Assembly: GCA_937141935.1 (NCBI GenBank) | Contig: CAKZQS010000005.1 | Location: 62,001 to 126,000 of the forward strand | Direction: 5' to 3' | DNA length: 64,000 bases | Source: an uncultured Ectothiorhodospiraceae bacterium | GTDB taxonomy: Bacteria > Pseudomonadota > Gammaproteobacteria > Nevskiales > Oceanococcaceae | Shown: positions 1 to 64,000 of the stretch, in pieces | How positions within the stretch are numbered: position 1 is the stretch's first letter | Layout of the letters: the number at the start of each line of letters is the position of its first letter | Position numbers and translations under genes: made by a program | Notes under the pieces: generated by a model | Databases searched by the model: none | The model's input: only the letters and a program-made list of their open reading frames with translations | What the model was told of the DNA's origin: nothing

Positions 1-438
1 ATTGACCGCGAGTCCGATGCGCGCGTTCTGCGGCTCGGCCAGCGCCTCGCGCGGCAACACGGGTGCGATGGGGCAGGCGCCGGGGAAGGCCTTGCTGACC
101 TCCCAGGGGTAGCCCTGCTCGCGCAGGTCGTTCTGCACCGCGCGCAGCGTCAGGTCCAGCGCCAGCGCATAGCCGGCCACCGCGTCCATGCCGGCCTGGG
201 CCGGGTCGCGCAGCCGGCGGCCAATGACCAGCGCCAGCTCGATCTCGTGGTGCACCGGCCCGCGGCCGGTGGGCAGCGCCAGCGGCCCGGCAAAGTCGCA
301 CAGGCAGGAGTTGGGCTTGATGAAGAAGGTCGGCTGCGTGGGCACCGACGAGGCCAGCTCGGCGGCGTGGGCGGCGTAGTTCTTGGCCACGCAGACGATC
401 TTGCTCGGGGCGAAGGGCCCGCGTCCGCCGTCGGCCAT
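1..438 (-). CDS. Fumarylacetoacetate hydrolase family protein, N-terminal part (runs off window edge)
   Basis: The first 146 residues of an FAH-fold hydrolase or isomerase are present; the 3' part lies beyond base 1. The N-terminus reads as a typical family opening (KIVCVAKNYAAHAAEL), followed by the substrate-loop region and HHEIELALVIG, where the two acidic residues are the metal ligands of this family. FAH-family enzymes cleave or decarboxylate 2,4-diketo or 2-oxo acids in aromatic catabolism with a Mg2+ or Mn2+ ion; the substrate cannot be told from this half. The ATG at 438 starts only 7 bp after the stop of the polyphosphate kinase gene, so the two are probably co-transcribed. Confidence 0.85.
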   Translation of the reverse strand, partial: MADGGRGPFAPSKIVCVAKNYAAHAAELASSVPTQPTFFIKPNSCLCDFAGPLALPTGRGPVHHEIELALVIGRRLRDPAQAGMDAVAGYALALDLTLRAVQNDLREQGYPWEVSKAFPGACPIAPVLPREALAEPQNARIGLAVN

Positions 439-445
439 GACGAGG

Positions 446-1939
446 TTAGTCAGCATTATCGAGCATCGTATTCAACGATTCGATCACCGTCACGCGGGCG
501 TGCCGCTTGTTGTTGGCGCCGACCAGCACCCAGGGCGCCTGCGGCGCATGGCAGCGCTGCAGCATGGTGTTCGCCGCCAGCGCGTAATCCTCCCAGCGCT
601 GACGGTTGCGCCAATCCTCATCGGTCAGCTTCCAGCGCTTCAGCGGGTCCTCGCGCCGCGCCTCGAAGCGCGCCAGCTGCTCGTCCGGCGTGATGTGCAG
701 CCAGAACTTCAGCAGCCGGTTGCCGGCCGCCGTCCAGGCCTGCTCGAAGCGGTTGATCTCGGCATAGGCGGCCTGCCAGCGCGCCGGCGGCGCCAGGCCC
801 TCGACCCGCTCGACCAGCACGCGGCCGTACCAGCTGCGGTCAAAGATCGCGATGTGACCCGGGGCCGGCATGCGCGTGGCAAAGCGCCACAGGTAGTGGT
901 GGGCGCGTTCGCGGGCGTCCGGCGCGCCGATGCGGTGCACGCGCAGCATGCGCGCGTCCAGCGCCTGCAGCATGCGCCGAATGGCGCCGCCCTTGCCGCC
1001 GGCGTCCCAGCCCTCGAAGACCAGCACCAGGCCGCGTTGCTGCAGCCGCAGCCGCTGGCTGTGCCGGTGCAGCGCCGCCTGCGCCGCGTGCAGCCGCTCG
1101 CGGTACTCGCCCTTGTCCAGGGCCGGCTGGGCCACCTCGGCCAGCCGGTCCGGCACCGCCGCCTGGCGCCCGCGCCCACGCTTGGCCGCCGTGGTGGTCG
1201 GCGCGGCCGCCAGCCGCGCCTCCAGCGCGTCGGCCAGGGCCTCGGTGACGGCCAGGCTGCGCGCCCGCGGGTGGCGGCCGTCGATGGGCTGCCAGGGCAG
1301 GCCCGCCTCGCGCGACTGCGCGATCAGCGGCTCGGTGGCCGCCATGAATTCCTCGTACAGGTGCAGATGCCCCCAGTCGCGCGGCTGCACCTGCCAGGCC
1401 TGGGCCGGGTCGGCCAGCAGGCTGCGCAGGCGCTCGCGCTGGGCCTTGGCATCCAGGTGCATCCACACCTTCAGCAACAGCGCGCCATCGGCGACGAGAT
1501 CGCGCTCGAATTCGGCGATGGCGGCCAGGCGCTGCGCCCACTGCTCCGCGTCGATCTCGCCGCGGGCGCGGGCCAGCAGGCCCGGCGTGTACCAGCCGGA
1601 CAGCACGATGGCGAGCTTGCCGCGGGCCGGCAGGTCACGCCAGTGGGGCAGCAGCGGCGGCTCGCGCGGGGACAGCTGGCGCTGCTGCAGGTAGGCCAGC
1701 GTGCGGATGTCGCGCGGGTCCAGCCACTCGGTCAGCAGGTTGGCCAGCTCGTGCTTGCCGGCGCCGTCGACACCGCCGAATACCAGCAACACCGGGAAGT
1801 CGGCCTCACGCAGACGCCGCTGCAGCTCCAGCAGCCGCGCGCGCAGTTCGCCGGCGCGGCGCTTGTAGCTGCGCTTGTCCGGCTCCTTGAGCGGCGGCGG
1901 CGGCCAGTCCACCCGGGTGCATTCCTCCGGCTCGGGCAC
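446..1939 (-). CDS. pap: Polyphosphate:AMP phosphotransferase (tandem PPK2 domains)
   Basis: A 497-residue protein with two PPK2 domains in tandem, the architecture and length of class II polyphosphate kinases that phosphorylate AMP to ADP using polyphosphate. The N-terminal domain has a Walker A motif GGVDGAGKHE near residue 55; the C-terminal domain has EGWDAGGKGG near residue 308 and the lid-type motif FDRSWYGRVLVERVEG. Both P-loops are intact, though in characterised two-domain members the C-terminal copy is the catalytic one. It would recycle AMP in the cytoplasm. The FAH gene follows 7 bp downstream; the ComEA-like gene is divergent. Confidence 0.9.
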   Translation of the reverse strand: MPEPEECTRVDWPPPPLKEPDKRSYKRRAGELRARLLELQRRLREADFPVLLVFGGVDGAGKHELANLLTEWLDPRDIRTLAYLQQRQLSPREPPLLPHWRDLPARGKLAIVLSGWYTPGLLARARGEIDAEQWAQRLAAIAEFERDLVADGALLLKVWMHLDAKAQRERLRSLLADPAQAWQVQPRDWGHLHLYEEFMAATEPLIAQSREAGLPWQPIDGRHPRARSLAVTEALADALEARLAAAPTTTAAKRGRGRQAAVPDRLAEVAQPALDKGEYRERLHAAQAALHRHSQRLRLQQRGLVLVFEGWDAGGKGGAIRRMLQALDARMLRVHRIGAPDARERAHHYLWRFATRMPAPGHIAIFDRSWYGRVLVERVEGLAPPARWQAAYAEINRFEQAWTAAGNRLLKFWLHITPDEQLARFEARREDPLKRWKLTDEDWRNRQRWEDYALAANTMLQRCHAPQAPWVLVGANNKRHARVTVIESLNTMLDNAD

Positions 1940-2034
1940 GAAAGCCCAGTCTAGCGCCGCAAGCCCCCGCGATGTCCGGCCGCGGCCGCGAATTGCGTAT
2001 TCCCCCCCAGACTCATACCTACCGGAGCCCTGCC

Positions 2035-2328
2035 ATGCGTGCCTGGCTGCTCTGTCTGCTGCTGCTCGGCGGTCTCGCCAATCTGACGCTGGCGCCGGCC
2101 GCCGAGGCCACCGTGGCCACGCCGCAACGCGCGGCCATCAACATCAACACGGCCACGGCCGCCGAGCTGGATGCCGGCCTGCACCTGATCGGGCCGAATC
2201 GGGCGCAGCGCATCATTGCCTACCGCCGCGCCCACGGCCCCTTTCGCGAGCCCGAGCAGATCATGGAAGTGCCCTACATCGGCCGGCGCATCTACGAGGC
2301 CAACCGCGCGGCCATCCGCGTCGACTAG
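2035..2328 (+). CDS. Exported ComEA-like helix-hairpin-helix protein
   Basis: A 97-residue protein with a signal peptide (MRAWLLCLLLLGGLANLTLA) and one ComEA-type HhH DNA-binding domain: the opening ININTATAAEL, the first hairpin with IGPNRAQRIIAYR, and the second with VPYIGRRIYEANR. Small one-domain ComEA proteins bind incoming DNA in the periplasm during natural transformation, although many copies have no proven role. I place the start at 2035, where the signal peptide begins and a GGAG lies 8 bp upstream, rather than at the longer ORF start at 1972. It stands alone between divergent pap and the thioesterase gene 76 bp downstream. Confidence 0.8.
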   Translation: MRAWLLCLLLLGGLANLTLAPAAEATVATPQRAAININTATAAELDAGLHLIGPNRAQRIIAYRRAHGPFREPEQIMEVPYIGRRIYEANRAAIRVD

Positions 2329-2404
2329 CCGGCCGACCCGGCCCTGTGCGCGCGCCGCCACGGCACGCTCCCCCGCCCGCTCCGGCGCGGCCTACACTGG
2401 CCGC

Positions 2405-2848
2405 ATGGATGCCGCCGACTACCCGATCCGCTGGCCCAGCCGCGTGCGCTATGCCGAATGCGACCCGCAGGGCGTGGCCTTCAATGCGCATTACCTGAGC
2501 TGGTTTGACTGCACGCTGAACGAGGCCTTTCGCGACAGCGGCATCGACTGGGTGGCGCAGATGCGCGAATCCGGCTGCGACGTGCAGCTCGTGAAGTCGC
2601 TGGTCGAATACCGCCGCCCCCTGCGCTTTGACGAGCCCTTCGTGGGCGCCGCCGGCGTGGCCCGGCTGGGCCGCAGCAGCATCCAGTGGCGGCTGGCGCT
2701 GTGGGGCGAATCGCCGGCCGACCTGCGCGCGACCGGCGAAATCGTCTGGGTCTATGCCGACCTGGCCGCCGGCCGGGCGCAGGCGCTGCCGGACTGGCTG
2801 CGCGAGCAGCTGCGCCCCCTGGCGGGCGCCGGCGCCGGCGAGACCTAG
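2405..2848 (+). CDS. Acyl-CoA thioesterase, 4-hydroxybenzoyl-CoA thioesterase type (hotdog fold)
   Basis: A 147-residue single-domain hotdog protein. The signature RVRYAECDPQGVAFNAHYLSW carries the catalytic Asp (D of AECD) and the N-terminal loop of the 4HBT/YbgC subfamily; the central helix follows (WFDCTLNEAFRDSG), then the beta-sheet half with VEYRRPLRFDEP. The family hydrolyses acyl-CoA thioesters in the cytoplasm; the acyl chain cannot be predicted. It lies in the same direction as the nitroreductase gene 58 bp downstream and may share a transcript with it. Confidence 0.82.
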   Translation: MDAADYPIRWPSRVRYAECDPQGVAFNAHYLSWFDCTLNEAFRDSGIDWVAQMRESGCDVQLVKSLVEYRRPLRFDEPFVGAAGVARLGRSSIQWRLALWGESPADLRATGEIVWVYADLAAGRAQALPDWLREQLRPLAGAGAGET

Positions 2849-2906
2849 CGCCGCCCAGGGCAGGCGGGGGCACCCCGGTGAACGCCGGCCGCTATCATCG
2901 GCGCCC

Positions 2907-3641
2907 ATGAGCAAAACCGCCCCCGAACTGCCGACGATCGACGTCGAAGAATTCCGCAAGGTGGTGCACACGCGCCGCTCGATCCGCCGCTTTACCCCCG
3001 AGCCGATTCCCGCGGCCGTGCTGCAGGACTGCCTGGACCTGGCGCTGCTGTCGCCAAACTCCTCCAACCTGCAGCCCTGGGAGTTCCACCGCGTCGTGGA
3101 CCCCGAGCGCCGAGCGAATGTCGTGCGTGCCTGCCTGAACCAGAACGCGGCCAAGACCGCCGCCGAGCTGCTGATCGTCGTGGCCCGCACCGACACCTGG
3201 CAGCGCCACTGCGAGGAGAACATCGCCCGCTGGCCCGAGCCCAGCGTGCCGCGCATCGTCGAGAACTATTACCGGCGCGCGGCCAAGGTGCACTACGGGC
3301 GGCTGCCGCTGGACCCCTTTGGCGTGGTCAAGAAAACACTGCGCAAGCTCTCCGGCCTGCGCCGGCCCATGCCGCGCTGGCCCAACTCCGACGCGGACAT
3401 GGACCTGTGGGCCACCAAGACCGCGGCGCTGGGCGCGCAGACGCTGATGCTGGCCCTGCGCGCGCACGGCTATGACAGCTGCCCGATGGAGGGCTTTGAC
3501 GAGGCCCGTTTGCGCCGCGCCGTGCCGCTGCCGCGCAAGGGCGTGATCGTCATGGTGATCGGCGCCGGACGGCGCGCCGAGAACGGCGTTTACCACGAGC
3601 GCTATCGCTTCCCGCGCGAGCGCTTCATCCACGAGCACTAG
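2907..3641 (+). CDS. Nitroreductase family FMN-dependent oxidoreductase
   Basis: A 244-residue protein of the nitroreductase fold. The N-terminal FMN phosphate-binding motif is clear (HTRRSIRRFTPEPIP, residues about 18-32), followed by the flavin-contacting LLSPNSSNLQPWEF and, in the C-terminal half, the ALGAQTLMLALRAHGYDSCPMEGFD segment typical of the family. It carries an insertion of about 50 residues (around 110-160, rich in Arg and Pro) relative to the smallest members. Such enzymes reduce nitro groups, quinones or enones using NAD(P)H; the substrate is unknown. The start at 2907 gives the best N-terminal match. Confidence 0.85.
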   Translation: MSKTAPELPTIDVEEFRKVVHTRRSIRRFTPEPIPAAVLQDCLDLALLSPNSSNLQPWEFHRVVDPERRANVVRACLNQNAAKTAAELLIVVARTDTWQRHCEENIARWPEPSVPRIVENYYRRAAKVHYGRLPLDPFGVVKKTLRKLSGLRRPMPRWPNSDADMDLWATKTAALGAQTLMLALRAHGYDSCPMEGFDEARLRRAVPLPRKGVIVMVIGAGRRAENGVYHERYRFPRERFIHEH

Positions 3642-3731
3642 GCCGCGCGCGCGACAGGCCTGCGGGACCCATCGCGCCGGGCTACAGCCCGCCGGCGGGT
3701 CTGTCCCCACCGTGTTCAGGTCCCGCCGGCC

Positions 3732-4247
3732 TCAGGCCCCGCTATCGAGCAGTTCCTCGTACAGCGCCAGGTCGGCCGCCGAGTAGCAGCAGAACAGCAC
3801 CTGCTGGATTTGCGGCGTCTGCGCCAGCACGTCGCGCACGACGCCGACGGCCAGCGTGGCCGCCGGGCGCTTGGGGTACCCGTAGACGCCGGTGCTGATG
3901 CAGGGGAAGGCGATGCGCGCCAAGCCTTCGCCCGCGGCCAGATCCAGGCAGGCGCGGTAGCACTGCGCCAGCTTTTCCGGCTCGCGTTCCAGCCCGCCGC
4001 TCCAGACCGGCCCGACGGTATGAATGATGGCCCGCGCCGGCAGCTGATAGCCCGGCGTCAGCTTGGCCTCGCCGACCTCGCAGCCGCCCAGCGTGCGGCA
4101 TTGCGCCAGCAGCTCGGGCCCGGCGGCCCGGTGGATCGCGCCGTCCACGCCGCCCCCGCCCAGCAGGCTGCTGTTGGCGGCGTTGACGATGGCGTCGACC
4201 TCCAGGGTGGTGATATCGCCCTGCAGGGCCTGAATGCGTGCGGCCAT
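3732..4247 (-). CDS. ymdB: Macro domain protein, O-acetyl-ADP-ribose deacetylase type
   Basis: A 171-residue single macro domain, the normal length of E. coli YmdB. All hallmark segments are present: [35 protein letters not shown] at the ADP-ribose pocket (catalytic Asn and Asp of the family fall in NAANSSL and GGVDGAIH), the [10 protein letters not shown] loop, and ISTGVYGYP near the C-terminus. The family hydrolyses O-acetyl-ADP-ribose and removes ADP-ribose from acidic residues, and YmdB also modulates RNase III in E. coli. It lies 115 bp downstream of the DUF2505 gene on the same strand. Confidence 0.92.
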
Positions 4248-4362
4248 GCGCCCCTACGCGAAAAACCAGCCCGCAGTGTGCCAGCCATACCGACGCCGGG
4301 GCCCCGTGAAAATCGGGGTTTGCCAGCCGCCGGCGGCCCGCTTGGGGGCCGGCGCGCGGCGC

Positions 4363-4863
4363 TCAGCGCTTGCGCTCGAGCCAGTCCTGGATCGACTGCA
4401 TGCTCTTGGCAAAGCCCTCTTCGGCGCGCTCGACCAGCAGCTTTTCGATCTGCCGTCCCAGCAGCGGCACGCGCACCTCGACGCCGCCCTCGGCCTGCAT
4501 CTGGCTGCTGACCTCGGTGTGGTCGGCCAGCCCCATCGTGCCCTCGATGTGGCCGGGCACGCCGGCCACTTCCAGGCGCATCTCGCCCTGGTACTGCGGG
4601 CCCTGGCGGTTCCAGCGCTGGGTCTGGATCAGCTCCAGCTGGTCGCCCAGCATCTTGCGCGCCATGCGCGGCACCTTGTCGGTGCCGTACACCCGCACGA
4701 TGCGCACCGCGTGCTCCTCGGGCGTGTCGGTCAGGATCTGCATCTCGAAGCCCAGCTGCGTGGGCTCCTTGTAGCGAAACAGCAGGTAGTCCTCGCTGGT
4801 GATGTGCTCCAGCACGGTGGCGGCCGGCGCGGGCAGGATCTGGGCGTGACGAAAGCTCTGCAT
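4363..4863 (-). CDS. DUF2505 family protein (START/SRPBCC-like)
   Basis: A 166-residue soluble protein matching the DUF2505 pattern: an N-terminal FRHAQILPAPAATVLEHITSEDYL, a middle RKMLGDQLELIQTQRW and a C-terminal amphipathic stretch EKLLVERAEEGFAKSMQSIQDWLERKR. The alternating strands and long C-terminal helix are consistent with an SRPBCC lipid- or ligand-binding fold. No enzyme role is known for the family and none can be inferred here. It sits between the macro-domain gene and the DUF2834 membrane protein, all on the minus strand. Confidence 0.75.
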   Translation of the reverse strand: MQSFRHAQILPAPAATVLEHITSEDYLLFRYKEPTQLGFEMQILTDTPEEHAVRIVRVYGTDKVPRMARKMLGDQLELIQTQRWNRQGPQYQGEMRLEVAGVPGHIEGTMGLADHTEVSSQMQAEGGVEVRVPLLGRQIEKLLVERAEEGFAKSMQSIQDWLERKR

Positions 4864-4997
4864 CGAAGGCGTTAGCGGCAGTCCAAGGATGGCCGCAGCC
4901 TAGCAGGCCACCGGGCCGGCCGGCAGCCCCGCCGACACCGTGGCCCGCGCCCTGATCGGCCACCCGCGGCCAGGGCTCCGGCCGGCGCGCCGCCCGC

Positions 4998-5315
4998 TCA
5001 GGCGGTCGGCGTGCCTGCGCGCGACTCGCGCATGGCCAGATAGGCCGGCAGGCCGGCGCACAGTCCCACAATCAGCGTGATCGGCAGAATCAGCCAGGGG
5101 TAGCCGCGCCCGGCGCGGCGGCTGTCCACCCCGGCCCAGATCAGGAACACGCCGATGGCCCAGAGCACGTCGATGGTCGCCGTGGCCGCCGCGCGGTTGG
5201 CAAAAAAGCCCTGCAGGGGGCTTTGCGTGGCCGGGTAGTTGCCGATCAGGCCGAAAAAGGTGCCCAGCGCGAGCGCGCCGCCCAGTACGGCCAGAGCCCA
5301 GTACAGCTTTGCCAT
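4998..5315 (-). CDS. Small DUF2834-like membrane protein
   Basis: A 105-residue protein with three hydrophobic segments: residues 1-24 (LYWALAVLGGALALGTFFGLIG), about 45-63 (AATATIDVLWAIGVFLIWAGVD) and about 72-93 (YPWLILPITLIVGLCAGLPAYLAM), ending in MRESR. This layout, including the Arg-rich loop after the second segment, resembles DUF2834 proteins of unknown function. The start is supported by a strong AGGAGGAC ribosome-binding site. It lies 36 bp downstream of mnmG and is likely co-transcribed. Confidence 0.7.
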   Translation of the reverse strand: MAKLYWALAVLGGALALGTFFGLIGNYPATQSPLQGFFANRAAATATIDVLWAIGVFLIWAGVDSRRAGRGYPWLILPITLIVGLCAGLPAYLAMRESRAGTPTA

Positions 5316-5351
5316 GGTGTCCTCCTGCGGGCCGCGGCGCGGCCGGGACGC

Positions 5352-7274
5352 TCAGGCTACCGCAGAGCGGCCCGGCGCGGCCCCGCGGGCGCGCTTGAGG
5401 TGCACGCTGAGCAGCGACACGGCGGCCGGGGTCAAGCCCTCCAGGCGCCCCGCCTGGCCCAGCGTCGAGGGGCGGGCGGCGGCCAGCTTGGCCTGTACCT
5501 CGGCCGACAAGCCACGCACGCTGGCGTAGTCCAGGTCGGCCGGGATGGCCACGTCTTCCAGCGTCTTCAGCCGCGCGATCTCGGCCTCCTGGCGCTCGAT
5601 GTAGCCGGCGTACTGGGCCTGGATTTCGACCTGCTCGGCCACGGCCGGGTCGGCATGGCCCGCGCCCAGGCTGGGGATGCGGTGCAGCGCCGCGTAGCTC
5701 ACGTCCGGGCGACGCAGCAGATCCATCGCGTGGAATTCCTTGCGCAGCGGCTCGCCAAAGATGTCGCCGGCCAGCGCCTCCGGCACGTCCGCCGGCTGCA
5801 CCACGCTGCGGCGCAGGCGCTCGCTTTCGGCCGCCACCGCGTCGCGCTTGGCGGCAAAGGCCAGCCAGCGGGCATCGTCGACCAGGCCCAGTTCGCGCCC
5901 GGCCGGGGTCAGCCGCAGGTCGGCGTTGTCCTCGCGCAGCCGCAGCCGGTATTCGGCGCGGCTGGTAAACATGCGGTAGGGCTCGGCCACGCCGCGGGTG
6001 CACAGGTCATCGACCAGCACGCCGATATAGGCCTCGCTGCGTTGCGGCCACCAGGCCGGCTCCTCGCGGGCCGCGCGGGCGGCATTGATGCCGGCCAGCA
6101 GGCCCTGCGCCGCCGCCTCCTCGTAGCCGGTGGTGCCGTTGATCTGCCCGGCCAGGTACAGCCCGGGCAGCACCTGCGACTCCAGCGAGGGGGCGAGGTC
6201 GCGCGGGTCGAAATAGTCGTATTCGATGGCATAGCCGGGGCGCGTGATGTGCGCCTGCGCAAAGCCGGGGATCGAGCGCACCAGCGCCAGCTGCACGTCA
6301 TAGGGCAGGCTGGTGGAAATGCCGTTGGGGTACACCTCGTGGGTCGTCAGCCCCTCGGGCTCGATGAAGATCTGGTGGCGATCCTTGTCGGCAAAGCGCA
6401 CCACCTTGTCCTCGACCGATGGGCAATAGCGCGGGCCTACCCCCTCGATGACGCCGGAATACATCGGCGAGCGATCCAGGCCGCCGCGGATGATCTCGTG
6501 CGTTTCCGGCGTGGTCCAGGTGATGTGGCAGGGCACCTGCGCCGGGTGGTCGGCCGGGCTGCCAAGAAAGGAGAACACCGGCCGCGGGTCGTCGCCGGGC
6601 TGCGGCTCGCACTGGGTGTAATCGATGCTGCGGCCGTCGATGCGCGGCGGCGTGCCGGTCTTCAGCCGGCCCACGCGCAGCGGCAGCGCCCGCAGCCGTT
6701 GCGCCAGCGTGATGCTGGGTGGGTCGCCGGCGCGGCCACCGGCGGATTGCTCCAGGCCGATATGGATGCGGCCGCCCAGGAAGGTGCCGGTGGACAGCAC
6801 CACGGCGCGGGCCCGGATCGACAGCCCCATGGCCGTGACCACGCCGCAGACCCGGCCCTGCTCGACGATCAGGTCATCGACGGGCTGCTGGAAGATCCAC
6901 AGATTGGGCGCGTTTTCCAGCGCCTGGCGCACGAAGGCGCGGTACAGGGCGCGGTCGGCCTGGCAACGCGTGGCGCGCACCGCCGGGCCCTTGCTCGCAT
7001 TCAGCCGCCGCCACTGGATGCCCGCGGCGTCGGCCGCGCGGCCCATCAAGCCGCCCAGCGCGTCAATCTCGCGCACCAGGTGGCCCTTGCCGATGCCGCC
7101 GATGGCCGGGTTGCAGCTCATCTGCCCCAGCGTTTCGATGGCGTGGGTCAGCAGCAGCGTGCGCGCGCCGCTGCGCGCGGCGGCCAGGGCCGCCTCGGCG
7201 CCGGCGTGGCCACCGCCGATGACGATGACGTCATAAGGCTGTTCAACGATCGGGCGCTGCGGGGTGTCGGTCAT
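5352..7274 (-). CDS. mnmG: tRNA uridine 5-carboxymethylaminomethyl modification enzyme MnmG (GidA)
   Basis: A 640-residue protein of normal MnmG length. It opens with the FAD dinucleotide motif [20 protein letters not shown], followed by the GidA signatures [22 protein letters not shown] and, in the middle, [12 protein letters not shown] with the conserved catalytic Cys. The C-terminal helical domain that docks MnmE is complete ([26 protein letters not shown]). With MnmE it installs cmnm5 at the wobble uridine of several tRNAs. mnmE and rsmG are not adjacent here. A good sigma70-like promoter is visible upstream. Confidence 0.98.
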
Positions 7275-7354
7275 GGGCTGCGCATTCCTTGGCCGGCGGC
7301 CAATGCGGGGGGCAACGCCCGGCCAGACCGGCCAGGGCGCGTCTAAACCTTTGA

Positions 7355-7384
7355 ATTATATGTGGCCCAACGGTGGCGAGCCAA
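7355..7384 (-). promoter_or_regulatory. Candidate sigma70 promoter for mnmG
   Basis: Read on the minus strand, TTGGCT (7384-7379) and a perfect TATAAT (7360-7355) are separated by 18 bp in a locally AT-rich patch. Transcription would start near 7348, giving a leader of about 74 nt before the mnmG ATG at 7274. Confidence 0.5.
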
Positions 7385-7442
7385 GCCGCCGCCGGGCGGA
7401 ACATCATTGTCCGGCGCTATGGCGGCCATCAAAACGCCAGCA

Positions 7443-7471
7443 TTGCCGCCCCTGCGGCGCGGGCTTAATGT
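7443..7471 (+). promoter_or_regulatory. Candidate sigma70 promoter for dps
   Basis: TTGCCG (7443-7448) and TAATGT (7466-7471) are spaced by 17 bp, placing the start near 7478 and leaving a leader of about 70 nt. The match is moderate; no OxyR or Fur box is evident. Confidence 0.35.
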
Positions 7472-7549
7472 CATGGGCGTATGCGGCCCGGCCGCCAGCG
7501 CAGGCAGGCTGCGGGCTGTTTGTTCCCTTCCCCGCACAGGAGTTCCACG

Positions 7550-8017
7550 ATGTCGATGAACATGGGTTTGTCCGCCGAGCAACGCCAGGTCATGGCCGAG
7601 GCGGTCACGCGCCTGCTGGCCGACACCTACGCGCTGTACTTCAAGACGCATGCCTATCACTGGAACGTGACCGGCCCGCGCTTTCACGACCTGCACGCGA
7701 TGTTCGAGGAGCACTACAACGAGATGTGGACGGCCACCGACGACATCGCCGAGCGCGTGCGCGCGCTGGGCCACCTGGCGCCGATCTCCTATGAGCAGAT
7801 GATGGGCTCGGCCACGATCCAGGCCGACAGCGACACGCCCAAGGCCGACACGATGATCGCCAACCTCGTCGCCGGCCACGAGCAGGTGGTGCGCACCGCC
7901 CGCGAAGTGCTGGCCCTGGCCGGCGAGCACGACGACGAGGGCACGAACGACATCGTTGCCCCGCGCATCAGCGCGCACGAAAAAATGGCCTGGATGCTGC
8001 GCTCGACGCTGGGCTGA
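7550..8017 (+). CDS. dps: Dps-family ferritin-like DNA-protection protein
   Basis: A 155-residue Dps/MrgA-type four-helix protein. The inter-subunit ferroxidase site is present in KTHAYHWNVTGPRFHDLHAMFEEHYNEMW (His, Asp and Glu ligands at the expected spacing), followed by DDIAERVRALGHLAP. The family forms dodecamers that oxidise and store iron with H2O2 and shield DNA in stationary phase. The start at 7550 is chosen because an AGGAG lies 8 bp upstream and the longer ORF adds unrelated Arg/Pro-rich sequence. The N-terminus lacks a Lys-rich DNA-binding tail, so DNA binding is uncertain. Confidence 0.92.
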   Translation: MSMNMGLSAEQRQVMAEAVTRLLADTYALYFKTHAYHWNVTGPRFHDLHAMFEEHYNEMWTATDDIAERVRALGHLAPISYEQMMGSATIQADSDTPKADTMIANLVAGHEQVVRTAREVLALAGEHDDEGTNDIVAPRISAHEKMAWMLRSTLG

Positions 8018-8056
8018 GCGGGCGGACGCCAGGCTGTGTGCTGGCGGTCGCGCGGC

Positions 8057-9619
8057 TTAAGCCGGCGTGGCCGCCAGCCGCGGCTCCGGCAGGCCGCCCG
8101 CCCAGGGCGCACGCAGCCGCCGCGAGGCCGCATCGACCAGCACATTGAGCAGCACCGTGGCCCCGAGCAGCAGCGGCAGGCGGTCCAGCCGCAACTCGGC
8201 CAGCGCCGAGTCGACAAAGAAGCCCAGCGTGTACACGCCCAGCAGGCCCACCACGGCCGACTCGCGCAGGATGATTTCCCAGCGGTAGAGCAGGTAGGCC
8301 AGGTAGGGCCCGTGCAGCCGTGGCAGCAGCTCCCACAGGTACAGATTCAGCCCGCGGGGGTGATCGGCACGCAAGGGCAGCCGGTCGGCGCTGCGCGCCA
8401 GCAAGAAGGCGATGATGGCCGCGTTGTGCAGCATCAAGGCCACGATGGCCGGCAGCATCGACGGCCCCCAGAGCAGGATCAACAGGTAGGCCAGCAGGTA
8501 CTCCGGCGTCGAGCGCAGCAGCAGCAATAGCGCATGCCCGCCGGCCAGCCCGCCCCAGCCGGCCACCCGGCGGCAGGCCAGCGGCCACAGCAGCAAGGTG
8601 GCCAGCGCCGTGGCCAGCAGCGCCAGGATGCTCAGCAACAGCGTATTGCCCAAGCCGGGCAGCAGCGCCTGCCACCACAGGTTGGCCACCCACTCGGCCA
8701 GCGCCGGCCAGTCGCCGGCGCGCAGCGGTGCCGGCCACAGCTCCACCGTCAGCAGGCGCAGCAGCGCCGTGCTGTTCAGGGACCAGTCGCCCGGCAACAG
8801 CCAGGGCAGCAACAGCAGCCACAAGGGCCAGCTGCGCGGCGGCAGCAGCAGGCGAAAGCCGGCGATCAGCGCCACCAGCGCATACAGCCAGGCGGCCGCC
8901 TCGGCGTAGGCGCCATAAGCCAGCGCGCCGTCGAGGTGGTAGCCCAGCGTCGGCAGGCCCACAAAACCCAGGACGGCGCTGGCGCGCAGCCCGCATTCGG
9001 CGCGGGTGTAGAAATAGCTGCGCAGCTGCGGCCAGGCCGCGGGCAGCCGCACCAGCAACCAGCGGCGCAGCGGCGGCGTTTCCGGCGGCAGCGCGCGCAG
9101 TGCGGCGTCGGGCTGTTCGGCCAGAATCTCGGCGGCGACCTTGGCGAAGATGCCGGCATAGGGGATGGCCAGCGCCAGCAGCCCCGTCCACGGCGACAAG
9201 CCAAACACCTGCAGCAGCAACAGCGCCCAGAACAGCTCGTGAATCGCGCGCACCGCGGCACAGCCGGCGCGCACCAGCCGGTGCTGCCAGAGCAGCGCCA
9301 GCAGCAGCCCCAGCGGCGTCGCCAGCAGCGTGCCCAGCACGCCAAAGGCAAAGGTCAGGCCCAGCGCCTGGGCGAACAGCGCCCAATCAGCCACCTGCGG
9401 GTTGAGCAGGCCGGCGCCAAAGCGGGCGAACTCGGCCGCCGGCTCGGCGGCATGCAGCTGCAGATCGGCCAGCGGCAACAGCAGCAGCCCCAGCAGCGCC
9501 GCGCCCAGGCTGAGCCGGCGCAGCGTCATCGCCACGGCCCCGTCGGCGGCCGCCTCAGCCGCGGAGGCATCGGCAGCGCGCCCCGCCGCAACGTCGCCAG
9601 ACGCAAAGCCCCGGGGCAC
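8057..9619 (-). CDS. PhnE-type ABC transporter permease, two permease domains fused
   Basis: A polytopic inner-membrane protein (520 residues from a GTG at 9619; a shorter 490-residue form could start at the ATG at 9529, directly before the first membrane helix). Two permease domains follow each other: the first around residues 85-260 with the cytoplasmic coupling-loop region ALRALPPETPPLRRWLLVRLPAAWPQ, the second around 310-500, also ending in a family-type segment (ILRESAVVGLLGVYTLGFFVDSAL). Fused PhnE pairs occur in phosphonate/phosphite-type importers. It is the partner of the ATPase encoded 36 bp upstream; no periplasmic binding protein lies next to them. Confidence 0.78.
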   Translation of the reverse strand: MPRGFASGDVAAGRAADASAAEAAADGAVAMTLRRLSLGAALLGLLLLPLADLQLHAAEPAAEFARFGAGLLNPQVADWALFAQALGLTFAFGVLGTLLATPLGLLLALLWQHRLVRAGCAAVRAIHELFWALLLLQVFGLSPWTGLLALAIPYAGIFAKVAAEILAEQPDAALRALPPETPPLRRWLLVRLPAAWPQLRSYFYTRAECGLRASAVLGFVGLPTLGYHLDGALAYGAYAEAAAWLYALVALIAGFRLLLPPRSWPLWLLLLPWLLPGDWSLNSTALLRLLTVELWPAPLRAGDWPALAEWVANLWWQALLPGLGNTLLLSILALLATALATLLLWPLACRRVAGWGGLAGGHALLLLLRSTPEYLLAYLLILLWGPSMLPAIVALMLHNAAIIAFLLARSADRLPLRADHPRGLNLYLWELLPRLHGPYLAYLLYRWEIILRESAVVGLLGVYTLGFFVDSALAELRLDRLPLLLGATVLLNVLVDAASRRLRAPWAGGLPEPRLAATPA

Positions 9620-9655
9620 AGCGTCCCTGGGCGCGGCGACGGGGGCGCGGGCCGC

Positions 9656-10363
9656 CTACTGGCAGCCACGCGGCAGGCGCAGCGGCGGCTCGATATCCAC
9701 GCCGCCAGGCGCCGGTGCGGCGGCGTAAAGGGCGGCGATCTGCTCGGCCGATACGGCATCGGGGGCGGCATCAAACAGCACCCGGCCCTCGCGCAGGCCG
9801 ACCAGCCGGGTGGCCAGCTCGCGCGCCGCGGCCACGTCGTGCAGGCTGCAAACCAGGGTGTCGAAGTCGCGCAGCACCTCCAGCACCAGGGCCACGCGGC
9901 GCGGGTCCAGCGCGCTGGCCGGCTCGTCGGCAATCAGCAGCGGCCCGCCGCGATACAGCGCCCGCGCCAGCGCCACGCGGCTCTGCTGCCCACCGGAGAG
10001 CGTATCGACCCGCTGCTCCAGTAAGGCCTCCAGCTCCAGGCGGCGAGCGACCGTGGCGATGTCGGCACGCTCGCGCGCGGACATGGCCAGCAACGCCCGC
10101 AGGTTGCTCCACAGTGAGCGCCGGTCGATGCGCCCCAGCGCGATGTTGTGCCGTGCCGGCAAGGGCCCCACCAGACCCTGCGGCTGCGGCAGGTAGGCCG
10201 CGCCGGCGCCGGCCTGCCGGTACAGGGCGTTGAGCAGCGTGGTCTTGCCGGCGCCGCTGGGCCCCAGCAGCAGTACCCGCTCGCCGGCTTCGACCCGCAG
10301 GTCGATGTCATGCAGGATCGGCTGAGCCGCGGTGCCGATGCGCCCCGCCTGCAGGCGCAGCAT
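9656..10363 (-). CDS. PhnC-type ABC transporter ATP-binding protein
   Basis: A 235-residue ABC ATPase with Walker A LLGPSGAGKTTLLNAL (about residues 33-48), signature LSGGQQSRVALARAL, Walker B LLIADEPASALD and the switch His in CSLHDV. The segment PARHNIALGRIDRRSLWSNLRAL matches the N-LxGRLxRxSxWRSL stretch typical of PhnC, pointing to a phosphonate, phosphite or related oxyanion importer. It is transcribed just before the fused permease. Substrate remains unproven since the binding protein is absent from the window. Confidence 0.8.
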   Translation of the reverse strand: MLRLQAGRIGTAAQPILHDIDLRVEAGERVLLLGPSGAGKTTLLNALYRQAGAGAAYLPQPQGLVGPLPARHNIALGRIDRRSLWSNLRALLAMSARERADIATVARRLELEALLEQRVDTLSGGQQSRVALARALYRGGPLLIADEPASALDPRRVALVLEVLRDFDTLVCSLHDVAAARELATRLVGLREGRVLFDAAPDAVSAEQIAALYAAAPAPGGVDIEPPLRLPRGCQ

Positions 10364-10426
10364 CAGGCGCGCGGCAGCGCCGGGCCGCCGCGGGGGCGGC
10401 CGGGCCCGGCAGGCTGCCGGCCTGCG

Positions 10427-10885
10427 CTAGTAAAGCGGAACGACCTCGTCATCCACAAAGGTGTAGCGCGGCTGCTTGTACCAGCCGTAGATCCAGGAGC
10501 GGCGCGGCTCCTTGTGGATGCGCTCCTCGTATACGGCCAGCCGGCCGTCCTCGGGCCGCAACCAGAAATCCAGGTCATAGAGCTGCTTGGGCGCACCCAC
10601 CACGTGGAAGTCGGTGCAGGCGAAGTAGGTCTGGCCGTCGATCTGCCGTACCGGGTCGTGCACCTTGACGAAGCGCAGCGCCAGTTCTTCGCCGGTCTTG
10701 TCGTCCACGATCCGGAAAATGCCCTGCGCATCCGCCCGCGCCTGGATGTGCGCCTGCGTGGCCGCCTGGATGTCCTCGGCGTAGAACTCGGTGGCCAGCA
10801 GCGGCGCGGACAGCGCGCACAGCCATGCCAGGGCGAGGGCCCGAAGCCCCCGCCGCAGCCCGCGACGGGGCTCAGTAAAAATCAT
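10427..10885 (-). CDS. Secreted protein of unknown function, third gene of the EHGG operon
   Basis: A 152-residue protein with an N-terminal signal peptide (basic RRGLRRGLRALALAWLCALSAPLLATE) and a mature domain of about 120 residues beginning FYAEDIQAATQAHIQARADAQG. It holds alternating beta-strand-like segments, a single Cys (YFACTDFHV) and an aromatic C-terminus (RSWIYGWYKQPRYTF). I do not recognise a family. The start at 10885 overlaps the end of the EHGG-repeat gene by 14 bp, so translation is probably coupled. The much longer ORF start at 11116 only reads the repeat gene in another frame and is not used. phnC follows 63 bp downstream. Confidence 0.75.
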   Translation of the reverse strand: MIFTEPRRGLRRGLRALALAWLCALSAPLLATEFYAEDIQAATQAHIQARADAQGIFRIVDDKTGEELALRFVKVHDPVRQIDGQTYFACTDFHVVGAPKQLYDLDFWLRPEDGRLAVYEERIHKEPRRSWIYGWYKQPRYTFVDDEVVPLY

Positions 10886-11237
10886 CCGGCTTGCGCGGGG
10901 CGGGGGTGCCGCCGTGTTCGCTGGGCGCGGCGTCGCCGGCGTGCTCATCGCCCTCGCGCGATTTGGCCTCTTTGCCGCCATGCTCGGAGTGCTCTTCCTC
11001 CGCACGCGATTTGGCCTTGGTGCCGCCATGCTCGGAGTGGCCCGAATGCTCGCGCGACTCGGCCGCCTTGCCGCCATGCTCGGAATGCCGACGCGATTTG
11101 GCTGCCGCGCCGCCATGCTCGGATTCGGCCCGCGATTTGGCCGCGTCGCCCCCGTGTTCGCGGGCCGGCTGGCCGGCGTGTTCGGCGGCCAGCACCAGCA
11201 TGGGCAGCGCTGCCAGCAACAGGATCAATCGGGTCAT
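10872..11237 (-). CDS. Exported EHGG-repeat, His/Lys-rich low-complexity protein
   Basis: A 121-residue protein: a signal peptide (MTRLILLLAALPMLVLA) followed almost entirely by six copies of an EHGG-containing unit, most reading EHGGxAAKSRxxS with spacings of 13, 13, 16, 16 and about 22 residues. The mature part is strongly charged (Glu, Lys, Arg, His) with no hydrophobic core, so it is likely disordered or metal-binding through its repeated His. I know no family with this repeat. The ATG overlaps the stop of the sterol-desaturase gene (TGATG) and its own end overlaps the next gene, giving a translationally coupled trio. Confidence 0.8.
   Translation of the reverse strand: MTRLILLLAALPMLVLAAEHAGQPAREHGGDAAKSRAESEHGGAAAKSRRHSEHGGKAAESREHSGHSEHGGTKAKSRAEEEHSEHGGKEAKSREGDEHAGDAAPSEHGGTPAPRKPDDFY
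10908..11159 (-). repeat. Degenerate in-frame tandem repeat coding for EHGG units
   Basis: Six copies of a sequence coding for GAG/GAA-CAC/CAT-GGC-GGC followed by Ala/Lys/Ser/Arg codons (read on the minus strand; for example the recurring plus-strand gccgccatgctcgga). Unit length varies (39, 39, 48, 48 and about 66 nt), which argues for duplication followed by divergence under coding constraint. Confidence 0.8.
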
Positions 11238-12106
11238 CACAGTTCTCCGTCGGGGATGGGGGTGGCCGGTCGGCGGGCGGCCGCCGCACCCGGCAGCCGC
11301 AGGTTGCGCCCGCGCGCCGGTTCGATCAAGCACTGCCAGAAGGAAAAGGCATGCTGCCGCCCCTCCGGCAGGCCCAGCGCATCGACGCCCCGCGTCGTGG
11401 CGCCGCCCGGCGCCGGCGCCGCGTAGCTGCGAAACAGCCGATCCCAGCAGGAGAGAATGGTCGCGAAGTTCGCATCGCCGTAGCGGCGGTCCACGGCGTG
11501 GTGCGCGGCGTGGTAGCGCGGCGTGACCAGCACGGCCGCCAGCGGCCGCTCGACGCGGTCGGGAAAGTCGATGTTGCTGTGGTGGAACTGCGCGCACAGG
11601 CTGACCAGGGCCTCAAACACGAACCAGGCCACGGCGCTGGGGCCCCACAGCAGCAGCCAGCCGGCCTTGACCAGCCCGGACAGCAGCAGCTCAGCGGGGT
11701 GAAAGCGCAGCGCGGTACTGACGTCCATCTCGGTGTCGGCGTGGTGCGCCTTGTGCAGCCGCCACAGCGGACCAACGCGGTGATTGGCGCGATGCCACAG
11801 GTAATCCAGGCCGTCGAGCACGACGATCGATACGGCGATCTCCAGCAGCGTGTGTGCGTGCAGCCCAAGCAGCCGCGACAGCCCCCAGCCCTGCTCTTCC
11901 AGCCACACGGCCCAGAGCAGCAGCGGCACATAGATCAGCATGCGCACGGTGACGGTGTTCAGCGCCGCCAGCACGCCGTGAAAGCCCAGCCGGCGCCAGC
12001 GCCCACGGCGCCAGGGCCGGGCCGGTGCCAGGGTTTCGATCAGCAAAAACAGCAGCAGCCCGCCGAGAAAGACGAGCAGCCGCCCGCTGTCCAGATCCAG
12101 TTCCAT
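11237..12106 (-). CDS. Sterol desaturase / fatty acid hydroxylase superfamily membrane protein
   Basis: A 289-residue integral membrane di-iron oxygenase. The histidine clusters of the superfamily are all visible: HRANH (about residue 130), HKAHH (about 141), HHSNID (about 196) and HAAHHAVDRRYGDANF (about 220-235). Four or five hydrophobic segments surround them. Members hydroxylate or desaturate sterols, fatty acids, carotenoids or hopanoids using O2; the substrate is not evident. The start at 12106 (MELDLDSGRL) gives the proper first membrane helix. It is the first gene of the EHGG trio (TGATG overlap). A short Mpo1-like gene lies upstream on the same strand. Confidence 0.88.
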   Translation of the reverse strand: MELDLDSGRLLVFLGGLLLFLLIETLAPARPWRRGRWRRLGFHGVLAALNTVTVRMLIYVPLLLWAVWLEEQGWGLSRLLGLHAHTLLEIAVSIVVLDGLDYLWHRANHRVGPLWRLHKAHHADTEMDVSTALRFHPAELLLSGLVKAGWLLLWGPSAVAWFVFEALVSLCAQFHHSNIDFPDRVERPLAAVLVTPRYHAAHHAVDRRYGDANFATILSCWDRLFRSYAAPAPGGATTRGVDALGLPEGRQHAFSFWQCLIEPARGRNLRLPGAAAARRPATPIPDGEL

Positions 12107-12300
12107 TGCGGGCCCAGCATAGCGCCGACGCGTGGCCGGCGGCCCGTGGCCCGCGACTTGCAAGCCTTCGGATAGAGGCCTCTCCCTCCGGTGCTTCGTG
12201 GGTCGAACCAGACGAAGCCGCGCGCATGGATGGGCGTCAAGTCCCCCGGGGGGAGAGCCTCGCTTATTTGCGTCGCGCCGGCGAGCCGGCGGCGCGCCCG

Positions 12301-12333
12301 GGCCGCGTCAGAACGCAGGCCGCGTCAGAACGC
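12301..12333. repeat. Tandem 17-bp duplication across the stop of the short Mpo1-like gene
   Basis: The 16-mer GGCCGCGTCAGAACGC occurs at 12301-12316 and again at 12318-12333, a period of 17 bp. The second copy contains the TGA of the Mpo1-like gene (12325-12327, minus strand). This looks like a recent replication-slippage duplication with no coding effect. Confidence 0.85.
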
Positions 12334-12630
12334 GATCTTGCCCGTCAGCATGTCCTTCCACATCACCCAGTCGCCCTTGAAGCTCATCCAGGGGTACTTG
12401 AAGGTGGCGGGCTTGTTGTGCTCAAAGAAGAAATGCCCGACCCAGGCCCAGGCATAGCCCTGCACAAAGGCCACCGGAATCAGCCACCAGGTGGCCGTGA
12501 CCACGGCGGCCAGCAACAGCGCCAAGCCGAAGCTGCTGCCAATGAAATGCAGCCGCCGGCAGGTGCGGTCGGAATGCTCGGCCAGGTAATAGGGGTAGAA
12601 CTCGGCAAAGTTGTCGAAACGCTCGGCCAT
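12325..12630 (-). CDS. Short Mpo1-like (DUF962) membrane protein
   Basis: A 101-residue protein of the short bacterial DUF962/Mpo1-like class. The diagnostic features are FAEFYPYYLAEHSDRTCRRLHFIGSS at the N-terminus, VQGYAWAWVGHFFFEHNKPATF in the middle and the tail YPWMSFKGDWVMWKDMLTGKI. Yeast Mpo1 is an Fe2+ dioxygenase that shortens 2-hydroxy fatty acids during alpha-oxidation; its essential residues are His, and several conserved His (EHSD, LHF, GHFFFEH) are kept here. Two hydrophobic segments sit in the middle. GGAGGAATC provides a good ribosome-binding site. Downstream, same strand, is the fatty-acid-hydroxylase-type gene. Confidence 0.85.
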   Translation of the reverse strand: MAERFDNFAEFYPYYLAEHSDRTCRRLHFIGSSFGLALLLAAVVTATWWLIPVAFVQGYAWAWVGHFFFEHNKPATFKYPWMSFKGDWVMWKDMLTGKIAF

Positions 12631-12700
12631 GATTCTCCTCCGTGACAAGGTGTGCACCTATTGTAAGCCGCTGAGCCGACGTGGCTTTAGCAAATATTGC

Positions 12701-13594
12701 TCAGGTCGCGACCGGCGGCGGCTGCGGGGGCTGCGGCGCCTGCCACGCAAGGTCGGGCGCCAGGCAGCCCGGCAGCGCCGCGCGCAGGTCGGGATATTGC
12801 GGCGCCCAGCCCAGCTCGCGGTGCAGGCGGCCGGCGTCGATGCGCCGCGACTCCTGCAGGTAGCTGGCCAGGCCCGGCGGCAGCTGCGCCAGCGAATCGA
12901 CTTCGGGCGGCGGCGGCAAACCGGCGGCCTGCGCCACGGCGCGAAAGTAGTCGCCCATGGTGCCGGGGCTGCCATCGGCAACGTTGTAGATGCCCTCCCC
13001 CGCGCGCAGGATCGCCCACAGCGCCGCCGCGAGATCGTCCGCGTGCACGCGGTTGGACCAGCCCGGCAGCGTGGGCGCCGGCCCCGGCCGCCGCTCGCGC
13101 AGTCGCTGCAAGGGCAGGCGCCCGGGGCCGTAGATGCCCGGCACGCGGGCGATCGCCCAGGGGCAGCCCGCGGCCTCCGCCCAGGCCTGCAGCGCGCGCT
13201 CGGCGGCCAGCCGGCGGCGGGCGCGGTCCGTGCCGGGGGCCGGCGGGCGGCTCTCGTTCACCCAGGCCCCGCCGCAGTCGCCATACACGCCGCTGGTCGA
13301 CAGGTATACGAATTTGGCGGGCGCCGGCAGGCCGTCCAGCGCCGCCTCCAGCGTGGCGTCACCCGGCCCCTGCGCCGGTGGCGGGGCCAACCACAGAATG
13401 TGGCTGCCCGGCGCGGCGAGTTTGCCGAGCGCCGCCAGGTCGGCGCGGATGAGCGTCACCGCCTGCGGCAGGCCCAGGCATTCCCGCCCGCTGCGGTTGA
13501 CGGCCTGCACGGCCACGCCCGCCGGCAGCAACCGCGCAACGCGGGCGCCGATGTCGCCATAACCGGCAATCAGCAGCCGCGTCGGCGCGGGCAC
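12701..13594 (-). CDS. Atypical SDR-family NAD(P)-dependent epimerase/reductase (YeeZ-like)
   Basis: A protein of about 297 residues with an N-terminal Rossmann motif LLIAGYGDIGARVARLLP, a YLSTSGVYGD segment carrying the SDR catalytic Tyr, RVPGIYGPGRLPLQRL, and the C-terminal GIYNVADGSPGTMGDYF typical of extended/atypical SDRs such as E. coli YeeZ. The reaction is unknown. The start is uncertain: the GTG at 13594 is given here, while a CTG at 13621 would overlap the hemY stop exactly (CTGA). Either way the gene follows hemY with little or no gap and is likely in the same transcript. The Mpo1-like gene follows 70 bp downstream. Confidence 0.82.
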   Translation of the reverse strand: MPAPTRLLIAGYGDIGARVARLLPAGVAVQAVNRSGRECLGLPQAVTLIRADLAALGKLAAPGSHILWLAPPPAQGPGDATLEAALDGLPAPAKFVYLSTSGVYGDCGGAWVNESRPPAPGTDRARRRLAAERALQAWAEAAGCPWAIARVPGIYGPGRLPLQRLRERRPGPAPTLPGWSNRVHADDLAAALWAILRAGEGIYNVADGSPGTMGDYFRAVAQAAGLPPPPEVDSLAQLPPGLASYLQESRRIDAGRLHRELGWAPQYPDLRAALPGCLAPDLAWQAPQPPQPPPVAT

Positions 13595-13617
13595 GGGCGC
13601 GGCGCCGGCCGCTGGCT

Positions 13618-14892
13618 TCAGCGCGGCTCCTCGCCGGTCTGCGGCGCAGGCAGGCCCGGCGTTCCGGCCGGCGGCGTGGTCGCCGCAGGCGCCGCGGGCA
13701 GCTTGCGCGGCGGCTCCAGCGCCAGCTCCAGGCCCTGCTGGTAGGCGCGCAGCGCGCCCAGCTCGTCCTTCTCCTGCGCGCGCAGGCGGCCCAGCTCCAG
13801 CGCCACCTCGGCACTGGGCGCCTGCTTCTGGCAGGCCTCCAGGTAGCTGCGCGCCCGCCCCCAGAGCCGGGCATGGATACACAGCCGACCGGCAATCAGC
13901 AGCAGTTCGGGCTTTTCGCCATAGCGGTTCAGCCAGTCCTCGACGGCCGCCAGCTGGGCGATGCGGTCTTCGGCATGCAGCCGGCCGTAGAGCAGCACCA
14001 GCTCGGCATGCCATTGCTTCTTGACCGCCGGCGGGATCAGCCGCAGCGCCTCGGAATCGGCACCCAGGCGATGCAGCATCGTGCAATACAGGGCCAGCAT
14101 GTCGGCATCGGCGCGCAACGAACGCGGCAGCGCCAGCCACTGCGTGCGCAGGCCCTCCAGGTCGCCGCGCTCGCCGGCCTGTTGCAGCAGCGCGCGCTCG
14201 GTGCGCGCCGTCAGCGCGTCGAGCTGCGGTCGCGGCAAGGCCCCCAGCGCCTTGGGCAGGGTGTCGCGCAGCTCCTGCCAGCGGCCGGCGTGCTCCAGCA
14301 CGTCCAGGCGCAGCGCCTGCACTTCGCGGGCGCCGGCGCCGCGGTGCTTCTGCACCTCCTCCAGCGCCGCCAGGGCCTGGGCCCAGTCAGCCGAGTCGGC
14401 CGCCCAGCGCGCCCGCGCCATGGCCACGGTGCCGGCGACCTCGGCCTCGGTCTGTTCGGCCAGCGACAGATAATGTTCACGCCGCTCGACGGCGCCCTGG
14501 CGGTGCGCGGCCTCGGCCGCACCCAGGTAGTTCAGCGCCGGCACCGGCGCATCGCTGACGTAACGCAGCAGCGCCAGCTCGGCCGCCTGCCAGCGCTCGG
14601 CGTGCAGCGCCAGCATGCCGCGCTCGAACTGCGCGCGGGCCCGGTTGACGCGCTTGCGCTCCAGCACGGCCGCCACCTGCCGTGGCATGACCAGCAGGCC
14701 GCGCAGCGCGCGCAGCAGCAACAACAGCAGGGAGCCGCCGACCGCCAGCAGCAGGGCCAGCGCCGCCAGCGTGGTCTCGAGCTGCCAGCCGCCGAACTCG
14801 ATCCGCACGTAGCCGGGGTTGTCGCGCAGCGCCAGCGCGGCCATCCCGCCCAGCAGCAGCGCCAGGCCCAGCAGCAAAAAGACGCGGACCAT
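13618..14892 (-). CDS. hemY: Heme biosynthesis-associated TPR protein HemY
   Basis: A 424-residue inner-membrane protein of the proteobacterial HemY family (not protoporphyrinogen oxidase). Two N-terminal membrane helices (residues about 3-20 and 42-66) flank the family signature RDNPGYVRIEFGGWQLETT, and the rest is helical TPR-like repeat (EHYLSLAEQTEAEVAGTVAMARARW, LYGRLHAEDRIAQLAAVEDWLNRYG). The tail is Pro/Ala-rich. It is thought to help late heme-pathway steps at the membrane. Its ATG overlaps the hemX stop (TGATG), showing translational coupling in hemCDXY. Confidence 0.92.
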   Translation of the reverse strand: MVRVFLLLGLALLLGGMAALALRDNPGYVRIEFGGWQLETTLAALALLLAVGGSLLLLLLRALRGLLVMPRQVAAVLERKRVNRARAQFERGMLALHAERWQAAELALLRYVSDAPVPALNYLGAAEAAHRQGAVERREHYLSLAEQTEAEVAGTVAMARARWAADSADWAQALAALEEVQKHRGAGAREVQALRLDVLEHAGRWQELRDTLPKALGALPRPQLDALTARTERALLQQAGERGDLEGLRTQWLALPRSLRADADMLALYCTMLHRLGADSEALRLIPPAVKKQWHAELVLLYGRLHAEDRIAQLAAVEDWLNRYGEKPELLLIAGRLCIHARLWGRARSYLEACQKQAPSAEVALELGRLRAQEKDELGALRAYQQGLELALEPPRKLPAAPAATTPPAGTPGLPAPQTGEEPR

Positions 14893-16433
14893 CAGTTGTC
14901 CTGCGCCCGCAAGCGGCGCAGCTGGCGCAGCGTGCCGGCCAGTTCGGGCAGCGTCGGCGCCACGTCCACCGCGGTCAACTCGTTCAGCGTGCTCAGCGCC
15001 GCCTCGACGGCCGGGTCTTCGGTGGCCAGGTAGCGCCGCACCCAATCGGCGGCCGCGGTCAGCGCGGCCTCGTAATGCGCGGCGTCGCCCAGCAGCAGCG
15101 CGGTGCGGGCGGCCTGCAGCTGCAGCCGCAGGTTCTGCACCAGCAGGCCGTGCAGGTCCGGTGGCAGCAGCGGCGTGGTGGGCGTGGTGTTCTGGCGGAT
15201 CGTCACCAGCGCCAGCACCGCCTCCTGCACCCGCCGCCAGGCTTGCTCGTACCAGGCGGCCGCGGCGTCGCTGGCCGGTGCCTGCAGGGCTGGGCCCTCG
15301 GCCTCCAGCGCACGGCGTACCGCGCCATCCAGCGGCAGGCTGGACACCCGCGCCGACAGCGCCTGCAGCTTCAGGCTGATGGCCGTGGTGTCGATCTGCG
15401 GGATGGCGCGCAGCGCGGCGATGTCGTCGGCGATCTGCCGCCGCAGCGGCAGCCAGCCCGGGTCGGCGATGGCCTGCAGGCGGGCATCGGCCAGCTCCAG
15501 CGCGGTGATGGCGCTGGGCACGTCGCGGGCCAGCTGCAGGCGCTCGCTGGCGGTCAGCAGCAGTTGCTCGACCGCGTCGATGCGCCAGGCCAGCGCGCCG
15601 CCCTCGACCTTCTCCCGCAGGTTGGCGACGGCCGTGTTGAGGCTGTCGGCCTGCGCGCCGAGCTGCTCGATGCGGGTCTGCCGCGCGGCCAGCTGCGTGC
15701 GCAGCTCCTGCTCGCGGCTGCGCAGCTGCTGGGCCAGCGCGTCCAGCTCGCCGGCGGTGGCGGTTTGCGCGGTGTCGACGCGATCCAGCCGCTCGGCCTG
15801 GCCCTCCAGGGCGCTGAGGGTTTGGGCCTGCTCGCTGCCGCTCTGATACAGCCACCACAGCGCCGCCGTGTTGCCCAGCGCCAGCAGCAGGATCAGCAGC
15901 AGGAAGACGCCCAGCGTCTTCGAGGGCCCCGTCGTGGCGGGGGCGGCGGGCGTGGGACCGGCCGGGCCGGCTGATGCGGGCCCGGGTGATGCGGTGCCGG
16001 CTGATGCAGAACCGGGCGCGCCAGCGGCCTGCGCACCGTGGCCGGGCGACTGCGCGGGCGCCGTGGCCGCCGTTGTCGGCGCGGCCGTCGGGGTCTTGGC
16101 GGCCGCCGCGGATTCGGGCCTCTGCGCCGACGCAGGCGCCGCGCCCTGGCTGGCGGCCGACTCGCCCGGGGTGGCGCCCGCGCCGGTTGCGGCGTCGCTG
16201 CCGGCGCTGGATCCCGCAGCGGGACCCGCCGCGCTTTCGGGCTTCGCGGCCTTGGCCTGCGACTTGCCCCGCGCCTTGGCTTTGGGCTTGGCCTGTGCCT
16301 TTGACTTTTCTGGCGTTGCCGTCGAAGTCGAAGGCGAAGGCGATTGGGAGCCCGCAGCCGCAGCCGTCTCGGAGGCGGCTTCCAGGCTGGCGTCGGGCTG
16401 GTCTTCGGCGGGGCGATCCGGAGACGAACTCAT
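14892..16433 (-). CDS. hemX: HemX-family membrane protein (annotated as uroporphyrinogen-III C-methyltransferase)
   Basis: A 513-residue HemX protein. The first 150 or so residues are cytoplasmic, low in complexity and rich in Ala, Pro, Ser and Lys (including a KAQAKPKAKARGKSQAKAAK block), followed by one membrane helix (TLGVFLLLILLLALGNTAALWWLY) and a periplasmic coiled-coil/helical domain (AERLDRVDTAQTATAGELDALAQQL and onward). HemX homologues lack methyltransferase motifs despite the common label; they are part of the hemCDXY operon. The ATG at 16433 overlaps the hemD stop (ATGA). The linker is longer than usual for the family. Confidence 0.9.
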   Translation of the reverse strand: MSSSPDRPAEDQPDASLEAASETAAAAGSQSPSPSTSTATPEKSKAQAKPKAKARGKSQAKAAKPESAAGPAAGSSAGSDAATGAGATPGESAASQGAAPASAQRPESAAAAKTPTAAPTTAATAPAQSPGHGAQAAGAPGSASAGTASPGPASAGPAGPTPAAPATTGPSKTLGVFLLLILLLALGNTAALWWLYQSGSEQAQTLSALEGQAERLDRVDTAQTATAGELDALAQQLRSREQELRTQLAARQTRIEQLGAQADSLNTAVANLREKVEGGALAWRIDAVEQLLLTASERLQLARDVPSAITALELADARLQAIADPGWLPLRRQIADDIAALRAIPQIDTTAISLKLQALSARVSSLPLDGAVRRALEAEGPALQAPASDAAAAWYEQAWRRVQEAVLALVTIRQNTTPTTPLLPPDLHGLLVQNLRLQLQAARTALLLGDAAHYEAALTAAADWVRRYLATEDPAVEAALSTLNELTAVDVAPTLPELAGTLRQLRRLRAQDN

Positions 16434-17164
16434 CGGCAATCCTCGACCGCCGCGCGAACCGCGGCGGCAGTGAAGCGGGGAAGAAAAGCCATCCTACCCG
16501 ACCAGCCCAGGCCGCGGGCCACGGCCTCCAGGCGCTCATCGGGCAGCAGCAGCGGCAGCGCGAACAGCGAGCTGCGCGCGCAGTCGATGATGGTCTGGCT
16601 CAGCCCGCGCAACGCCTCGCCGCTGCTGGCCACGATGACTTCGGGCGGCGCGGCGGGCAGCTCGCAGTCGCGCAACTGGCGGCGATACAGCGCGTAGACC
16701 TCGACCTGCACCTGCGCCTGGCGCAGCGGGGCCAGCCACTCGTGGCGGCCGTGCGCGCCGGTCAGCAGCAGCAGGCGCTCGCCGGCCGCGGGGCGGGCCA
16801 TGCCCTCGGCCTGCGCCTCGGCCCACCAGGCCGCGCCGCCGTGGCCACGCCGCGGCGCCTGCACCGCCTGCCCGTAAACCTCGCGGGCGCGCAGCGCGGT
16901 GCGCTCGCCCACGGCATGCATGCGCAGCGCCGGCGGGCGCGCCGGCCAGGCGGCCCGCGCCGCGTCAACGGCGTTGGCCGAGGTCCACAGCACATGCTGG
17001 GCGGCGGCCAGGGCCGCTTGGAGTTGCTGGCGCAGGCTGTCGTCGACCAGGTTGTCGATAGCCAGCACCGGCAGCTCGCGCACCTGCCAGCCGTCGCTGA
17101 GCAGGGCGGTGACAAAGGGGCTCGGCGCGCTGGGAACCGTGCGGGTCAGCCACAGCGTTGCCAC
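16430..17164 (-). CDS. hemD: Uroporphyrinogen-III synthase
   Basis: A 244-residue protein with the two-lobed HemD layout: N-terminal LWLTRTVPSA, VLWTSANAVDAARAAW at the end of the first domain, AVGERTALRAREVYG, the inter-domain LLLTGAHGRHEWL, and VIVASSGEALRGLSQ in the second domain. It closes hydroxymethylbilane to uroporphyrinogen III in the cytoplasm, the step after HemC. It begins with GTG 9 bp after hemC and overlaps hemX by ATGA. The sequence of HemD is poorly conserved in general, so operon position supports the call strongly. Confidence 0.9.
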   Translation of the reverse strand: MATLWLTRTVPSAPSPFVTALLSDGWQVRELPVLAIDNLVDDSLRQQLQAALAAAQHVLWTSANAVDAARAAWPARPPALRMHAVGERTALRAREVYGQAVQAPRRGHGGAAWWAEAQAEGMARPAAGERLLLLTGAHGRHEWLAPLRQAQVQVEVYALYRRQLRDCELPAAPPEVIVASSGEALRGLSQTIIDCARSSLFALPLLLPDERLEAVARGLGWSGRMAFLPRFTAAAVRAAVEDCR

Positions 17165-17173
17165 GCGCGGCGC

Positions 17174-18097
17174 CTAGTCGCTGGCCAGGGCGGCCAGAAT
17201 CGCGGCGCCGCCCTGGGCGCGCAGCGAGTCGGCCAGACGCATGCCCAGCGCCTCGGGCTCGGCGCCAGCGGCCTGGCTGGCCGCGGCCTCGACGACCTCG
17301 CGACCGTCCGGGTAGCCCAGCGCCGCGCGCATCGTCAGCCCGCCGCCGGCGGTGGCCACGCAATAGCCGGCCAGCGGCAGCGCGCAGGAGCCGCCCAGCG
17401 CCCGCGACAGCGCGCGCTCGGCCGCGGACACGCGCGCGGCCTCGGGGTCATTCAGCGCCTCCAGCCGCGTGGCCAGCGCCGCGTCGTCGGCGCGGATCTC
17501 GATGGCCAGCGTGCCCTGCCCCGGCGCCGGAATCATCCATTCCACCGGCAGCCGCTGGCCAATGCGCTCGGCATGCTCCATGCGCTCCAGGCCGGAGACC
17601 GCGAGCACGATGGCGTCGTAGTCGCCGGCGTCGAGCTTGGCCATGCGGGTCTGGATGTTGCCGCGCAGCAGCTTGGTCTGCAGGTCGGGGCGGCGGTGGC
17701 GCAGCAGCATGCTGCGGCGCTGGCTGGCGGTGCCCACCACGGCGCCCTGCGGCAAGGCCTCCAGGCTGCTGGCGCCGACCAGCGCGTCGCCGGGGGCGTG
17801 GCGGCTCAGGAAACAGGGCAGCGCCAGGCCGGGGGGCAGCTCCATCGGCACGTCCTTGAGCGAATGCACGGCGAGGTCGGCGCGGTCCTCCAGCAGCGCG
17901 GCCTCCAGCTCTTTGACGAACAGGCCCTTGCCGCCCAGGCTGGACAGGCGGCCCTCCAGCCAGCGGTCGCCCTTGGTGGTCAGCGGCACCAGCTCGCAGT
18001 GGCAGTCGGGGGTTTCGGCCTCGAGGCGGGCGGCGACGTAGCGGGCCTGCCACAGCGCCAGCGGGCTGCTGCGGGTGGCGATGCGTATGAGATTCAT
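17174..18097 (-). CDS. hemC: Porphobilinogen deaminase (hydroxymethylbilane synthase)
   Basis: A 307-residue enzyme of typical length. It has IRIATRSSPLALWQA at the N-terminus, LFVKELEAALLEDRADLAVHSLKDVP around the active-site Asp, GTASQRRSMLLRHRRPDL, and the Cys that anchors the dipyrromethane cofactor in GGSCALPL. It condenses four porphobilinogen molecules into hydroxymethylbilane. hemD follows 9 bp downstream, and the AlgR-type regulator gene ends 120 bp upstream, reproducing the algZR-hemCD order of pseudomonads. Confidence 0.97.
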   Translation of the reverse strand: MNLIRIATRSSPLALWQARYVAARLEAETPDCHCELVPLTTKGDRWLEGRLSSLGGKGLFVKELEAALLEDRADLAVHSLKDVPMELPPGLALPCFLSRHAPGDALVGASSLEALPQGAVVGTASQRRSMLLRHRRPDLQTKLLRGNIQTRMAKLDAGDYDAIVLAVSGLERMEHAERIGQRLPVEWMIPAPGQGTLAIEIRADDAALATRLEALNDPEAARVSAAERALSRALGGSCALPLAGYCVATAGGGLTMRAALGYPDGREVVEAAASQAAGAEPEALGMRLADSLRAQGGAAILAALASD

Positions 18098-18217
18098 CGG
18101 CGCATTGTAGGCCCGGCCGCGCGCGGGGCTGGGCTGGGCTTGGGGTGAGCTGGGCTGGCGAGATGCGCCGGCGGGGAGGTGCCGGCGTCGATGTGCCGGC
18201 GCGGAGGGCCGGGCTGC

Positions 18218-18943
18218 TTAGTCCGCGCTGGCCGCCGGCGCGTCGCGCAGGGCGGCGCGCACGCTGCCGGCCAGGCGGCGGCTGACCGGCAGCGGCTCGG
18301 CATGTCCTTCCAGGTACAGGTCCAGCCCGCCGCCGCGCGGCTGCAGCGCACGCACGCGCGCCGGGTTGACGAGGATGCCGCGGTGGATGCGCACCAGCGT
18401 GGGGTGCTGCGCCGCGAACTGCGCCAGCGGGCGCTCGGTCAGGTCCATGCCCTCCTCGTGGTGGATTTCGGTGAGCTTTTGCGCCGCGCGCAGGTACAGC
18501 ACGCGCGCCAGCGGGATGCGCCGCAAGCGCCCCTGGCTGCCCACGTCCAGCATCGGCCCGGTCTCGCGCGCCGGGCCCTGCAGGCGATTGGGCGCGCGCA
18601 CTTTGGCCAGCGCATCGCGCAGCTTGGGCCGGGTGATGGGCTTGAGCAGGTAGGCGGTGGCCACGGTCTGGAAGGCGTGGAAGGCGTGCTCGGCGAAGGC
18701 GGTGGAGAAGATCACCGCCGGCGGCGGCTCCAGCGTGGCCACGCGGTCGGCCAGCTCCAGGCCATCCAGGCCCGGCATGCGGATGTCCAGGATCAGCAGG
18801 TCGGGCTCGTGCTGCTGGCACAGCGCCCAGGCCTCCTGGCCATCGGCCGCCTGCGCGCACAGCTCCCAGCCCGGGCACTCGGCCAGCAGCGCGGCCAGGC
18901 GCTCGCGCGCCAGCGGCTCGTCGTCGGCAATCAGCACCTTCAT
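18218..18943 (-). CDS. algR: LytTR-family response regulator (AlgR-like)
   Basis: A 241-residue response regulator. The receiver domain (residues about 1-118) has the acidic triad IADDE, the phosphoacceptor Asp53 in LLILDIRMPG, and KPITRPKL with the conserved Lys. After a linker, the C-terminal LytTR DNA-binding domain includes RIPLARVLYLRAAQKLTEIHHEEG, LVRIHRGILVNPARVRAL and LPVSRRL. By context (next to argH and hemC) it is the counterpart of P. aeruginosa AlgR, which controls twitching, alginate and virulence genes; the regulon here is unknown. The start overlaps the sensor stop by ATGA. Confidence 0.9.
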   Translation of the reverse strand: MKVLIADDEPLARERLAALLAECPGWELCAQAADGQEAWALCQQHEPDLLILDIRMPGLDGLELADRVATLEPPPAVIFSTAFAEHAFHAFQTVATAYLLKPITRPKLRDALAKVRAPNRLQGPARETGPMLDVGSQGRLRRIPLARVLYLRAAQKLTEIHHEEGMDLTERPLAQFAAQHPTLVRIHRGILVNPARVRALQPRGGGLDLYLEGHAEPLPVSRRLAGSVRAALRDAPAASAD

Positions 18944-20055
18944 GCCGGCAGCTCCAGCCCCACGTGGTAGCTGTGCGCGTCGGCGGTCACGTGCATGCGG
19001 GCCTGGGCGCCATGCAGCAGCGCCAGGCGGTGGCGGATGTTGTCCTGCGCGATCTGCCGGCCCGGCGAGCCGGGGCTGCCGGAGATCGGGTTGCGCACCC
19101 GCAGCTCGACCATGCCCGGCCGGCTGGGCGCCGCGTGAATCTCCACCGTGCCGCCGCCCGCGCATTGCTCGATGCCGTGGTAAATCGCGTTCTCCACCAG
19201 CGGCTGCAGGCTGAGCAGCGGCACCCGCGCCTGCTCGACGCCCGGCGCCACCTGCCAGTCCACGCGCAGGCGCTCGCCGATGCGCAGCTGCTCGATTTCC
19301 AGGTAGGCCCGCGTCAGCTGGATCTCCTCGGCCAGCGTGTGCTGCCCGTCGGGCCGACCCAGCGCCGCACGCAGCAGCTCGGCCAGGTTCTCGACCAGCC
19401 GCTCGGCCTCCGCCGGCCGCTGCGGGATCAAGGCCACCAGGCTGTTCAGGCAATTGAACAGAAAATGCGGGCGAATGCGTGCCTGCAGGGCAAGCAGCTT
19501 GGCCTCGGCCGCCGCCGCCACCTGCTGCTGCCACTGCTGCTGCAGGAAGAAGTAGCGCAGCAGCATCACCCAGACCAGCAGGCCGATGAGCTGGATGCGC
19601 ACCAGAAACAGCAGGTGCTCATGACCGCTGGCGAAGCCCTCCCACTGCAGCCAGGCGCCAATGCGCCAGGCGGCCTCGCTGATCAGCAGCGTCAGCAACT
19701 GCAGGCCGGCCAGGGCCAGCAGCACGGCGCCGCGCAGGCTGCGCCGGGCCAGGAAGGGCCGCGCGGCGCAGAGCAGCGCGCAGCTGCACAGGCTGATCCA
19801 GTGCAAAAACAGCGACAGCAGCACCAGCCGCGGCCCCAGCACCAGGTCGCCGCCGGGGGCCGCAAGCACCAGCAGGCCCGCCAGCATCTGGCTGATCAGC
19901 AGCACGCGCAGCACGGCCGCGCCGTTGCACAAGTCGGGGATCAGCACGCCGGCGGCCGGCGGCTGCGGCGGGGTCGGTGTGCCCTGCGGCGCTGCCGGGC
20001 TGGGCGACGCAGCCGGGGCCGCGGGCGGCGGGGGCGCGGGTTCGGCGGGGGCCAT
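18940..20055 (-). CDS. algZ: LytS-type sensor histidine kinase (AlgZ-like)
   Basis: A 371-residue membrane sensor. A Pro/Ala-rich N-terminal stretch of about 35 residues precedes several membrane helices (about residues 45-170), then the His_kinase domain with [18 protein letters not shown], where His is the phosphorylation site of this class, and a degenerate HATPase region ([15 protein letters not shown], with the N-box Asn-Ala). The final glycine boxes are short, as in AlgZ/FimS proteins. It is coupled to the regulator gene by an ATGA overlap. Only about 40 bp separate its start from argH, so the divergent promoters must overlap. Confidence 0.88.
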
Positions 20056-20095
20056 CTGCTATTCTCGCCGCCCTTTTGCTAACCCGTTGATGTGC

Positions 20096-21500
<1,405 letters not shown>

Positions 21501-21508
<8 letters not shown>

Positions 21509-22706
21509 CCGGGCCGCCGAAGCCGGCTGGCACATCGGCACCGCCACCACCGCCTCGGCCACCCGGGTGCTGCTCCTGGGCGCGGGTGAGCTGGGCAAGG
21601 AAGTCATCATCGAGCTGCAAAGGCTCGGCGCCGAGGTCATCGCGGTGGATCGCTATGCCAACGCCCCCGGCATGCAGGTGGCCCACCGCCACCATGTGAT
21701 CGACATGCTCGACGGCGCCGCGCTGCGCCAGGTCATCGCCAGCGAACAGCCCGACTTCGTGGTGCCCGAGATCGAGGCCATCCACACGCCAACGCTGGTC
21801 GAGCTGGAAGCCGAGGGGCTGATCGTCATCCCCACCGCGCGCGCCGCCCGGCTGACGATGGACCGCGAGGGCATCCGCCGCCTGGCGGCCGAGGAGCTGG
21901 GCCTGCCCACCTCGCCCTATCGCTTCTGCGACAGCCGCGCGGACTTCGAGGCCGCCGTGGCCGCCATCGGCCGGCCCTGCGTGGTGAAACCGGTGATGTC
22001 CTCCTCCGGCAAGGGCCAGTCGACGATCCGCGACGAGGCCGACATCGGCCCGGCCTGGGACTACGCCCAGCAGGGGGGCCGCGCCGGCGCCGGGCGGGTG
22101 ATTGTCGAGGGCTTCATCGATTTTGATTACGAGATCACGCTGCTGACCGTGCGCCACGCCGGCGGCACCAGCTTTTGCGCCCCCGTGGGCCACCGCCAGG
22201 AGGACGGCGACTACCGCGAGTCCTGGCAGCCGCAGGCGATGAGCGATGCCGCCCGCGCGGCCAGCGAAGCCGTGGCGCGCAAGATCACCGACGCGCTGGG
22301 CGGCCGCGGCCTGTTCGGCGTCGAGCTGTTCATCAAGGGCAACGACGTCTGGTTCTCCGAAGTCTCCCCCCGCCCGCACGACACCGGCCTGGTCACGCTG
22401 ATCTCGCAGGATCTGTCCGAGTTCGCGCTGCACGCCCGCGCCATCCTCGGCCTGCCGGTGCCGCAGCAGATCTCGCTGCACGCCCCCAGCGCCTCCGCCG
22501 CGCTGCTGCTCGAAGGCGACAGCGACGCCCCGCGCTTCGCCATCGACCCCACCCCGCTGCAGGCCCCGGACACCGGCCTGCGGCTCTTCGGCAAGCCCGA
22601 AATCCGCGGCCGTCGCCGCATGGGCGTGGCCCTGGCCCGCGGCGAGAGCGTGGAGCAGGCCCGTGAGAGGGCCCGGGCGATTGCGGCCGGGGTGCGGCTC
22701 GCCTGA
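21501..22706 (+). CDS. purT: Formate-dependent phosphoribosylglycinamide formyltransferase
   Basis: A 401-residue ATP-grasp enzyme. The N-terminal domain shows [22 protein letters not shown] and [17 protein letters not shown]; the ATP-grasp core has [13 protein letters not shown], the metal-binding [25 protein letters not shown]; the C-terminus ends [14 protein letters not shown]. It uses formate and ATP to formylate GAR, the PurN-independent third step of purine synthesis. It overlaps argH by 8 bp, an unusual pairing of arginine and purine genes; fumarate and ATP metabolism do not obviously link them. Confidence 0.96.
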
Positions 22707-22788
22707 GGCCTTAGGCGGTGCTGCGCCGCACTGCGGCCGCGCCCACGCGCGCCTCTAGGAACGCAGGCATGACTAGTGCAGAATGCAT

Positions 22789-22802
22789 GCACACACCTGT
22801 GC
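22789..22802. promoter_or_regulatory. Short inverted repeat upstream of the VapBC pair
   Basis: GCACA-CACC-TGTGC forms 5-bp perfect arms ending 10 bp before the antitoxin start. VapBC operons are usually autoregulated through such palindromes next to the promoter, but the arms are short and the assignment is tentative. Confidence 0.3.
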
Positions 22803-22812
22803 GAGCACGCTG

Positions 22813-23046
22813 ATGCCTACGCTGCAGATTCGTGAACTCCCCGAGGCGGTGTACCAGAGCCTGGCCGCCGAAGCGCGCCGCGAGGGGCGCAGCCTGACCC
22901 AACAGGCCACGATTCGCCTGCGCCAGACGCAGGGGACGGAACGGCGCCAGGAGCGCCTGGATGCGCTCGCCCGCAGTGGGCGCCGGTTGCCTCCGGGGTG
23001 GCCGTCGCCCGAAGACCTGATCCGGGCCGACCGAGAACAGCGCTGA
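22813..23046 (+). CDS. VapB/FitA-type antitoxin
   Basis: A 77-residue protein with an N-terminal ribbon-helix-helix domain (MPTLQIRELPEAVYQSLAAEARREGRSL, the FitA-like IRxLPExVxxxLxxxA pattern) and a charged C-terminal tail with PEDLIRADRE, which is typical of the toxin-binding part. It would bind and block the PIN toxin and repress its own promoter. The start at 22813 leaves the RHH strand at the very N-terminus; the longer ORF start at 22783 adds ten residues of no value. Its stop overlaps the toxin start (TGATG). Confidence 0.85.
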   Translation: MPTLQIRELPEAVYQSLAAEARREGRSLTQQATIRLRQTQGTERRQERLDALARSGRRLPPGWPSPEDLIRADREQR

Positions 23047-23453
23047 TGGCGCTCACACTGGATGCCTCGGCTGCGGTACGCGTGGTGATGGATGCGGCAC
23101 GCCAGCCCGCCGCCATCGCGCGGCTCCGCGATGCCGACGTCGTCTACGCCCCCAGCCTGCTGCGAATCGAGACGGCAAACGCGCTATGGGAGTACCTGCG
23201 GGCTGGCCACCTCGATGCGGCCCAGGCGCGCGAGCGCCACTGGGAAACGCTGGACCTCGTAGACATTTTCGTCGACGAGGCCGAGCTGTTTCCCGAGGCG
23301 CTGGATTTGGCGCTGCGCCGCGGGCATCCGGTGTACGACTGCGTGTACGCGCTGGTGGCGCGGCGCAACGCCGCCGCGATGCTGAGTTTTGACGCCCGGC
23401 TCAAAACCCTTTGCGCGGAGTCGGACATTGATGTGGTGATCGTCGACGATTAA
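23046..23453 (+). CDS. vapC: VapC-type PIN-domain ribonuclease toxin
   Basis: A 135-residue PIN domain. The acidic catalytic residues are in place: Asp6 of LTLDASAA, Glu of LLRIETANALWEY, Asp of HPVYDCVYALVA and the last Asp in LSFDARLK. VapC toxins are Mg2+-dependent endoribonucleases, usually of tRNA or rRNA. Translation is coupled to the antitoxin gene. The pair sits as a small island between purT and the convergent Mpo1-like gene; base composition does not stand out from its neighbours. Confidence 0.88.
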   Translation: MALTLDASAAVRVVMDAARQPAAIARLRDADVVYAPSLLRIETANALWEYLRAGHLDAAQARERHWETLDLVDIFVDEAELFPEALDLALRRGHPVYDCVYALVARRNAAAMLSFDARLKTLCAESDIDVVIVDD

Positions 23454-23484
23454 ACGCGCACGGATTCCAAGCGGCGCGCCACAC

Positions 23485-23976
23485 TCAGGCCGCCGCGCCC
23501 TTGCCCCCGGCCAGCGGGTGGCCGAGCACTTCGTCGGTGACAAACAGCGGGCCGATCAGCAAGAAGGGCAGCTCATCGACGAAGGAGGGCTTGGCGCCTT
23601 CGACATGGTGGCCAACGAACTGCACCGCCCAGGCGGCGACCCACAGCGCCAGCATCGTGCCCGCGAGCGGCAGGCCCAGCGCCTGCACGCCGAGGATGGT
23701 GGCGACGCTGGCGGCAAACCACAGCGCCATGATGGCGACGGCCGCGGCCGACAGGCGCGCATAGAACAGCATCGCCGGCACGGCGGCCAGCGTGGCGCCG
23801 TTAACCCAGGCGGCCCAGGGGGCCGGCAGGCCCAGCCAGGCGCCGACCGGCAGCGCCCACAGCAGGCCCAGCGTCGCGATGACGATCACCGGCACGCAGG
23901 CCAGGTGAATGACGACGTTGGTGGGGTGGCGGTGGCTCTCGGCGTAGGCGGCGAGATATTCGCGTTGGTTGCGCAT
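23485..23976 (-). CDS. Mpo1-like (DUF962, YGL010w type) membrane protein
   Basis: A 163-residue protein of the longer Mpo1-like class, distinct from the 101-residue paralogue at 12325. Diagnostic parts are REYLAAYAESHRHPTNVVIHLACVPVIV at the N-terminus, four membrane segments, and VQFVGHHVEGAKPSFVDELPFLLIGPLFVTDEVL near the C-terminus. The His residues needed by yeast Mpo1 for 2-hydroxy fatty acid dioxygenation (HRHPTN, IHLA, GHHVEG) are conserved. A GAGGAG ribosome-binding site precedes the ATG. It is divergent from the Crp/Fnr regulator, which could therefore control it. Confidence 0.88.
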   Translation of the reverse strand: MRNQREYLAAYAESHRHPTNVVIHLACVPVIVIATLGLLWALPVGAWLGLPAPWAAWVNGATLAAVPAMLFYARLSAAAVAIMALWFAASVATILGVQALGLPLAGTMLALWVAAWAVQFVGHHVEGAKPSFVDELPFLLIGPLFVTDEVLGHPLAGGKGAAA

Positions 23977-24082
23977 GGCGCGACTCCTCGTGGCGGGGCC
24001 GCCGGGCGGCGGCCGGGTGTTTGGGGCGTGGCGCGGGGGCCAGGCTGCCGGCATAGCTTGGCCCAGAGAGGCGGCGCCGGTC

Positions 24083-24098
24083 TGTCGCCTGCGCGACA
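24083..24098. promoter_or_regulatory. Crp/Fnr-geometry palindrome between the Mpo1-like gene and the regulator
   Basis: TGTCGCCTGCGCGACA is a perfect 6-bp inverted repeat around a 4-bp spacer; written as TGTCG-N6-CGACA it has the 5-6-5 geometry of Crp/Fnr sites (TGTGA-N6-TCACA). It lies 37 bp upstream of the regulator ATG and 106 bp upstream of the Mpo1-like ATG. Confidence 0.5.
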
Positions 24099-24135
24099 AT
24101 CGGCGGGCACGCGCCGAAACTGCCGGAGACACCGG

Positions 24136-24861
24136 ATGCCGCATCGGCTGGTCCGCAACGAATGGTTCGCCGAGCTGCCGCCCGAGGTGGTGGAGCAGCT
24201 GGCGCAGCGTGCGCACCGCCGCAAGCTGGCCGATGGGCAGATGCTCTATGCCCGCGGCGACGCGCCGCAGGGGCTGTACGGCGTGGTGTCGGGGCGCGTC
24301 GAACTGCGCGCCAGCGCGCCGGATGGCCGCGAGATCGTGGCCACCGTGCATGAGCCGGGCAATTGGTTCGGCGAGGTCAGCCTCTTCGACGGCGCGCAGC
24401 GCGTGCACGACGCCTTTGCCGACGGCGCGACCGAGCTGCTGGTGATTCCCACGGCGGACTTTCACCGCTGGCTGGCCACCCACCCCGAGCTGTACCCGCA
24501 CTTCACCCGCATGCTCTGCCGCAAGCTGCGGCTGGCGCTGGGCGTGGTGGAGGCGCTGGTTTTTCTGCCGCTGTCGGCGCGCGTGGCCGCCCGCCTGCTG
24601 ACGCTGGCCGAGGCCTATGGCAGGCCCAGTGCGGACGGCCTGCTGATCGACCGCCACCTGCCGCAGGACCTGCTGGCGCGCATGGTGGCCGCCGGCCGCC
24701 AGGCCGTGAGCCGCGAGCTGAAGGCGCTGGAAGCGGCCGGCGCGATTCGGGTGGCCTACGGCAAGGTAGTCGTCACCGACATGGACCGGCTTCGAGAGCA
24801 GGCCGGCGACGCGCTGCGGCTGGCCGCCCTGCAGGACATCCCCGCGGCGCCCCAGCGCTAG
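24136..24861 (+). CDS. Crp/Fnr-family transcriptional regulator
   Basis: A 241-residue regulator. The N-terminal cyclic-nucleotide-binding fold covers residues about 10-120 (YARGDAPQGLYGVVSGRVEL, GNWFGEVSLFDGAQR); the Arg-Ser pair that binds cAMP in Crp is not preserved (QRVHDAF), so cAMP may not be the ligand. A long dimer helix is followed by the winged HTH (LPQDLLARMVAAGRQAVSRELKALEAAGAI), with recognition residues R-Q-x-x-x-R where Crp has R-E-x-x-x-R. There are no Cys for an FeS cluster. GGAG precedes the ATG. A palindrome of matching geometry sits just upstream, suggesting autoregulation. Confidence 0.88.
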   Translation: MPHRLVRNEWFAELPPEVVEQLAQRAHRRKLADGQMLYARGDAPQGLYGVVSGRVELRASAPDGREIVATVHEPGNWFGEVSLFDGAQRVHDAFADGATELLVIPTADFHRWLATHPELYPHFTRMLCRKLRLALGVVEALVFLPLSARVAARLLTLAEAYGRPSADGLLIDRHLPQDLLARMVAAGRQAVSRELKALEAAGAIRVAYGKVVVTDMDRLREQAGDALRLAALQDIPAAPQR

Positions 24862-25134
24862 GCATCGGGCGCCGCGAGACGCGCGTGCGGCGCCAAGCCG
24901 CCCAAGCCGGGCTGGGTTCCTGCTCGGTTTGCGTTGGTCTTGCGCAGGTCGAGGTCCCGGGCGGAGCCCTTGAAGCCCATGGCCGTGGGACAATAGCGGC
25001 ACCGCGCGGCCATCTCTTGCGCCTGCGCCCTCCCCCCGCCGTTTGCGAGGCATGCCTCAAGGCCTCGCCGTGCACCCCGACTTCACCCCGCGCAGGCGGT
25101 TGCAGGCGGGTTGCGCCTCCCAAGGATCTTTGCC

Positions 25135-26727
25135 GTGCTCGCCGCCAACAACATCACCCAGCAATTTGATGCCAAACCGCTGTTCGAAAACATCTCGCAG
25201 AAATTCGGGGATGGCAACCGCTATGGCCTGATCGGCGCGAACGGCTGCGGCAAGTCCACATTGATGAAGATTCTCGGCGGCGACCTGCAGCAAACCGCCG
25301 GCAATGTGAGCCTGGATCCCGGCGAACGCATCGGCAAGCTGCGGCAGGATCAGTTCGGCTTCGAGAACCACACCGTCATCGACACGGTGGTGATGGGCCA
25401 CACCGAGCTGTGGGCGGTAAAGGAAGAGCGCGACCGCATCTACGCCCAGCCCGAGATGAGCGAGGCGGACGGCATGCGCGCCGGGGAGCTCGAGGCCCAG
25501 TTCATGGAATTCGACGGTTACAGCGTCGAGGCGCGTGCCGGCGACCTGCTGCTGGGCCTGGGCATCCCCGAAGCCCAGCACTACGGCTTGATGAGCGAGA
25601 TTGCGCCGGGCTGGAAGCTGCGCGTGCTGCTGGCGCAGGCGCTGTTTGGCGACCCCGACATCCTGCTGCTCGACGAGCCCACCAACAACCTCGACATCCA
25701 CACCATTCAATGGCTGGAAGACACGCTGAATCAGCGCGACTCCACCATGATCATCATCTCCCACGACCGCCACTTTCTGAACAGCGTCTGCACGCACATG
25801 GCGGACCTCGACTTTGGCGAGCTGCGCGTGTACCCGGGCAACTACGACGACTACATGCTGGCCTCGACCCAGGCCCGCGCCCAGCTGATCGCGGACAATG
25901 CCAAGAAAAAGGCCCAGATCAAGGACCTGCAGGCCTTTGTCGCGCGCTTTTCGGCCAATGCCTCCAAGGCCAAGCAGGCCACCTCGCGCGCCCGGCAGAT
26001 CGACAAGATCGAGCTGGCCGAGGTCAAGGTCTCCAGCCGCTCCCATCCCTACATCCGCTTCGAGATGGAGAAGAAGCTGTATCGCAACGCGCTCGTCGTG
26101 GAGGACGTCAGCAAGCGCTTCGGCGAGGAGCAGATCTTCCAGCGCCTGGGCTTCACCATCGAGGTCGGCGAGCGCGTGGCCGTGATCGGCGAGAACGGCA
26201 TCGGCAAGTCCACCCTGCTGCGCATGCTGATGGGCGAGGCCGAGTACGCGCCCGACGAGGGCAGCGTGAGCTGGTCGGAGAACGCGAACGTCGGCTACTA
26301 CGCGCAGGATCACTCGGCCGAATTCGAATCCGACACGACGCTGTTCGAGTGGATGAGCCAGTGGCGCCAACCCGGCGACGACGACCAGGTTATCCGCGGC
26401 GTGCTCGGGCGACTGCTGTTCTCGGCCGATGCCATCGGCAAGCCGCTGCGGGTGCTCTCCGGCGGCGAACAGGGCCGCATGCTGTTCGGCAAGATCATGC
26501 TGCAGCGGCCGAACATCATCGTGATGGACGAGCCGACCAACCACATGGACATGGAGACCATCGAGTCGCTGAACATGGCCCTGGAACTCTTCGAGGGCAC
26601 GCTGATCTTCGTGAGCCACGACCGCGAGTTCGTCTCCAGCCTGGCCACGCGCGTCATCGAACTCAAAGGCGCGCGCTACGAAGACTTTGGCGGCGGCTAT
26701 GAGGACTACCTGCGCAGCCAGGGCTGA
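25135..26727 (+). CDS. ybiT: ABC-F family ATPase YbiT
   Basis: A 530-residue protein, exactly the length of E. coli YbiT. Two ABC domains are joined by a charged linker (about residues 240-310). Walker A motifs are GANGCGKST and GENGIGKST; the first domain has the YbiT-specific [15 protein letters not shown] in place of a normal signature, the second LSGGEQGRM; Walker B motifs are [12 protein letters not shown] and [12 protein letters not shown]. It has no membrane part; ABC-F proteins act on the ribosomal E site during stalled translation. The start is the GTG at 25135 with AAGGA 8 bp upstream; the ORF-track TTG start is not needed. Confidence 0.95.
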
Positions 26728-26809
26728 GCGCCCGCACTGCGGCGACACGCGGGAAGGCGCCACCCGTCGCCTCGGGCGCCCGCGCCGCAGATGCTGAGCC
26801 GATCTCGCT

Positions 26810-26837
26810 CCACCCTTGCCTTTCTCGGTAAGGGTGG
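26810..26837. terminator. Strong hairpin in the convergent gap after ybiT
   Basis: CCACCCTT (26810-26817) pairs with AAGGGTGG (26830-26837), extended by a wobble and two G-C pairs to an 11-bp stem with a TTTCTC loop. It lies between the ends of ybiT and the convergent oxidoreductase gene, the right place for a two-way terminator, but no run of T follows on either strand, so it may only protect 3' ends. Confidence 0.35.
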
Positions 26838-26893
26838 CAAGGAGATTCTGGGGTTTTCCCGGACGGGCTGCTCTGGCTTCGCGCAGTCCTGCC

Positions 26894-28534
26894 TCAGGCC
26901 GGGCTGGGCGCCTGCTCCGCCTGCGGCGGCTGCCACTCCTTGAGCATTTTCTGGACCTTGCCGAACTCGCGCACGCCGACCATGGCACCGGTGGTCAGCA
27001 TGCCGCCGACCAGCGCGCCGCCCACGCCGGCGGTCACCACGTCCTGGCCGGTCAGGTACAGATTCTTCACTGGCGACTGCGGGTGCAGCCAGCTCTGGTC
27101 GAAGCGGCCCGGGTCGTGGTCCAGCCCGTAGATCTCGCCGCGGTCGTAGAGGTGGAACCACTGCGTGGACAGCGGCGTGGCCAGCTCGTAGAAATCCAGC
27201 GCGGCCTCGAGCTGCGGCATCTGCTCGTACAGCGCGGCGATCATGCGCTGCGCGAAGCGCTCCTTGAAGGCCTCGTAGTCCTCGCCGCGCTTCTTCCAGG
27301 TGGTGCCGGACCAGTCGGCAAACCACTCATAGGGCGCCATGGTGATGACCTGCACCGTGCTCTTGCCGGGGTAGTGCTGCTCCCACTCCGGGTCCTTGGC
27401 GGAGGGGAAGGAGACGTAAAGCAGTGGAAACGGCGCATCCGGGTCGTTCTGGAAGGCCGCGACGTTCTGCTCGTGGTGTGGGCTGGGGTAAATCCACAGG
27501 TTGGTCTTGGGCAGCTTGAGCTCCTCGGCGGAGCCCTTGAAGCCCATGAACAGGCACAGGCTGGAGCCGGAGGCCTTCACGGTCTCCAGCTTTTGTTCAT
27601 AGCCATGCTTGCGCCGCTGGTCCTGCGGCAACAGCTGGCCGTAGGTCAGCCTCGCGCCGACGCCGCTGACGATCTGCGCCGCCTTGAGCACATCGCCGCC
27701 GGCCAGGCGCACGCCGGTGGCCACGCCCTGTTCGACCACGATCTCCTCGACCTTGGCATAGGTGAAGACCTCGCCACCGGCGGCCTGGATCACCGGAATG
27801 ATGTGCTCGGCGATCTTCCAGGAGCCGCCCACCGGGTAGTTGCCACCGCCGAAGTAGTGCTTGGCAACCGAGGCGTGCATCAAGAAGGTGGCCTGCTCCG
27901 GCACCATGCCGTAGTCGCCCCACTGGCCGCAGAGCACGCCGATCAGTTCCTGGTTGTCGGTCAGTTCCTCAAGCACCGCGCGCACCGTCATCGTGGCCTC
28001 GCGCGGCACCAAGAAGCGCCGCAGCATGCGGTGCACCCGGCCCGCCGCCGGCGGCACGGCCTGGCCCATGAAGAAGCTGCGCATCGAGCCCGAGCAGCGG
28101 TCCACCAGGCGCACATAGTCGTCAATGGCCTGCGCCTCCTCGGGGAAGCGCTCCTTGAGCATGGCCTTGAAGTTCTCGCGGCCCACGCGGAAGTCATAGC
28201 GGCGGCCGTCGACGATGATGCGGTCGTAGCACTCATCCATCGGCGCCCACTGCAGCTGGCCGTCCGTGATGACATCGAAGATGCGGCGCAGCGGCGAGTG
28301 CGGCTTGTGCACATCGCCGATGTAGTGCACACCCACATCCCACTCGTAGCCGCTGTTTTCATAGGTGTGGGTGAAGCCGCCGGCCGTGTAGTGCTGCTCC
28401 AGCACGCAGACCCGCTTGCCCAGCTTGGCCAGCAGCGCCGCGTTGCACAGCCCGCCAATGCCCGAGCCAATGACGATGACGTCGTAGGACTCGGCCGCCC
28501 GCCCGCTGCGATAGCGCCGTCCGGTACGTTTCAT
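26894..28534 (-). CDS. Phytoene desaturase/RetSat-like FAD-dependent oxidoreductase
   Basis: A 546-residue flavoprotein of the phytoene desaturase / all-trans-retinol 13,14-reductase group. It starts with a Rossmann FAD motif DVIVIGSGIGGLCNAALLAKLG and the second-Gly region CVLEQHYTAGGFTHTYE, has RetSat-like spacing through WDVGVHYIGD and GGNYPVGGSWKIAEHII, and ends with the C-terminal FAD loop LTGQDVVTAGVGGALVGGML. Members saturate, desaturate or isomerise polyene or other lipid substrates; the substrate is unknown. The start at 28534 follows the family N-terminus. Two TetR-style palindromes lie 13 and 52 bp upstream, so regulation by a TetR repressor is likely. Confidence 0.82.
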   Translation of the reverse strand: MKRTGRRYRSGRAAESYDVIVIGSGIGGLCNAALLAKLGKRVCVLEQHYTAGGFTHTYENSGYEWDVGVHYIGDVHKPHSPLRRIFDVITDGQLQWAPMDECYDRIIVDGRRYDFRVGRENFKAMLKERFPEEAQAIDDYVRLVDRCSGSMRSFFMGQAVPPAAGRVHRMLRRFLVPREATMTVRAVLEELTDNQELIGVLCGQWGDYGMVPEQATFLMHASVAKHYFGGGNYPVGGSWKIAEHIIPVIQAAGGEVFTYAKVEEIVVEQGVATGVRLAGGDVLKAAQIVSGVGARLTYGQLLPQDQRRKHGYEQKLETVKASGSSLCLFMGFKGSAEELKLPKTNLWIYPSPHHEQNVAAFQNDPDAPFPLLYVSFPSAKDPEWEQHYPGKSTVQVITMAPYEWFADWSGTTWKKRGEDYEAFKERFAQRMIAALYEQMPQLEAALDFYELATPLSTQWFHLYDRGEIYGLDHDPGRFDQSWLHPQSPVKNLYLTGQDVVTAGVGGALVGGMLTTGAMVGVREFGKVQKMLKEWQPPQAEQAPSPA

Positions 28535-28546
28535 GTCGTCCACCCT

Positions 28547-28603
28547 ATGCAAAAGATTGCATGAGTATGCGCCTCGAATGCCGACTATGCAATCGCTTGC
28601 ATA
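28547..28603. promoter_or_regulatory. Twin palindromic operators, ATGCAA-N4-TTGCAT, 40 bp apart
   Basis: Site 1 is ATGCAA-AAGA-TTGCAT (28547-28562). Site 2 is TATGCAA-TCGC-TTGCATA (28586-28603). Their centres are exactly 40 bp apart, close to four helical turns, and they lie directly upstream of the oxidoreductase start. Arms and spacing are those of TetR/AcrR-family operators. No TetR gene lies in the neighbourhood. Confidence 0.7.
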
Positions 28604-28756
28604 TGTGGCGCTGATCCGCGGTGCTCAGGGGTCTATGGCACCGCCCGCCGCGGGATCACCGCGCGGCCGGCGGCTGCGTCACTGCACGCGCGGCGGCGCG
28701 CTGGGATGGCCGCCCCGCCGCGGGGGCCGGCGGGGCTGGAGCGGGCCGTCCGGCGC

Positions 28757-30436
28757 TCAGCCCCGGCGCCGCACTCCGACGCGCCCCCTTGCACCACGCC
28801 GGCCGGCCGTGCCGGCGAGCCACAGCAGCAGGGCCAGCGCCAGCGGCGACGCGGCGCCGCCGGCGCTTTGGCCCTGGGCGCGCGCGGGCGCCGCGGGGGC
28901 GACCGCGATGGAGCCGTCGAGCTTCGGCCCGCCGACCTGGCGGATATGCAGCGGCAAGGCCACGGCGCCGCCCTGGCGGGTATCGGACACGGCGATGTGC
29001 ACCGAGCCGTCGCCGGCCACTTCCACCGCGAAGTAATCGCCCAGGCGGCGGTCGATCAGCAGCGCCTGGCAGAGCGTGCCGCCCTGGCACACGGTGCCGG
29101 TGTGCGGCGGCTCATCGCTGGCCTGCACGACGTTGAAGGCCGCCAGGCGGGCGGCAGAGGTCTCGCCTTCGCAGCCCAGCCCGCTGCTGGTGTGCGCGGC
29201 CATGACATGCCAGGGCTTGTTGTCGCCGACCTCACCCGGGCTGGGCGAGTTGGTGGCGACGTTGGTCTGCAGCCAGCTGATCACCACCTGCCCCGGCGCG
29301 CCGACGGCGATCCAGGGCCAGAGCTTGTCTTCGGCCGCCGTGTCCACGCGCTGCGGCGTGGACCAGGTCTGGGCCTGATCGGTCGAGTAGGCGTAGTAGA
29401 TGCCGCGCGGCCGCACGCTGCCCTGCTCGGGCCAGGTCGCGTACAGGTTGCCGGCGTCGTCGATGGCGAAGGTCGGCCCGATGGTGCGGTCGCTGCTGGG
29501 AATGCCCGCGGGCACCGCGATGGGCAGGATGTCGACGGTGAAGTTCGAATCCTCCTCGCGGATGTTCGGGAAGCGGGCCATCGACAGCTCGCCGCTGGCA
29601 GCGTGGAGGCTGTACAAAATGCCGCGCTGCTTGTCGATCTGCAGGTCGCCGACGATGGGGTCGATGACGAAGGGCTCGTTGAAGGTGGCGCCGCCGTCGG
29701 TGGACTTGGCGATGAAGTGGCTCAGGTTGCCAACCGGTTCGCCGGGCACCGGGCCGCCGCCAAAGCCGCTGGCCGCCATGTACAGCTCGTTCTCGCGATC
29801 CGCCGCCATCCACTGCCGGTCGGAGATCGAAAAGGCAATGACGTTCTGCAGGCCATAGCTGCGGCCGCCGTCGGTGGACTTGGAGACCGCGATATTGGCC
29901 AGGTTGATCTCCGACACATAGACATTGCCGGCCGCATCAATCGCGAACTCGGGGTCGGAAAAACCCGAGGCCGGCACGCCGGCCAGCGGCGCCACCTCGC
30001 CGGGGCCGGGGCCCAGGCGCGGCACGAAGTTCCAGGTCTCAAAGCCATCGCTGGCCTCGGCGACGTAGTAGTAGGTCTGCCCGGCGTAGTTCTCCAGGAA
30101 GGCCCCGGTGGTCGGGCTGGGCGCCGCCGGCGAGTAGAAGTGCGTGGTGCCGGCATGGCTGCCCCAGAGCAGCTGCCCATCCGGGTGGCGGCGCAAGATG
30201 GGCTCGCCGCCCGCACGCGCGGTGTCGATGTAGTTCTGCTCGAACTGCAGCAGCTCCGCCGGCGGGGCGCAGCTGCTGTCGCCGGCCTTGGCGTGGGCCC
30301 CCTTGTAGCGGGCGGCGGCGGCCGGGTCGGGCCACAGCGCCACGGCCAGCAGCAGGGCGCAGGCGGGCAGCGCGAGGCGGGTGGTCGTGGCCGGTGCCGC
30401 AGCCGAAGTCGGCGGCGTGGCGATGGCGGGGGTCAT
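28757..30436 (-). CDS. Exported BNR/Asp-box beta-propeller protein with GlyGly-CTERM tail
   Basis: A 559-residue exported protein. After a signal peptide ending near PAAAARY, the body carries at least three Asp-box (BNR) motifs, SKSTDGGRSYG, AKSTDGGATFN and YSTDQAQTWS, plus repeated FAIDAAGNVYVS / FAIDDAGNLYAT blades, so it is a sialidase-like beta-propeller; the sialidase catalytic residues are not evident. The C-terminus is a sorting tail: GGAASPLALALLLWLAGTAGRR followed by Arg-rich sequence, the pattern GlyGly-helix-basic of rhombosortase substrates. AAGGAG precedes the ATG at 30436. It is the last of three consecutive propeller genes. Confidence 0.78.
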   Translation of the reverse strand: MTPAIATPPTSAAAPATTTRLALPACALLLAVALWPDPAAAARYKGAHAKAGDSSCAPPAELLQFEQNYIDTARAGGEPILRRHPDGQLLWGSHAGTTHFYSPAAPSPTTGAFLENYAGQTYYYVAEASDGFETWNFVPRLGPGPGEVAPLAGVPASGFSDPEFAIDAAGNVYVSEINLANIAVSKSTDGGRSYGLQNVIAFSISDRQWMAADRENELYMAASGFGGGPVPGEPVGNLSHFIAKSTDGGATFNEPFVIDPIVGDLQIDKQRGILYSLHAASGELSMARFPNIREEDSNFTVDILPIAVPAGIPSSDRTIGPTFAIDDAGNLYATWPEQGSVRPRGIYYAYSTDQAQTWSTPQRVDTAAEDKLWPWIAVGAPGQVVISWLQTNVATNSPSPGEVGDNKPWHVMAAHTSSGLGCEGETSAARLAAFNVVQASDEPPHTGTVCQGGTLCQALLIDRRLGDYFAVEVAGDGSVHIAVSDTRQGGAVALPLHIRQVGGPKLDGSIAVAPAAPARAQGQSAGGAASPLALALLLWLAGTAGRRGARGRVGVRRRG

Positions 30437-30518
30437 GGCAGTTCTCCTTGCGGCCGTCACAGCGGCCTTGTCCTTATCAATGCCGCGGGCCGTGCCGGCA
30501 CGCGCCGGCCGGCCGTGG

Positions 30519-31940
30519 CTAGTTCAGCGCCAGCACTTCCAGGCCCTTCGACAGATCGCCGGTGATGATCCAGCCGTTGTGGTAGATCGCCTCCCAGGTA
30601 TCGGTGGCATCGGCGTACTGGCTGACAATCGAGGGCAGCGTGGGGTTGGTGAAATCCAGCACCAGCGTGCCCGCGCCATAGGCGCCGATGGCCATCAGGT
30701 CGCGCCCCGCGTCGTTGGGAATCAGCCGGCCAAAATGCACCGTGCAGGACAGCGAGCCCCGGTTCACCGTCAGGTGCGAGGCCGGCGCGATCCAGCCCTG
30801 CAGCAGCGGCTGGGTCTCGCTGCTGACGTCGTAGAAGAACATCGCCCCGCTGGGGAAGGACACGCCGGCGGCCGGCGGCAGCCCCACGTGGGCCACGCAA
30901 CCGGGCGCCGCACCGCCGCCGGTTTCGTCACCCACGTAGAGGATCGTGCCGTCGCTGTTCAGCCCGGCGAAGTGGCTGAAGATCGCCGGCGACACGGCGG
31001 TGGATATCGTGCCCGGAATGCCGTGGTGCACCGGCAGGTTCACGATCATCTCCGGCTGGCGCGGGTCGGCGATATCCCAGAGCTGGGTGAACTCGACGCC
31101 GGCGCAGATGGCCCGGTATTTATCCTGCGCGGCGTCGATCCAGAAGCTGATGTCGTGGCAGCCCCAGCCGTTCAGGAAGGACTCGAGCTGCACCGGGTTA
31201 TCCGGGTCCGACAAATCCCAGATCTCGGTGTAGCCGTTGCCGCCGCCGGGCTGGTTGCCGCCGCCCAGCGAGCCCGCGTTGTACACAATCGGGGTGCCCG
31301 GGACGACCCCGACGTTGTGCTGATCCTGCTGCGGCTGCAGCGTGTACAGCGGCTTGGGCCGGCGCGGGTCGGTGATGTCGACCACCGGCAAGCCATCGCT
31401 TTCGGTCGCGAAGACGGCGAGCAGCCGGCCGTCCGGGTAGGCGATGGTTTCGGCCCCGCGCAGGCGGTTGTTCAGCACCGCGCCCAGAAAGCGCGGCTCG
31501 GCCGGGTTCGAGATGTCGACAATCGTGCCCTCGTCGCCGAAGCCGGACAGAATCGCCAGGCTGCCAAAGACCTCCAGGCCGCCGGACTTGCGCACCTCGC
31601 TCGGCGAGCCGGCCAGAAACTCCAGGCCGAAGTCGCTGGCCGCGGTGGCCGGCCGCGGCGGCGGCGCCCAGAAGGGCGGCAGTTCGGCCACGGCGGGCGG
31701 ATGCGAGGCGGTGGCGAAACCAAAGGCCGGGTGTGGGGCCAGGCGGGGGTCGCGCCACAGTTCGGGGCCGGCCACGAAGGGCCCGACATCCACCAGCGCC
31801 GCACGCGCGGTGGCCGCCGTGCCACCGGCCTCGGCGGCCCGCCCGCCGTTGCAGGCGCTGAGCAGCAGCAGCGCGGCCAGCGGCCATAGCCGTGGGAGCG
31901 GTCGCGCAGCGCGGCCCATGAATTTGGTGCTTTCCATCAT
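30519..31940 (-). CDS. LVIVD-repeat beta-propeller lipoprotein
   Basis: A 473-residue lipoprotein: signal sequence with lipobox LLLLSAC and Cys acylation near residue 30. The body contains LVIVD-type blades, each with a xIVDISNPAEP-like turn: GTIVDISNPAEPRFLG, LPVVDITDPRRPKPL, TEIWDLSDPDNPVQL, TQLWDIADPRQPEMI and LVLDFTNPTLPSI. This is the propeller seen in 'choice-of-anchor' surface proteins. No catalytic motif is visible. It sits between two GlyGly-CTERM propeller proteins on the same strand (gaps of 111 and 82 bp), and the lipid anchor suggests it stays in a membrane while the others are processed. Confidence 0.8.
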   Translation of the reverse strand: MMESTKFMGRAARPLPRLWPLAALLLLSACNGGRAAEAGGTAATARAALVDVGPFVAGPELWRDPRLAPHPAFGFATASHPPAVAELPPFWAPPPRPATAASDFGLEFLAGSPSEVRKSGGLEVFGSLAILSGFGDEGTIVDISNPAEPRFLGAVLNNRLRGAETIAYPDGRLLAVFATESDGLPVVDITDPRRPKPLYTLQPQQDQHNVGVVPGTPIVYNAGSLGGGNQPGGGNGYTEIWDLSDPDNPVQLESFLNGWGCHDISFWIDAAQDKYRAICAGVEFTQLWDIADPRQPEMIVNLPVHHGIPGTISTAVSPAIFSHFAGLNSDGTILYVGDETGGGAAPGCVAHVGLPPAAGVSFPSGAMFFYDVSSETQPLLQGWIAPASHLTVNRGSLSCTVHFGRLIPNDAGRDLMAIGAYGAGTLVLDFTNPTLPSIVSQYADATDTWEAIYHNGWIITGDLSKGLEVLALN

Positions 31941-32051
31941 GCGTCTGTCCTTGCCGCCACGGGCATCCTGCCGGCCGCTGAGGGCCTGTCAAAGTGCGAA
32001 CCTGGCGCCGGGCCGGCATGCGCGCCGCCCGGCCAGCAGGCCCGCCGAGTG

Positions 32052-34070
32052 TTAGGTCGAGGCCGCGCCCGGGCGTCGCGCTGCTGCCGCTGCCCACCGA
32101 CGCCGCGCCCCGGCCGCGACCGCCAGCAGGAACAGCAGCCCCAGCAGGTTCACCGCGCCGCCGCGACCGCTGGCGCGTTGCGGCTGGGGCTGGGGCAGCG
32201 GCACCGCGCGCGCGGGCGCCTGCACCACCGGCATCGTCTGTTCCGGCGCGGGCAGCGTCACGCTGTAGACATCCACGGCCTCGCGGGTGATATCCGCGGA
32301 GGTGCCCCAGTAGGTATAGCTGCCGTCGCTGTTCTCCTCGAAGGCGAAGATATGCGACACCCACTGCGTGCCGCCTTCGGGCACCCACCAGGCCGTTTCG
32401 CGCCACTCGAAGCTGCCGTCCTCGTGTTCGATGTAATCGACGACCTGCGTGCCCTGCGAATACCAGCCCATGAAGATGCGGTTCTGCCCGGGAATCTGCT
32501 GGAAGACATGCGCGGTGCAGAAGGTGCCGCCGGAAACCCGCGGGGTGGCGCGGTACACGGCCTTGGCACCGTCCGGCGTGCGCGCGTAGGCCGCGTCGGC
32601 CAGCTCCGCCAAGGCTTCGGCCGAGGCCGCTTCGCCGCCGCCGGGATAGCTGCGGAACAGCCGGTCCACCGCGTAGGCATGCACCCCGCCGTTGCCGTTG
32701 TCGTTACCGGCGTTGGTGGTCGGGGTCGGGCAGGTCGCGTCGGGTGGCAGGGCGCCGCCGCCGCGCTCGTCGCTGACCAGCAGGAACTTGCCCGAGTGGG
32801 TCAGCTCGGCCTCGTGCGAGATCGCGACATCCTCGGCCGGCGGGCGGCCGTTGTTGCCGGCGTGGTTGACGAAGCCGATCAGCTCGATGCCCTCGACGGT
32901 GGGCGCGCCGATCTCCAGCCAGCCGCCCATGGTCAGCGGCTGGCCGTTCTGGCCCAGCACGCAGTCCGTGACCAGCGCGCCGGTCGCAAAGGCGCCCAGC
33001 TCGTCCGAGGCGCTGGCGCGCACGCTGCAGGGCAGCGGCTCGCCGCGCACGGTGTCGTCGCTGTAGTCCTCCGGCGTGCCGTTGTCGTCAAAGGCCCCGG
33101 ACATATCCAGCAGCACGGTGCCGGTCAGGCTGGCGCAGGTCAGCCGGTCGTTGGGCTGCAGTTCCAGTTCGTGGCAGGCCCCGGCCGTGCCGCTGGCGTA
33201 GGTGCCGCGCACCCAGTCCGGGTCCGGCCGGTAGCGGTACACCTGCGGGCGGCAGCGCGCGCGCTTGGTGGCCAGGTCGGTGCCCTCGGGGAAATACATG
33301 CAGCTCGACAGGTCGACGATCTCAAAGCCGTCCAGGTCGGTTTGCTCGCTGCGGCTGGGGTCGCGCACATCCGGGCGGTTGGCGATCGACACGGTGTCGG
33401 AGGTCGAGGTGTAGGCGATATGCGGCCGCTGCGGGTCCACGTTGACGGTGTGCGCCTCGCCGATGTGGCTGGTCAGGTGGATCTCGACGGGGTTCTCCAG
33501 GTCGGTGATGTCCACGATCTCCAGCCCGCCCGGCGGCTGCTCGAATCCGGCGGCGGCCAGGGCCACCAGCGGCCCCTGGTCGTGGCAACGGCCCGGGGCG
33601 TCGGTCGCGTCCAGCAGCAGCTGCGGCCGCGCGCGGCTGGCCAGCCCGCGCCAGTCGGTGTTGAAGAGCACATCGCCCTTGGGCGTGACCTCGACGTCGT
33701 GCTGCAGCGCCAGCGCGGCGGAGGGGTCCGTGATGCAGGCCGCGGAACCGTGCGCGGACACGAAGGAGGGGTCGAGCTCGCCGTCGACGGTCAGCCGGTA
33801 AATGACCTGGCCGCCCTCGTTGGGCCCGATCGCCAGCGTGCCGGCGGCCATGTAGTAGTCGCCGTCGACGCGGAAATAATCCAGGTCGGAGTGCGGGTTG
33901 GCGCTGTTGAGCGAGGTGAAGACCTCCCACACCGCGCCCTCACCGCCGGAGATGGTGGTGCTGGCGGTCGGCGCGTTGACCACACCCAGCTCGCCGGGTC
34001 CGTGATCCGCGGACGCGACGCCGCTGGCGAGCAGCGCCAGCAAGAGCGCGATCGGGTGTGGTGCAGGCAT
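32052..34070 (-). CDS. LVIVD-repeat beta-propeller protein with GlyGly-CTERM tail
   Basis: A 672-residue exported protein. Signal peptide MPAPHPIALLLALLASGVASA, then a propeller with LVIVD-type turns (GGLEIVDITDLENPVEIHL, DGFEIVDLSSCMYF) and several paired Cys. Near the C-terminus are a Trp-rich blade and a Pro/Gln linker, then the sorting tail GRGGAVNLLGLLFLLAVAAGARRR with a long basic end. GlyGly-CTERM proteins are cut by a rhomboid-type protease (rhombosortase) and surface-attached or secreted by type II secretion. It is the first gene of the three-propeller run and is divergent from a polytopic membrane protein. GGAGAGAG lies before the ATG. Confidence 0.8.
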   Translation of the reverse strand: MPAPHPIALLLALLASGVASADHGPGELGVVNAPTASTTISGGEGAVWEVFTSLNSANPHSDLDYFRVDGDYYMAAGTLAIGPNEGGQVIYRLTVDGELDPSFVSAHGSAACITDPSAALALQHDVEVTPKGDVLFNTDWRGLASRARPQLLLDATDAPGRCHDQGPLVALAAAGFEQPPGGLEIVDITDLENPVEIHLTSHIGEAHTVNVDPQRPHIAYTSTSDTVSIANRPDVRDPSRSEQTDLDGFEIVDLSSCMYFPEGTDLATKRARCRPQVYRYRPDPDWVRGTYASGTAGACHELELQPNDRLTCASLTGTVLLDMSGAFDDNGTPEDYSDDTVRGEPLPCSVRASASDELGAFATGALVTDCVLGQNGQPLTMGGWLEIGAPTVEGIELIGFVNHAGNNGRPPAEDVAISHEAELTHSGKFLLVSDERGGGALPPDATCPTPTTNAGNDNGNGGVHAYAVDRLFRSYPGGGEAASAEALAELADAAYARTPDGAKAVYRATPRVSGGTFCTAHVFQQIPGQNRIFMGWYSQGTQVVDYIEHEDGSFEWRETAWWVPEGGTQWVSHIFAFEENSDGSYTYWGTSADITREAVDVYSVTLPAPEQTMPVVQAPARAVPLPQPQPQRASGRGGAVNLLGLLFLLAVAAGARRRWAAAAARRPGAAST

Positions 34071-34192
34071 TGTGTTCTCTCTCCAGGCCAGTCTCTGGCA
34101 GCCCGCGGGCGGCAAGCAGCGCGCGCGGACAACATCCCCAAGTTCTTGCAATATTTCAGACTCGCCACGGTGAAGCAAATTTCGAGCCTGTT

Positions 34193-35767
34193 TTGACCAG
34201 CCTCCGCGGCCCGGCCAGGGCCAAGCCCCCGCCGCCAGCGCCCCTGCGGCAGACGCGCGGCCGGCGCCGCGTCTGCCGCCAGCCCCGGGCTGCCACCTGG
34301 CCCGGCGCGGCCGGGCAAGTCGCCGCGCTGCTGCTGGCCGGGGCACCGGGCAGCGTGCAGGCGCACGGCTTTGGCCAGCTGTACACGCTGCCGGTGCCGG
34401 TGTGGCTGTACCTCTATGGCTCCGCGGCCTCGCTGGCACTGTCCTTCGCCATCATCGGGCTGGTGGTCACGCAGCAGCACCTGCGCACCGAGGCCCAGCG
34501 CCGGCCCATCGACCACACCCGCGGCGCCCGGCTGATCCAGCATCGCCGCACGCTGGCGCTGCTGCGCGCGCTGGGGCTGCTGGCGCTGGGGCTGTGCATC
34601 GTCGCGGGCTTCTGGGGCAGCAGCGACCCCTATCGCAACCTGGCGATGACGCTGTTCTGGATCCTGTTCGTGCTGGGCTATGCCTATGCCACCGCGCTCA
34701 CAGGCAACTCCTATGCGCTGCTCAACCCCTGGCGCACCCTGTGCGACGGCCTGGCCCGCGCCCGGCCCGCGGGGCTGGCGGCGCGCCTGCCGGCGCGCCG
34801 GCCGTGGCGCTATGGCTACTGGCCGGCGGTGGGGCTGTATCTGGGCTTTGTCTGGTTCGAGCTCTTCGGCGGCGGCCGACCCGCGGACCTGGCCGCCGCG
34901 CTGCTGGGCTATACGCTGCTGAACATCGCCGGCGCGGCGCTCTGGGGGCGCCGCGACTGGTTTCGCCATGCCGAGTTCTTCAGCGTGATGTTCACGCTGA
35001 TCGGGCGGATGGCCCCGCTGACCCGGCGCACGGACCGCCCCGGCCTGGCGCTGGCCTGGCGCCCACCGCTGCTGGGGCTGCTGCGGCCGCCGGCGGCGCA
35101 ATGGAGCCTGCTGGTCTTCGTGCTCTGCATGCTGGCCGCCACGGCCTTCGACGGCATCAAGTCCACGCTGCCCTATGTGCGGCTCTACTGGGAGGGCCTG
35201 GCCGGCCTGCTCGCGCCCTGGCTGCCGGACAACGCCGTGGCCCGCACCCGCCTGCTGCGCGAGCTGTACCCCTATTGGCAAAGCCTGATGCTGCTGCTGG
35301 CGCCCGCCCTGTACCTGGCCGTATACCTGCTGTTCATCCAGCTCACACGCTGGGTCACGCGCAGCCGCATGGGCCTGGGTGAGATGGCGCTGCGCTTTGC
35401 GCTGACGCTGGTGCCGATCGCCTTTGTGTACAGCGTGAGCCACTACTTCACGCTGATCGTCACCCAGGGCGCGCAGATCTTCAGCCTGCTCTCGGACCCG
35501 CTGGGGCGCGGCTGGGACCTGTTCGGCACGGCGGCCTACAAGCCGCGCTGGCTGCCCGACCCGGGCGCCGTCTGGCACATCCAGGTCGGCCTGATCCTGC
35601 TGGGGCACATCGCCAGCGTGTACCTCGCCCACCTGGAGGCGCTGCGCATATTCGGCAGCCAGCGCCGCGCCGCGCTGAGCCAGTTGCCGATGCTGCTGCT
35701 GATGGTGGCGCTGACCACTGCCGGCCTGTGGATCCTGTCGCTGCCCATCAGCCCGCGCGCCGGCTGA
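34193..35767 (+). CDS. Polytopic membrane protein of unknown function
   Basis: About 524 residues if started at the TTG at 34193; the start is uncertain and the ORF-track ATG at 34058 would overlap the divergent gene. A possible long signal sequence ends at SVQA before HGFGQLYTLPVPVWLYLYGSAASLAL. About ten membrane helices follow. The HGFGQ-LPVP opening resembles a group of membrane proteins often labelled 'fenitrothion hydrolase', a name that rests on weak evidence. No transporter or enzyme signature is clear. It is not a rhomboid protease (no GxS motif with matching His), so it cannot be the rhombosortase for the neighbouring tails. Confidence 0.65.
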   Translation: MTSLRGPARAKPPPPAPLRQTRGRRRVCRQPRAATWPGAAGQVAALLLAGAPGSVQAHGFGQLYTLPVPVWLYLYGSAASLALSFAIIGLVVTQQHLRTEAQRRPIDHTRGARLIQHRRTLALLRALGLLALGLCIVAGFWGSSDPYRNLAMTLFWILFVLGYAYATALTGNSYALLNPWRTLCDGLARARPAGLAARLPARRPWRYGYWPAVGLYLGFVWFELFGGGRPADLAAALLGYTLLNIAGAALWGRRDWFRHAEFFSVMFTLIGRMAPLTRRTDRPGLALAWRPPLLGLLRPPAAQWSLLVFVLCMLAATAFDGIKSTLPYVRLYWEGLAGLLAPWLPDNAVARTRLLRELYPYWQSLMLLLAPALYLAVYLLFIQLTRWVTRSRMGLGEMALRFALTLVPIAFVYSVSHYFTLIVTQGAQIFSLLSDPLGRGWDLFGTAAYKPRWLPDPGAVWHIQVGLILLGHIASVYLAHLEALRIFGSQRRAALSQLPMLLLMVALTTAGLWILSLPISPRAG

Positions 35768-35779
35768 GGCGGCCTGGCT

Positions 35780-37279
35780 TCAGGCCGCCTGCGCGGAGCT
35801 GGCGCCCGGCGCCGCAGGTGCAGCAGTGGGCGTCTGCCAGCGCAGGCTGCGCCCGGTGGCGATGTACCAGGCGGAAATCACCGGGCTGGCCAGGTTGAAG
35901 ATGCAAAAGGGCAGGTAGGCCCAGGTGGCCACGCCCAGCGTGGCGGCCATGAAGGCGCCGCAGGTGTTCCAGGGCACCAGCACCGAGGTCACGGTGCCGA
36001 AGTCCTCGCTGGTGCGCGACAGCGTTTCCGGGCGCAGCCCGCGGCGCTGGACCTCCTCGGCGTACATGCGCGAGGACACCACCAGCGACACGTATTGGTC
36101 CCCGGCCACCACATTGCCCAGCAGGGCGGTGGCGCCCACGCCGTAGAGGATCGACTGCTTCTTGCGGAACCAGCCCAGCACCGCCGCCAGCAGCCGCGCC
36201 ATACAGCCGGAGCGCTCCATCATGCCGCCAAAAAACATCGCCGCGATGATCAGCCACAGCGTCGTCAGCATGCTCTCCATGCCGCCGCGCGACAGCAGAT
36301 CATCGGCCACCTCGCTGCCAGTCTGCGCGGTGTAGCCGGTGGCCGCCGCGGCCCAGTAGTCCTTCAGCGCGCCGGGCAGGCCCGCCTCGCCGGCGCCCTG
36401 CAGCAGCACGCCGAACACGGCACCGATCAGCACCGAGGCCAGGATGGCCACCAGCGCCGGCACGCGGGCGTAGGCCATCGCGAACAGCGCGATGAAGGGC
36501 AGCAGCAGCCACAGTGAGATCGCGTAGTTCGACTGCAGGGCCTGCGTCAACGCGGCCAGGCCATCGGCATCCGCCTGCCCCGCCCCGAGCACGCTGGCGC
36601 CGGTGAAGAACACGATGGCCACGCCCAGCGCCGGCACCGTGGTCCACAGCAGGTAGCGCACATGGCGGAACAGCGGCGTGCCGGCCAGCGCGGCCGCAAG
36701 GTTGGTGGTGTCCGACAGCGGCGAGAGCTTGTCGCCGAAATACACCCCGGAGATGATCGCCCCGGCCGTCATTGGCAGCGACAGCTCGGAGGCCACCGCC
36801 ACGCCCATCAGCGCGATGCCCACCGTGCCGGCCGTGGTCCAGGAACTGCCGACGACCACCGCCACCACCGCGCTGATCAGCAGCGTGGCGAGGTAGAAAT
36901 AGGCCGGGTCCAGCACCTGGCTGCCGTAGACGATCAGCGTCGGGATGATGCCGGCGGCCATCCACACGCCGATCAGCGAGCCGATGGCGAGCAGAATCAT
37001 CATCGGCATCGCCGCGCGCGCCATCGTTTGCGCCACGGCGGTTTCCAGCTGGGCCCAGCGCACGCCGCCGGCCACCCCGACGGCGGCGGCAGCACAGCCG
37101 GCCAGGATCAGGCAGAGCTGTACCGGCCCGCCTATCGCGCCATCGCCGAACAGCCACAGCGCGGCAACCAGCAGCATGACCAGCAGGCCAATGGGCGCCA
37201 GCGCCCAGCCCAGGCTCAGCGCGGGAAGACTCGCGGCGTCGGCCGGCGTGGCCTCGGGCGCTTGGGGCAGGACGGACAT
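35780..37279 (-). CDS. nhaC: NhaC-family Na+/H+ antiporter
   Basis: A 499-residue inner-membrane protein with 11-12 helices and NhaC-family sequence: IGVWMAAGIIPTLIVYG, VVVGSSWTTAGTVGIALMG, SGVYFGDKLSPLSDTTNLAAALAGTPLF and, near the C-terminus, GAMVPWNTC-like VLVPWNTCGAFMAATLGV. NhaC proteins exchange Na+ for H+, while some relatives carry amino acids or organic acids. The start at 37279 (MSVLPQAPEA) follows the M14 carboxypeptidase stop by 7 bp, so the two are certainly co-transcribed. The Cys/Ala-rich extension of the ORF-track start is in the upstream gene and is not used. Confidence 0.9.
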   Translation of the reverse strand: MSVLPQAPEATPADAASLPALSLGWALAPIGLLVMLLVAALWLFGDGAIGGPVQLCLILAGCAAAAVGVAGGVRWAQLETAVAQTMARAAMPMMILLAIGSLIGVWMAAGIIPTLIVYGSQVLDPAYFYLATLLISAVVAVVVGSSWTTAGTVGIALMGVAVASELSLPMTAGAIISGVYFGDKLSPLSDTTNLAAALAGTPLFRHVRYLLWTTVPALGVAIVFFTGASVLGAGQADADGLAALTQALQSNYAISLWLLLPFIALFAMAYARVPALVAILASVLIGAVFGVLLQGAGEAGLPGALKDYWAAAATGYTAQTGSEVADDLLSRGGMESMLTTLWLIIAAMFFGGMMERSGCMARLLAAVLGWFRKKQSILYGVGATALLGNVVAGDQYVSLVVSSRMYAEEVQRRGLRPETLSRTSEDFGTVTSVLVPWNTCGAFMAATLGVATWAYLPFCIFNLASPVISAWYIATGRSLRWQTPTAAPAAPGASSAQAA

Positions 37280-37286
37280 GGCGGGC

Positions 37287-39410
37287 TCAGCCGCGTGCGG
37301 CCGCGGCCCGGCGCCGCGCCAGCGCGCCCAGCAGCAGGAGCAACAGGCCGGTGCCGCCGACCGCGCCGCCACGGGCCGGGTCGGCGTTCAATCGCGAGGC
37401 GCTGGGGGCGGGGGGCTGGCTTGCGCGGCTTGCCGGCAGCGCCGGCAGCGCGCGGTGCAGCAGCGCGCCGTTCAGGGCGTTGGCAAACACGATGTAGCCG
37501 GTGTCGAGCACGCCGTAGCCGTTCAGGCCAAAACCGATGTTGGGGTCGCTGTTGTCCGGTGTGGGCAAGAGCACGCCGATGATGCGCACGCGGCCCGCGC
37601 CCAGTGCAATCTCGCCCACGGAGGTCTGCCCCGCGCCGGACACCCCGGCGGTCGTGCCCCCGGCGGCCTCCCAGGCGCCCTGCTCCACCCGCCAGGCCGG
37701 CACGTTGGGGTCGCTGCCCTCGACGCGCAGGCCGATGGTGGCCGTCTCGGTGTTCAGCCAGGAGATCTCGCGGATGCCGGCGGCCAGCGGGTGGGCGCGG
37801 TCGTAGCTGACCTTGCCGCCGTTATCCAGCCGCACGCTGACGGCCTCGGCGCCGATCTGCGGCAGCAGCCCGGGCAGCAGCGCCAGCGCGGCATCGGTCA
37901 GCACCAGGTTGCCGCCGGCCCGCACGTAGGCCTCCAGAGCGCCCAGCGCCGCGGCGTCGCCGGCCAGCCCATCGGTGATCAGCACCAGCGAGTCCGGCAT
38001 GCCGGCGGCGATGTCCGCCACGGCACTGCGCGGCGCGGCCGTGAGCTGGCCGTCGAAGTGGGCTTCGAGGTCGCGGAAGAAATCGGCAGCGCTGACCTTC
38101 ACCCCGGTACGCACCGGGTCGGCAATGCGCGGGGCGTCATCGATGTGGACCACCCGCCCGGCGGCCAGGCGTGTCTCGTGCTCGATGACGGCCTGCTCGA
38201 GCATGCCGGCCAGGATGCCGCGCACCGTGTCGCGGTAGTACTGCATGACCTCGGGCCGCGCGGTCAGCGAGTTGACGCCGGGCGAGAGCAAGAAGTTGTA
38301 GAGCTCAATCGTGGACAGCGAGGCCGCGCCGCCGCCCTCGATCTGCGAAATCCAGTCGCCCAGGAAGCCCGTGCCCGAGGAGGTCGATTCCGAGGCGATG
38401 CTGCCGAACTCGGAAGAAGCCGTCAGCACGGTGGGCGCCACACCGCCGGTGACGGTGTTGATCAGGTCGCTGACCACGCTGCCCTCCAGGGCCGCGCGCA
38501 CGGCGTCGTGCACGGCCTCGCCCTGGTAGCGCTGGTTCAGCGCCTGCGCTAGGTCGAACTGACCCGAGCTGAGCATCACCCAGGCCGCCGCGTCGGTGAC
38601 CTCGCCGTGGATGTCGACGGCGACCTGGATGTCACCGGTGGCGGCCAGCTCGCGCACGAAATCCACGAAGGCGATGGACTCGGGCTCGCTGATCGGGCCG
38701 GAGGGGTGCGAGATCCCGCGCCAGGGCGCCTGCCGGTTCAGGTCGGTGCCCAGGCCCAGGTCCGAGGCGCCGGACACCGGGCCCGCACCATTCTGGCGCA
38801 CCCAGAAGTAGGCCCCGCCCCCGGTTTGCACATGGTCGTGGTCGCCGGCCGTCCAGCCGTCGGGGTTGATGAAGGTCTGAATCAGGCGCACGCGGTCCAG
38901 CAGCGCCGCGCGCTCGGGGTCGGCGCCGATGACCAGGTCCTCGACATAGCGCACCGCGCCCTCGCGGCCGCCCGGCTCATTGCCGTGCACCGACTGGTTG
39001 ACCAGCACGATCTTGCGCTCGGCCAGCGGGATCGGCGAATCCGGCGCGGTGACCTCGATGACGTGCAGCGGCAGGCCATCGGCCGAGCCCTGGCCGAACT
39101 CGCGGAAGGTGATCCAGTCCGGGTAGGCGGCGGCCAGGGCCTGCATGCCCAGCACCATCTCCCGGTGGGTCAGCCCGCCGATCGAATTCAGCGGCTCGGC
39201 GAACACCCGCCCGCCACACAGCGCCACCGGCACCGGGGGCGCGCAGACCGGCCCGGCGGCCAGGGCCGCGGGCGCCGGCCCCAGCAGCAGACCCAGCAGC
39301 AGGCCCGCCGGAGCCGCCACGCGGCCCGTCGCAAGCCGCAGGGAATGCCGCGCGGCGGGCCGACGGGCGGCCGTGGGCGCCCGCAAGGCGCGTCGTAGCG
39401 TTGTGATCAT
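37287..39410 (-). CDS. Exported M14-family zinc carboxypeptidase with GlyGly-CTERM tail
   Basis: A 707-residue exported peptidase. A long basic signal sequence ends near ALAAGP. The M14 zinc site is seen in QSVHGNEPGGREG (His-x-x-Glu) and VAVDIHGEV (third ligand His), with the DLNRQAPW substrate-binding Arg motif between them. After the catalytic domain comes a Rossmann-like domain of about 150 residues (SVADIAAGMPDSLVLITDGL) and a final linker ending in the sorting tail ARGGAVGGTGLLLLLLGALARRR. Family M14 enzymes remove C-terminal residues from peptides. An ATG at 39425 is an alternative start. nhaC follows after 7 bp. Confidence 0.88.
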   Translation of the reverse strand: MITTLRRALRAPTAARRPAARHSLRLATGRVAAPAGLLLGLLLGPAPAALAAGPVCAPPVPVALCGGRVFAEPLNSIGGLTHREMVLGMQALAAAYPDWITFREFGQGSADGLPLHVIEVTAPDSPIPLAERKIVLVNQSVHGNEPGGREGAVRYVEDLVIGADPERAALLDRVRLIQTFINPDGWTAGDHDHVQTGGGAYFWVRQNGAGPVSGASDLGLGTDLNRQAPWRGISHPSGPISEPESIAFVDFVRELAATGDIQVAVDIHGEVTDAAAWVMLSSGQFDLAQALNQRYQGEAVHDAVRAALEGSVVSDLINTVTGGVAPTVLTASSEFGSIASESTSSGTGFLGDWISQIEGGGAASLSTIELYNFLLSPGVNSLTARPEVMQYYRDTVRGILAGMLEQAVIEHETRLAAGRVVHIDDAPRIADPVRTGVKVSAADFFRDLEAHFDGQLTAAPRSAVADIAAGMPDSLVLITDGLAGDAAALGALEAYVRAGGNLVLTDAALALLPGLLPQIGAEAVSVRLDNGGKVSYDRAHPLAAGIREISWLNTETATIGLRVEGSDPNVPAWRVEQGAWEAAGGTTAGVSGAGQTSVGEIALGAGRVRIIGVLLPTPDNSDPNIGFGLNGYGVLDTGYIVFANALNGALLHRALPALPASRASQPPAPSASRLNADPARGGAVGGTGLLLLLLGALARRRAAAARG

Positions 39411-39493
39411 GACCGTCCCTGTCATCCGTCAATGCCGCCCGGAAACCAGCCGGGGGCGAGGGTGCGAAAGCCGTGGCGCCACACGAACCCCGG

Positions 39494-39523
39494 CCGCGAC
39501 CGCGACCGCGACCGCGACCGCGA
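39494..39523. repeat. Hexanucleotide microsatellite, (CCGCGA)5
   Basis: Five perfect copies of CCGCGA lie in the 136-bp gap between the TonB receptor stop and the M14 peptidase start. Being outside genes, copy-number change could alter the spacing or an mRNA structure between the two, but nothing shows that it does. Confidence 0.85.
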
Positions 39524-39546
39524 CAGGGGCCCGCGCGACGACCGGC

Positions 39547-42480
39547 TCAGAAGGAGCGCCGCAGGCGCAGGTAGTACTGGCCGCCGTTGAAGCCTAGCGG
39601 CGCGGTGCTGGGGTAGCGCGCCCCGGCCACGCCAGCCACATCGGCCGGCAGGCGATCCGGGTAGTTGTCGAAGATGTTGGCGCCGCCCAGCGAGATTTCG
39701 AGCTGGTTGGGCAGGATCGTCGTGACCTCCAGGTCCACCGTCATCTCGCCGCCCAGGTCCACCGGAATCTCCTCCAGGTGCCCTTCGAAGTAGCCGCTGT
39801 GGTAGTTCAGGCGGGCCAGGCCCTGCCAGGCGCCCTGGGTGTGGTTCAGGCTCAGGTTGCCCTTCCAGGCCGGGATGTTCTCCTCGAGCTGGCGCACGCG
39901 GATATCGCCCAGCGGGCTGAACACGCCGCGCTCGGTGACCTTGGTATCCGTGTAGTTCATCGCCAGCGACAGGTTGCTGAAGCCGCCGATGCGCAGGTCC
40001 ACCGGCATCGAGGCCACGATGTCCACGCCGCGCGTGCGGGTGTCGAAGTTGTTGGTGAAGACGCGGAAGGCCGTCAGATCCTCCGAGCCTTCGAAGTCGT
40101 CCGCATCAAAGCCGTCCACGCCGTCCAGCGCAATGATCAGCTGGCTGGTGGTGCGATCCGGCTCGCCCGGGTCCCGCACGCCGTTGTCGTTGGTGTCCTG
40201 GTAGGTCTGCACGTCGTTTTCTTCGGCGAAGTCCTGCAGCGTGCCCAGGAAATCGATGTCATCCGTGGTGGCGATGCGCCCGTCGACCTCGATCTGGAAG
40301 ATGTCCACCGTCAGCTCCAGCTGCTGCCAGTTGAAGGCCACGCCCAGCGAGACGTTGTCCGACTCCTCCGGCCCCAGCGAGAAGGGCCGCAGGCCGGCCT
40401 CGACCCGCCGCCGGTTGACGAACTGGCCGGCGCCGCTGGTCAGCGGCAGCACGCCCACGTCCTGCAGCACGCCGTCGACGAAGGCCGTGGTGACGTTGAC
40501 CACATTGGCCTGGCCGGCGGTCGGCGCGTGGAAGCCGGTGGACACCGTGCCGCGGAAGCGCAGCAGCGGGTTCAGCACATACAGGCCGCCCAGCTTGTAG
40601 TCGAAGGTGGAGCCAAAGCTGTCGTAATCCTCCAGCCGGCCGGCCGCCTGCAGCGTCAGCCCGGCCAGCACTTCCGATTCGGCTTCGAGGTAGACGGCGG
40701 TGTTGGTCTGCTCGTCCGAGGTGGACACGGTGAAGCCGCCAAAGCCGTTGGAGCTTGAGGCGAAGCCCTGGCCCACCGGGTAGGCCTCCGAGGGCGCGGC
40801 CAGCGGGCCGAGCTGGCGCGAGGGCAGGTCGCCGCGCGTGATCTCGAACTGCTCGCTGCGGTATTCGAAACCGGCGGACAGGAACAGCTCGGAGACAAAG
40901 CGCTCCAGCGGCAGCGCGTAGCTGAAGTCCAGGTTGAGGTTGTTATCGGTTTGCCGGTATGCGCCGGGGTTGAAGCGCAGCGGCGTATCCGGACCCAGGC
41001 TGGCGTTGACCGTGTTCAGGATGAAGAACTCGGTCTTGTTGTCGCCGTAGGTATAGCTGAGGTCGTAATCCAGCCCGCGGCCAAAGTCGAAGGTGCCGCG
41101 CGTGCCGATGACGGCCGAGGCATCGGTGTTCTTGCCCCCGAAGCGCGGCGTGAAGCCGCCGGGGAAGAGCTCGACGAAGGAGAAGCAATTATCGTCCGCG
41201 CTGACCTGAGCCAGGATCTCCGGGTCCGGCTGCAGGCGGTTGGGGCCGGTGAGCGGAATGCCATCCGGGCAGTCGCCATCGTCTTCGCCCGAAAGGTCGC
41301 CCACCAGAATCGACGGTACCCCGTTGGGGTCGGCATCGCCGTTCTCCGGGTTCACCGGCGGCCCGTCATACACGCCGGCGCGGTTGGTCGGGTTGCGGTA
41401 GAAAAAGCCGCCCTCGACCTCGCGGCTGGCGTAGTTGCCAAAGGCGTAGCCCTCGGCCAGCGAGCCAAAGGACATCGCGCTGTTGACGAACATCTTGACG
41501 TCGTCGCGCACCTCGGGCTGGCCCCAGATCTGCACGACGTCGGTGGTCACCGTGTTTACGCGGATGTCCTGCACGGCGTCGTTGCCGGCCGCAATCAGCG
41601 CGGCCGCGTCGTCGCGCTGCACCGAGCGGATCGTGTCCTCGACGTCGGAGAACTCGGCCGAGACGTTGATGAAGCCGGTATCCGCCAGCGGCAGGCCAAA
41701 GTTGCCGCCCAAGCGATAGTTGTCGCCGTCGCCCGCGTAGGTCGAGCCGTAGCGCGCCTCCAGCACGCCGCCTTCGTAGTCATCCTTCAGCACGAAGTTG
41801 ATGACCCCGGCGATGGCATCCGAGCCGTATTGCGAGGAGGCCCCATCGCGCAGCACTTCGACCTGCTTCAGGCCAATGGTCGGGAACACGCTGACATCCG
41901 GGCCGTGCGCGCCGTCCGCGATGCCGCCGCCCAAAAAGCTGATGACCGAGGCGCGGTGGCGGCGCTTGCCGTTGACCAGCACCAGCGTGTTGTCCGGCGA
42001 CAGGCCGCGCAGGTTGGCGGGGCGGATGATCGTCGCCGCGTCGGAGATGGGCTGCGTGTTGACGTTGTAAGAGGGCACCACGATCCGCAGCAAATCGCCG
42101 ATGTCGGTCGGCGCCTGGTCGGAGATGCCGGTGCCGGTGATCACGTCCACCGGTGCGACCGTGTCGGCCGCCGAGCGCGGGTCGCGGCGCGATCCCACGA
42201 CCACCAGCTCGTCGAGCAGCGTGGACTCCTCGTCGATTTCGGGCAGCTCCTCCGCGGGCAGGCGAATGACGCCAAGCTCTTCGGACTGCGCCCCTTCGGC
42301 CTGCGGCTCACCTGTTGCCGACTCACCTTGCGCCGACGCGCCGGACTGTTGCGCGAGCGCGGCGCCAGGCAGGCCCAGACAGACCAGCAACACAGGCGCC
42401 AGCGTGCTGCGCAATACGGCAGCCGGATCGAATACTTTCACGATGCTTTTCCCCAATACATTGTTCTCTCGACCCGGCAT
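39547..42480 (-). CDS. TonB-dependent outer-membrane receptor
   Basis: About 977 residues. A signal peptide (VLLVCLGLPGAALAQ) is followed by an acidic linker, a TonB-box-like LDELVVVGSRRDPRSA, and the plug domain (TDIGDLLRIVVPSYN, NTLVLVNGKRRHRASVISFLGG, VEVLRDGASSQYGSDAIAGVINFVL). The 22-strand barrel ends in the aromatic YYLRLRRSF. An EF-hand-like loop DTNDNGVRDPGEPD in the barrel suggests Ca2+ binding. Start may be ATG 42480 or GTG 42441; the latter has GGGGAAA upstream. The substrate is unknown; the adjacent peptidase and antiporter hint at peptides. Confidence 0.93.
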   Translation of the reverse strand: MPGRENNVLGKSIVKVFDPAAVLRSTLAPVLLVCLGLPGAALAQQSGASAQGESATGEPQAEGAQSEELGVIRLPAEELPEIDEESTLLDELVVVGSRRDPRSAADTVAPVDVITGTGISDQAPTDIGDLLRIVVPSYNVNTQPISDAATIIRPANLRGLSPDNTLVLVNGKRRHRASVISFLGGGIADGAHGPDVSVFPTIGLKQVEVLRDGASSQYGSDAIAGVINFVLKDDYEGGVLEARYGSTYAGDGDNYRLGGNFGLPLADTGFINVSAEFSDVEDTIRSVQRDDAAALIAAGNDAVQDIRVNTVTTDVVQIWGQPEVRDDVKMFVNSAMSFGSLAEGYAFGNYASREVEGGFFYRNPTNRAGVYDGPPVNPENGDADPNGVPSILVGDLSGEDDGDCPDGIPLTGPNRLQPDPEILAQVSADDNCFSFVELFPGGFTPRFGGKNTDASAVIGTRGTFDFGRGLDYDLSYTYGDNKTEFFILNTVNASLGPDTPLRFNPGAYRQTDNNLNLDFSYALPLERFVSELFLSAGFEYRSEQFEITRGDLPSRQLGPLAAPSEAYPVGQGFASSSNGFGGFTVSTSDEQTNTAVYLEAESEVLAGLTLQAAGRLEDYDSFGSTFDYKLGGLYVLNPLLRFRGTVSTGFHAPTAGQANVVNVTTAFVDGVLQDVGVLPLTSGAGQFVNRRRVEAGLRPFSLGPEESDNVSLGVAFNWQQLELTVDIFQIEVDGRIATTDDIDFLGTLQDFAEENDVQTYQDTNDNGVRDPGEPDRTTSQLIIALDGVDGFDADDFEGSEDLTAFRVFTNNFDTRTRGVDIVASMPVDLRIGGFSNLSLAMNYTDTKVTERGVFSPLGDIRVRQLEENIPAWKGNLSLNHTQGAWQGLARLNYHSGYFEGHLEEIPVDLGGEMTVDLEVTTILPNQLEISLGGANIFDNYPDRLPADVAGVAGARYPSTAPLGFNGGQYYLRLRRSF

Positions 42481-42555
42481 CGGGTCCCCCAGGCACGCAC
42501 CCGGCGGGGCCAGGCATCGCGCAGAACGCCTCCCCAATTCGGCGCTCAGATGGAC

Positions 42556-42584
42556 ATGCTGCTTGTTAGCAAACGTTATGCCAA
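42556..42584 (-). promoter_or_regulatory. Candidate promoter for the TonB receptor
   Basis: On the minus strand TTGGCA (42584-42579) and CAGCAT (42561-42556) are 17 bp apart in an AT-rich island of an otherwise GC-rich 306-bp divergent gap. Start near 42549, leader about 70 nt. The -10 box is weak. Confidence 0.35.
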
Positions 42585-42753
42585 GCCCTGAGCCTTGGCG
42601 GCCTTGCCGCAAGATCGTGGGAATCGCACCCGCCCGGACGCTGGCGGCGGGGGTGCGGCGACCGGCGGCGCAGGCCGCCAACGCGGCCGCCAGTGCTACC
42701 GCGGCCGCGCAAGCGGCATTGACCCCGCCCACGCCCAGCGGCTAGGGTCCGGG

Positions 42754-42776
42754 CGTGCCATAGGGGTTTTGGCACG
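42754..42776. promoter_or_regulatory. Hairpin or operator directly upstream of a lipoprotein ribosome-binding site
   Basis: CGTGCCA (42754-42760) and TGGCACG (42770-42776) are perfect 7-bp arms around a 9-nt spacer, ending just before the GGGGA ribosome-binding site (42778-42782) and 10 bp before the ATG at 42787. It could be an operator or an RNA hairpin that affects translation. The rest of the 306-bp gap holds only the receptor promoter candidate. Confidence 0.45.
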
Positions 42777-42786
42777 TGGGGAAACA

Positions 42787-44421
42787 ATGAACAAGAACAT
42801 CTGGATGGTGGGGGCACTGCTGGCCGCGTGCGGTCTGAGTGCATGTGGCGGCAGTGACGACGGCGGCAGCAACCGCGTGGAGTCCGTGGCCTTTTTAAGC
42901 AAGCTGCAAAGCGCCAAGGGCTTCGTCATTACCGGCGATGTGGCCCCGCAGGCCACGCGCAAAAACGAATGCCTGGACGAGAACGGCGACCCCGGCACGC
43001 TGCTGACGATTGCCGGCGAGTCGGTTTGCCAGGCCGAGCTGCAATCCAACCGCATTTACTCGGTGACCGAAAAAGCCACCTTCGTGCGGGTGCAATACCT
43101 CGACCAGGACGGCAATGAGGTGGCCGGCGAGAATTTGCAGCCGCTGCGGCTGGTGGATCTGGGTCAGGGTTTTGTGCTGACGCAGTTTGTCTCGCCAGGC
43201 TTCAACCGCTCCGAATTCTTTCTGGCGCGTAAGAGCGATGGCGCGGTGTTTTCCCTGTCCGGCGGACCCGCGAACAATTTCGACTCCGAAGCGGACAAGC
43301 TCGGGCTCACCTGGCTGCAGCCGCTGCAGGTGCGCAGCGGCGACATCCTGATCTCGCAGGATTTCAATTCCGGACCCGACGTATCCGACGAAAGCCGGAG
43401 CATCGCCGGGCTGGGCAATCGCACCTTCAACCTCGACAGCGGCAGCAATGACGACACGCCGCTGCGTCTGTTGCGGGCCAGCCGTAACGAGCAAAGCGGC
43501 GCCGATTTGCAGTCCACCGCGGTCAGCCCGGCCTCGCACAACGTCGCGAAATTTCTCGCCGAGGCCGGCAACGGCCTGGTGGTCTACCAAATTGAATCGC
43601 AGTTTGGCGGCGACGACATTCGCAGCAACGAGCGCTTTGTGGCGCTGAATCCGGTCAGCGGCGCCTTTAGCAACGTCGCAGAAAACCTGATTGGCGAGAA
43701 CACCTTCGCGACCATGATGCAGGGCCTGGATGGGGGGCTGTATTTCTTTGCGGCCAGCGAGACTTTCGAATCGCGCTTCAACGAAGCCAGCAACGAAAAC
43801 GAGTTCCGCAAGCGCTGCCAGGCCCGGCTGTGGGAGCTGACTTTCTCCAACCTGCAGGCCTCGGCCGAGCTGGTCGCCACGGCGCAAACCAACGAGGGCT
43901 TTGCGGCCGACGACAACCCCGACTTCTCGACCAGCCGCTACTGCGGCGATGCCCAGTCGCGTCGCTCTGGCACCGCTTTTGACCAGCGCTGGGTCAGCGT
44001 GGTCGAAGGGGCCGTGCTGGAAATCGACTTCGGTGCGGCCACACCGACCATGCGCTACGTCAATCGGCCGGCCCTGGGCACGCCCTTGCGCCCGCGGGAT
44101 CAGTTCAGCGGTTTGGAAATCCCACGGGTGGTGGCCAGCGACAACTTCCTCTATGCGGTGACCGAGGTCGTGGAGCAGGGCCAGGCCCAGCAGCGGGTCC
44201 GCCGCGTGGACGTGGCCAACAATTACGCGCTGGCCACGCTGGAGCTGGCCAACCTGCAGATCGACGGCCTGGAGCCGCTGGCCGGCGACTCGGTGGTGGT
44301 GCGCGCCACCGACCAGAGCAATGGCGACAGCCTGGTGCTGGTGGTCGAGGGCACCAGCGTCGCGCGCGAACTCTCGCGCAACGCGGACGTGGAGTTCGTG
44401 AGCTTCGAGCGCGTGAACTAG
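42787..44421 (+). CDS. Lipoprotein of unknown function
   Basis: A 544-residue lipoprotein with signal NKNIWMVGALLAACGLSAC and lipobox Cys followed by Gly-Gly-Ser, so probably sorted to the outer membrane. The body is beta-rich with repeated patterns of the kind FVALNPVSGAFSNVAENLIG and FLARKSDGAVFSLSG that suggest a propeller or similar sheet fold, and at least four Cys. No known domain is recognised. Its base composition is slightly lower in GC than its neighbours. It is divergent from the TonB receptor and 14 bp ahead of the amidohydrolase gene, forming a two-gene operon. Confidence 0.75.
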   Translation: MNKNIWMVGALLAACGLSACGGSDDGGSNRVESVAFLSKLQSAKGFVITGDVAPQATRKNECLDENGDPGTLLTIAGESVCQAELQSNRIYSVTEKATFVRVQYLDQDGNEVAGENLQPLRLVDLGQGFVLTQFVSPGFNRSEFFLARKSDGAVFSLSGGPANNFDSEADKLGLTWLQPLQVRSGDILISQDFNSGPDVSDESRSIAGLGNRTFNLDSGSNDDTPLRLLRASRNEQSGADLQSTAVSPASHNVAKFLAEAGNGLVVYQIESQFGGDDIRSNERFVALNPVSGAFSNVAENLIGENTFATMMQGLDGGLYFFAASETFESRFNEASNENEFRKRCQARLWELTFSNLQASAELVATAQTNEGFAADDNPDFSTSRYCGDAQSRRSGTAFDQRWVSVVEGAVLEIDFGAATPTMRYVNRPALGTPLRPRDQFSGLEIPRVVASDNFLYAVTEVVEQGQAQQRVRRVDVANNYALATLELANLQIDGLEPLAGDSVVVRATDQSNGDSLVLVVEGTSVARELSRNADVEFVSFERVN

Positions 44422-44435
44422 GCCGGCCCCAGCGT

Positions 44436-45974
44436 ATGCCCATGCTGCCGAATCGCGGCCAGCAGGGCCGGCTCGCGGCCGCCGCAGAGGCGGGCGTTCC
44501 CGGCCGCGGCGGGCGTCTCCTGCTGCTGGCGCTGCTGCCCGCGCTGGTCTTGTCGGCCTGCGCGACGCCACCGTCGGCACCCGCCGGCGGCGCAGCCGCG
44601 ACCGCGGCCGGCACGCCGGCTGCCGACCTGGTCATTGCGCCGGTACATGTCGTGGACACGCGGGCCGGGCGGCTGCTGCCCGACCGCGCCGTGGTGATCC
44701 GCGAGGGGCGGATTGCCGCTGTGGTGGCCGCCGGCGACGCGCCGGCGGCCAGGCAGCGGCACGACGGCGCGCAAGGCTATCTGATGCCCGGCCTGTGGGA
44801 CATGCACGCGCACCTGCGCGCACCGGGCCTGCCGCCGCCGGTAACGACCGAGTGGATGCTGCCGCTGCTGCTCGCCCACGGCGTGACCGGGGTGCGCGAC
44901 ATGAACTCGGCCTGTGCCACGCCGCAGCAGGGCCCGGTCTGCCTGCCGCAGATGCAGGCCTGGCAGGCGCAGGTGGCGCGGGGCGAACGCCTGGGGCCGC
45001 GGCTGCTGGCGCTGAGCTCCTGGCCGCTGCGCAGCCTGCCGGAGCAGGGCGCCGCCGGCCTGGTGGCGCAGCTGGGGGATGCCGGCGTCGACCTGCTCAA
45101 GGTCTATCACGACCTCGACGCCGCCAGCTTCCATGCCCTGGCGGGCGCCGCCCGAGCACGCGGGCTGGACTTTGCCGGCCATGTGCCGCTGGCGATACCG
45201 GTCACGGCGGCGGCCAAGGCCGGCATGCGCAGCATCGAACATGCCCGCGACCTGCTCTATGACTGCCACCCGGGGGGCGCCGCCTTTCGCGCCCGCGCCA
45301 CCGACCCGCGGCCCAGCGTGGCGCAGATGCGCGCGATGGTGGATACGCACGACCCCGCGCGCTGCGCCCGGGTGCTGCACACCCTGGCCGCGACCGACAC
45401 CTGGTACGTGCCCACGCACCTGACCCGGCGCATGGAGGCCTACGCCAACGACGCCGACTTCCGCAATGACCCGCGCAACCGCTATGTGCCGGCGCCGCTG
45501 CTGGCCGGCTGGCAGCGCGACGCGGACGGCGTCGTGGCCGCCGCGCCGACGGCGGCCGGGCGGCAGGCCTTTCGCGACTTCTACGAGGCCGGGCTGGCGA
45601 TCACGGCGGCCGCGCATGCCGCCGGCGTGGGCCTGCTGGTGGGCACCGACGGCGGCGACTCCTATGTGTACCCCGGCTCGGCGGTGCATGACGAGCTGGC
45701 CGAGCTGGTGCGCGCGGGGCTGACGCCGGCCGAGGCGCTGCGGGCGGCCACCTGGAACAGCGCGGTGTTTCTGGGCCGGCAGGCGGAGCATGGCCTGGTG
45801 GCGCCGGGGCAGCGGGCCGACCTGCTGCTGCTGGCCGCCAACCCGCTGGAGGACATCGCGCACACCCGGCAGATCCAGGCCGTGCTGCTCGGCGGCGAGC
45901 TGCTGGATCGCGCGCGGCTGGATGCGCTGCTGGCGCAGGCCGAGGGTTTCGCCGCGGCGCTGGGTCAGCCCTAG
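44436..45974 (+). CDS. Amidohydrolase-family lipoprotein
   Basis: A 512-residue exported amidohydrolase. A lipobox LVLSAC precedes a Pro/Ala linker. The TIM-barrel metal ligands follow in order: MPGLWDMHAHL (two His on strand 1), LKVYHDL (candidate bridging Lys), DFAGHVPL (His), MRSIEHARDL (His) and LVGTDGG (Asp). The C-terminal beta-sandwich part includes GLVAPGQRADLLLLAANPLED. The layout matches prolidase/imidazolonepropionase-like subgroups that act on dipeptides or cyclic amides. It would work at the envelope; substrate unproven. It follows the unknown lipoprotein by 14 bp. Confidence 0.85.
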   Translation: MPMLPNRGQQGRLAAAAEAGVPGRGGRLLLLALLPALVLSACATPPSAPAGGAAATAAGTPAADLVIAPVHVVDTRAGRLLPDRAVVIREGRIAAVVAAGDAPAARQRHDGAQGYLMPGLWDMHAHLRAPGLPPPVTTEWMLPLLLAHGVTGVRDMNSACATPQQGPVCLPQMQAWQAQVARGERLGPRLLALSSWPLRSLPEQGAAGLVAQLGDAGVDLLKVYHDLDAASFHALAGAARARGLDFAGHVPLAIPVTAAAKAGMRSIEHARDLLYDCHPGGAAFRARATDPRPSVAQMRAMVDTHDPARCARVLHTLAATDTWYVPTHLTRRMEAYANDADFRNDPRNRYVPAPLLAGWQRDADGVVAAAPTAAGRQAFRDFYEAGLAITAAAHAAGVGLLVGTDGGDSYVYPGSAVHDELAELVRAGLTPAEALRAATWNSAVFLGRQAEHGLVAPGQRADLLLLAANPLEDIAHTRQIQAVLLGGELLDRARLDALLAQAEGFAAALGQP

Positions 45975-46182
45975 CCGGCGGGTCGCGCTGGCCCGAGTCC
46001 GGGGCCGCACTGGCCACGAAGGCGCCAGGCCGGGCAGCGGGACTGAAAAATCACGACAGGCGCGCGGGGCCGCGGGCGCTCTAAACCACCGTCACATCTA
46101 GTAGAATGCGCGCCCCGGCGCTTTCGCTGCGCCCCTTTCCCCCCGCGGCCACACCCGCGCCGCGCGCACGCCCCTTCCCCGA

Positions 46183-48006
46183 ATGAAACTCCGCAACATC
46201 GCCATCATCGCGCACGTCGATCATGGCAAGACCACGCTCGTCGACAAGCTTCTGCACCAGTCCGGCACGCTCGATGAGCGCCGCGACCATGGCGAGCGCA
46301 TCATGGATTCCAACGACCTGGAGCGCGAGCGCGGCATCACGATCCTGGCCAAGAACACCGCGATCCGCTGGGGCGATTACCGCATCAACATCGTCGACAC
46401 CCCCGGCCACGCCGACTTTGGCGGCGAGGTCGAGCGCGTGCTGTCGATGGTGGACAGCGTGCTGCTGCTGGTGGATGCCGTGGACGGGCCGATGCCGCAG
46501 ACCCGCTTCGTGACCCGCAAGGCCTTCGACATGGGCCTGTCGCCAATCGTCGTCATCAACAAGATCGACCGCCCCGGCGCCCGCCCGGACTGGGTCGAGA
46601 ACCAGGTCTTCGACCTGTTTGCCGCCCTGGGCGCCACCGACGAGCAGCTCGACTTCCCCGTGGTTTACGCCTCGGCACTGAACGGCTACGCCGGCATGTC
46701 GGCCGACATCCGCGAAGGCGACATGCAGCCGCTGTTCGAGCTGATCGTGGACCGCGTGCCGCCGCCGCCGGTGGATGTGGATGGCCCGGCCCGGCTGCAG
46801 ATCTCGCAGCTGGATTACTCCAGCTACCTGGGCGTGATTGGCATTGGCCGCATCCAGCGCGGCACGCTGAAGCCGATGATGCCGATCACCGTGGTGGACC
46901 GCGCCGGCAAGCAGCGCCGCGGCCGCATCAACCAGCTCTTTGGCTTTTTGGGCCTGGAGCGGGTGGATGTCGAGTCCGCGCAGGCTGGCGACATCGTCGC
47001 CGTGACCGGCCTGGACCCGCTGGATATCTCCGACACGCTGTGCGCGCCCGAGGCCGTGGAGGCCCTGCCCGCGCTGACGGTCGACGAGCCGACGATGAGC
47101 ATGACCTTCGAGGTCAACAAGAGCCCCTTCGCCGGCCAGGAAGGCAAGTTCATCACCAGCCGCCAGATCGGCGACCGGCTCGAGCGCGAGCTGAAGCACA
47201 ACGTGGCATTGCGCGTGGAGCCCACCGCCGACCCGGATCGCTTCAAGGTCTCCGGCCGCGGCCAGCTGCACCTGGGCGTGCTGATCGAGAACATGCGCCG
47301 CGAAGGCTATGAGCTGGCCGTGTCGCGCCCCGAGGTGATCACCCGGGAAATCGACGGCGAACTGCGCGAGCCCTGGGAGCGGCTGGTGCTGGACGTGGAA
47401 ACCGAGCACCAGGGCAAGGTGATCGAGGAGATCTCCGGCCGCGGTGGGCAGCTTCAGGACATGGTGCCGGACGGCCAGGGCCGCGTGCGCCTGGATTATC
47501 TGATCCCCTCGCGCGGCTTGATCGGCTACCAGACGGACTTCGCCAGCCAGACCTCCGGCACCGGCATCATGGTCCATGTCTTCGACCATTACGGCACCGC
47601 CGTCGAGGCCGATGTGGGCCAACGCCCCAAGGGCGTGCTGATTTCCATCGACACCGGCAAGGTGCTGGGCTTTTCGCTGTTCAACCTGCAGGAGCGCGGG
47701 CGGCTGTTCTGCTCGCACGGCGATCAGGTCTACGAGGGCCAGGTCATCGGCATCCACAGCCGCGACAACGACCTGACCGTGAACCCGCTCAAGGGCAAGA
47801 AGCTGACCAACATGCGCGCCAGCGGCAACGACGAGAACATCGTCCTCACGCCGCCGATCCAGCTGACGCTGGAACGTGCGCTGGAGTTCATCAACGACGA
47901 TGAACTGGTCGAGGTCACACCCGAGTCCATCCGCATCCGCAAGCGCTGGCTCAAGGAGCACGAGCGCAAGCGGGCATCTTCGACCAAGAACGCGCAGAGC
48001 GCCTGA
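46183..48006 (+). CDS. typA: Ribosome-binding translational GTPase TypA/BipA
   Basis: A 607-residue GTPase of normal BipA length. G1 [11 protein letters not shown]3 [14 protein letters not shown] and G4 [10 protein letters not shown] are all intact, followed by domain II, an EF-G-like domain III ([20 protein letters not shown]) and the BipA-specific C-terminal domain ([37 protein letters not shown]). It supports ribosome assembly and growth under stress and cold. A weak -10 like TAGAAT (46102-46107) lies upstream; no neighbouring gene appears to share its transcript. Confidence 0.97.
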
Positions 48007-48183
48007 GGGCCGACGCCCGCGTCGGTCCGGCCGGCGGCGGGGACCCCGCGGGTTCGACCACGGCCGTCCGAGGCCGGTGCGGGATGCGCGGCCGAGCGGG
48101 CGGGGAGCCCTGCGCCCACCGCGCCGCGCCACGCTCTTCAACGCTGGCCTGAGACGTGCGCGGCGCGGCGGGCGCGGCTCGAC

Positions 48184-48315
48184 TTAGGCGCCCTCGCGCT
48201 TGCGCTTGCGCGCCTCCTTGCGTGCCAGGTGGCGGAACTCGCGAACGGTCAGCAGCACGCCGACCAGCGTCATCGAGAAGCAAAAGGCTCCAAACATCAG
48301 CAGGTAATCACTCAT
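48184..48315 (-). CDS. 43-residue single-pass membrane protein (not in ORF track)
   Basis: A 43-residue peptide with one membrane helix (YLLMFGAFCFSMTLVGVLLTV) and a strongly basic cytoplasmic tail (REFRHLARKEARKRKREGA). It is too short for the ORF track but its ATG at 48315 overlaps the end of the 60-residue gene by 8 bp, the arrangement of translationally coupled genes, and the hydrophobic/basic layout is not that of a random frame. No family is recognised. Confidence 0.65.
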   Translation of the reverse strand: MSDYLLMFGAFCFSMTLVGVLLTVREFRHLARKEARKRKREGA

Positions 48316-48490
48316 TGCGGTCCCCCAGCAGCGCGGACACCTTGAAATAGATGCCAAAGCTCAGAATCGAAGGGATCCACATCGCGGTGAACAGGCCCTC
48401 TTCGCGCTGGCCGCTGAACCACAGCAGGCCGGAGATGGCAAAGGCGACGGCCACCGCAGTGAGTATGAAAACGTCGGACAACCTCAACAT
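48308..48490 (-). CDS. 60-residue membrane protein
   Basis: A 60-residue protein with a clear membrane helix (VFILTAVAVAFAISGLLWFS, residues 7-26) and a second more amphipathic segment (FTAMWIPSILSFGIYFK). It is preceded by AAGGGG at a suitable distance. It heads a two-gene unit with the 43-residue protein and is divergent from the 89-residue membrane protein; the 107-bp gap between them contains the TGTC/GACA repeats that probably bind the nearby MerR regulator. No family is recognised. Confidence 0.65.
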   Translation of the reverse strand: MLRLSDVFILTAVAVAFAISGLLWFSGQREEGLFTAMWIPSILSFGIYFKVSALLGDRNE

Positions 48491-48522
48491 GGTCTAACCC
48501 CTTGGCTATGACGGTGGTAGAT

Positions 48523-48585
48523 ATGTCTAGACAATGTCTAAGACAGGTGTCACTATCTGACCATGTACAGGTTTTGTCAAGGACA
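48523..48585. promoter_or_regulatory. TGTC/GACA operator array between divergent small membrane-protein genes
   Basis: TGTCTAGACA (48524-48533) and TGTCTAAGACA (48535-48545) are palindromes whose ATGTCTA starts are exactly 11 bp apart; a third related element TGTCAAGGACA lies at 48575-48585. A possible -35/-10 pair for the rightward gene, TAGACA (48528) and CACTAT (48551) 17 bp apart, would be covered by the repeats. Confidence 0.6.
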
Positions 48586-48597
48586 GGAGCGCAAGGC

Positions 48598-48867
48598 ATG
48601 AGCCCGCGACCACCCGAAGGCCCGTCGGCCCGATCCACCCCCCTGGAAGTGAACCTGCGCCGCCCCGGGCCGCGCCTGCGCCGCGCGATGCGCCTGGCCG
48701 GCTGGGCGGGCGTACTCGTCGGCGTGGGGGCGCTGGGCGCGCTGGGTTACACGGCCTTGCAGTCGCCCGCGCCGCTGGCGGAGGCTGCGTTGAGCGAGTA
48801 CCGCACGCAGGCGCGCTGGCTGATCGGCGGCCTGATGGTTGCCGCGCTGGGCTTCTTCGACCGCTAG
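48598..48867 (+). CDS. 89-residue two-helix membrane protein
   Basis: An 89-residue protein: a basic Pro/Arg-rich N-terminus of about 30 residues, membrane helix 1 (LAGWAGVLVGVGALGALGYTAL), a short periplasmic loop, and helix 2 (WLIGGLMVAALGFF) ending FDR. Caggag sits 9 bp before the ATG at 48598; the ORF-track start at 48502 would read through the operator array and is rejected. It converges with the MerR gene. No family is recognised. Confidence 0.65.
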   Translation: MSPRPPEGPSARSTPLEVNLRRPGPRLRRAMRLAGWAGVLVGVGALGALGYTALQSPAPLAEAALSEYRTQARWLIGGLMVAALGFFDR

Positions 48868-48977
48868 GCGCGGGCCCCGCCCCTCCCCGCCCCTCCCAGG
48901 CCCGCCCCGGGGTCATCGCAGGGCCCCCTTACGCGGGCTCGGGTCGCGGGCTCGCTGCGCGGCCCTACTGCGCGCCC

Positions 48978-50000
48978 CTATTGCGCCGCGGGGGTCTCCA
49001 GCTCATCCGCCCAGCCTTCCTGCGCCGCCAGGCGCAGCAGCGCGGATTCGACGGTGTGCCGCGCGTGCCCGGCCGAGGCCCGCAGCGAGGCGTGCAGCGC
49101 GGCGTCGTTGGCATTGGCGCTCTCGCACTGGGCCGAATAATCCTCGAAGGCGGCCAGCGCCCCAATCAGATCCGCCAGATGGCGAGGGCATTCACAGCTC
49201 AGCGGGCTGGGCCGCTGGCGCACCTGTTCCAGCAGCGGCGCGGCAAAGCGTGCCGCCGGCGCCTGGGCCTCGCCGGCCGCGCCACGCGCGCTGCGCTGCA
49301 GCCGCAGAACGGCGGCCAGTTCCGCGGGCTCGCCCGGCCGCCGCAGGCAAATCACCCCCGCGTCCAGCAAGCCGCGCAGCGCGCTGCGGGGCGCAAAGTC
49401 ATAGATCAGCAGCGCGCCCGTGGCGACGCCGGCCTGCGTCAGCGCCGCCAGCAGGCTGGCGGCGCGTTCGGGGGTCAGTTGCGGGGCGTTCACGACCACG
49501 GCAATGCCATCGACTGCCGCCGCGGCATCGGGGCTCGCGCCCTCGCGCGACTGCGCCGCGCGCCGGAGCCAGTCGGCCAGTTCGGTTTCGTCCGGCAGCT
49601 GCGCACTCAAGGTGAAATCCGCCTGCTCCAGCAGGCCGGACTGCAGGCCGTCCGCCGGCCCCAGCCACAGCAGCTGCTGCGGTACTCCGGCCGCGGCCGC
49701 CGCCGCCGGGGGCGCGGCCCGGGCACCGGACTTGGCGTGGCTCGCCGGCGGCAGGACCTGCAAGCGCGACCGCAGCGCCGCCTCCGGCAGCTGCGCGATG
49801 TCGCCGATGCGCTCGCCAGCGGCCGTCAGCCGTGCCATCAGCTGCAGGCGCTGGATGTCGGCCTCGGCGTACAGGCGGATGTTGCTCGCGTCGCGCCGCG
49901 GGCTGACCGCCGCGTAGCGGCGCTCCCAGATGCGAATGGTGTCGGCCGAAACGCCGGACAGGGCCGCCGCCTGGCGGATGCGGTAGTGGGCCTCGCTCAT
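48978..50000 (-). CDS. MerR-family regulator of the CarH/LitR (light-responsive) type, B12 motif absent
   Basis: A 340-residue regulator. The N-terminal MerR winged HTH is typical of the CarH/LitR/MlrA branch: YRIRQAAALSGVSADTIRIWERRYAAVSPRRDASNIRLYAEADIQRL. After an Ala/Pro linker comes a Rossmann-like domain (about 135-260) but the cobalamin motif DxHxxG is missing. The C-terminal block SCECPRHLADLIGALAAFEDYSAQCE with its Cys set and the helix after it is seen in the B12-independent relatives known from light-responsive pseudomonad systems. It is coupled by ATGA to the 77-residue gene. Its own operator is probably the 11-bp-period repeat upstream of that gene. Confidence 0.82.
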   Translation of the reverse strand: MSEAHYRIRQAAALSGVSADTIRIWERRYAAVSPRRDASNIRLYAEADIQRLQLMARLTAAGERIGDIAQLPEAALRSRLQVLPPASHAKSGARAAPPAAAAAAGVPQQLLWLGPADGLQSGLLEQADFTLSAQLPDETELADWLRRAAQSREGASPDAAAAVDGIAVVVNAPQLTPERAASLLAALTQAGVATGALLIYDFAPRSALRGLLDAGVICLRRPGEPAELAAVLRLQRSARGAAGEAQAPAARFAAPLLEQVRQRPSPLSCECPRHLADLIGALAAFEDYSAQCESANANDAALHASLRASAGHARHTVESALLRLAAQEGWADELETPAAQ

Positions 50001-50230
50001 GCCGCCAGGCCCAGGCTGCCCGGCGCCAGCCAGGCCAGGCCCGCCAGCAGCAAGGCCAGCGCGAGCGCGCCGCCGCCCAGCCACTGCGCGCGCCGTCGCC
50101 ATTGCCGGCGGCGGCCCTGGCGCAGCAGCGCCTCCAGCTCATCGCGCGACATCACGTCCCAGTCCCAATGGCTGGTCAGCCGCTCCTTGACCTTGCAGTC
50201 GCTTTCTCGCTTGGGGCGCTCTTCGTCCAT
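49997..50230 (-). CDS. 77-residue membrane protein coupled to the MerR gene
   Basis: A 77-residue protein: a charged cytoplasmic N-terminus (DEERPKRESDCKVKERLTSHWDWDVMSRDELEALLRQ), a basic stretch RRRQWRRRAQW and one membrane helix (LGGGALALALLLAGLAWLA). It overlaps the MerR gene by ATGA and is the promoter-proximal gene of the pair, so it may be a partner of the regulator, for example a membrane anchor or anti-factor; this is inference. The predicted transcription start falls on its ATG, which would make the message leaderless. Confidence 0.65.
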   Translation of the reverse strand: MDEERPKRESDCKVKERLTSHWDWDVMSRDELEALLRQGRRRQWRRRAQWLGGGALALALLLAGLAWLAPGSLGLAA

Positions 50231-50236
50231 GGACCC

Positions 50237-50265
50237 ATCCTAGCACCGCGCCGGGGTCGTGACCA
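50237..50265 (-). promoter_or_regulatory. Candidate promoter of the 77-residue gene and merR
   Basis: On the minus strand TGGTCA (50265-50260) and TAGGAT (50242-50237) are spaced by exactly 17 bp. The start would fall at about 50230, the A of the ATG. The TTGTC direct repeats lie just upstream of the -35 box. Confidence 0.45.
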
Positions 50266-50269
50266 GGGT

Positions 50270-50286
50270 TTGTCCATTCCTTGTCT
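50270..50286. promoter_or_regulatory. TTGTC direct repeat with 11-bp period upstream of the merR operon
   Basis: TTGTCCATTCC followed by TTGTCTA gives two TTGTC starts 11 bp apart (50270 and 50281), the same period and core as the ATGTCTA pair at 48523 and 48534. It sits immediately upstream of the candidate -35 box. Confidence 0.55.
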
Positions 50287-50397
50287 ACCCTCCTAGGCGC
50301 AGCGCGGCGCCATCCGTCCGGGCCGCGCAAACGCTGTGATAATTTGACGCCACGGCGAAGCACCGCCGCTTTGCCGCCGATTCAGGGACCCCCGCCT

Positions 50398-51402
50398 ATG
50401 GAAGCGCTCGCCGACTTCGCGCTGACCTTTGTCGGCCAGTTGCAGAAGCCCACGCTCGCCTTTTTGCTGGGCGGGATGCTGATTGCGGCGCTGGGCAGCA
50501 AGCTGGTCATCCCCGACGCGGTGTACCGCTTCATCGTGTTCATGCTGCTGATGCGCATCGGCCTGGCCGGCGGCATGGAGATCCGCAACGCGGAGCCGGG
50601 CGACATCTTCCTGCCGGCGCTGATCGCCGTGGCGGTGGGCTGCTTGATCGTGATTCTGGGCCGCGCCGTGCTGCCGCGGCTGCCCGGGGTCAAGGTCGAG
50701 GATGGCATTGCCACCGCGGGCCTGTTCGGCGCCGTGTCGGCCTCGACGCTGGCCGCGGCGATGGTGGTGCTGGATGAGGAGGGCGTGGTCTACGAGGCCT
50801 GGGTGCCGGCGCTGTACCCCTTCATGGATATCCCGGCGCTGGTGCTGGCCATCGTGTTTGCGGGCATCCACCAGCAGCGACAAAGCGGCGCGCACAAGCG
50901 CGTGCGGATCTGGCCCATCGTGGCCGACAGCCTGCGCGGCTCGGCGCTCTCGGCGCTGCTGCTGGGCCTGTTGCTGGGCCTGTTCACGCGCCCTGAGAGC
51001 GTGTTCGACAGCTTTTACGACCCGCTCTTCAAGGGTTTGCTGTCGGTGCTGATGCTGATCATGGGCATCGAGGCCTATGCCCGACTGGCCGAGTTGCGCC
51101 GCGTGGCCCACTGGTTCGCGCTGTACGCCTTCGTGGCCCCGCTGGTGCACGGCCTGCTGGCCTTTGGCCTGGGCACGCTGGCGCACTACGCCACCGGGCT
51201 GAGCCCGGGCGGGGTGATCCTGCTGGCGGTCATCGCCTCCTCCAACTCCGACATCTCCGGCCCGCCCACGCTGCGGGCGGCGATCCCGGCGGCCAACCCC
51301 TCCGCCTACATTGGTTCCTCGACCAGCATCGGCACGCCCATGGCCATCGCCGTGGGCATCCCGCTGTATTTGTCGCTGGGCCACTGGGTGTTCGGGCTCT
51401 AG
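50398..51402 (+). CDS. sbtA: SbtA-family sodium-dependent bicarbonate transporter
   Basis: A 334-residue inner-membrane protein with about ten helices in two inverted halves, matching the SbtA family: FLLGGMLIAALGSKLVIPDAVYRFIVFMLLMRIGLAGGMEI at the first Na+ motif, GLFGAVSASTLAAAMVVLDEEG, and in the second half ILLAVIASSNSDISGPPTLRAAIPAANPSAYIGSSTSIGTP. SbtA imports HCO3- with Na+. Outside cyanobacteria it is found in many proteobacteria, where its role is less clear. The start at 50398 fits the family N-terminus. The PII-like partner follows 87 bp downstream. Confidence 0.93.
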   Translation: MEALADFALTFVGQLQKPTLAFLLGGMLIAALGSKLVIPDAVYRFIVFMLLMRIGLAGGMEIRNAEPGDIFLPALIAVAVGCLIVILGRAVLPRLPGVKVEDGIATAGLFGAVSASTLAAAMVVLDEEGVVYEAWVPALYPFMDIPALVLAIVFAGIHQQRQSGAHKRVRIWPIVADSLRGSALSALLLGLLLGLFTRPESVFDSFYDPLFKGLLSVLMLIMGIEAYARLAELRRVAHWFALYAFVAPLVHGLLAFGLGTLAHYATGLSPGGVILLAVIASSNSDISGPPTLRAAIPAANPSAYIGSSTSIGTPMAIAVGIPLYLSLGHWVFGL

Positions 51403-51443
51403 GTCGATGGCCCACCCCGCCCGCCGCCACCCCGCGCCGCCGG

Positions 51444-51461
51444 CGATGCCCCTGGGCATCG
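51444..51461. promoter_or_regulatory. Intercistronic hairpin between sbtA and sbtB
   Basis: CGATGCCC-CT-GGGCATCG is a perfect 8-bp inverted repeat in the 87-bp gap, 28 bp before the sbtB start. It could set the ratio of the two proteins by partial termination or by protecting the sbtA message. No T run follows. Confidence 0.45.
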
Positions 51462-51489
51462 GCGCGCGCCGCCCACCAGGAGCATCGCT

Positions 51490-51813
51490 ATGACGCACAA
51501 GGCGACCGAGGTCACCATCGTGGCCGAGAAGGTGATCCAGGAGCAGATCGTCGAGATCATCGAGCGCGCCGGCGCCACCGGCTACACGATTCTCGAAGGC
51601 AGCGGCAAGGGCCAGCATGCCCGGCGCACGCACGAGCGGCCCTCGGTGGCCGGTGATGCCTTCGACATCGTCAAGATCGAGGCCATCCTGGGTGACCGCG
51701 CCGCCGCCGAGCAGGTGGCCGACGAGGTGGCGAACACCTTGTTCACCCACTACTCGGGCATCGTCTACCTCGAAGAGGTGGAGATCCTGCGTCGCGCGCG
51801 CTTCTGGCGTTAG
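51490..51813 (+). CDS. sbtB: SbtB-like PII-family carbon-sensing protein
   Basis: A 107-residue trimeric PII-superfamily protein. It has the ferredoxin-like fold signs VTIVAEKVIQEQIVEIIERAGATGYTILEGSGKGQ with a T-loop region (HARRTHERPSVAGDAFDIVKIEAILGD) and LFTHYSGIVYLEEVEILR in the last strand. SbtB binds adenine nucleotides (cAMP, AMP, ADP, ATP) and plugs SbtA. The redox-active C-terminal Cys extension (R-loop) of cyanobacterial SbtB is missing; this protein ends RRARFWR. AGGAG lies upstream. The pairing with sbtA secures the call. Confidence 0.9.
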   Translation: MTHKATEVTIVAEKVIQEQIVEIIERAGATGYTILEGSGKGQHARRTHERPSVAGDAFDIVKIEAILGDRAAAEQVADEVANTLFTHYSGIVYLEEVEILRRARFWR

Positions 51814-51825
51814 GCCGGCGCGGCG

Positions 51826-53067
51826 CTAATACAGCGCCACCGGCAGGCGGAAGATCACCGACCAGTTGTACAGCGGCAGCGGCGAACCGCCCGGGCCCTC
51901 CACCGTGGCCGGGTCGCTGTCGCGCAGGTTGCCGCGCTGGCCGCTGTGCGGCCCGGCGGGCGCCCCCAGCGGCTGATCGTAGGCGTAGCGCACGAAGGCT
52001 GGCGGCTGCAGCGCGCGCGCCAGGCTCAGGCGCACCCCGGCATCGCCAACCAGTTGCACCGCATCGATGGGCACGGCGCCCGCGGCGTCGGTGACGGCAA
52101 AGCCGTAATCGCCGGGATTGCTGACGGCCTGCGTGTCGAGCACCAGCGGCGGCACCGGCACGTGGTAGTGCAGCGTCAACGCGGCGGCGCCACCGTCCTG
52201 CCGCGCCGTTGCGGCCAGCGGATGCAGCGGCTGCCAGGGCCGCCCTTCCAGCACGGCCTGGCGGTAGGCCTTGGCGAAATAGCCACCGAGCCAGCGGTAG
52301 CCGGTGTTGCTGGGGTGCAGCCCGTCCACATAGGGCAGGTGGTAGGCCGGGGACACCAGGTGCAGCAGCGGGTTGTCGCGGGACGCGTCCAGCTGCGCCT
52401 GCGCGATGGTGGAAGGCTGGCGCAGCGAGGCCTCGGAACTCGTTTGCATCATCAACAGGGGCACGCTGCCATCGACGCCGGTTACGGCGTAGGCGTGGCG
52501 CTGCACGTCGGCCTGCAGGGTGTGCAAACGCTCCGCATAGGCCGCGCCATCGCCGCCGGCATCGGATTCGCCCTGCAGCCACAGCATCGCGCTGACGCGA
52601 TGGGTCCGCCCCAGCGCCAGCGCGTGCTGGTGGCCCCACCAGGCCTGGGCAATCGCGTTCCAGTACACGCCATGCGGGTCGCCACCGGCGAAGTCCAGCT
52701 CGGCGATGGGCGTGGCTGAACGGCCACTCAGGCTCAGCAACAGCGGGTGCTCGGCCAGCGTACAGGCCGGCGCCTCGAGGCTGGCCTGCAGTTGGCCGGC
52801 AAAGCCCGGCGCGACGGTCTCGGTGCCGTTACTGGCCAGGGGCACCAGCGCGGAGGTGTTCCAGTGATGCAGCCCGCCGGCAAACATCAGCGCATCACCC
52901 GCACCGGGCGGGGCCAGGGCCGGCGCGCCGCTCACGCCCAGGGAAAGGGACTGACCGGAAATCAGCACTTGGTTCAGGGGTTGCGCCAGGGCGAGCGGCG
53001 CAGCGAAAACAAACCACAGCGCCATACTCCACCGCACAGCACCGTGGCGGGCGGGGAAGCAGCGCAT
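51826..53067 (-). CDS. Exported SGNH esterase, sialate O-acetylesterase-like
   Basis: A 413-residue exported enzyme. Signal peptide ends near PLALAQP. The SGNH/SASA blocks are LISGQSLSLGVSG with the nucleophile Ser, LWLQGESDAGG with the Gln-Gly-Glu of the third block, and YVDGLHPSNTGY with the catalytic Asp and His. A C-terminal beta-domain of about 120 residues follows. The domain removes O-acetyl groups from sialic acids or plant polysaccharides; substrate unproven. It is alone on its transcript. Tandem 11-bp repeats and a hairpin lie upstream. The gap to the convergent sbtB gene is only 12 bp. Confidence 0.82.
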   Translation of the reverse strand: MRCFPARHGAVRWSMALWFVFAAPLALAQPLNQVLISGQSLSLGVSGAPALAPPGAGDALMFAGGLHHWNTSALVPLASNGTETVAPGFAGQLQASLEAPACTLAEHPLLLSLSGRSATPIAELDFAGGDPHGVYWNAIAQAWWGHQHALALGRTHRVSAMLWLQGESDAGGDGAAYAERLHTLQADVQRHAYAVTGVDGSVPLLMMQTSSEASLRQPSTIAQAQLDASRDNPLLHLVSPAYHLPYVDGLHPSNTGYRWLGGYFAKAYRQAVLEGRPWQPLHPLAATARQDGGAAALTLHYHVPVPPLVLDTQAVSNPGDYGFAVTDAAGAVPIDAVQLVGDAGVRLSLARALQPPAFVRYAYDQPLGAPAGPHSGQRGNLRDSDPATVEGPGGSPLPLYNWSVIFRLPVALY

Positions 53068-53111
53068 CCCAAGTCTCCAACAACACGGTTGGCTTCACCC
53101 TGCCGGCCGCG

Positions 53112-53133
53112 GCGTCAATGCCGCGTCAATGCC
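53112..53133. repeat. Perfect tandem 11-bp repeat upstream of the SGNH esterase
   Basis: GCGTCAATGCC occurs twice head to tail (53112-53122 and 53123-53133), 45-66 bp before the esterase ATG. One-turn spacing and location suit an operator for a regulator binding direct repeats, but no promoter core is obvious nearby. Confidence 0.5.
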
Positions 53134-53138
53134 CAAGG

Positions 53139-53169
53139 CTTCGAGCCGCGCAGCCCGGGCTGCTCGAAG
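53139..53169. terminator. Strong hairpin between two exported-protein genes
   Basis: A perfect 14-bp palindrome GCAGCCCGGGCTGC (53150-53163) is flanked by CTTCGAG (53139-53145) and TCGAAG (53164-53169), giving a long stem with one bulge. It lies 29 bp downstream of the 228-residue gene in the direction of transcription. It may end that transcript; only a short T stretch is absent, so it is uncertain. Confidence 0.4.
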
Positions 53170-53198
53170 TTGCTCCACCGCAGCCGCTTGGCGCCCCC

Positions 53199-53885
53199 CT
53201 AGCGTTCGCTCATGGCCGGGCGCCGGTAGCGCAGCGTATTGCCACGCGGCAGGTAGCTCAGGTCCAGCGTGCGCCCGTCGCTGTGCAGCACGGCGTAGCA
53301 GCGGGACATCTCGTGATCTTCGGGTTCGGTCATCCGTAGCAGCGGCTGGTCGTCACTTACGAGCTCGCCGCAACGCGGCACGATCTGCAAAAACTCATGG
53401 CCGGCGTAGCGGCCGGCGTGCAGCCAGCGCAGCTCGGAGCCGAAAACCTCGAAGGCCGCATCGGGGTCGTCCACCGAGACCCAGGGCCCCTGGAGCTGCT
53501 CGCGCAGCCGCGCGTGCGCGTCGCCCTGAGGGTCCAGGCGCACGCCCGTCAGCGTGATTTCGGCGGTGATGTCACCGATGGTGCCCAGCGCCCCCTCCAG
53601 CAGCAGCGGGAGGTTGGCCGGGAGCCGCTCCAGGGCGGCCAGCAGTCCGGGCGGGGTGTCGCCCTCGTAATAGGCGTAGAACTTCCAGCCGTTGACGTGA
53701 AAGCTGCAGTGCTCCACGCCGTCGATGATGTCGCAGCCCTGCATCAGGCCCGCCCAGGGCCCGCCGGATTCCAGGTCGGCCAGGGCCGGCCCGGTCCAGG
53801 CGCACAGGCCCGCCCACGCCACGCCCAGGACGGCGACGCCCCGACCTGCCCTTCGACCCCACCCCAACTTGGTTTCCTGCCACAT
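53199..53885 (-). CDS. Exported protein of unknown function
   Basis: A 228-residue protein with a signal sequence (GRGVAVLGVAWAGLCAWTGPALA) and a mature domain starting DLESGGPWAGLMQGCDIIDGVEHCSFHVNGWKFYAYYEGD. Four Cys suggest disulfides. The sequence alternates strands with acidic loops (PEDHEMSRCYAV, RTLDLSYLPRGNTLRYRRP). No family is recognised. The start at 53885 (MWQETKLGW) is taken from the best signal peptide. It is transcribed toward the SGNH esterase gene 131 bp further on. Confidence 0.65.
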   Translation of the reverse strand: MWQETKLGWGRRAGRGVAVLGVAWAGLCAWTGPALADLESGGPWAGLMQGCDIIDGVEHCSFHVNGWKFYAYYEGDTPPGLLAALERLPANLPLLLEGALGTIGDITAEITLTGVRLDPQGDAHARLREQLQGPWVSVDDPDAAFEVFGSELRWLHAGRYAGHEFLQIVPRCGELVSDDQPLLRMTEPEDHEMSRCYAVLHSDGRTLDLSYLPRGNTLRYRRPAMSER

Positions 53886-54026
53886 GTCTCGCCCCCGTTC
53901 TGGCCGCAACGGCCGGCCCGACTATGGCGCCGGCACGGTCCGGCGGCAAGCGCGGGCGGGGCGGCAAGAGCCGCATCCGGTAATCTTGGCGGCCAGCCCC
54001 CGCCCGCGGCTTTGTGCCGCCCCGCC

Positions 54027-55367
54027 GTGGCCGACAACCCAAACGACACCCCCGGCCGCGGGCGCGGCCGGCGCATCCTGGCCGCCGGCGCCCGCACGCT
54101 GGGGCGCAGCGTGGCGCGGCCTTTCACCCGCACCGAGGCCGGCGCCCACTGGGCGCGCGTGGGCGCCGACTGGTTCGCGACGCTGAGCGACCTGAAGGGC
54201 GCGGCGATGAAGATGGGGCAAATGATGTCCCAGTACGCCGACCTGCTGCCGCCCGAACTAGCCGAGCAGCTGGGGCGCCTGCAGGCCAGTGCCGAGCCAC
54301 TGCCATGGGGCGACATCGAGGCGCTGCTGCGCGAGCGCTGGAGCGAGGCGCAATGGGCGCAGCTGGCCCATATCGACCCCACCCCGCTGGCCAGCGCCTC
54401 CATCGGCCAGGTGCACCTGGCGGCGCTGGTTGACGGCCGCGCGGTGGCGGTCAAGGTGCGTTACCCCGGCGTGGCCGACGCCGTGGATGCGGACGTGCGC
54501 AACCTGGGCCGGCTGATGCGGCTGGCCGGCGTGCTGCCGCTGGAGCGCCGCGACCTGGACGCGATGCTGGCCGAGGTCCGCGCGCGGCTGCGCGAAGAGG
54601 TCGACTACGAGCTGGAGCGGCAGCGCCTGGCGCTGTTCAACGACCTGCCGCACAGCGAGGGCGTGATCTACCCCAAGCCAATCAATGCGTTGTGCGCGGA
54701 CGGGGTGCTGGTGACCAGCTACGAGCCCGGCAGCGCCGTGGAGGACGCCCGTCGCTGGCCGCAGCCGCTGCGCGACCAGCTCGCCGCGCGCTATTGCGAC
54801 TGGATCATCGCCTCCCTGCTGGACCACGGCTGGCTGCACGCCGACCCGCACCCGGGCAACTTCGCCTTTCGTGAGGACGGCCGGCTGATCGTGTACGACT
54901 TTGGCTGCGTGAAGCAGGTGGGCCGCCATGAACAGACGGAGATGGTGGCCATCGTGCGCGCCGGCCTGGCCGGTGACTGGGCCGGCGTGCACGCGACACT
55001 GGGCCGCCTGGGCAGCCTGAGCCGCCCGCACGCCCCCCTGACGCCGGAGCTGGAAACGGTCTATCGCCAGCACCACGACGCCCTGGCCGGGCCGCTGCTG
55101 GCCGACCCGCCCTTCGAATTTCGCGACCCCGACTTCATTCCCGAGGCGCGCCGCGCCATCCGCGGCGCGCTGCCGCAGTGGCGCGCCTTCCGCCCGGTGC
55201 CCGAGCTGGCCTTCGTGATGCGCACACTGAGCGGCGGCTACTGGCTGCTGCGCCAGCTGGAGGCCCGGGTGGACCTGGCCAGCCGCCTGGAGGCGATCGC
55301 GGCGCGCCACCCGCACCGCCCGGCCGCAACCGACCGGCAATCCCGACCCGAGGCCGCCCGCCAATGA
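54027..55367 (+). CDS. UbiB/ABC1/ADCK-family atypical kinase
   Basis: A 446-residue protein of the ABC1 (UbiB-like) family: the KxGQ motif MKMGQMMSQYADLLP at the N-terminus of the fold, LASASIGQVH (the Ala-rich loop in place of the normal Gly-rich loop), the ATP Lys in VAVKVRYPG, LHADPHPGNF in the catalytic loop and VYDFG at the metal site. It lacks the long C-terminal membrane tail of UbiB itself, so is a soluble paralogue of the AarF type. The family is needed for ubiquinone or lipid metabolism. It starts with GTG at 54027 and overlaps the DUF3429 gene by ATGA. Confidence 0.9.
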   Translation: MADNPNDTPGRGRGRRILAAGARTLGRSVARPFTRTEAGAHWARVGADWFATLSDLKGAAMKMGQMMSQYADLLPPELAEQLGRLQASAEPLPWGDIEALLRERWSEAQWAQLAHIDPTPLASASIGQVHLAALVDGRAVAVKVRYPGVADAVDADVRNLGRLMRLAGVLPLERRDLDAMLAEVRARLREEVDYELERQRLALFNDLPHSEGVIYPKPINALCADGVLVTSYEPGSAVEDARRWPQPLRDQLAARYCDWIIASLLDHGWLHADPHPGNFAFREDGRLIVYDFGCVKQVGRHEQTEMVAIVRAGLAGDWAGVHATLGRLGSLSRPHAPLTPELETVYRQHHDALAGPLLADPPFEFRDPDFIPEARRAIRGALPQWRAFRPVPELAFVMRTLSGGYWLLRQLEARVDLASRLEAIAARHPHRPAATDRQSRPEAARQ

Positions 55368-56116
55368 GCCCGACCGACCTCCCTCCCCCTAAGGCCACCG
55401 AGGCCACCGAGGCCAACGGCGGCGGCGAATACACGCTGTACACCTCGCGGCTCACCGACACCCGGCACGTCGAGGCGCGGCTGCGCGCCGCGGGCCGCAG
55501 CTACCGCATCGAAACGATGCCGATGGGCGATGCGCAGATGCGCGCGCGCTTTCATGCACTGTGCGAGCAGGCCGGCCGCGAGCAACTGCCGCTGGTGCGC
55601 CAGGGCGAGCGCTGGGTGGGCGGCGAATACGAGCTGCTGGCCGAGCTGGATGCCGCGGCCGACACCGCCAGCGCCTCGGCGCCGGGCGGCGCACGCCCCT
55701 TCCCGGCCGCGGGCCTGGCCATCGGCTATGCCGGCCTGCTGCCCTTCGTAGCCGGCGCGCTGACGCCGCTGTGGGCGGGCGCCCCGGCCTGGGCCACGGC
55801 GGCCTGGCTGGCCTATGGGCTGATCATCCTGGCCTTCATGGCCGGCAGCCAATGGGGCGCCGCACTGGGCTGGCCCAGCGCGCCGGGCAGCTGGTGGGCG
55901 CGCAGCGTGGCCGCGCCGCTGGTGGCCTGGCCGCTGGCCTTCGCCCAGCCGGTGTTCCAGGCCTATGGCCTGGCGCTGCTGTTTGGCGAGCTGACCATGC
56001 TCGACCGCGAGCTGGCCGCCGCCGGCCGCTACCCGCCGGGCTACCTGCGCCTGCGCTGGCAGCTCAGCAGCGTGGTGATCGTGGCGCTGATCCTGGGCGC
56101 GCTGCTGCGGGGCTGA
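55364..56116 (+). CDS. DUF3429 membrane protein with an N-terminal glutaredoxin-like domain
   Basis: A 250-residue fusion. Residues about 20-105 have the glutaredoxin-like pattern (YTLYTSRLTDTRHVEARLRAAGRSYRIETM, LPLVRQGERWVGGEYELLAEL), but the redox Cys of the CxxC site are replaced by Ser and Thr. Residues about 115-250 form the DUF3429 membrane domain with four helices (IGYAGLLPFVAGAL, MAGSQWGAALGWP, LAFAQPVFQAYGLALLFGELTMLDRE). No role is known. It is translationally coupled to the UbiB-family gene. Other DUF3429 proteins I know of lack the N-terminal part. Confidence 0.8.
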   Translation: MSPTDLPPPKATEATEANGGGEYTLYTSRLTDTRHVEARLRAAGRSYRIETMPMGDAQMRARFHALCEQAGREQLPLVRQGERWVGGEYELLAELDAAADTASASAPGGARPFPAAGLAIGYAGLLPFVAGALTPLWAGAPAWATAAWLAYGLIILAFMAGSQWGAALGWPSAPGSWWARSVAAPLVAWPLAFAQPVFQAYGLALLFGELTMLDRELAAAGRYPPGYLRLRWQLSSVVIVALILGALLRG

Positions 56117-56135
56117 AGCCGCCCCAGACGGCCGG

Positions 56136-58343
56136 CTAGCGCAGGCCCTCCACCCGCTCCCACATCCGCAGGTAGCCCTCGGCACTGCGGAACAGCATCT
56201 CCATGGCCGTGTCGCGGCCCTCGCCGCCATGGTGCTGCACGTCGGCGACCCAGTCAGCGTACAGGCCGTAGTGCGCGACGCCGTCGGCATTCAGGTCGAA
56301 GACCCGCTCGCCCGTCACCTGCCGGTCGAAGACAACACGGCCGTCGTAGGAGGTGAAGGGGTACTGCAGCGGGTCGGCGTCGGCGCCCGAGCGCACGCCG
56401 GGCAGCGGACCCAGGCCATTGGCGTCGGTGCCTATGCCCAAGTGCAAGAAGGCGCCGGGCGGAGCCGAGGGGATATAGCGGTCGAAGACGCCGCTGACAA
56501 AGCAGTCGGCGGTGCAGGAATAGCGGGCGAAGGCGCCCTCCACTTCCCACACGCGCGGCAACGCGTCCTCGTTGGTCCAGCTATGGGCGGTGACCACCGG
56601 GTAGCCATAGTCGCGGGCGATCTGCAGGATGCGGTCGCGGGTGCGGGCCCCGGTGTGGTCGATCTCGATGATCAGCTTCTGCCGCATCATCTCCGCGATC
56701 ATGAACTCGCCGTGCGGCGTCAGCTCCAGCGCATTGCACCAACGGGTGTCGCCGCCGGCGCCGGACTCGGCGAGCAGCGTGTTGGCCAGGCCATCGAGCA
56801 AACCCGGCGGCGGCTGATCCATCTGGTCCTCACCCAGCGGCGCGCATTCCTCGGTATGCGTCCCCGCCACCGGCTGACGGGCGCCGCCGAAGGCGTTGTC
56901 CTCCTTGTGGATGGGGAACAGGCTGCGCAGGCCCAGCGCCTTGAGTTCGGCCAGCTGTTCGCGGATGTCGGTAATGCTGCAATTGGGCTGGTCGTAGGTC
57001 CGCCCGCAATCAAACAGCCGCGAGACTTCGGCGCCCATGACCACCGCCATCTGGCCATTGGCGATGACTTCGCGGGCCTCGGTCGGGTGGGTCACGATGC
57101 GGAACCAGCCTTCGCCGGGGCCGCCTTCCTGGGCATCGATATAGTCCTGCAGGGCCAGCAACTGCTCGCGCTGGTGGCGGATCGAGGCCATGGGATTGCA
57201 GTCGTTGCGGTTGAAAGCCGCATGCAGCGAGCACAGCAGCTGGCTCTCGACGAAGTGGTTCACCATCAGCTTCTGCCCGGCCAGGAAGGCGCGCTTGAGC
57301 CACAGGTAGTAGGTCTGGTGGTGGGTCAGCTCGGAGGAGCCGGGCCAATCGGCGAAGCGCGGCCAGCCGGTCGTGTCATGGGGGGCCGTGGCGACCACGT
57401 AGCTGACCGGCGACAGCGTGCCTTCCGGGCCGTGGTGCTGCGCGCAGTCCCCCAGCGCCTGGGTGATGCCCAAGGGGTGAAAGGGGTAGCCATAGGTCAC
57501 GCGGCCGCCCAGATACTCGCTGCCGGTGATGTGGTTGTGGCCATCCACCCAGCCAAACACGCTGCCGTCCGCGTTCAGGCGCTTGGGCGCTTGCAGCACC
57601 TGCGCGTTGAGTTCGGCCTCGGGGAACTCCGCGCAGCCCTCGGCCGCCTGCAGGCGGAAACCATCGACGCCCCGCGCCATTGCGATGTCGGCCAGCGCGA
57701 GCGGGCCGGACTGGGTCGCCGCCAGGCGCAGGCCGGTGACCTGGTGCGTCAGCCAAAAAGCCCCGGTCTCGCTGCGGCTCAGGTTCCAGATCGCCAGCTC
57801 GGTCGGTGCCGGCAACGCTGCCAGGGCCGGCTGCACCGGCGTGTCACCCAGATCGCGCGCGCGGTCGCGCAGGTCCAGGCCGGTCTGCCGCAGCACGGAG
57901 CCGACCGGCGTGCGGGTGCCGTCCACCATCTCGACCAGCGCGCCCAGGCCGGCCGCGATGCTGCCGGCGTTGCCGACAAAGTCGCCCGCCTGGCCAATCA
58001 GCTCGCCCAGCGGGTCGCTGACGCCCAGCAGCTGGCCCTGTTCGTCCTGCAGCAGGTAGCTGCCCAGCCCGGTGGCCTTGAAGTAAAAGCGCGAGCCATC
58101 CGCGGCCGCCGCCGCCGTAGCGGCCCAGCCCTCGCCCTCGCGCAGCACCCACTGGCCCGCAGCCTCGGACTGCAGGCTCCAGCAGGCGCTGGCCGGCGCA
58201 TAGATACCGTCGGGGTTGCCGTCGGGCTGCGTGTCCTGCGCAGCGGCGCGGGCGGCGCCGTCCCCGCCCGGTTGCGATTCGCGGCCGCCGCCACAGGCGC
58301 ACAGCAGTAACAGGGCCATGATGGCCAGCGGACGTAAAGGCAC
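56136..58343 (-). CDS. Lipoprotein with dipeptidase (M19)-like metal hydrolase domain
   Basis: A 735-residue lipoprotein (signal LLLLCAC, lipobox Cys near residue 17). The first 250 residues hold a beta-rich region of unknown fold; then a TIM-barrel metal hydrolase begins at FGWVDGHNHITGSEYLGG (first two ligands). Further motifs are VVMGAEVSRLF (Glu), LFPIHKEDNAFGG (His), IIEIDHTGARTRDRIL (Asp/His) and GIGTDANG (Asp). Similar blocks occur in renal dipeptidase-like (M19) proteins, though the spacing is larger than in classic members. The start is a GTG with GAGGAG upstream. It is divergent from phoX. Confidence 0.72.
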   Translation of the reverse strand: MPLRPLAIMALLLLCACGGGRESQPGGDGAARAAAQDTQPDGNPDGIYAPASACWSLQSEAAGQWVLREGEGWAATAAAAADGSRFYFKATGLGSYLLQDEQGQLLGVSDPLGELIGQAGDFVGNAGSIAAGLGALVEMVDGTRTPVGSVLRQTGLDLRDRARDLGDTPVQPALAALPAPTELAIWNLSRSETGAFWLTHQVTGLRLAATQSGPLALADIAMARGVDGFRLQAAEGCAEFPEAELNAQVLQAPKRLNADGSVFGWVDGHNHITGSEYLGGRVTYGYPFHPLGITQALGDCAQHHGPEGTLSPVSYVVATAPHDTTGWPRFADWPGSSELTHHQTYYLWLKRAFLAGQKLMVNHFVESQLLCSLHAAFNRNDCNPMASIRHQREQLLALQDYIDAQEGGPGEGWFRIVTHPTEAREVIANGQMAVVMGAEVSRLFDCGRTYDQPNCSITDIREQLAELKALGLRSLFPIHKEDNAFGGARQPVAGTHTEECAPLGEDQMDQPPPGLLDGLANTLLAESGAGGDTRWCNALELTPHGEFMIAEMMRQKLIIEIDHTGARTRDRILQIARDYGYPVVTAHSWTNEDALPRVWEVEGAFARYSCTADCFVSGVFDRYIPSAPPGAFLHLGIGTDANGLGPLPGVRSGADADPLQYPFTSYDGRVVFDRQVTGERVFDLNADGVAHYGLYADWVADVQHHGGEGRDTAMEMLFRSAEGYLRMWERVEGLR

Positions 58344-58449
58344 TCGATGTCTCCTCGGGGTGCGGGCTGCACCCGCCGCAGTTTATCGGGCGGGCCGCGA
58401 TGCGCGCGCGACGCTCAAGATTCCGGCGGTTAGTATTTCCGACTGTGAG

Positions 58450-58479
58450 CCGCAACATCGCAGCGCGATAATGTTGCGG
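58450..58479. promoter_or_regulatory. Long hairpin/operator upstream of phoX
   Basis: CCGCAACAT (58450-58458) and ATGTTGCGG (58471-58479) are perfect 9-bp arms, and inside them ATCGC-AGC-GCGAT forms a nested stem. A TAGTAT (58431-58436), a possible -10 box, lies just upstream, so the element would sit at or just after the transcription start. It is in the 188-bp divergent gap, 52 bp before the phoX ATG. Confidence 0.55.
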
Positions 58480-58531
58480 TCGCGGCCGGCACCGCCTTGC
58501 CGGTCGCGCGTGAGACCTGCGAGAGAACCCC

Positions 58532-60046
58532 ATGCGCCCCGAAACGCCAACCCGTACGCTCCTGGCCGACGTCCAGGCCCAAGGCCTGAACCGCCGTACC
58601 TTCCTGCGCAACCTGCTGCTGTCCGCCGGCAGCATCAGCACGGCGCAATGGCTCACCGCCTGTGGTGGCGCCGATGGCAGCCCGACGGGCGGCGGCGGGG
58701 GTCTGAACCCCAACTTCAACAGCCGCTTCGCCACGATGGGGCCGTTGCAGGCGCCGGACGACAACGGCGTGCAACTGCCGGAGGGCTTCACCTCGCGGGT
58801 GCTGGCCGTGATCAACGAGCCGCCGATTCCCGAGAACCCCGATTTCTTGTGGCACTCCGACCCGGACGGCGGCGGCGTATTCCGCACCGACGACGGCGGC
58901 TGGATCTATGTGTCGAACTCGGAGGCGCGCGACGCCACCACGCTCTTCGGCCAGATTCCCGCCGTGCCGGTGCTCTCGGACCTGGCCACGCGCGACAGCC
59001 TGGAAACGTTGAACAGCGTGCTTGGCCCCATCACCGGGCTGACGCCGGTGCCGGCGCCGCTGATCACGCCCTTCGCCGGCGGCGTCAGCGCGCTGCGCTT
59101 CGATGCCGATGGCAACCTGGTGGATGCCTACCCGGTGCAGCGCAACACCACCACCAACTGCTCGGGCGGCGTCACGCCCTGGGGCACCTGGATCAATGGC
59201 GAGGAAATCGCCGACGGCTACATGTTCGAATGCAGCCCGCTGCGCGACGGTGGCACGCCGCGCCGGCTGGACCGCTTTGGCCGCAAGGCGCATGAGATGG
59301 CCGCCATTGACGTCGACGGCCGCGCGATCTACCACACCGAGGACGTCACCGGCGAGGACCGCTTCTACCGCACCGTGTTCGAGCGCGCCGACTGGCCGGC
59401 CGGCGGCCCGCCCAACTACGACGCCGGCGTGCTGCAGGTGCTGGCCGTCGACGCGGGCCTGGACGCCGCGCGTCAGGGCCCCACGCCGATCCGCTGGATC
59501 GACGCCATCGACGACGGCCGCCCGCAGCCCGAGGTCTACCTGGACGAGGCCACGATCTTCGCCGGCAACGAGGGCGTGTGGTACCTGCAGGGCTTCGTGT
59601 TCTTCACCACCAAGAGTGACGACAACATCTGGGTCATCGACACCCAGGGCGGCACCATCGAGAGCATTTACAACCCCGAGGACGGCCCCATCGGCTCGCC
59701 GGCGGACCCGAACGAGCCGCCGATGGCCGGCGTCGACAACATCGCGATGACGCTGGACGGCGAAATGGTCGTGGTCGAGGACGGCGGCGACATGCGCGCC
59801 ATGGTGCTGCTGCCCGACCGCCGCACCATCCCCCTGCTGCGCCTGCCCGGCGACCCCGAGGTCACCGAGGTGACCGGCCCGGCCTTCTCGCCGGACGGCC
59901 GCCGCATCTACGTGGCCAACCAGCGCGCCGGGCTCAACGGCTCGCCGGCGGCCTTTGGCACCGGCGGCGTGGTCTACGAGATCACCATGCCCTTCAGCGT
60001 GCGTGTGGATGCACCACTGGCCCGCCGCCTGGACGACGTGGGCTAA
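58532..60046 (+). CDS. phoX: PhoX-family (DUF839) Tat-exported phosphatase-like protein
   Basis: A 504-residue protein. The twin-arginine signal NRRTFLRNLLLSAGS (RR at about residues 21-22) marks folded, cofactor-loaded export. The body is a DUF839/PhoX propeller: FTSRVLAVI, HSDPDGGGVFRTDDGGWIYVSNSE, NCSGGVTPWGTWINGEE (the core PhoX NCAGG-TPWGT signature), NEGVWYLQGFVFFTTK and GPAFSPDGRRIYVANQ. PhoX enzymes are Ca2+/Fe3+ alkaline phosphatases active on phosphomonoesters; a lipobox-like TAC after the Tat signal suggests lipidation. The GH10 gene follows after 4 bp. No Pho box is visible upstream. Confidence 0.88.
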   Translation: MRPETPTRTLLADVQAQGLNRRTFLRNLLLSAGSISTAQWLTACGGADGSPTGGGGGLNPNFNSRFATMGPLQAPDDNGVQLPEGFTSRVLAVINEPPIPENPDFLWHSDPDGGGVFRTDDGGWIYVSNSEARDATTLFGQIPAVPVLSDLATRDSLETLNSVLGPITGLTPVPAPLITPFAGGVSALRFDADGNLVDAYPVQRNTTTNCSGGVTPWGTWINGEEIADGYMFECSPLRDGGTPRRLDRFGRKAHEMAAIDVDGRAIYHTEDVTGEDRFYRTVFERADWPAGGPPNYDAGVLQVLAVDAGLDAARQGPTPIRWIDAIDDGRPQPEVYLDEATIFAGNEGVWYLQGFVFFTTKSDDNIWVIDTQGGTIESIYNPEDGPIGSPADPNEPPMAGVDNIAMTLDGEMVVVEDGGDMRAMVLLPDRRTIPLLRLPGDPEVTEVTGPAFSPDGRRIYVANQRAGLNGSPAAFGTGGVVYEITMPFSVRVDAPLARRLDDVG

Positions 60047-60050
60047 GGCC

Positions 60051-61361
60051 ATGCTGGCGCTGTGGCGGCGCGCCCGTTTGCGCCTGGCCCTGGCGGCGCT
60101 GGCCGCGCTGCTGGGCGGCTGCGGCGCGCCGGATGATGGCGGGGGCGGATTCGGCCCCGGCGCCGGCCCCGACCTTGGCGGCGGCCCCGGCGGCGCGCAG
60201 GACTGCGACACGGGCAACCTGCGCTGCGCCGCGACCCGCGCCAACTTCTACTGGGGCGCCGCCGGCAACGCCGGCGTGCTGGGCAGCGACGATCCCTACC
60301 GCGACGCGCTGGGCCGCCACTTCACCATCATGACGGCCGAGAACGCGCTGAAGCTGCCGCAGTTGCAGCCGCAGCCCGGCGTGTTCGACTTCAGCGGCGG
60401 CGACCGCCTGGCCGATTTCGCCCGCGCGCAGGGCCTGAAGATGCGTGGCCATGTGCTGATCTGGCGCGAGGATCTGGAGCCCTACCTGGGCCCCGAGCCC
60501 AGCCGCGAGCAGGCCATCGCCTTCATGCGCACGCACATCGAAACCGTGCTCGGCCACTACCGCGCGAACTACCGCGATGTCTTCGTGCAGTGGGATGTGG
60601 TCAACGAGGCTTTCCGCAGCGACGGCTCGCTGCGCGACTCGGGCTGGTACCGCGCCATCGGCCCCGACTTCATCGCCATCGCCTTTCGCATCGCGCACGA
60701 GGTCTGGCCGGAGCTGGAGCTGTACTACAACGACTTCTTCGAGCTGACCTTCAACGCCGGCGGCACCTTCGTCGACGCCAGCGGCGGGATCGACCCCGAC
60801 GCCATCACCCCCGGCAGCGGCATCACCGCCGGGGCCAGCGCCTGCAACGACAGCCACAAGTGCGCGGGCACGGCCGCGCCCCTGTGTACCGACCCGGCGG
60901 GCTGCCCCGGCGCCCGCGCCTTTTTGGCGGACCTGGTCGCCGCGGGCGTGCCCATCGACGGCGTGGGCTTTCAGGCGCACATCGCCACGCCGGCGCTGGC
61001 GCCGGACTGGGCCGAATTCGCCAGCTGGGTCGAGAACCTGAACCTGCGCTGGGCGCTGACCGAACTGGACCGCCCCTGCGAAACCGGCGGCAGCGCCCAG
61101 ACCCGGAGCACCTGCTTCGAATGGCAACGCCAGGCCTTTGGCGACGCCGTGGCCGCCTGCGCGGCCTCGCCCTATTGCAACACCGTGGTGCAGTGGGCCG
61201 TGGCCGACCCTTACAGCTGGTGGCGCGGCCTGAGCGGCGGCGCGCTGGGCAATGCCGTGGCGCTGGACGACGCCTTTGGCTACAAGCCGGCGGCGCAGGC
61301 GGTGCTGCAGGCGCTCAATGCGGCCGGCCCGCCGGCGGCGCCCACCCTTGCCAGCCGATAG
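60051..61361 (+). CDS. GH10-like glycoside hydrolase lipoprotein (xylanase-related)
   Basis: A 436-residue lipoprotein (lipobox LLGGC, Cys near residue 24) with a Gly/Pro-rich linker and a GH10 barrel. Both catalytic Glu are present: the acid/base in WDVVNEAF (Glu186) and the nucleophile in WALTELD (Glu338). TAENALKLPQLQPQPGVFDF and QWAVADPYSWW also match GH10. It differs at RGHVLIWRED, where most GH10 enzymes have a His after the Trp (GHTLVWH), and it has an insertion of about 40 residues with four Cys (around 255-290). It starts 4 bp after phoX. The substrate may not be xylan. Confidence 0.85.
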   Translation: MLALWRRARLRLALAALAALLGGCGAPDDGGGGFGPGAGPDLGGGPGGAQDCDTGNLRCAATRANFYWGAAGNAGVLGSDDPYRDALGRHFTIMTAENALKLPQLQPQPGVFDFSGGDRLADFARAQGLKMRGHVLIWREDLEPYLGPEPSREQAIAFMRTHIETVLGHYRANYRDVFVQWDVVNEAFRSDGSLRDSGWYRAIGPDFIAIAFRIAHEVWPELELYYNDFFELTFNAGGTFVDASGGIDPDAITPGSGITAGASACNDSHKCAGTAAPLCTDPAGCPGARAFLADLVAAGVPIDGVGFQAHIATPALAPDWAEFASWVENLNLRWALTELDRPCETGGSAQTRSTCFEWQRQAFGDAVAACAASPYCNTVVQWAVADPYSWWRGLSGGALGNAVALDDAFGYKPAAQAVLQALNAAGPPAAPTLASR

Positions 61362-61455
61362 AGAGCAAGGCCTAGACGCCACGGGATTCCCGGCAGGCGT
61401 CGCGAACGCTAGGCCCCACGCGGCAACGCGCCGGGGCGCAAAGGGGAGGACCACG

Positions 61456-63786
61456 ATGACTATGGCACGACGACTCCGACACGCAGGCACCGCCCTGCTG
61501 CTCTTTCTGACCGCCCCCTGCGCGATGGCCGCGCAGCAGGAGGGCTACATCGAGCTGCCGGATGGCGTGGGGCTGAAGTACACGGTGCTGCTGCCCGAGG
61601 GGGAAGGGCCGTTCCCCACCGTGCTGCACTATCAGGGCTACGCCGCGGGCTCGGACCCAAACGACAACGGGCTGGTGCTGATCTCGCCGCAACTGCTGGA
61701 GCGGGGCATCGCGGTCCTGGGCGTCAGCCTGCGTGGTACCGGCTGCTCGGAGGGCGATTTCGACCTGTTTGAGCGGCAGTGGGTCGCCGACGGCGTTGAT
61801 GTCATCGACTGGGCCTCCCGGCAGGCCTGGTCCAACGGGGCGATCGCCATGGTGGGCCTGTCCTTCCCGGGCATGACCCAGCTGATGGTCGGGCCCGAGC
61901 GCCCGGCCGCGTTGAAGGCGCTGCTGCCCTGGTCCGCGATGACGGACATTTATCGCGACGTGGCCTACCCCGGCGGGATCTTCAACGCCAGCTTTGCATC
62001 GGCCTGGACCGGCATCCAGAAGCTGGGCTACACCGATGTGCCCAATGAAGTGCTGATTGAGGGCGACGCCCGCTGCGCCGCGGCCGTCGCGCAGCAGAAT
62101 GACCCGCAGCAGATCGTCTTCGTCCAGGGCCAAACCGCCCCCTACGCCGACGCCGACCTCTACGAGCGCTTCGTCCCCGAGGGCACGATCGGGCAGATCA
62201 ACGTGCCCGTGCTCTTTGCGCATGCCTGGCAGGACGAACAGATCGCGTCGCGCACCCTCATCGACTACGAGCAACTCGACCCGCAGCGCACCTGGCATGT
62301 GTATGGCAATGGCGTGCATGGATATGGTCTGGGTTCGGCCCTGGTCGTCGACACGGCGATGGCCTTTCTGGAGCGCTATCTGCTGGGCATCGAGAACGGC
62401 TTCGAGGCCACGCCCCGGGTCCAGATCGAGCATGAGGTCTATTTCGGTGCCGACGGCCGCTGGACCGAAGCCTATGACCGCTTCCCCGTTCCCACCCGCC
62501 TGGCCGAGCTGTACCTGACCGTCGATGGCGGCCTGCAGGCGCAGCGCCCGGACACGGCCGGCAGCGTCGATTACGCCTACCCCCTGCCCGCGCCCAGCAT
62601 GACGGCGGCGCTGGCCGCGCAGACCGAGAACCAGAGCTACGGCCTGCCCATCACGCCGGGCGGCGCGGCGGTCTTCAGCACGGCCCCGCTGAGCCACGAC
62701 CTGCATTGGTTCGGCCCGTCGCGGCTGGATCTGGATTTCTCCTCCACCGCGGTGGATACGGACCTGCAGGTCAGCCTCACCGAGGTGCGGCCGGATGGGC
62801 AGGAGATGTTCATCCAACGCGGCTGGCTGCGGGCCTCCCATCAGGCGCTGGACCTGCGACACACCCGCGCCGACCTGCCCCACCACAGCCATGTCCAGGC
62901 GGACCAGACCTTGCTGACGCCGGGCGAAGCCCGACGCCTCAGCGTGGAGATCTGGCCGGTCGCGCACATCTTTCGCGCGGGCTCGGCGGTCCGCATCCGC
63001 GTGGAAGCGCCGCTGGGCACGACCGGGTTTCGGCAGCTGGAGCTCAACCCCACGCCGGCCATCAACAGTGTGCACCTCGGCGGGGCCGATCCGACGCGGC
63101 TGACCTTTGGGCTGATCCCCGACGCGCAGGCGCCTGTGCCGCTGGGACCCTGCGTGGACCGCATCAACCAACCCTGCCGCGCGGCGGACAGCTCGGTGAT
63201 GCCGGGCTCGCTGAGCCTTCCCGCGGCGCGGGCACAAGCGCCCACGTCGGGCCAGGTGCGGAAGGACGGCGACGAGATCGTGCTGCACAACACGACGAGC
63301 AGCCCGCATTACCTGCGGGCGCTGCGGGTGGCGGTCGAGCCCGGGGTCGAGGTCCTGGAACTGAGGGCGGGCGAATTCCGCCAGAGCATTGCGCAGCCCT
63401 ACGCCGAAGCACGTTTCGAAATCTCGGAGATCGAGTTGGCCCCCGACCAACAGCTGCGCCTCTCCCTGCACGCCGAAGCGGCGGGCGTCGCGCAGGCCAT
63501 CGATCGCCTGTCCAGCACCGCACACGCCCGCGGCCCTGCGGCCGTGACGACGTCGGGCGGGTTGCTGGTGCTGGCCTGGGGGATGTTCGCCCTGTGGGGG
63601 CTGCGCAAGCCCCGCTCGCGAGCCTGGTTGCTGGGCCTGGGCCTCTGCGGCGCCTTGGTGGGCTGCAGTGGCGGGCGCGAAGGGACCGGCCCGCGCAGCG
63701 CCGTGGTGCCAAAGTCCGCCGTGATCGCGGTTGAGGTGGTCGACGCGCGGGGCCAGTTTCTGCACTACGCCGTCGCGCCCGACTGA
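61456..63786 (+). CDS. CocE/NonD-family acyl hydrolase with an unusual C-terminal extension
   Basis: A 776-residue exported serine hydrolase. The signal ends near PCAMAAQ. The alpha/beta core has RGTGCSEGDFDLF, the nucleophile Ser136 in MVGLSFPGMTQ, the Asp in AHAWQDEQ and the His in GNGVHGYG, and a C-terminal jelly-roll (X-Pro dipeptidyl-peptidase type) domain with LDLDFSSTAVDTDLQVSL. After it come two hydrophobic segments: SGGLLVLAWGMFALWGLRKPR and AWLLGLGLCGALVGCSGG, the latter a lipobox-like sequence, then 45 more residues. GGGGAGGA precedes the ATG. It follows the GH10 gene by 94 bp. Substrates of the family are esters or Pro-peptides. Confidence 0.83.
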   Translation: MTMARRLRHAGTALLLFLTAPCAMAAQQEGYIELPDGVGLKYTVLLPEGEGPFPTVLHYQGYAAGSDPNDNGLVLISPQLLERGIAVLGVSLRGTGCSEGDFDLFERQWVADGVDVIDWASRQAWSNGAIAMVGLSFPGMTQLMVGPERPAALKALLPWSAMTDIYRDVAYPGGIFNASFASAWTGIQKLGYTDVPNEVLIEGDARCAAAVAQQNDPQQIVFVQGQTAPYADADLYERFVPEGTIGQINVPVLFAHAWQDEQIASRTLIDYEQLDPQRTWHVYGNGVHGYGLGSALVVDTAMAFLERYLLGIENGFEATPRVQIEHEVYFGADGRWTEAYDRFPVPTRLAELYLTVDGGLQAQRPDTAGSVDYAYPLPAPSMTAALAAQTENQSYGLPITPGGAAVFSTAPLSHDLHWFGPSRLDLDFSSTAVDTDLQVSLTEVRPDGQEMFIQRGWLRASHQALDLRHTRADLPHHSHVQADQTLLTPGEARRLSVEIWPVAHIFRAGSAVRIRVEAPLGTTGFRQLELNPTPAINSVHLGGADPTRLTFGLIPDAQAPVPLGPCVDRINQPCRAADSSVMPGSLSLPAARAQAPTSGQVRKDGDEIVLHNTTSSPHYLRALRVAVEPGVEVLELRAGEFRQSIAQPYAEARFEISEIELAPDQQLRLSLHAEAAGVAQAIDRLSSTAHARGPAAVTTSGGLLVLAWGMFALWGLRKPRSRAWLLGLGLCGALVGCSGGREGTGPRSAVVPKSAVIAVEVVDARGQFLHYAVAPD

Positions 63787-63902
63787 GGCCGGCGCCGGCG
63801 CCTTCTGCGCGGTCGGCCTTAGGCCGTGCGCAAAGCGCCGCCGGGAACGGCCGCCCGGGCGTGTAGACTGGCCAGGCTTGCCCGCCGCTGCACGGAGCTG
63901 CC

Positions 63903-64000
63903 ATGCCAGCCCCTCCCCGTTCCGTGCTGGACACGAACGACCTCCCCGCCCCGCACCGCTACGCGGCGTGGCGCGAGAGCTTTAGCGTGGGCTTTGGTTA
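63903..64000 (+). CDS. Likely AraC-family regulator, N-terminal fragment (runs off window edge)
   Basis: Only the first 32 codons are in the window: SVLDTNDLPAPHRYAAWRESFSVGF. This resembles the opening of AraC-type regulators with an AraC-binding-like sensor domain (DLPxxxRFxAWRExF). GGAG lies 8 bp before the ATG at 63903. The HTH part lies outside, so the call rests on this short match. It is too short for the ORF track. Confidence 0.55.
   Translation, partial: MPAPPRSVLDTNDLPAPHRYAAWRESFSVGFG

Follow-up and report, generated by a model that had tools for sequence, protein, structure and literature searches.

A conserved set of small membrane proteins beside a B12-free, LitR/CarH-like MerR regulator: a candidate photo-oxidative switch

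Does a MerR-family regulator encoded among very small membrane proteins control their expression, and if so, in response to what signal? The question is raised by a locus (positions 48184-50286) in a 64,000-nucleotide stretch of contig CAKZQS010000005.1 from an uncultured Ectothiorhodospiraceae bacterium (hereafter, the window), which encodes four small membrane proteins of 43, 60, 77, and 89 amino acids (aa) and a MerR regulator of 340 aa. A sequence-only reading of this DNA had described the locus as an undescribed unit, with all four small proteins apparently under the regulator, perhaps in a light or redox response. The five genes were found at the place and with the lengths, couplings, and divergence that it reported: the 60-aa and 43-aa genes share 8 nt (ATGAGTGA), 4 nt (ATGA) are common to the 77-aa gene and merR, and the 60-aa and 89-aa genes diverge from each other. 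Hydropathy analysis also predicted the one or two membrane helices that had been assigned to each small protein, with two strong membrane segments in the 60-aa protein and a single one in each of the other three; a further segment of the 89-aa protein did not exceed the threshold used. The features of the locus are as follows:

48184..48315, minus strand: membrane protein of 43 aa with one helix, the third in the small-protein set (relatives 45-59% identical)
48308..48490, minus strand: membrane protein of 60 aa with two helices, at the core of the set (60-68% identity, four loci; low dN/dS)
48524..48540, no strand assigned: operator-like direct repeat TGTCTA-N5-TGTCTA, TGTCTAgacaaTGTCTA, 11-bp period, between the predicted promoter and the start of the 60-aa gene
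48552..48580, minus strand: predicted sigma-70 promoter TTGACA-17-GATAGT of the 60/43-aa genes (10/12 consensus matches)
48564..48580, no strand assigned: a further operator-like repeat, TGTACA-N5-TGTCAA, which overlaps the -35 box of this predicted promoter
48598..48867, plus strand: membrane protein of 89 aa, encoded divergently and remotely related to the product of the first gene in sets elsewhere
48978..50000, minus strand: MerR regulator, 340 aa, with CarH-like HTH, Rossmann/receiver-like middle, and CxCPxH C-terminal hairpin
49997..50230, minus strand: 77-aa membrane protein overlapping the start of merR (one clear relative, 34% identical, in locus L117)
50271..50287, no strand assigned: operator-like direct repeat TGTCCA-N5-TGTCTA, TGTCCAttcctTGTCTA, upstream of the 77-aa gene and merR

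Genes for an SbtA-type bicarbonate transporter and a P-II-like (SbtB-type) protein (50398-51813) are divergent from the 77-aa gene and merR, with the repeat at 50271-50287 about 110 bp away; control of the two gene pairs may be shared.

The HTH domain of the regulator matches MerR_1, and comparison of a 45-sequence regulator profile with solved structures ranked the DNA-binding domains of Thermus CarH and of CarA-type proteins first (5c8d, 3whp, and 2jml), with the match covering the HTH only. A Foldseek search with the AlphaFold model of the regulator (mean pLDDT 88) likewise placed CarH first. Residues 106-243 are predicted to fold as a Rossmann/receiver-like domain (VIA-align Z up to 13.4), and the C-terminal part is predicted to form a helical hairpin with the residues C269-E-C271-P-x-H274, C292, and H303 (denoted CxCPxH), among which C269, C271, H274, C292, and H303 are invariant across 45 regulator homologues. 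This region had been called a Cys-rich block; the three Cys residues in it are indeed invariant, the label itself being a modest one for a protein with four Cys in total (218, 269, 271, and 292). A motif scan of the protein detected neither the [DE]xHxxG nor the Wx9EH B12 motif, in agreement with the sequence-only reading, and the B12-binding_2 domain (PF02607) was not matched at E up to 1. The Pfam and NCBIfam matches comprised HTH families only, with no domain called at the C-terminus, and a search of the CxCPxH domain fold alone against the PDB gave no match below E 1.5 and was uninformative. Relatives of the regulator were found in Burkholderiales, Gammaproteobacteria, and Verrucomicrobia, with roughly 27-43% identity over long matches, and the CxCPxH C-terminal family is common in the first two of these groups. 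A regulator on a contig labelled Halobacteria archaeon (L001) groups with a gammaproteobacterial one (99/93 support), and it seems likely that this contig was mis-binned.

The sequence-only reading had made conservation at the protein level the test of the small open reading frames (ORFs), and such conservation was found for the 60-, 43-, and 89-aa proteins, the 77-aa protein having one clear relative. The 60-aa protein is 60-68% identical to relatives in four other loci, which belong to distant genomes. Across the class, 9 of 369 genomes encode it (one as a short fragment), as do 18 of 399 genomes of the order that includes genome G426 (the two weakest matches being doubtful); it is under strong purifying selection, with dN/dS of about 0.01-0.1 for close pairs. 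In four other loci, relatives of the 43-aa protein (45-59% identity) are encoded 3' of the 60-aa-like gene, and further loci contain them too. The usual order in most loci is 89-aa-like, 60-aa-like, and 43-aa-like gene on the same strand; in the window, the first of these genes lies on the other strand. Among relatives, the 89-aa-like proteins are 17-34% identical, and because this similarity is weak, they are equated partly by position. The single clear relative of the 77-aa protein (34% identity) belongs to L117, a locus with all four small-protein types and no adjoining CxCPxH regulator, and this ORF is the least secure of the four putative genes. High GC content yields many spurious ORFs, and the small genes could be read as such; against this stand the protein-level conservation, the low dN/dS of the 60-aa gene, and the conserved gene order, which refute a spurious origin for the 60- and 43-aa genes and render it very unlikely for the 89-aa gene, so that we consider this explanation of the small ORFs hardly credible.

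None of the four small proteins matched a Pfam or NCBIfam family at the curated cut-off or any PHROGs family, and a profile of the 60-aa protein gave no match in the PDB, so that identity with a known small-protein family was rejected across these searches; weak Pfam matches, e.g., to 7TMR-DISM (E 0.0006-0.004), were below the cut-off. A search for plasmid relatives also found none. The earlier notion of an undescribed unit stands for the small-protein set, the regulator being of a known kind.

The shared repeats pointed out in the sequence-only reading are real. The exact pattern TGTMYA-N5-TGTMYA occurs at two sites in the window versus 0.01 expected from window shuffles and at four sites across the 3.57-Mb genome, with 0 for the reversed control. 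Two of the four sites are at the cluster, one precedes an FAD oxidoreductase gene at the locus of a paralogous regulator, and one is on contig 28. The site on contig 28 (L206:7236) lies upstream of a short ORF that begins with a membrane-helix-like segment, in a locus where the gene calls are unreliable. In the upstream regions of 83 dissimilar regulator genes, 12 hexamer pairs had a spacing of 11 (versus 0.02 in shuffles), and no other spacing occurred more than once. With a looser hexamer core, 41 pairs at spacing 11 were found upstream of related regulators versus 2.7 in mononucleotide shuffles; the 83-gene test is the cleaner one because the looser core was picked after the first outcome was known. 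CarH operators are direct repeats of 11-bp period (PMC8156234), and the operator geometry supports the CarH/LitR likeness proposed from the sequence, as does the HTH. Two sigma-70 promoter sites were found in the region versus 0.0 in shuffles. At the promoter predicted for the 60/43-aa genes (minus strand, 48580 to 48552), one repeat pair lies on the -35 box and the other between the -10 box and the start codon. The exact TGTMYA 11-bp repeat is absent upstream of the set in most other genomes; the exceptions are L136, with an 11-bp repeat before the set, and L117, with a weaker GTGCAC/TGTACA pair identified by eye.

Seven sets are located beside a CxCPxH regulator, namely, those in the window, L023, L027, L195, L196, L197, and L116; the L116 regulator (the same gene as in L090), which carries CECPEH, had been missed by the script filter. 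In L198, a regulator HTH near the set is cut by the contig end. The small proteins thus recur beside such regulators in other genomes; most sets elsewhere have no CxCPxH regulator nearby. The neighborhood counts that follow are approximate, since in some stretches of high-GC loci (L206 among them) the gene caller assigned the wrong strand. By script, 12 of the 27 sets had a gene for a CxCPxH regulator, a photolyase, a cryptochrome-type protein, or BLUF within 8 kb (fewer independent cases, because several of these loci are closely related), and 15 had no listed light gene near. Of the 57 regulator loci with long flanks, 16 had a neighbor within 5.5 kb that encodes a photolyase, DPRP, BLUF, or a PAS/LOV-like protein. 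The chance expectation for such neighbors, which we estimate from the few such genes per genome, would be near 1%. Across the class, the set and the regulator showed modest co-occurrence (3/9 versus 21/360, Fisher p 0.016, uncorrected for kinship). Rows bearing the set are spread over the regulator tree (7 changes, no fewer than 5 of them forced; 50 of 500 shuffles as low), and two of the nine labelled rows, L142 and L156, carry the set in the genome but not adjacent to the regulator; by itself, this scatter tells of recurrent gain or loss rather than of function. The neighbors of the relatives, of photolyase, cryptochrome, and BLUF type, support the suggested link to light or photo-oxidative stress, light being the putative signal.

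Several neighbors deserve separate description. Short PAS/LOV-like proteins are encoded between a fasciclin gene and the set, adjoining the regulator, in three loci (L195:6038-6436, L196:6379-6768, and L198:997-1395); because the LOV Cys motif is replaced in them (GKTPRILQG), a normal LOV photocycle is unlikely. BLUF genes lie near CxCPxH regulators at L196:3331-3759 (Pfam-confirmed) and L197:3554-3982, with a GTP cyclohydrolase I gene in between. No canonical LOV Cys motif was present in the window or the fetched loci, and in the window's own genome, which was searched with the PAS/LOV-like query only, there were zero matches. This genome contains no BLUF gene, and no photolyase gene was present in the checked surroundings of the window cluster. 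It does encode a second CxCPxH regulator (L114, contig 4, 58000-72000) beside a DPRP photolyase-related gene, an SDR gene, and the FAD oxidoreductase gene preceded by the exact 11-bp repeat. In the regulator tree, the L114 paralogue groups with the single copy of a congener (G001), and the window's regulator is on a long branch; neither the cluster nor sbtA could be traced beside typA in this congener. Given the long branch and the lack of the cluster beside typA in the congener, either lateral gain of the cluster or its loss elsewhere may have taken place, and the long branch also implies that the function of the window's regulator may have drifted.

Among the known light-responsive regulators, CarH, or class I LitR (Thermus thermophilus and Myxococcus xanthus), resembles the window regulator in the HTH, its best profile and fold match, and apparently, to judge by the sequence pattern, in an 11-bp direct-repeat operator. 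In CarH, a helix bundle is followed by a B12-binding Rossmann domain, whereas the predicted order in the window regulator, HTH, Rossmann-like domain, and helical hairpin, would be the reverse, and because the B12 motifs are absent, the window regulator is not a class I LitR. Class II LitRs (PplR1-3 of P. putida and PmlR2 of P. mendocina) appear to be similar to it as B12-independent regulators of the LitR repressor type. The footprinted sites of PmlR2 lie over the -35 box and between the start site and the start codon (PMC9758184), as do the repeats at the predicted 60/43-aa promoter, although the PmlR2 sites are N12-spaced. Class II genes have photolyase, SDR, FAD oxidoreductase, and folE neighbors (PMC9758184), and genes of these types also neighbor the CxCPxH relatives. 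Unlike the window regulator, however, class II proteins contain the B12-binding_2 domain, and their operator is T(G/A)TACA-N12-TGTA(C/T)A (TGTACA-N12-TGTACA) in place of the N5 pattern, so that in both domain and spacing the regulator departs from class II. Class III LitR (Burkholderia multivorans) occurs in Burkholderiales, has a C-terminus without a known domain, and does not need B12 (PMC9758184, PMC6739363), and it is reported to show a light-dependent absorption change without B12 (PMC9758184). The window regulator likewise has a C-terminus in which no domain was called and lacks the B12 motifs, its CxCPxH family is also common in Burkholderiales, and class III would be its likeliest home. 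In E. coli, the MerR-type regulator BluR is paired with the BLUF photoreceptor BluF (PMC9758184); the relatives in L196 and L197 are comparable in having a BLUF gene near, unlike the window's genome.

On balance, and with moderate confidence, we take the cluster to be a LitR/CarH-like photo-oxidative switch, probably near class III, in which the regulator represses itself and the small proteins; as far as the sequence can tell, it would work as a LitR/CarH repressor. In the dark or in unstressed cells, a MerR oligomer would bind the 11-bp direct repeats, both those in the gap that separates the divergent small-protein genes and the one before its own operon. The bound regulator would block the 60/43-aa promoter, with one repeat pair on the -35 box and one past the -10 box, and would limit its own expression from the upstream site. 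Light, or oxidative stress caused by light, would release the regulator, either via a separate photoreceptor or via its Cys/His domain, allowing the small membrane proteins to be made. They would probably form a small complex in the inner membrane, with a protective or tuning role for the membrane or the respiratory chain under photo-oxidative stress. It is the operator position that suggests control of the small proteins, which the sequence-only reading had extended to all four; the 77-aa protein is less supported as a member of the conserved set. Tentatively, one could go further and view the three small proteins as an undescribed light- or singlet-oxygen-induced membrane complex under a B12-free LitR-like regulator that senses via its own Cys/His domain, a possibility that we consider rather unlikely in this full form.

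The main rival to a light-linked switch is one that works without light and answers to oxidants or a metal through its Cys/His domain, where the CxCPxH...C...H residues would bind a metal or an iron-sulfur cluster or form disulfides, and the photolyase neighbors of the relatives would mark broader oxidative-stress regulons. The invariance of C269, C271, H274, C292, and H303 fits such a switch, as do the lack of a B12 motif in the regulator and of BLUF in the genome, and in V. cholerae, the blue-light response proceeds via the oxidant-linked ChrR and a MerR-like protein (PMC5241685). The recurrence of photolyase, DPRP, and BLUF genes beside the relatives argues against it, and so does the reported absorption change of class III LitR, to the extent that the putative class III membership of the regulator holds; we regard this alternative as possible but somewhat doubtful.

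That the regulator acts mainly on itself and on distant genes, with the set being a separate envelope or respiratory module located here by chance, is distinctly unlikely. In its favor, most sets elsewhere have no CxCPxH regulator nearby, and most have no exact repeat, but the operator-like repeats fall exactly in the 60/43-aa promoter and the adjacency of regulator and set recurs in scattered regulator lineages.

The light-response regulons of non-phototrophic bacteria include many genes of no known function, as stated for P. putida (PMC9758184). A conserved three-gene set that recurs beside such regulators and photolyases would be a concrete candidate for an effector of the light response, and the 11-bp repeats, together with the conserved Cys/His domain, would amount to an operator rule and a shared domain for a B12-free branch of LitR/CarH regulators.
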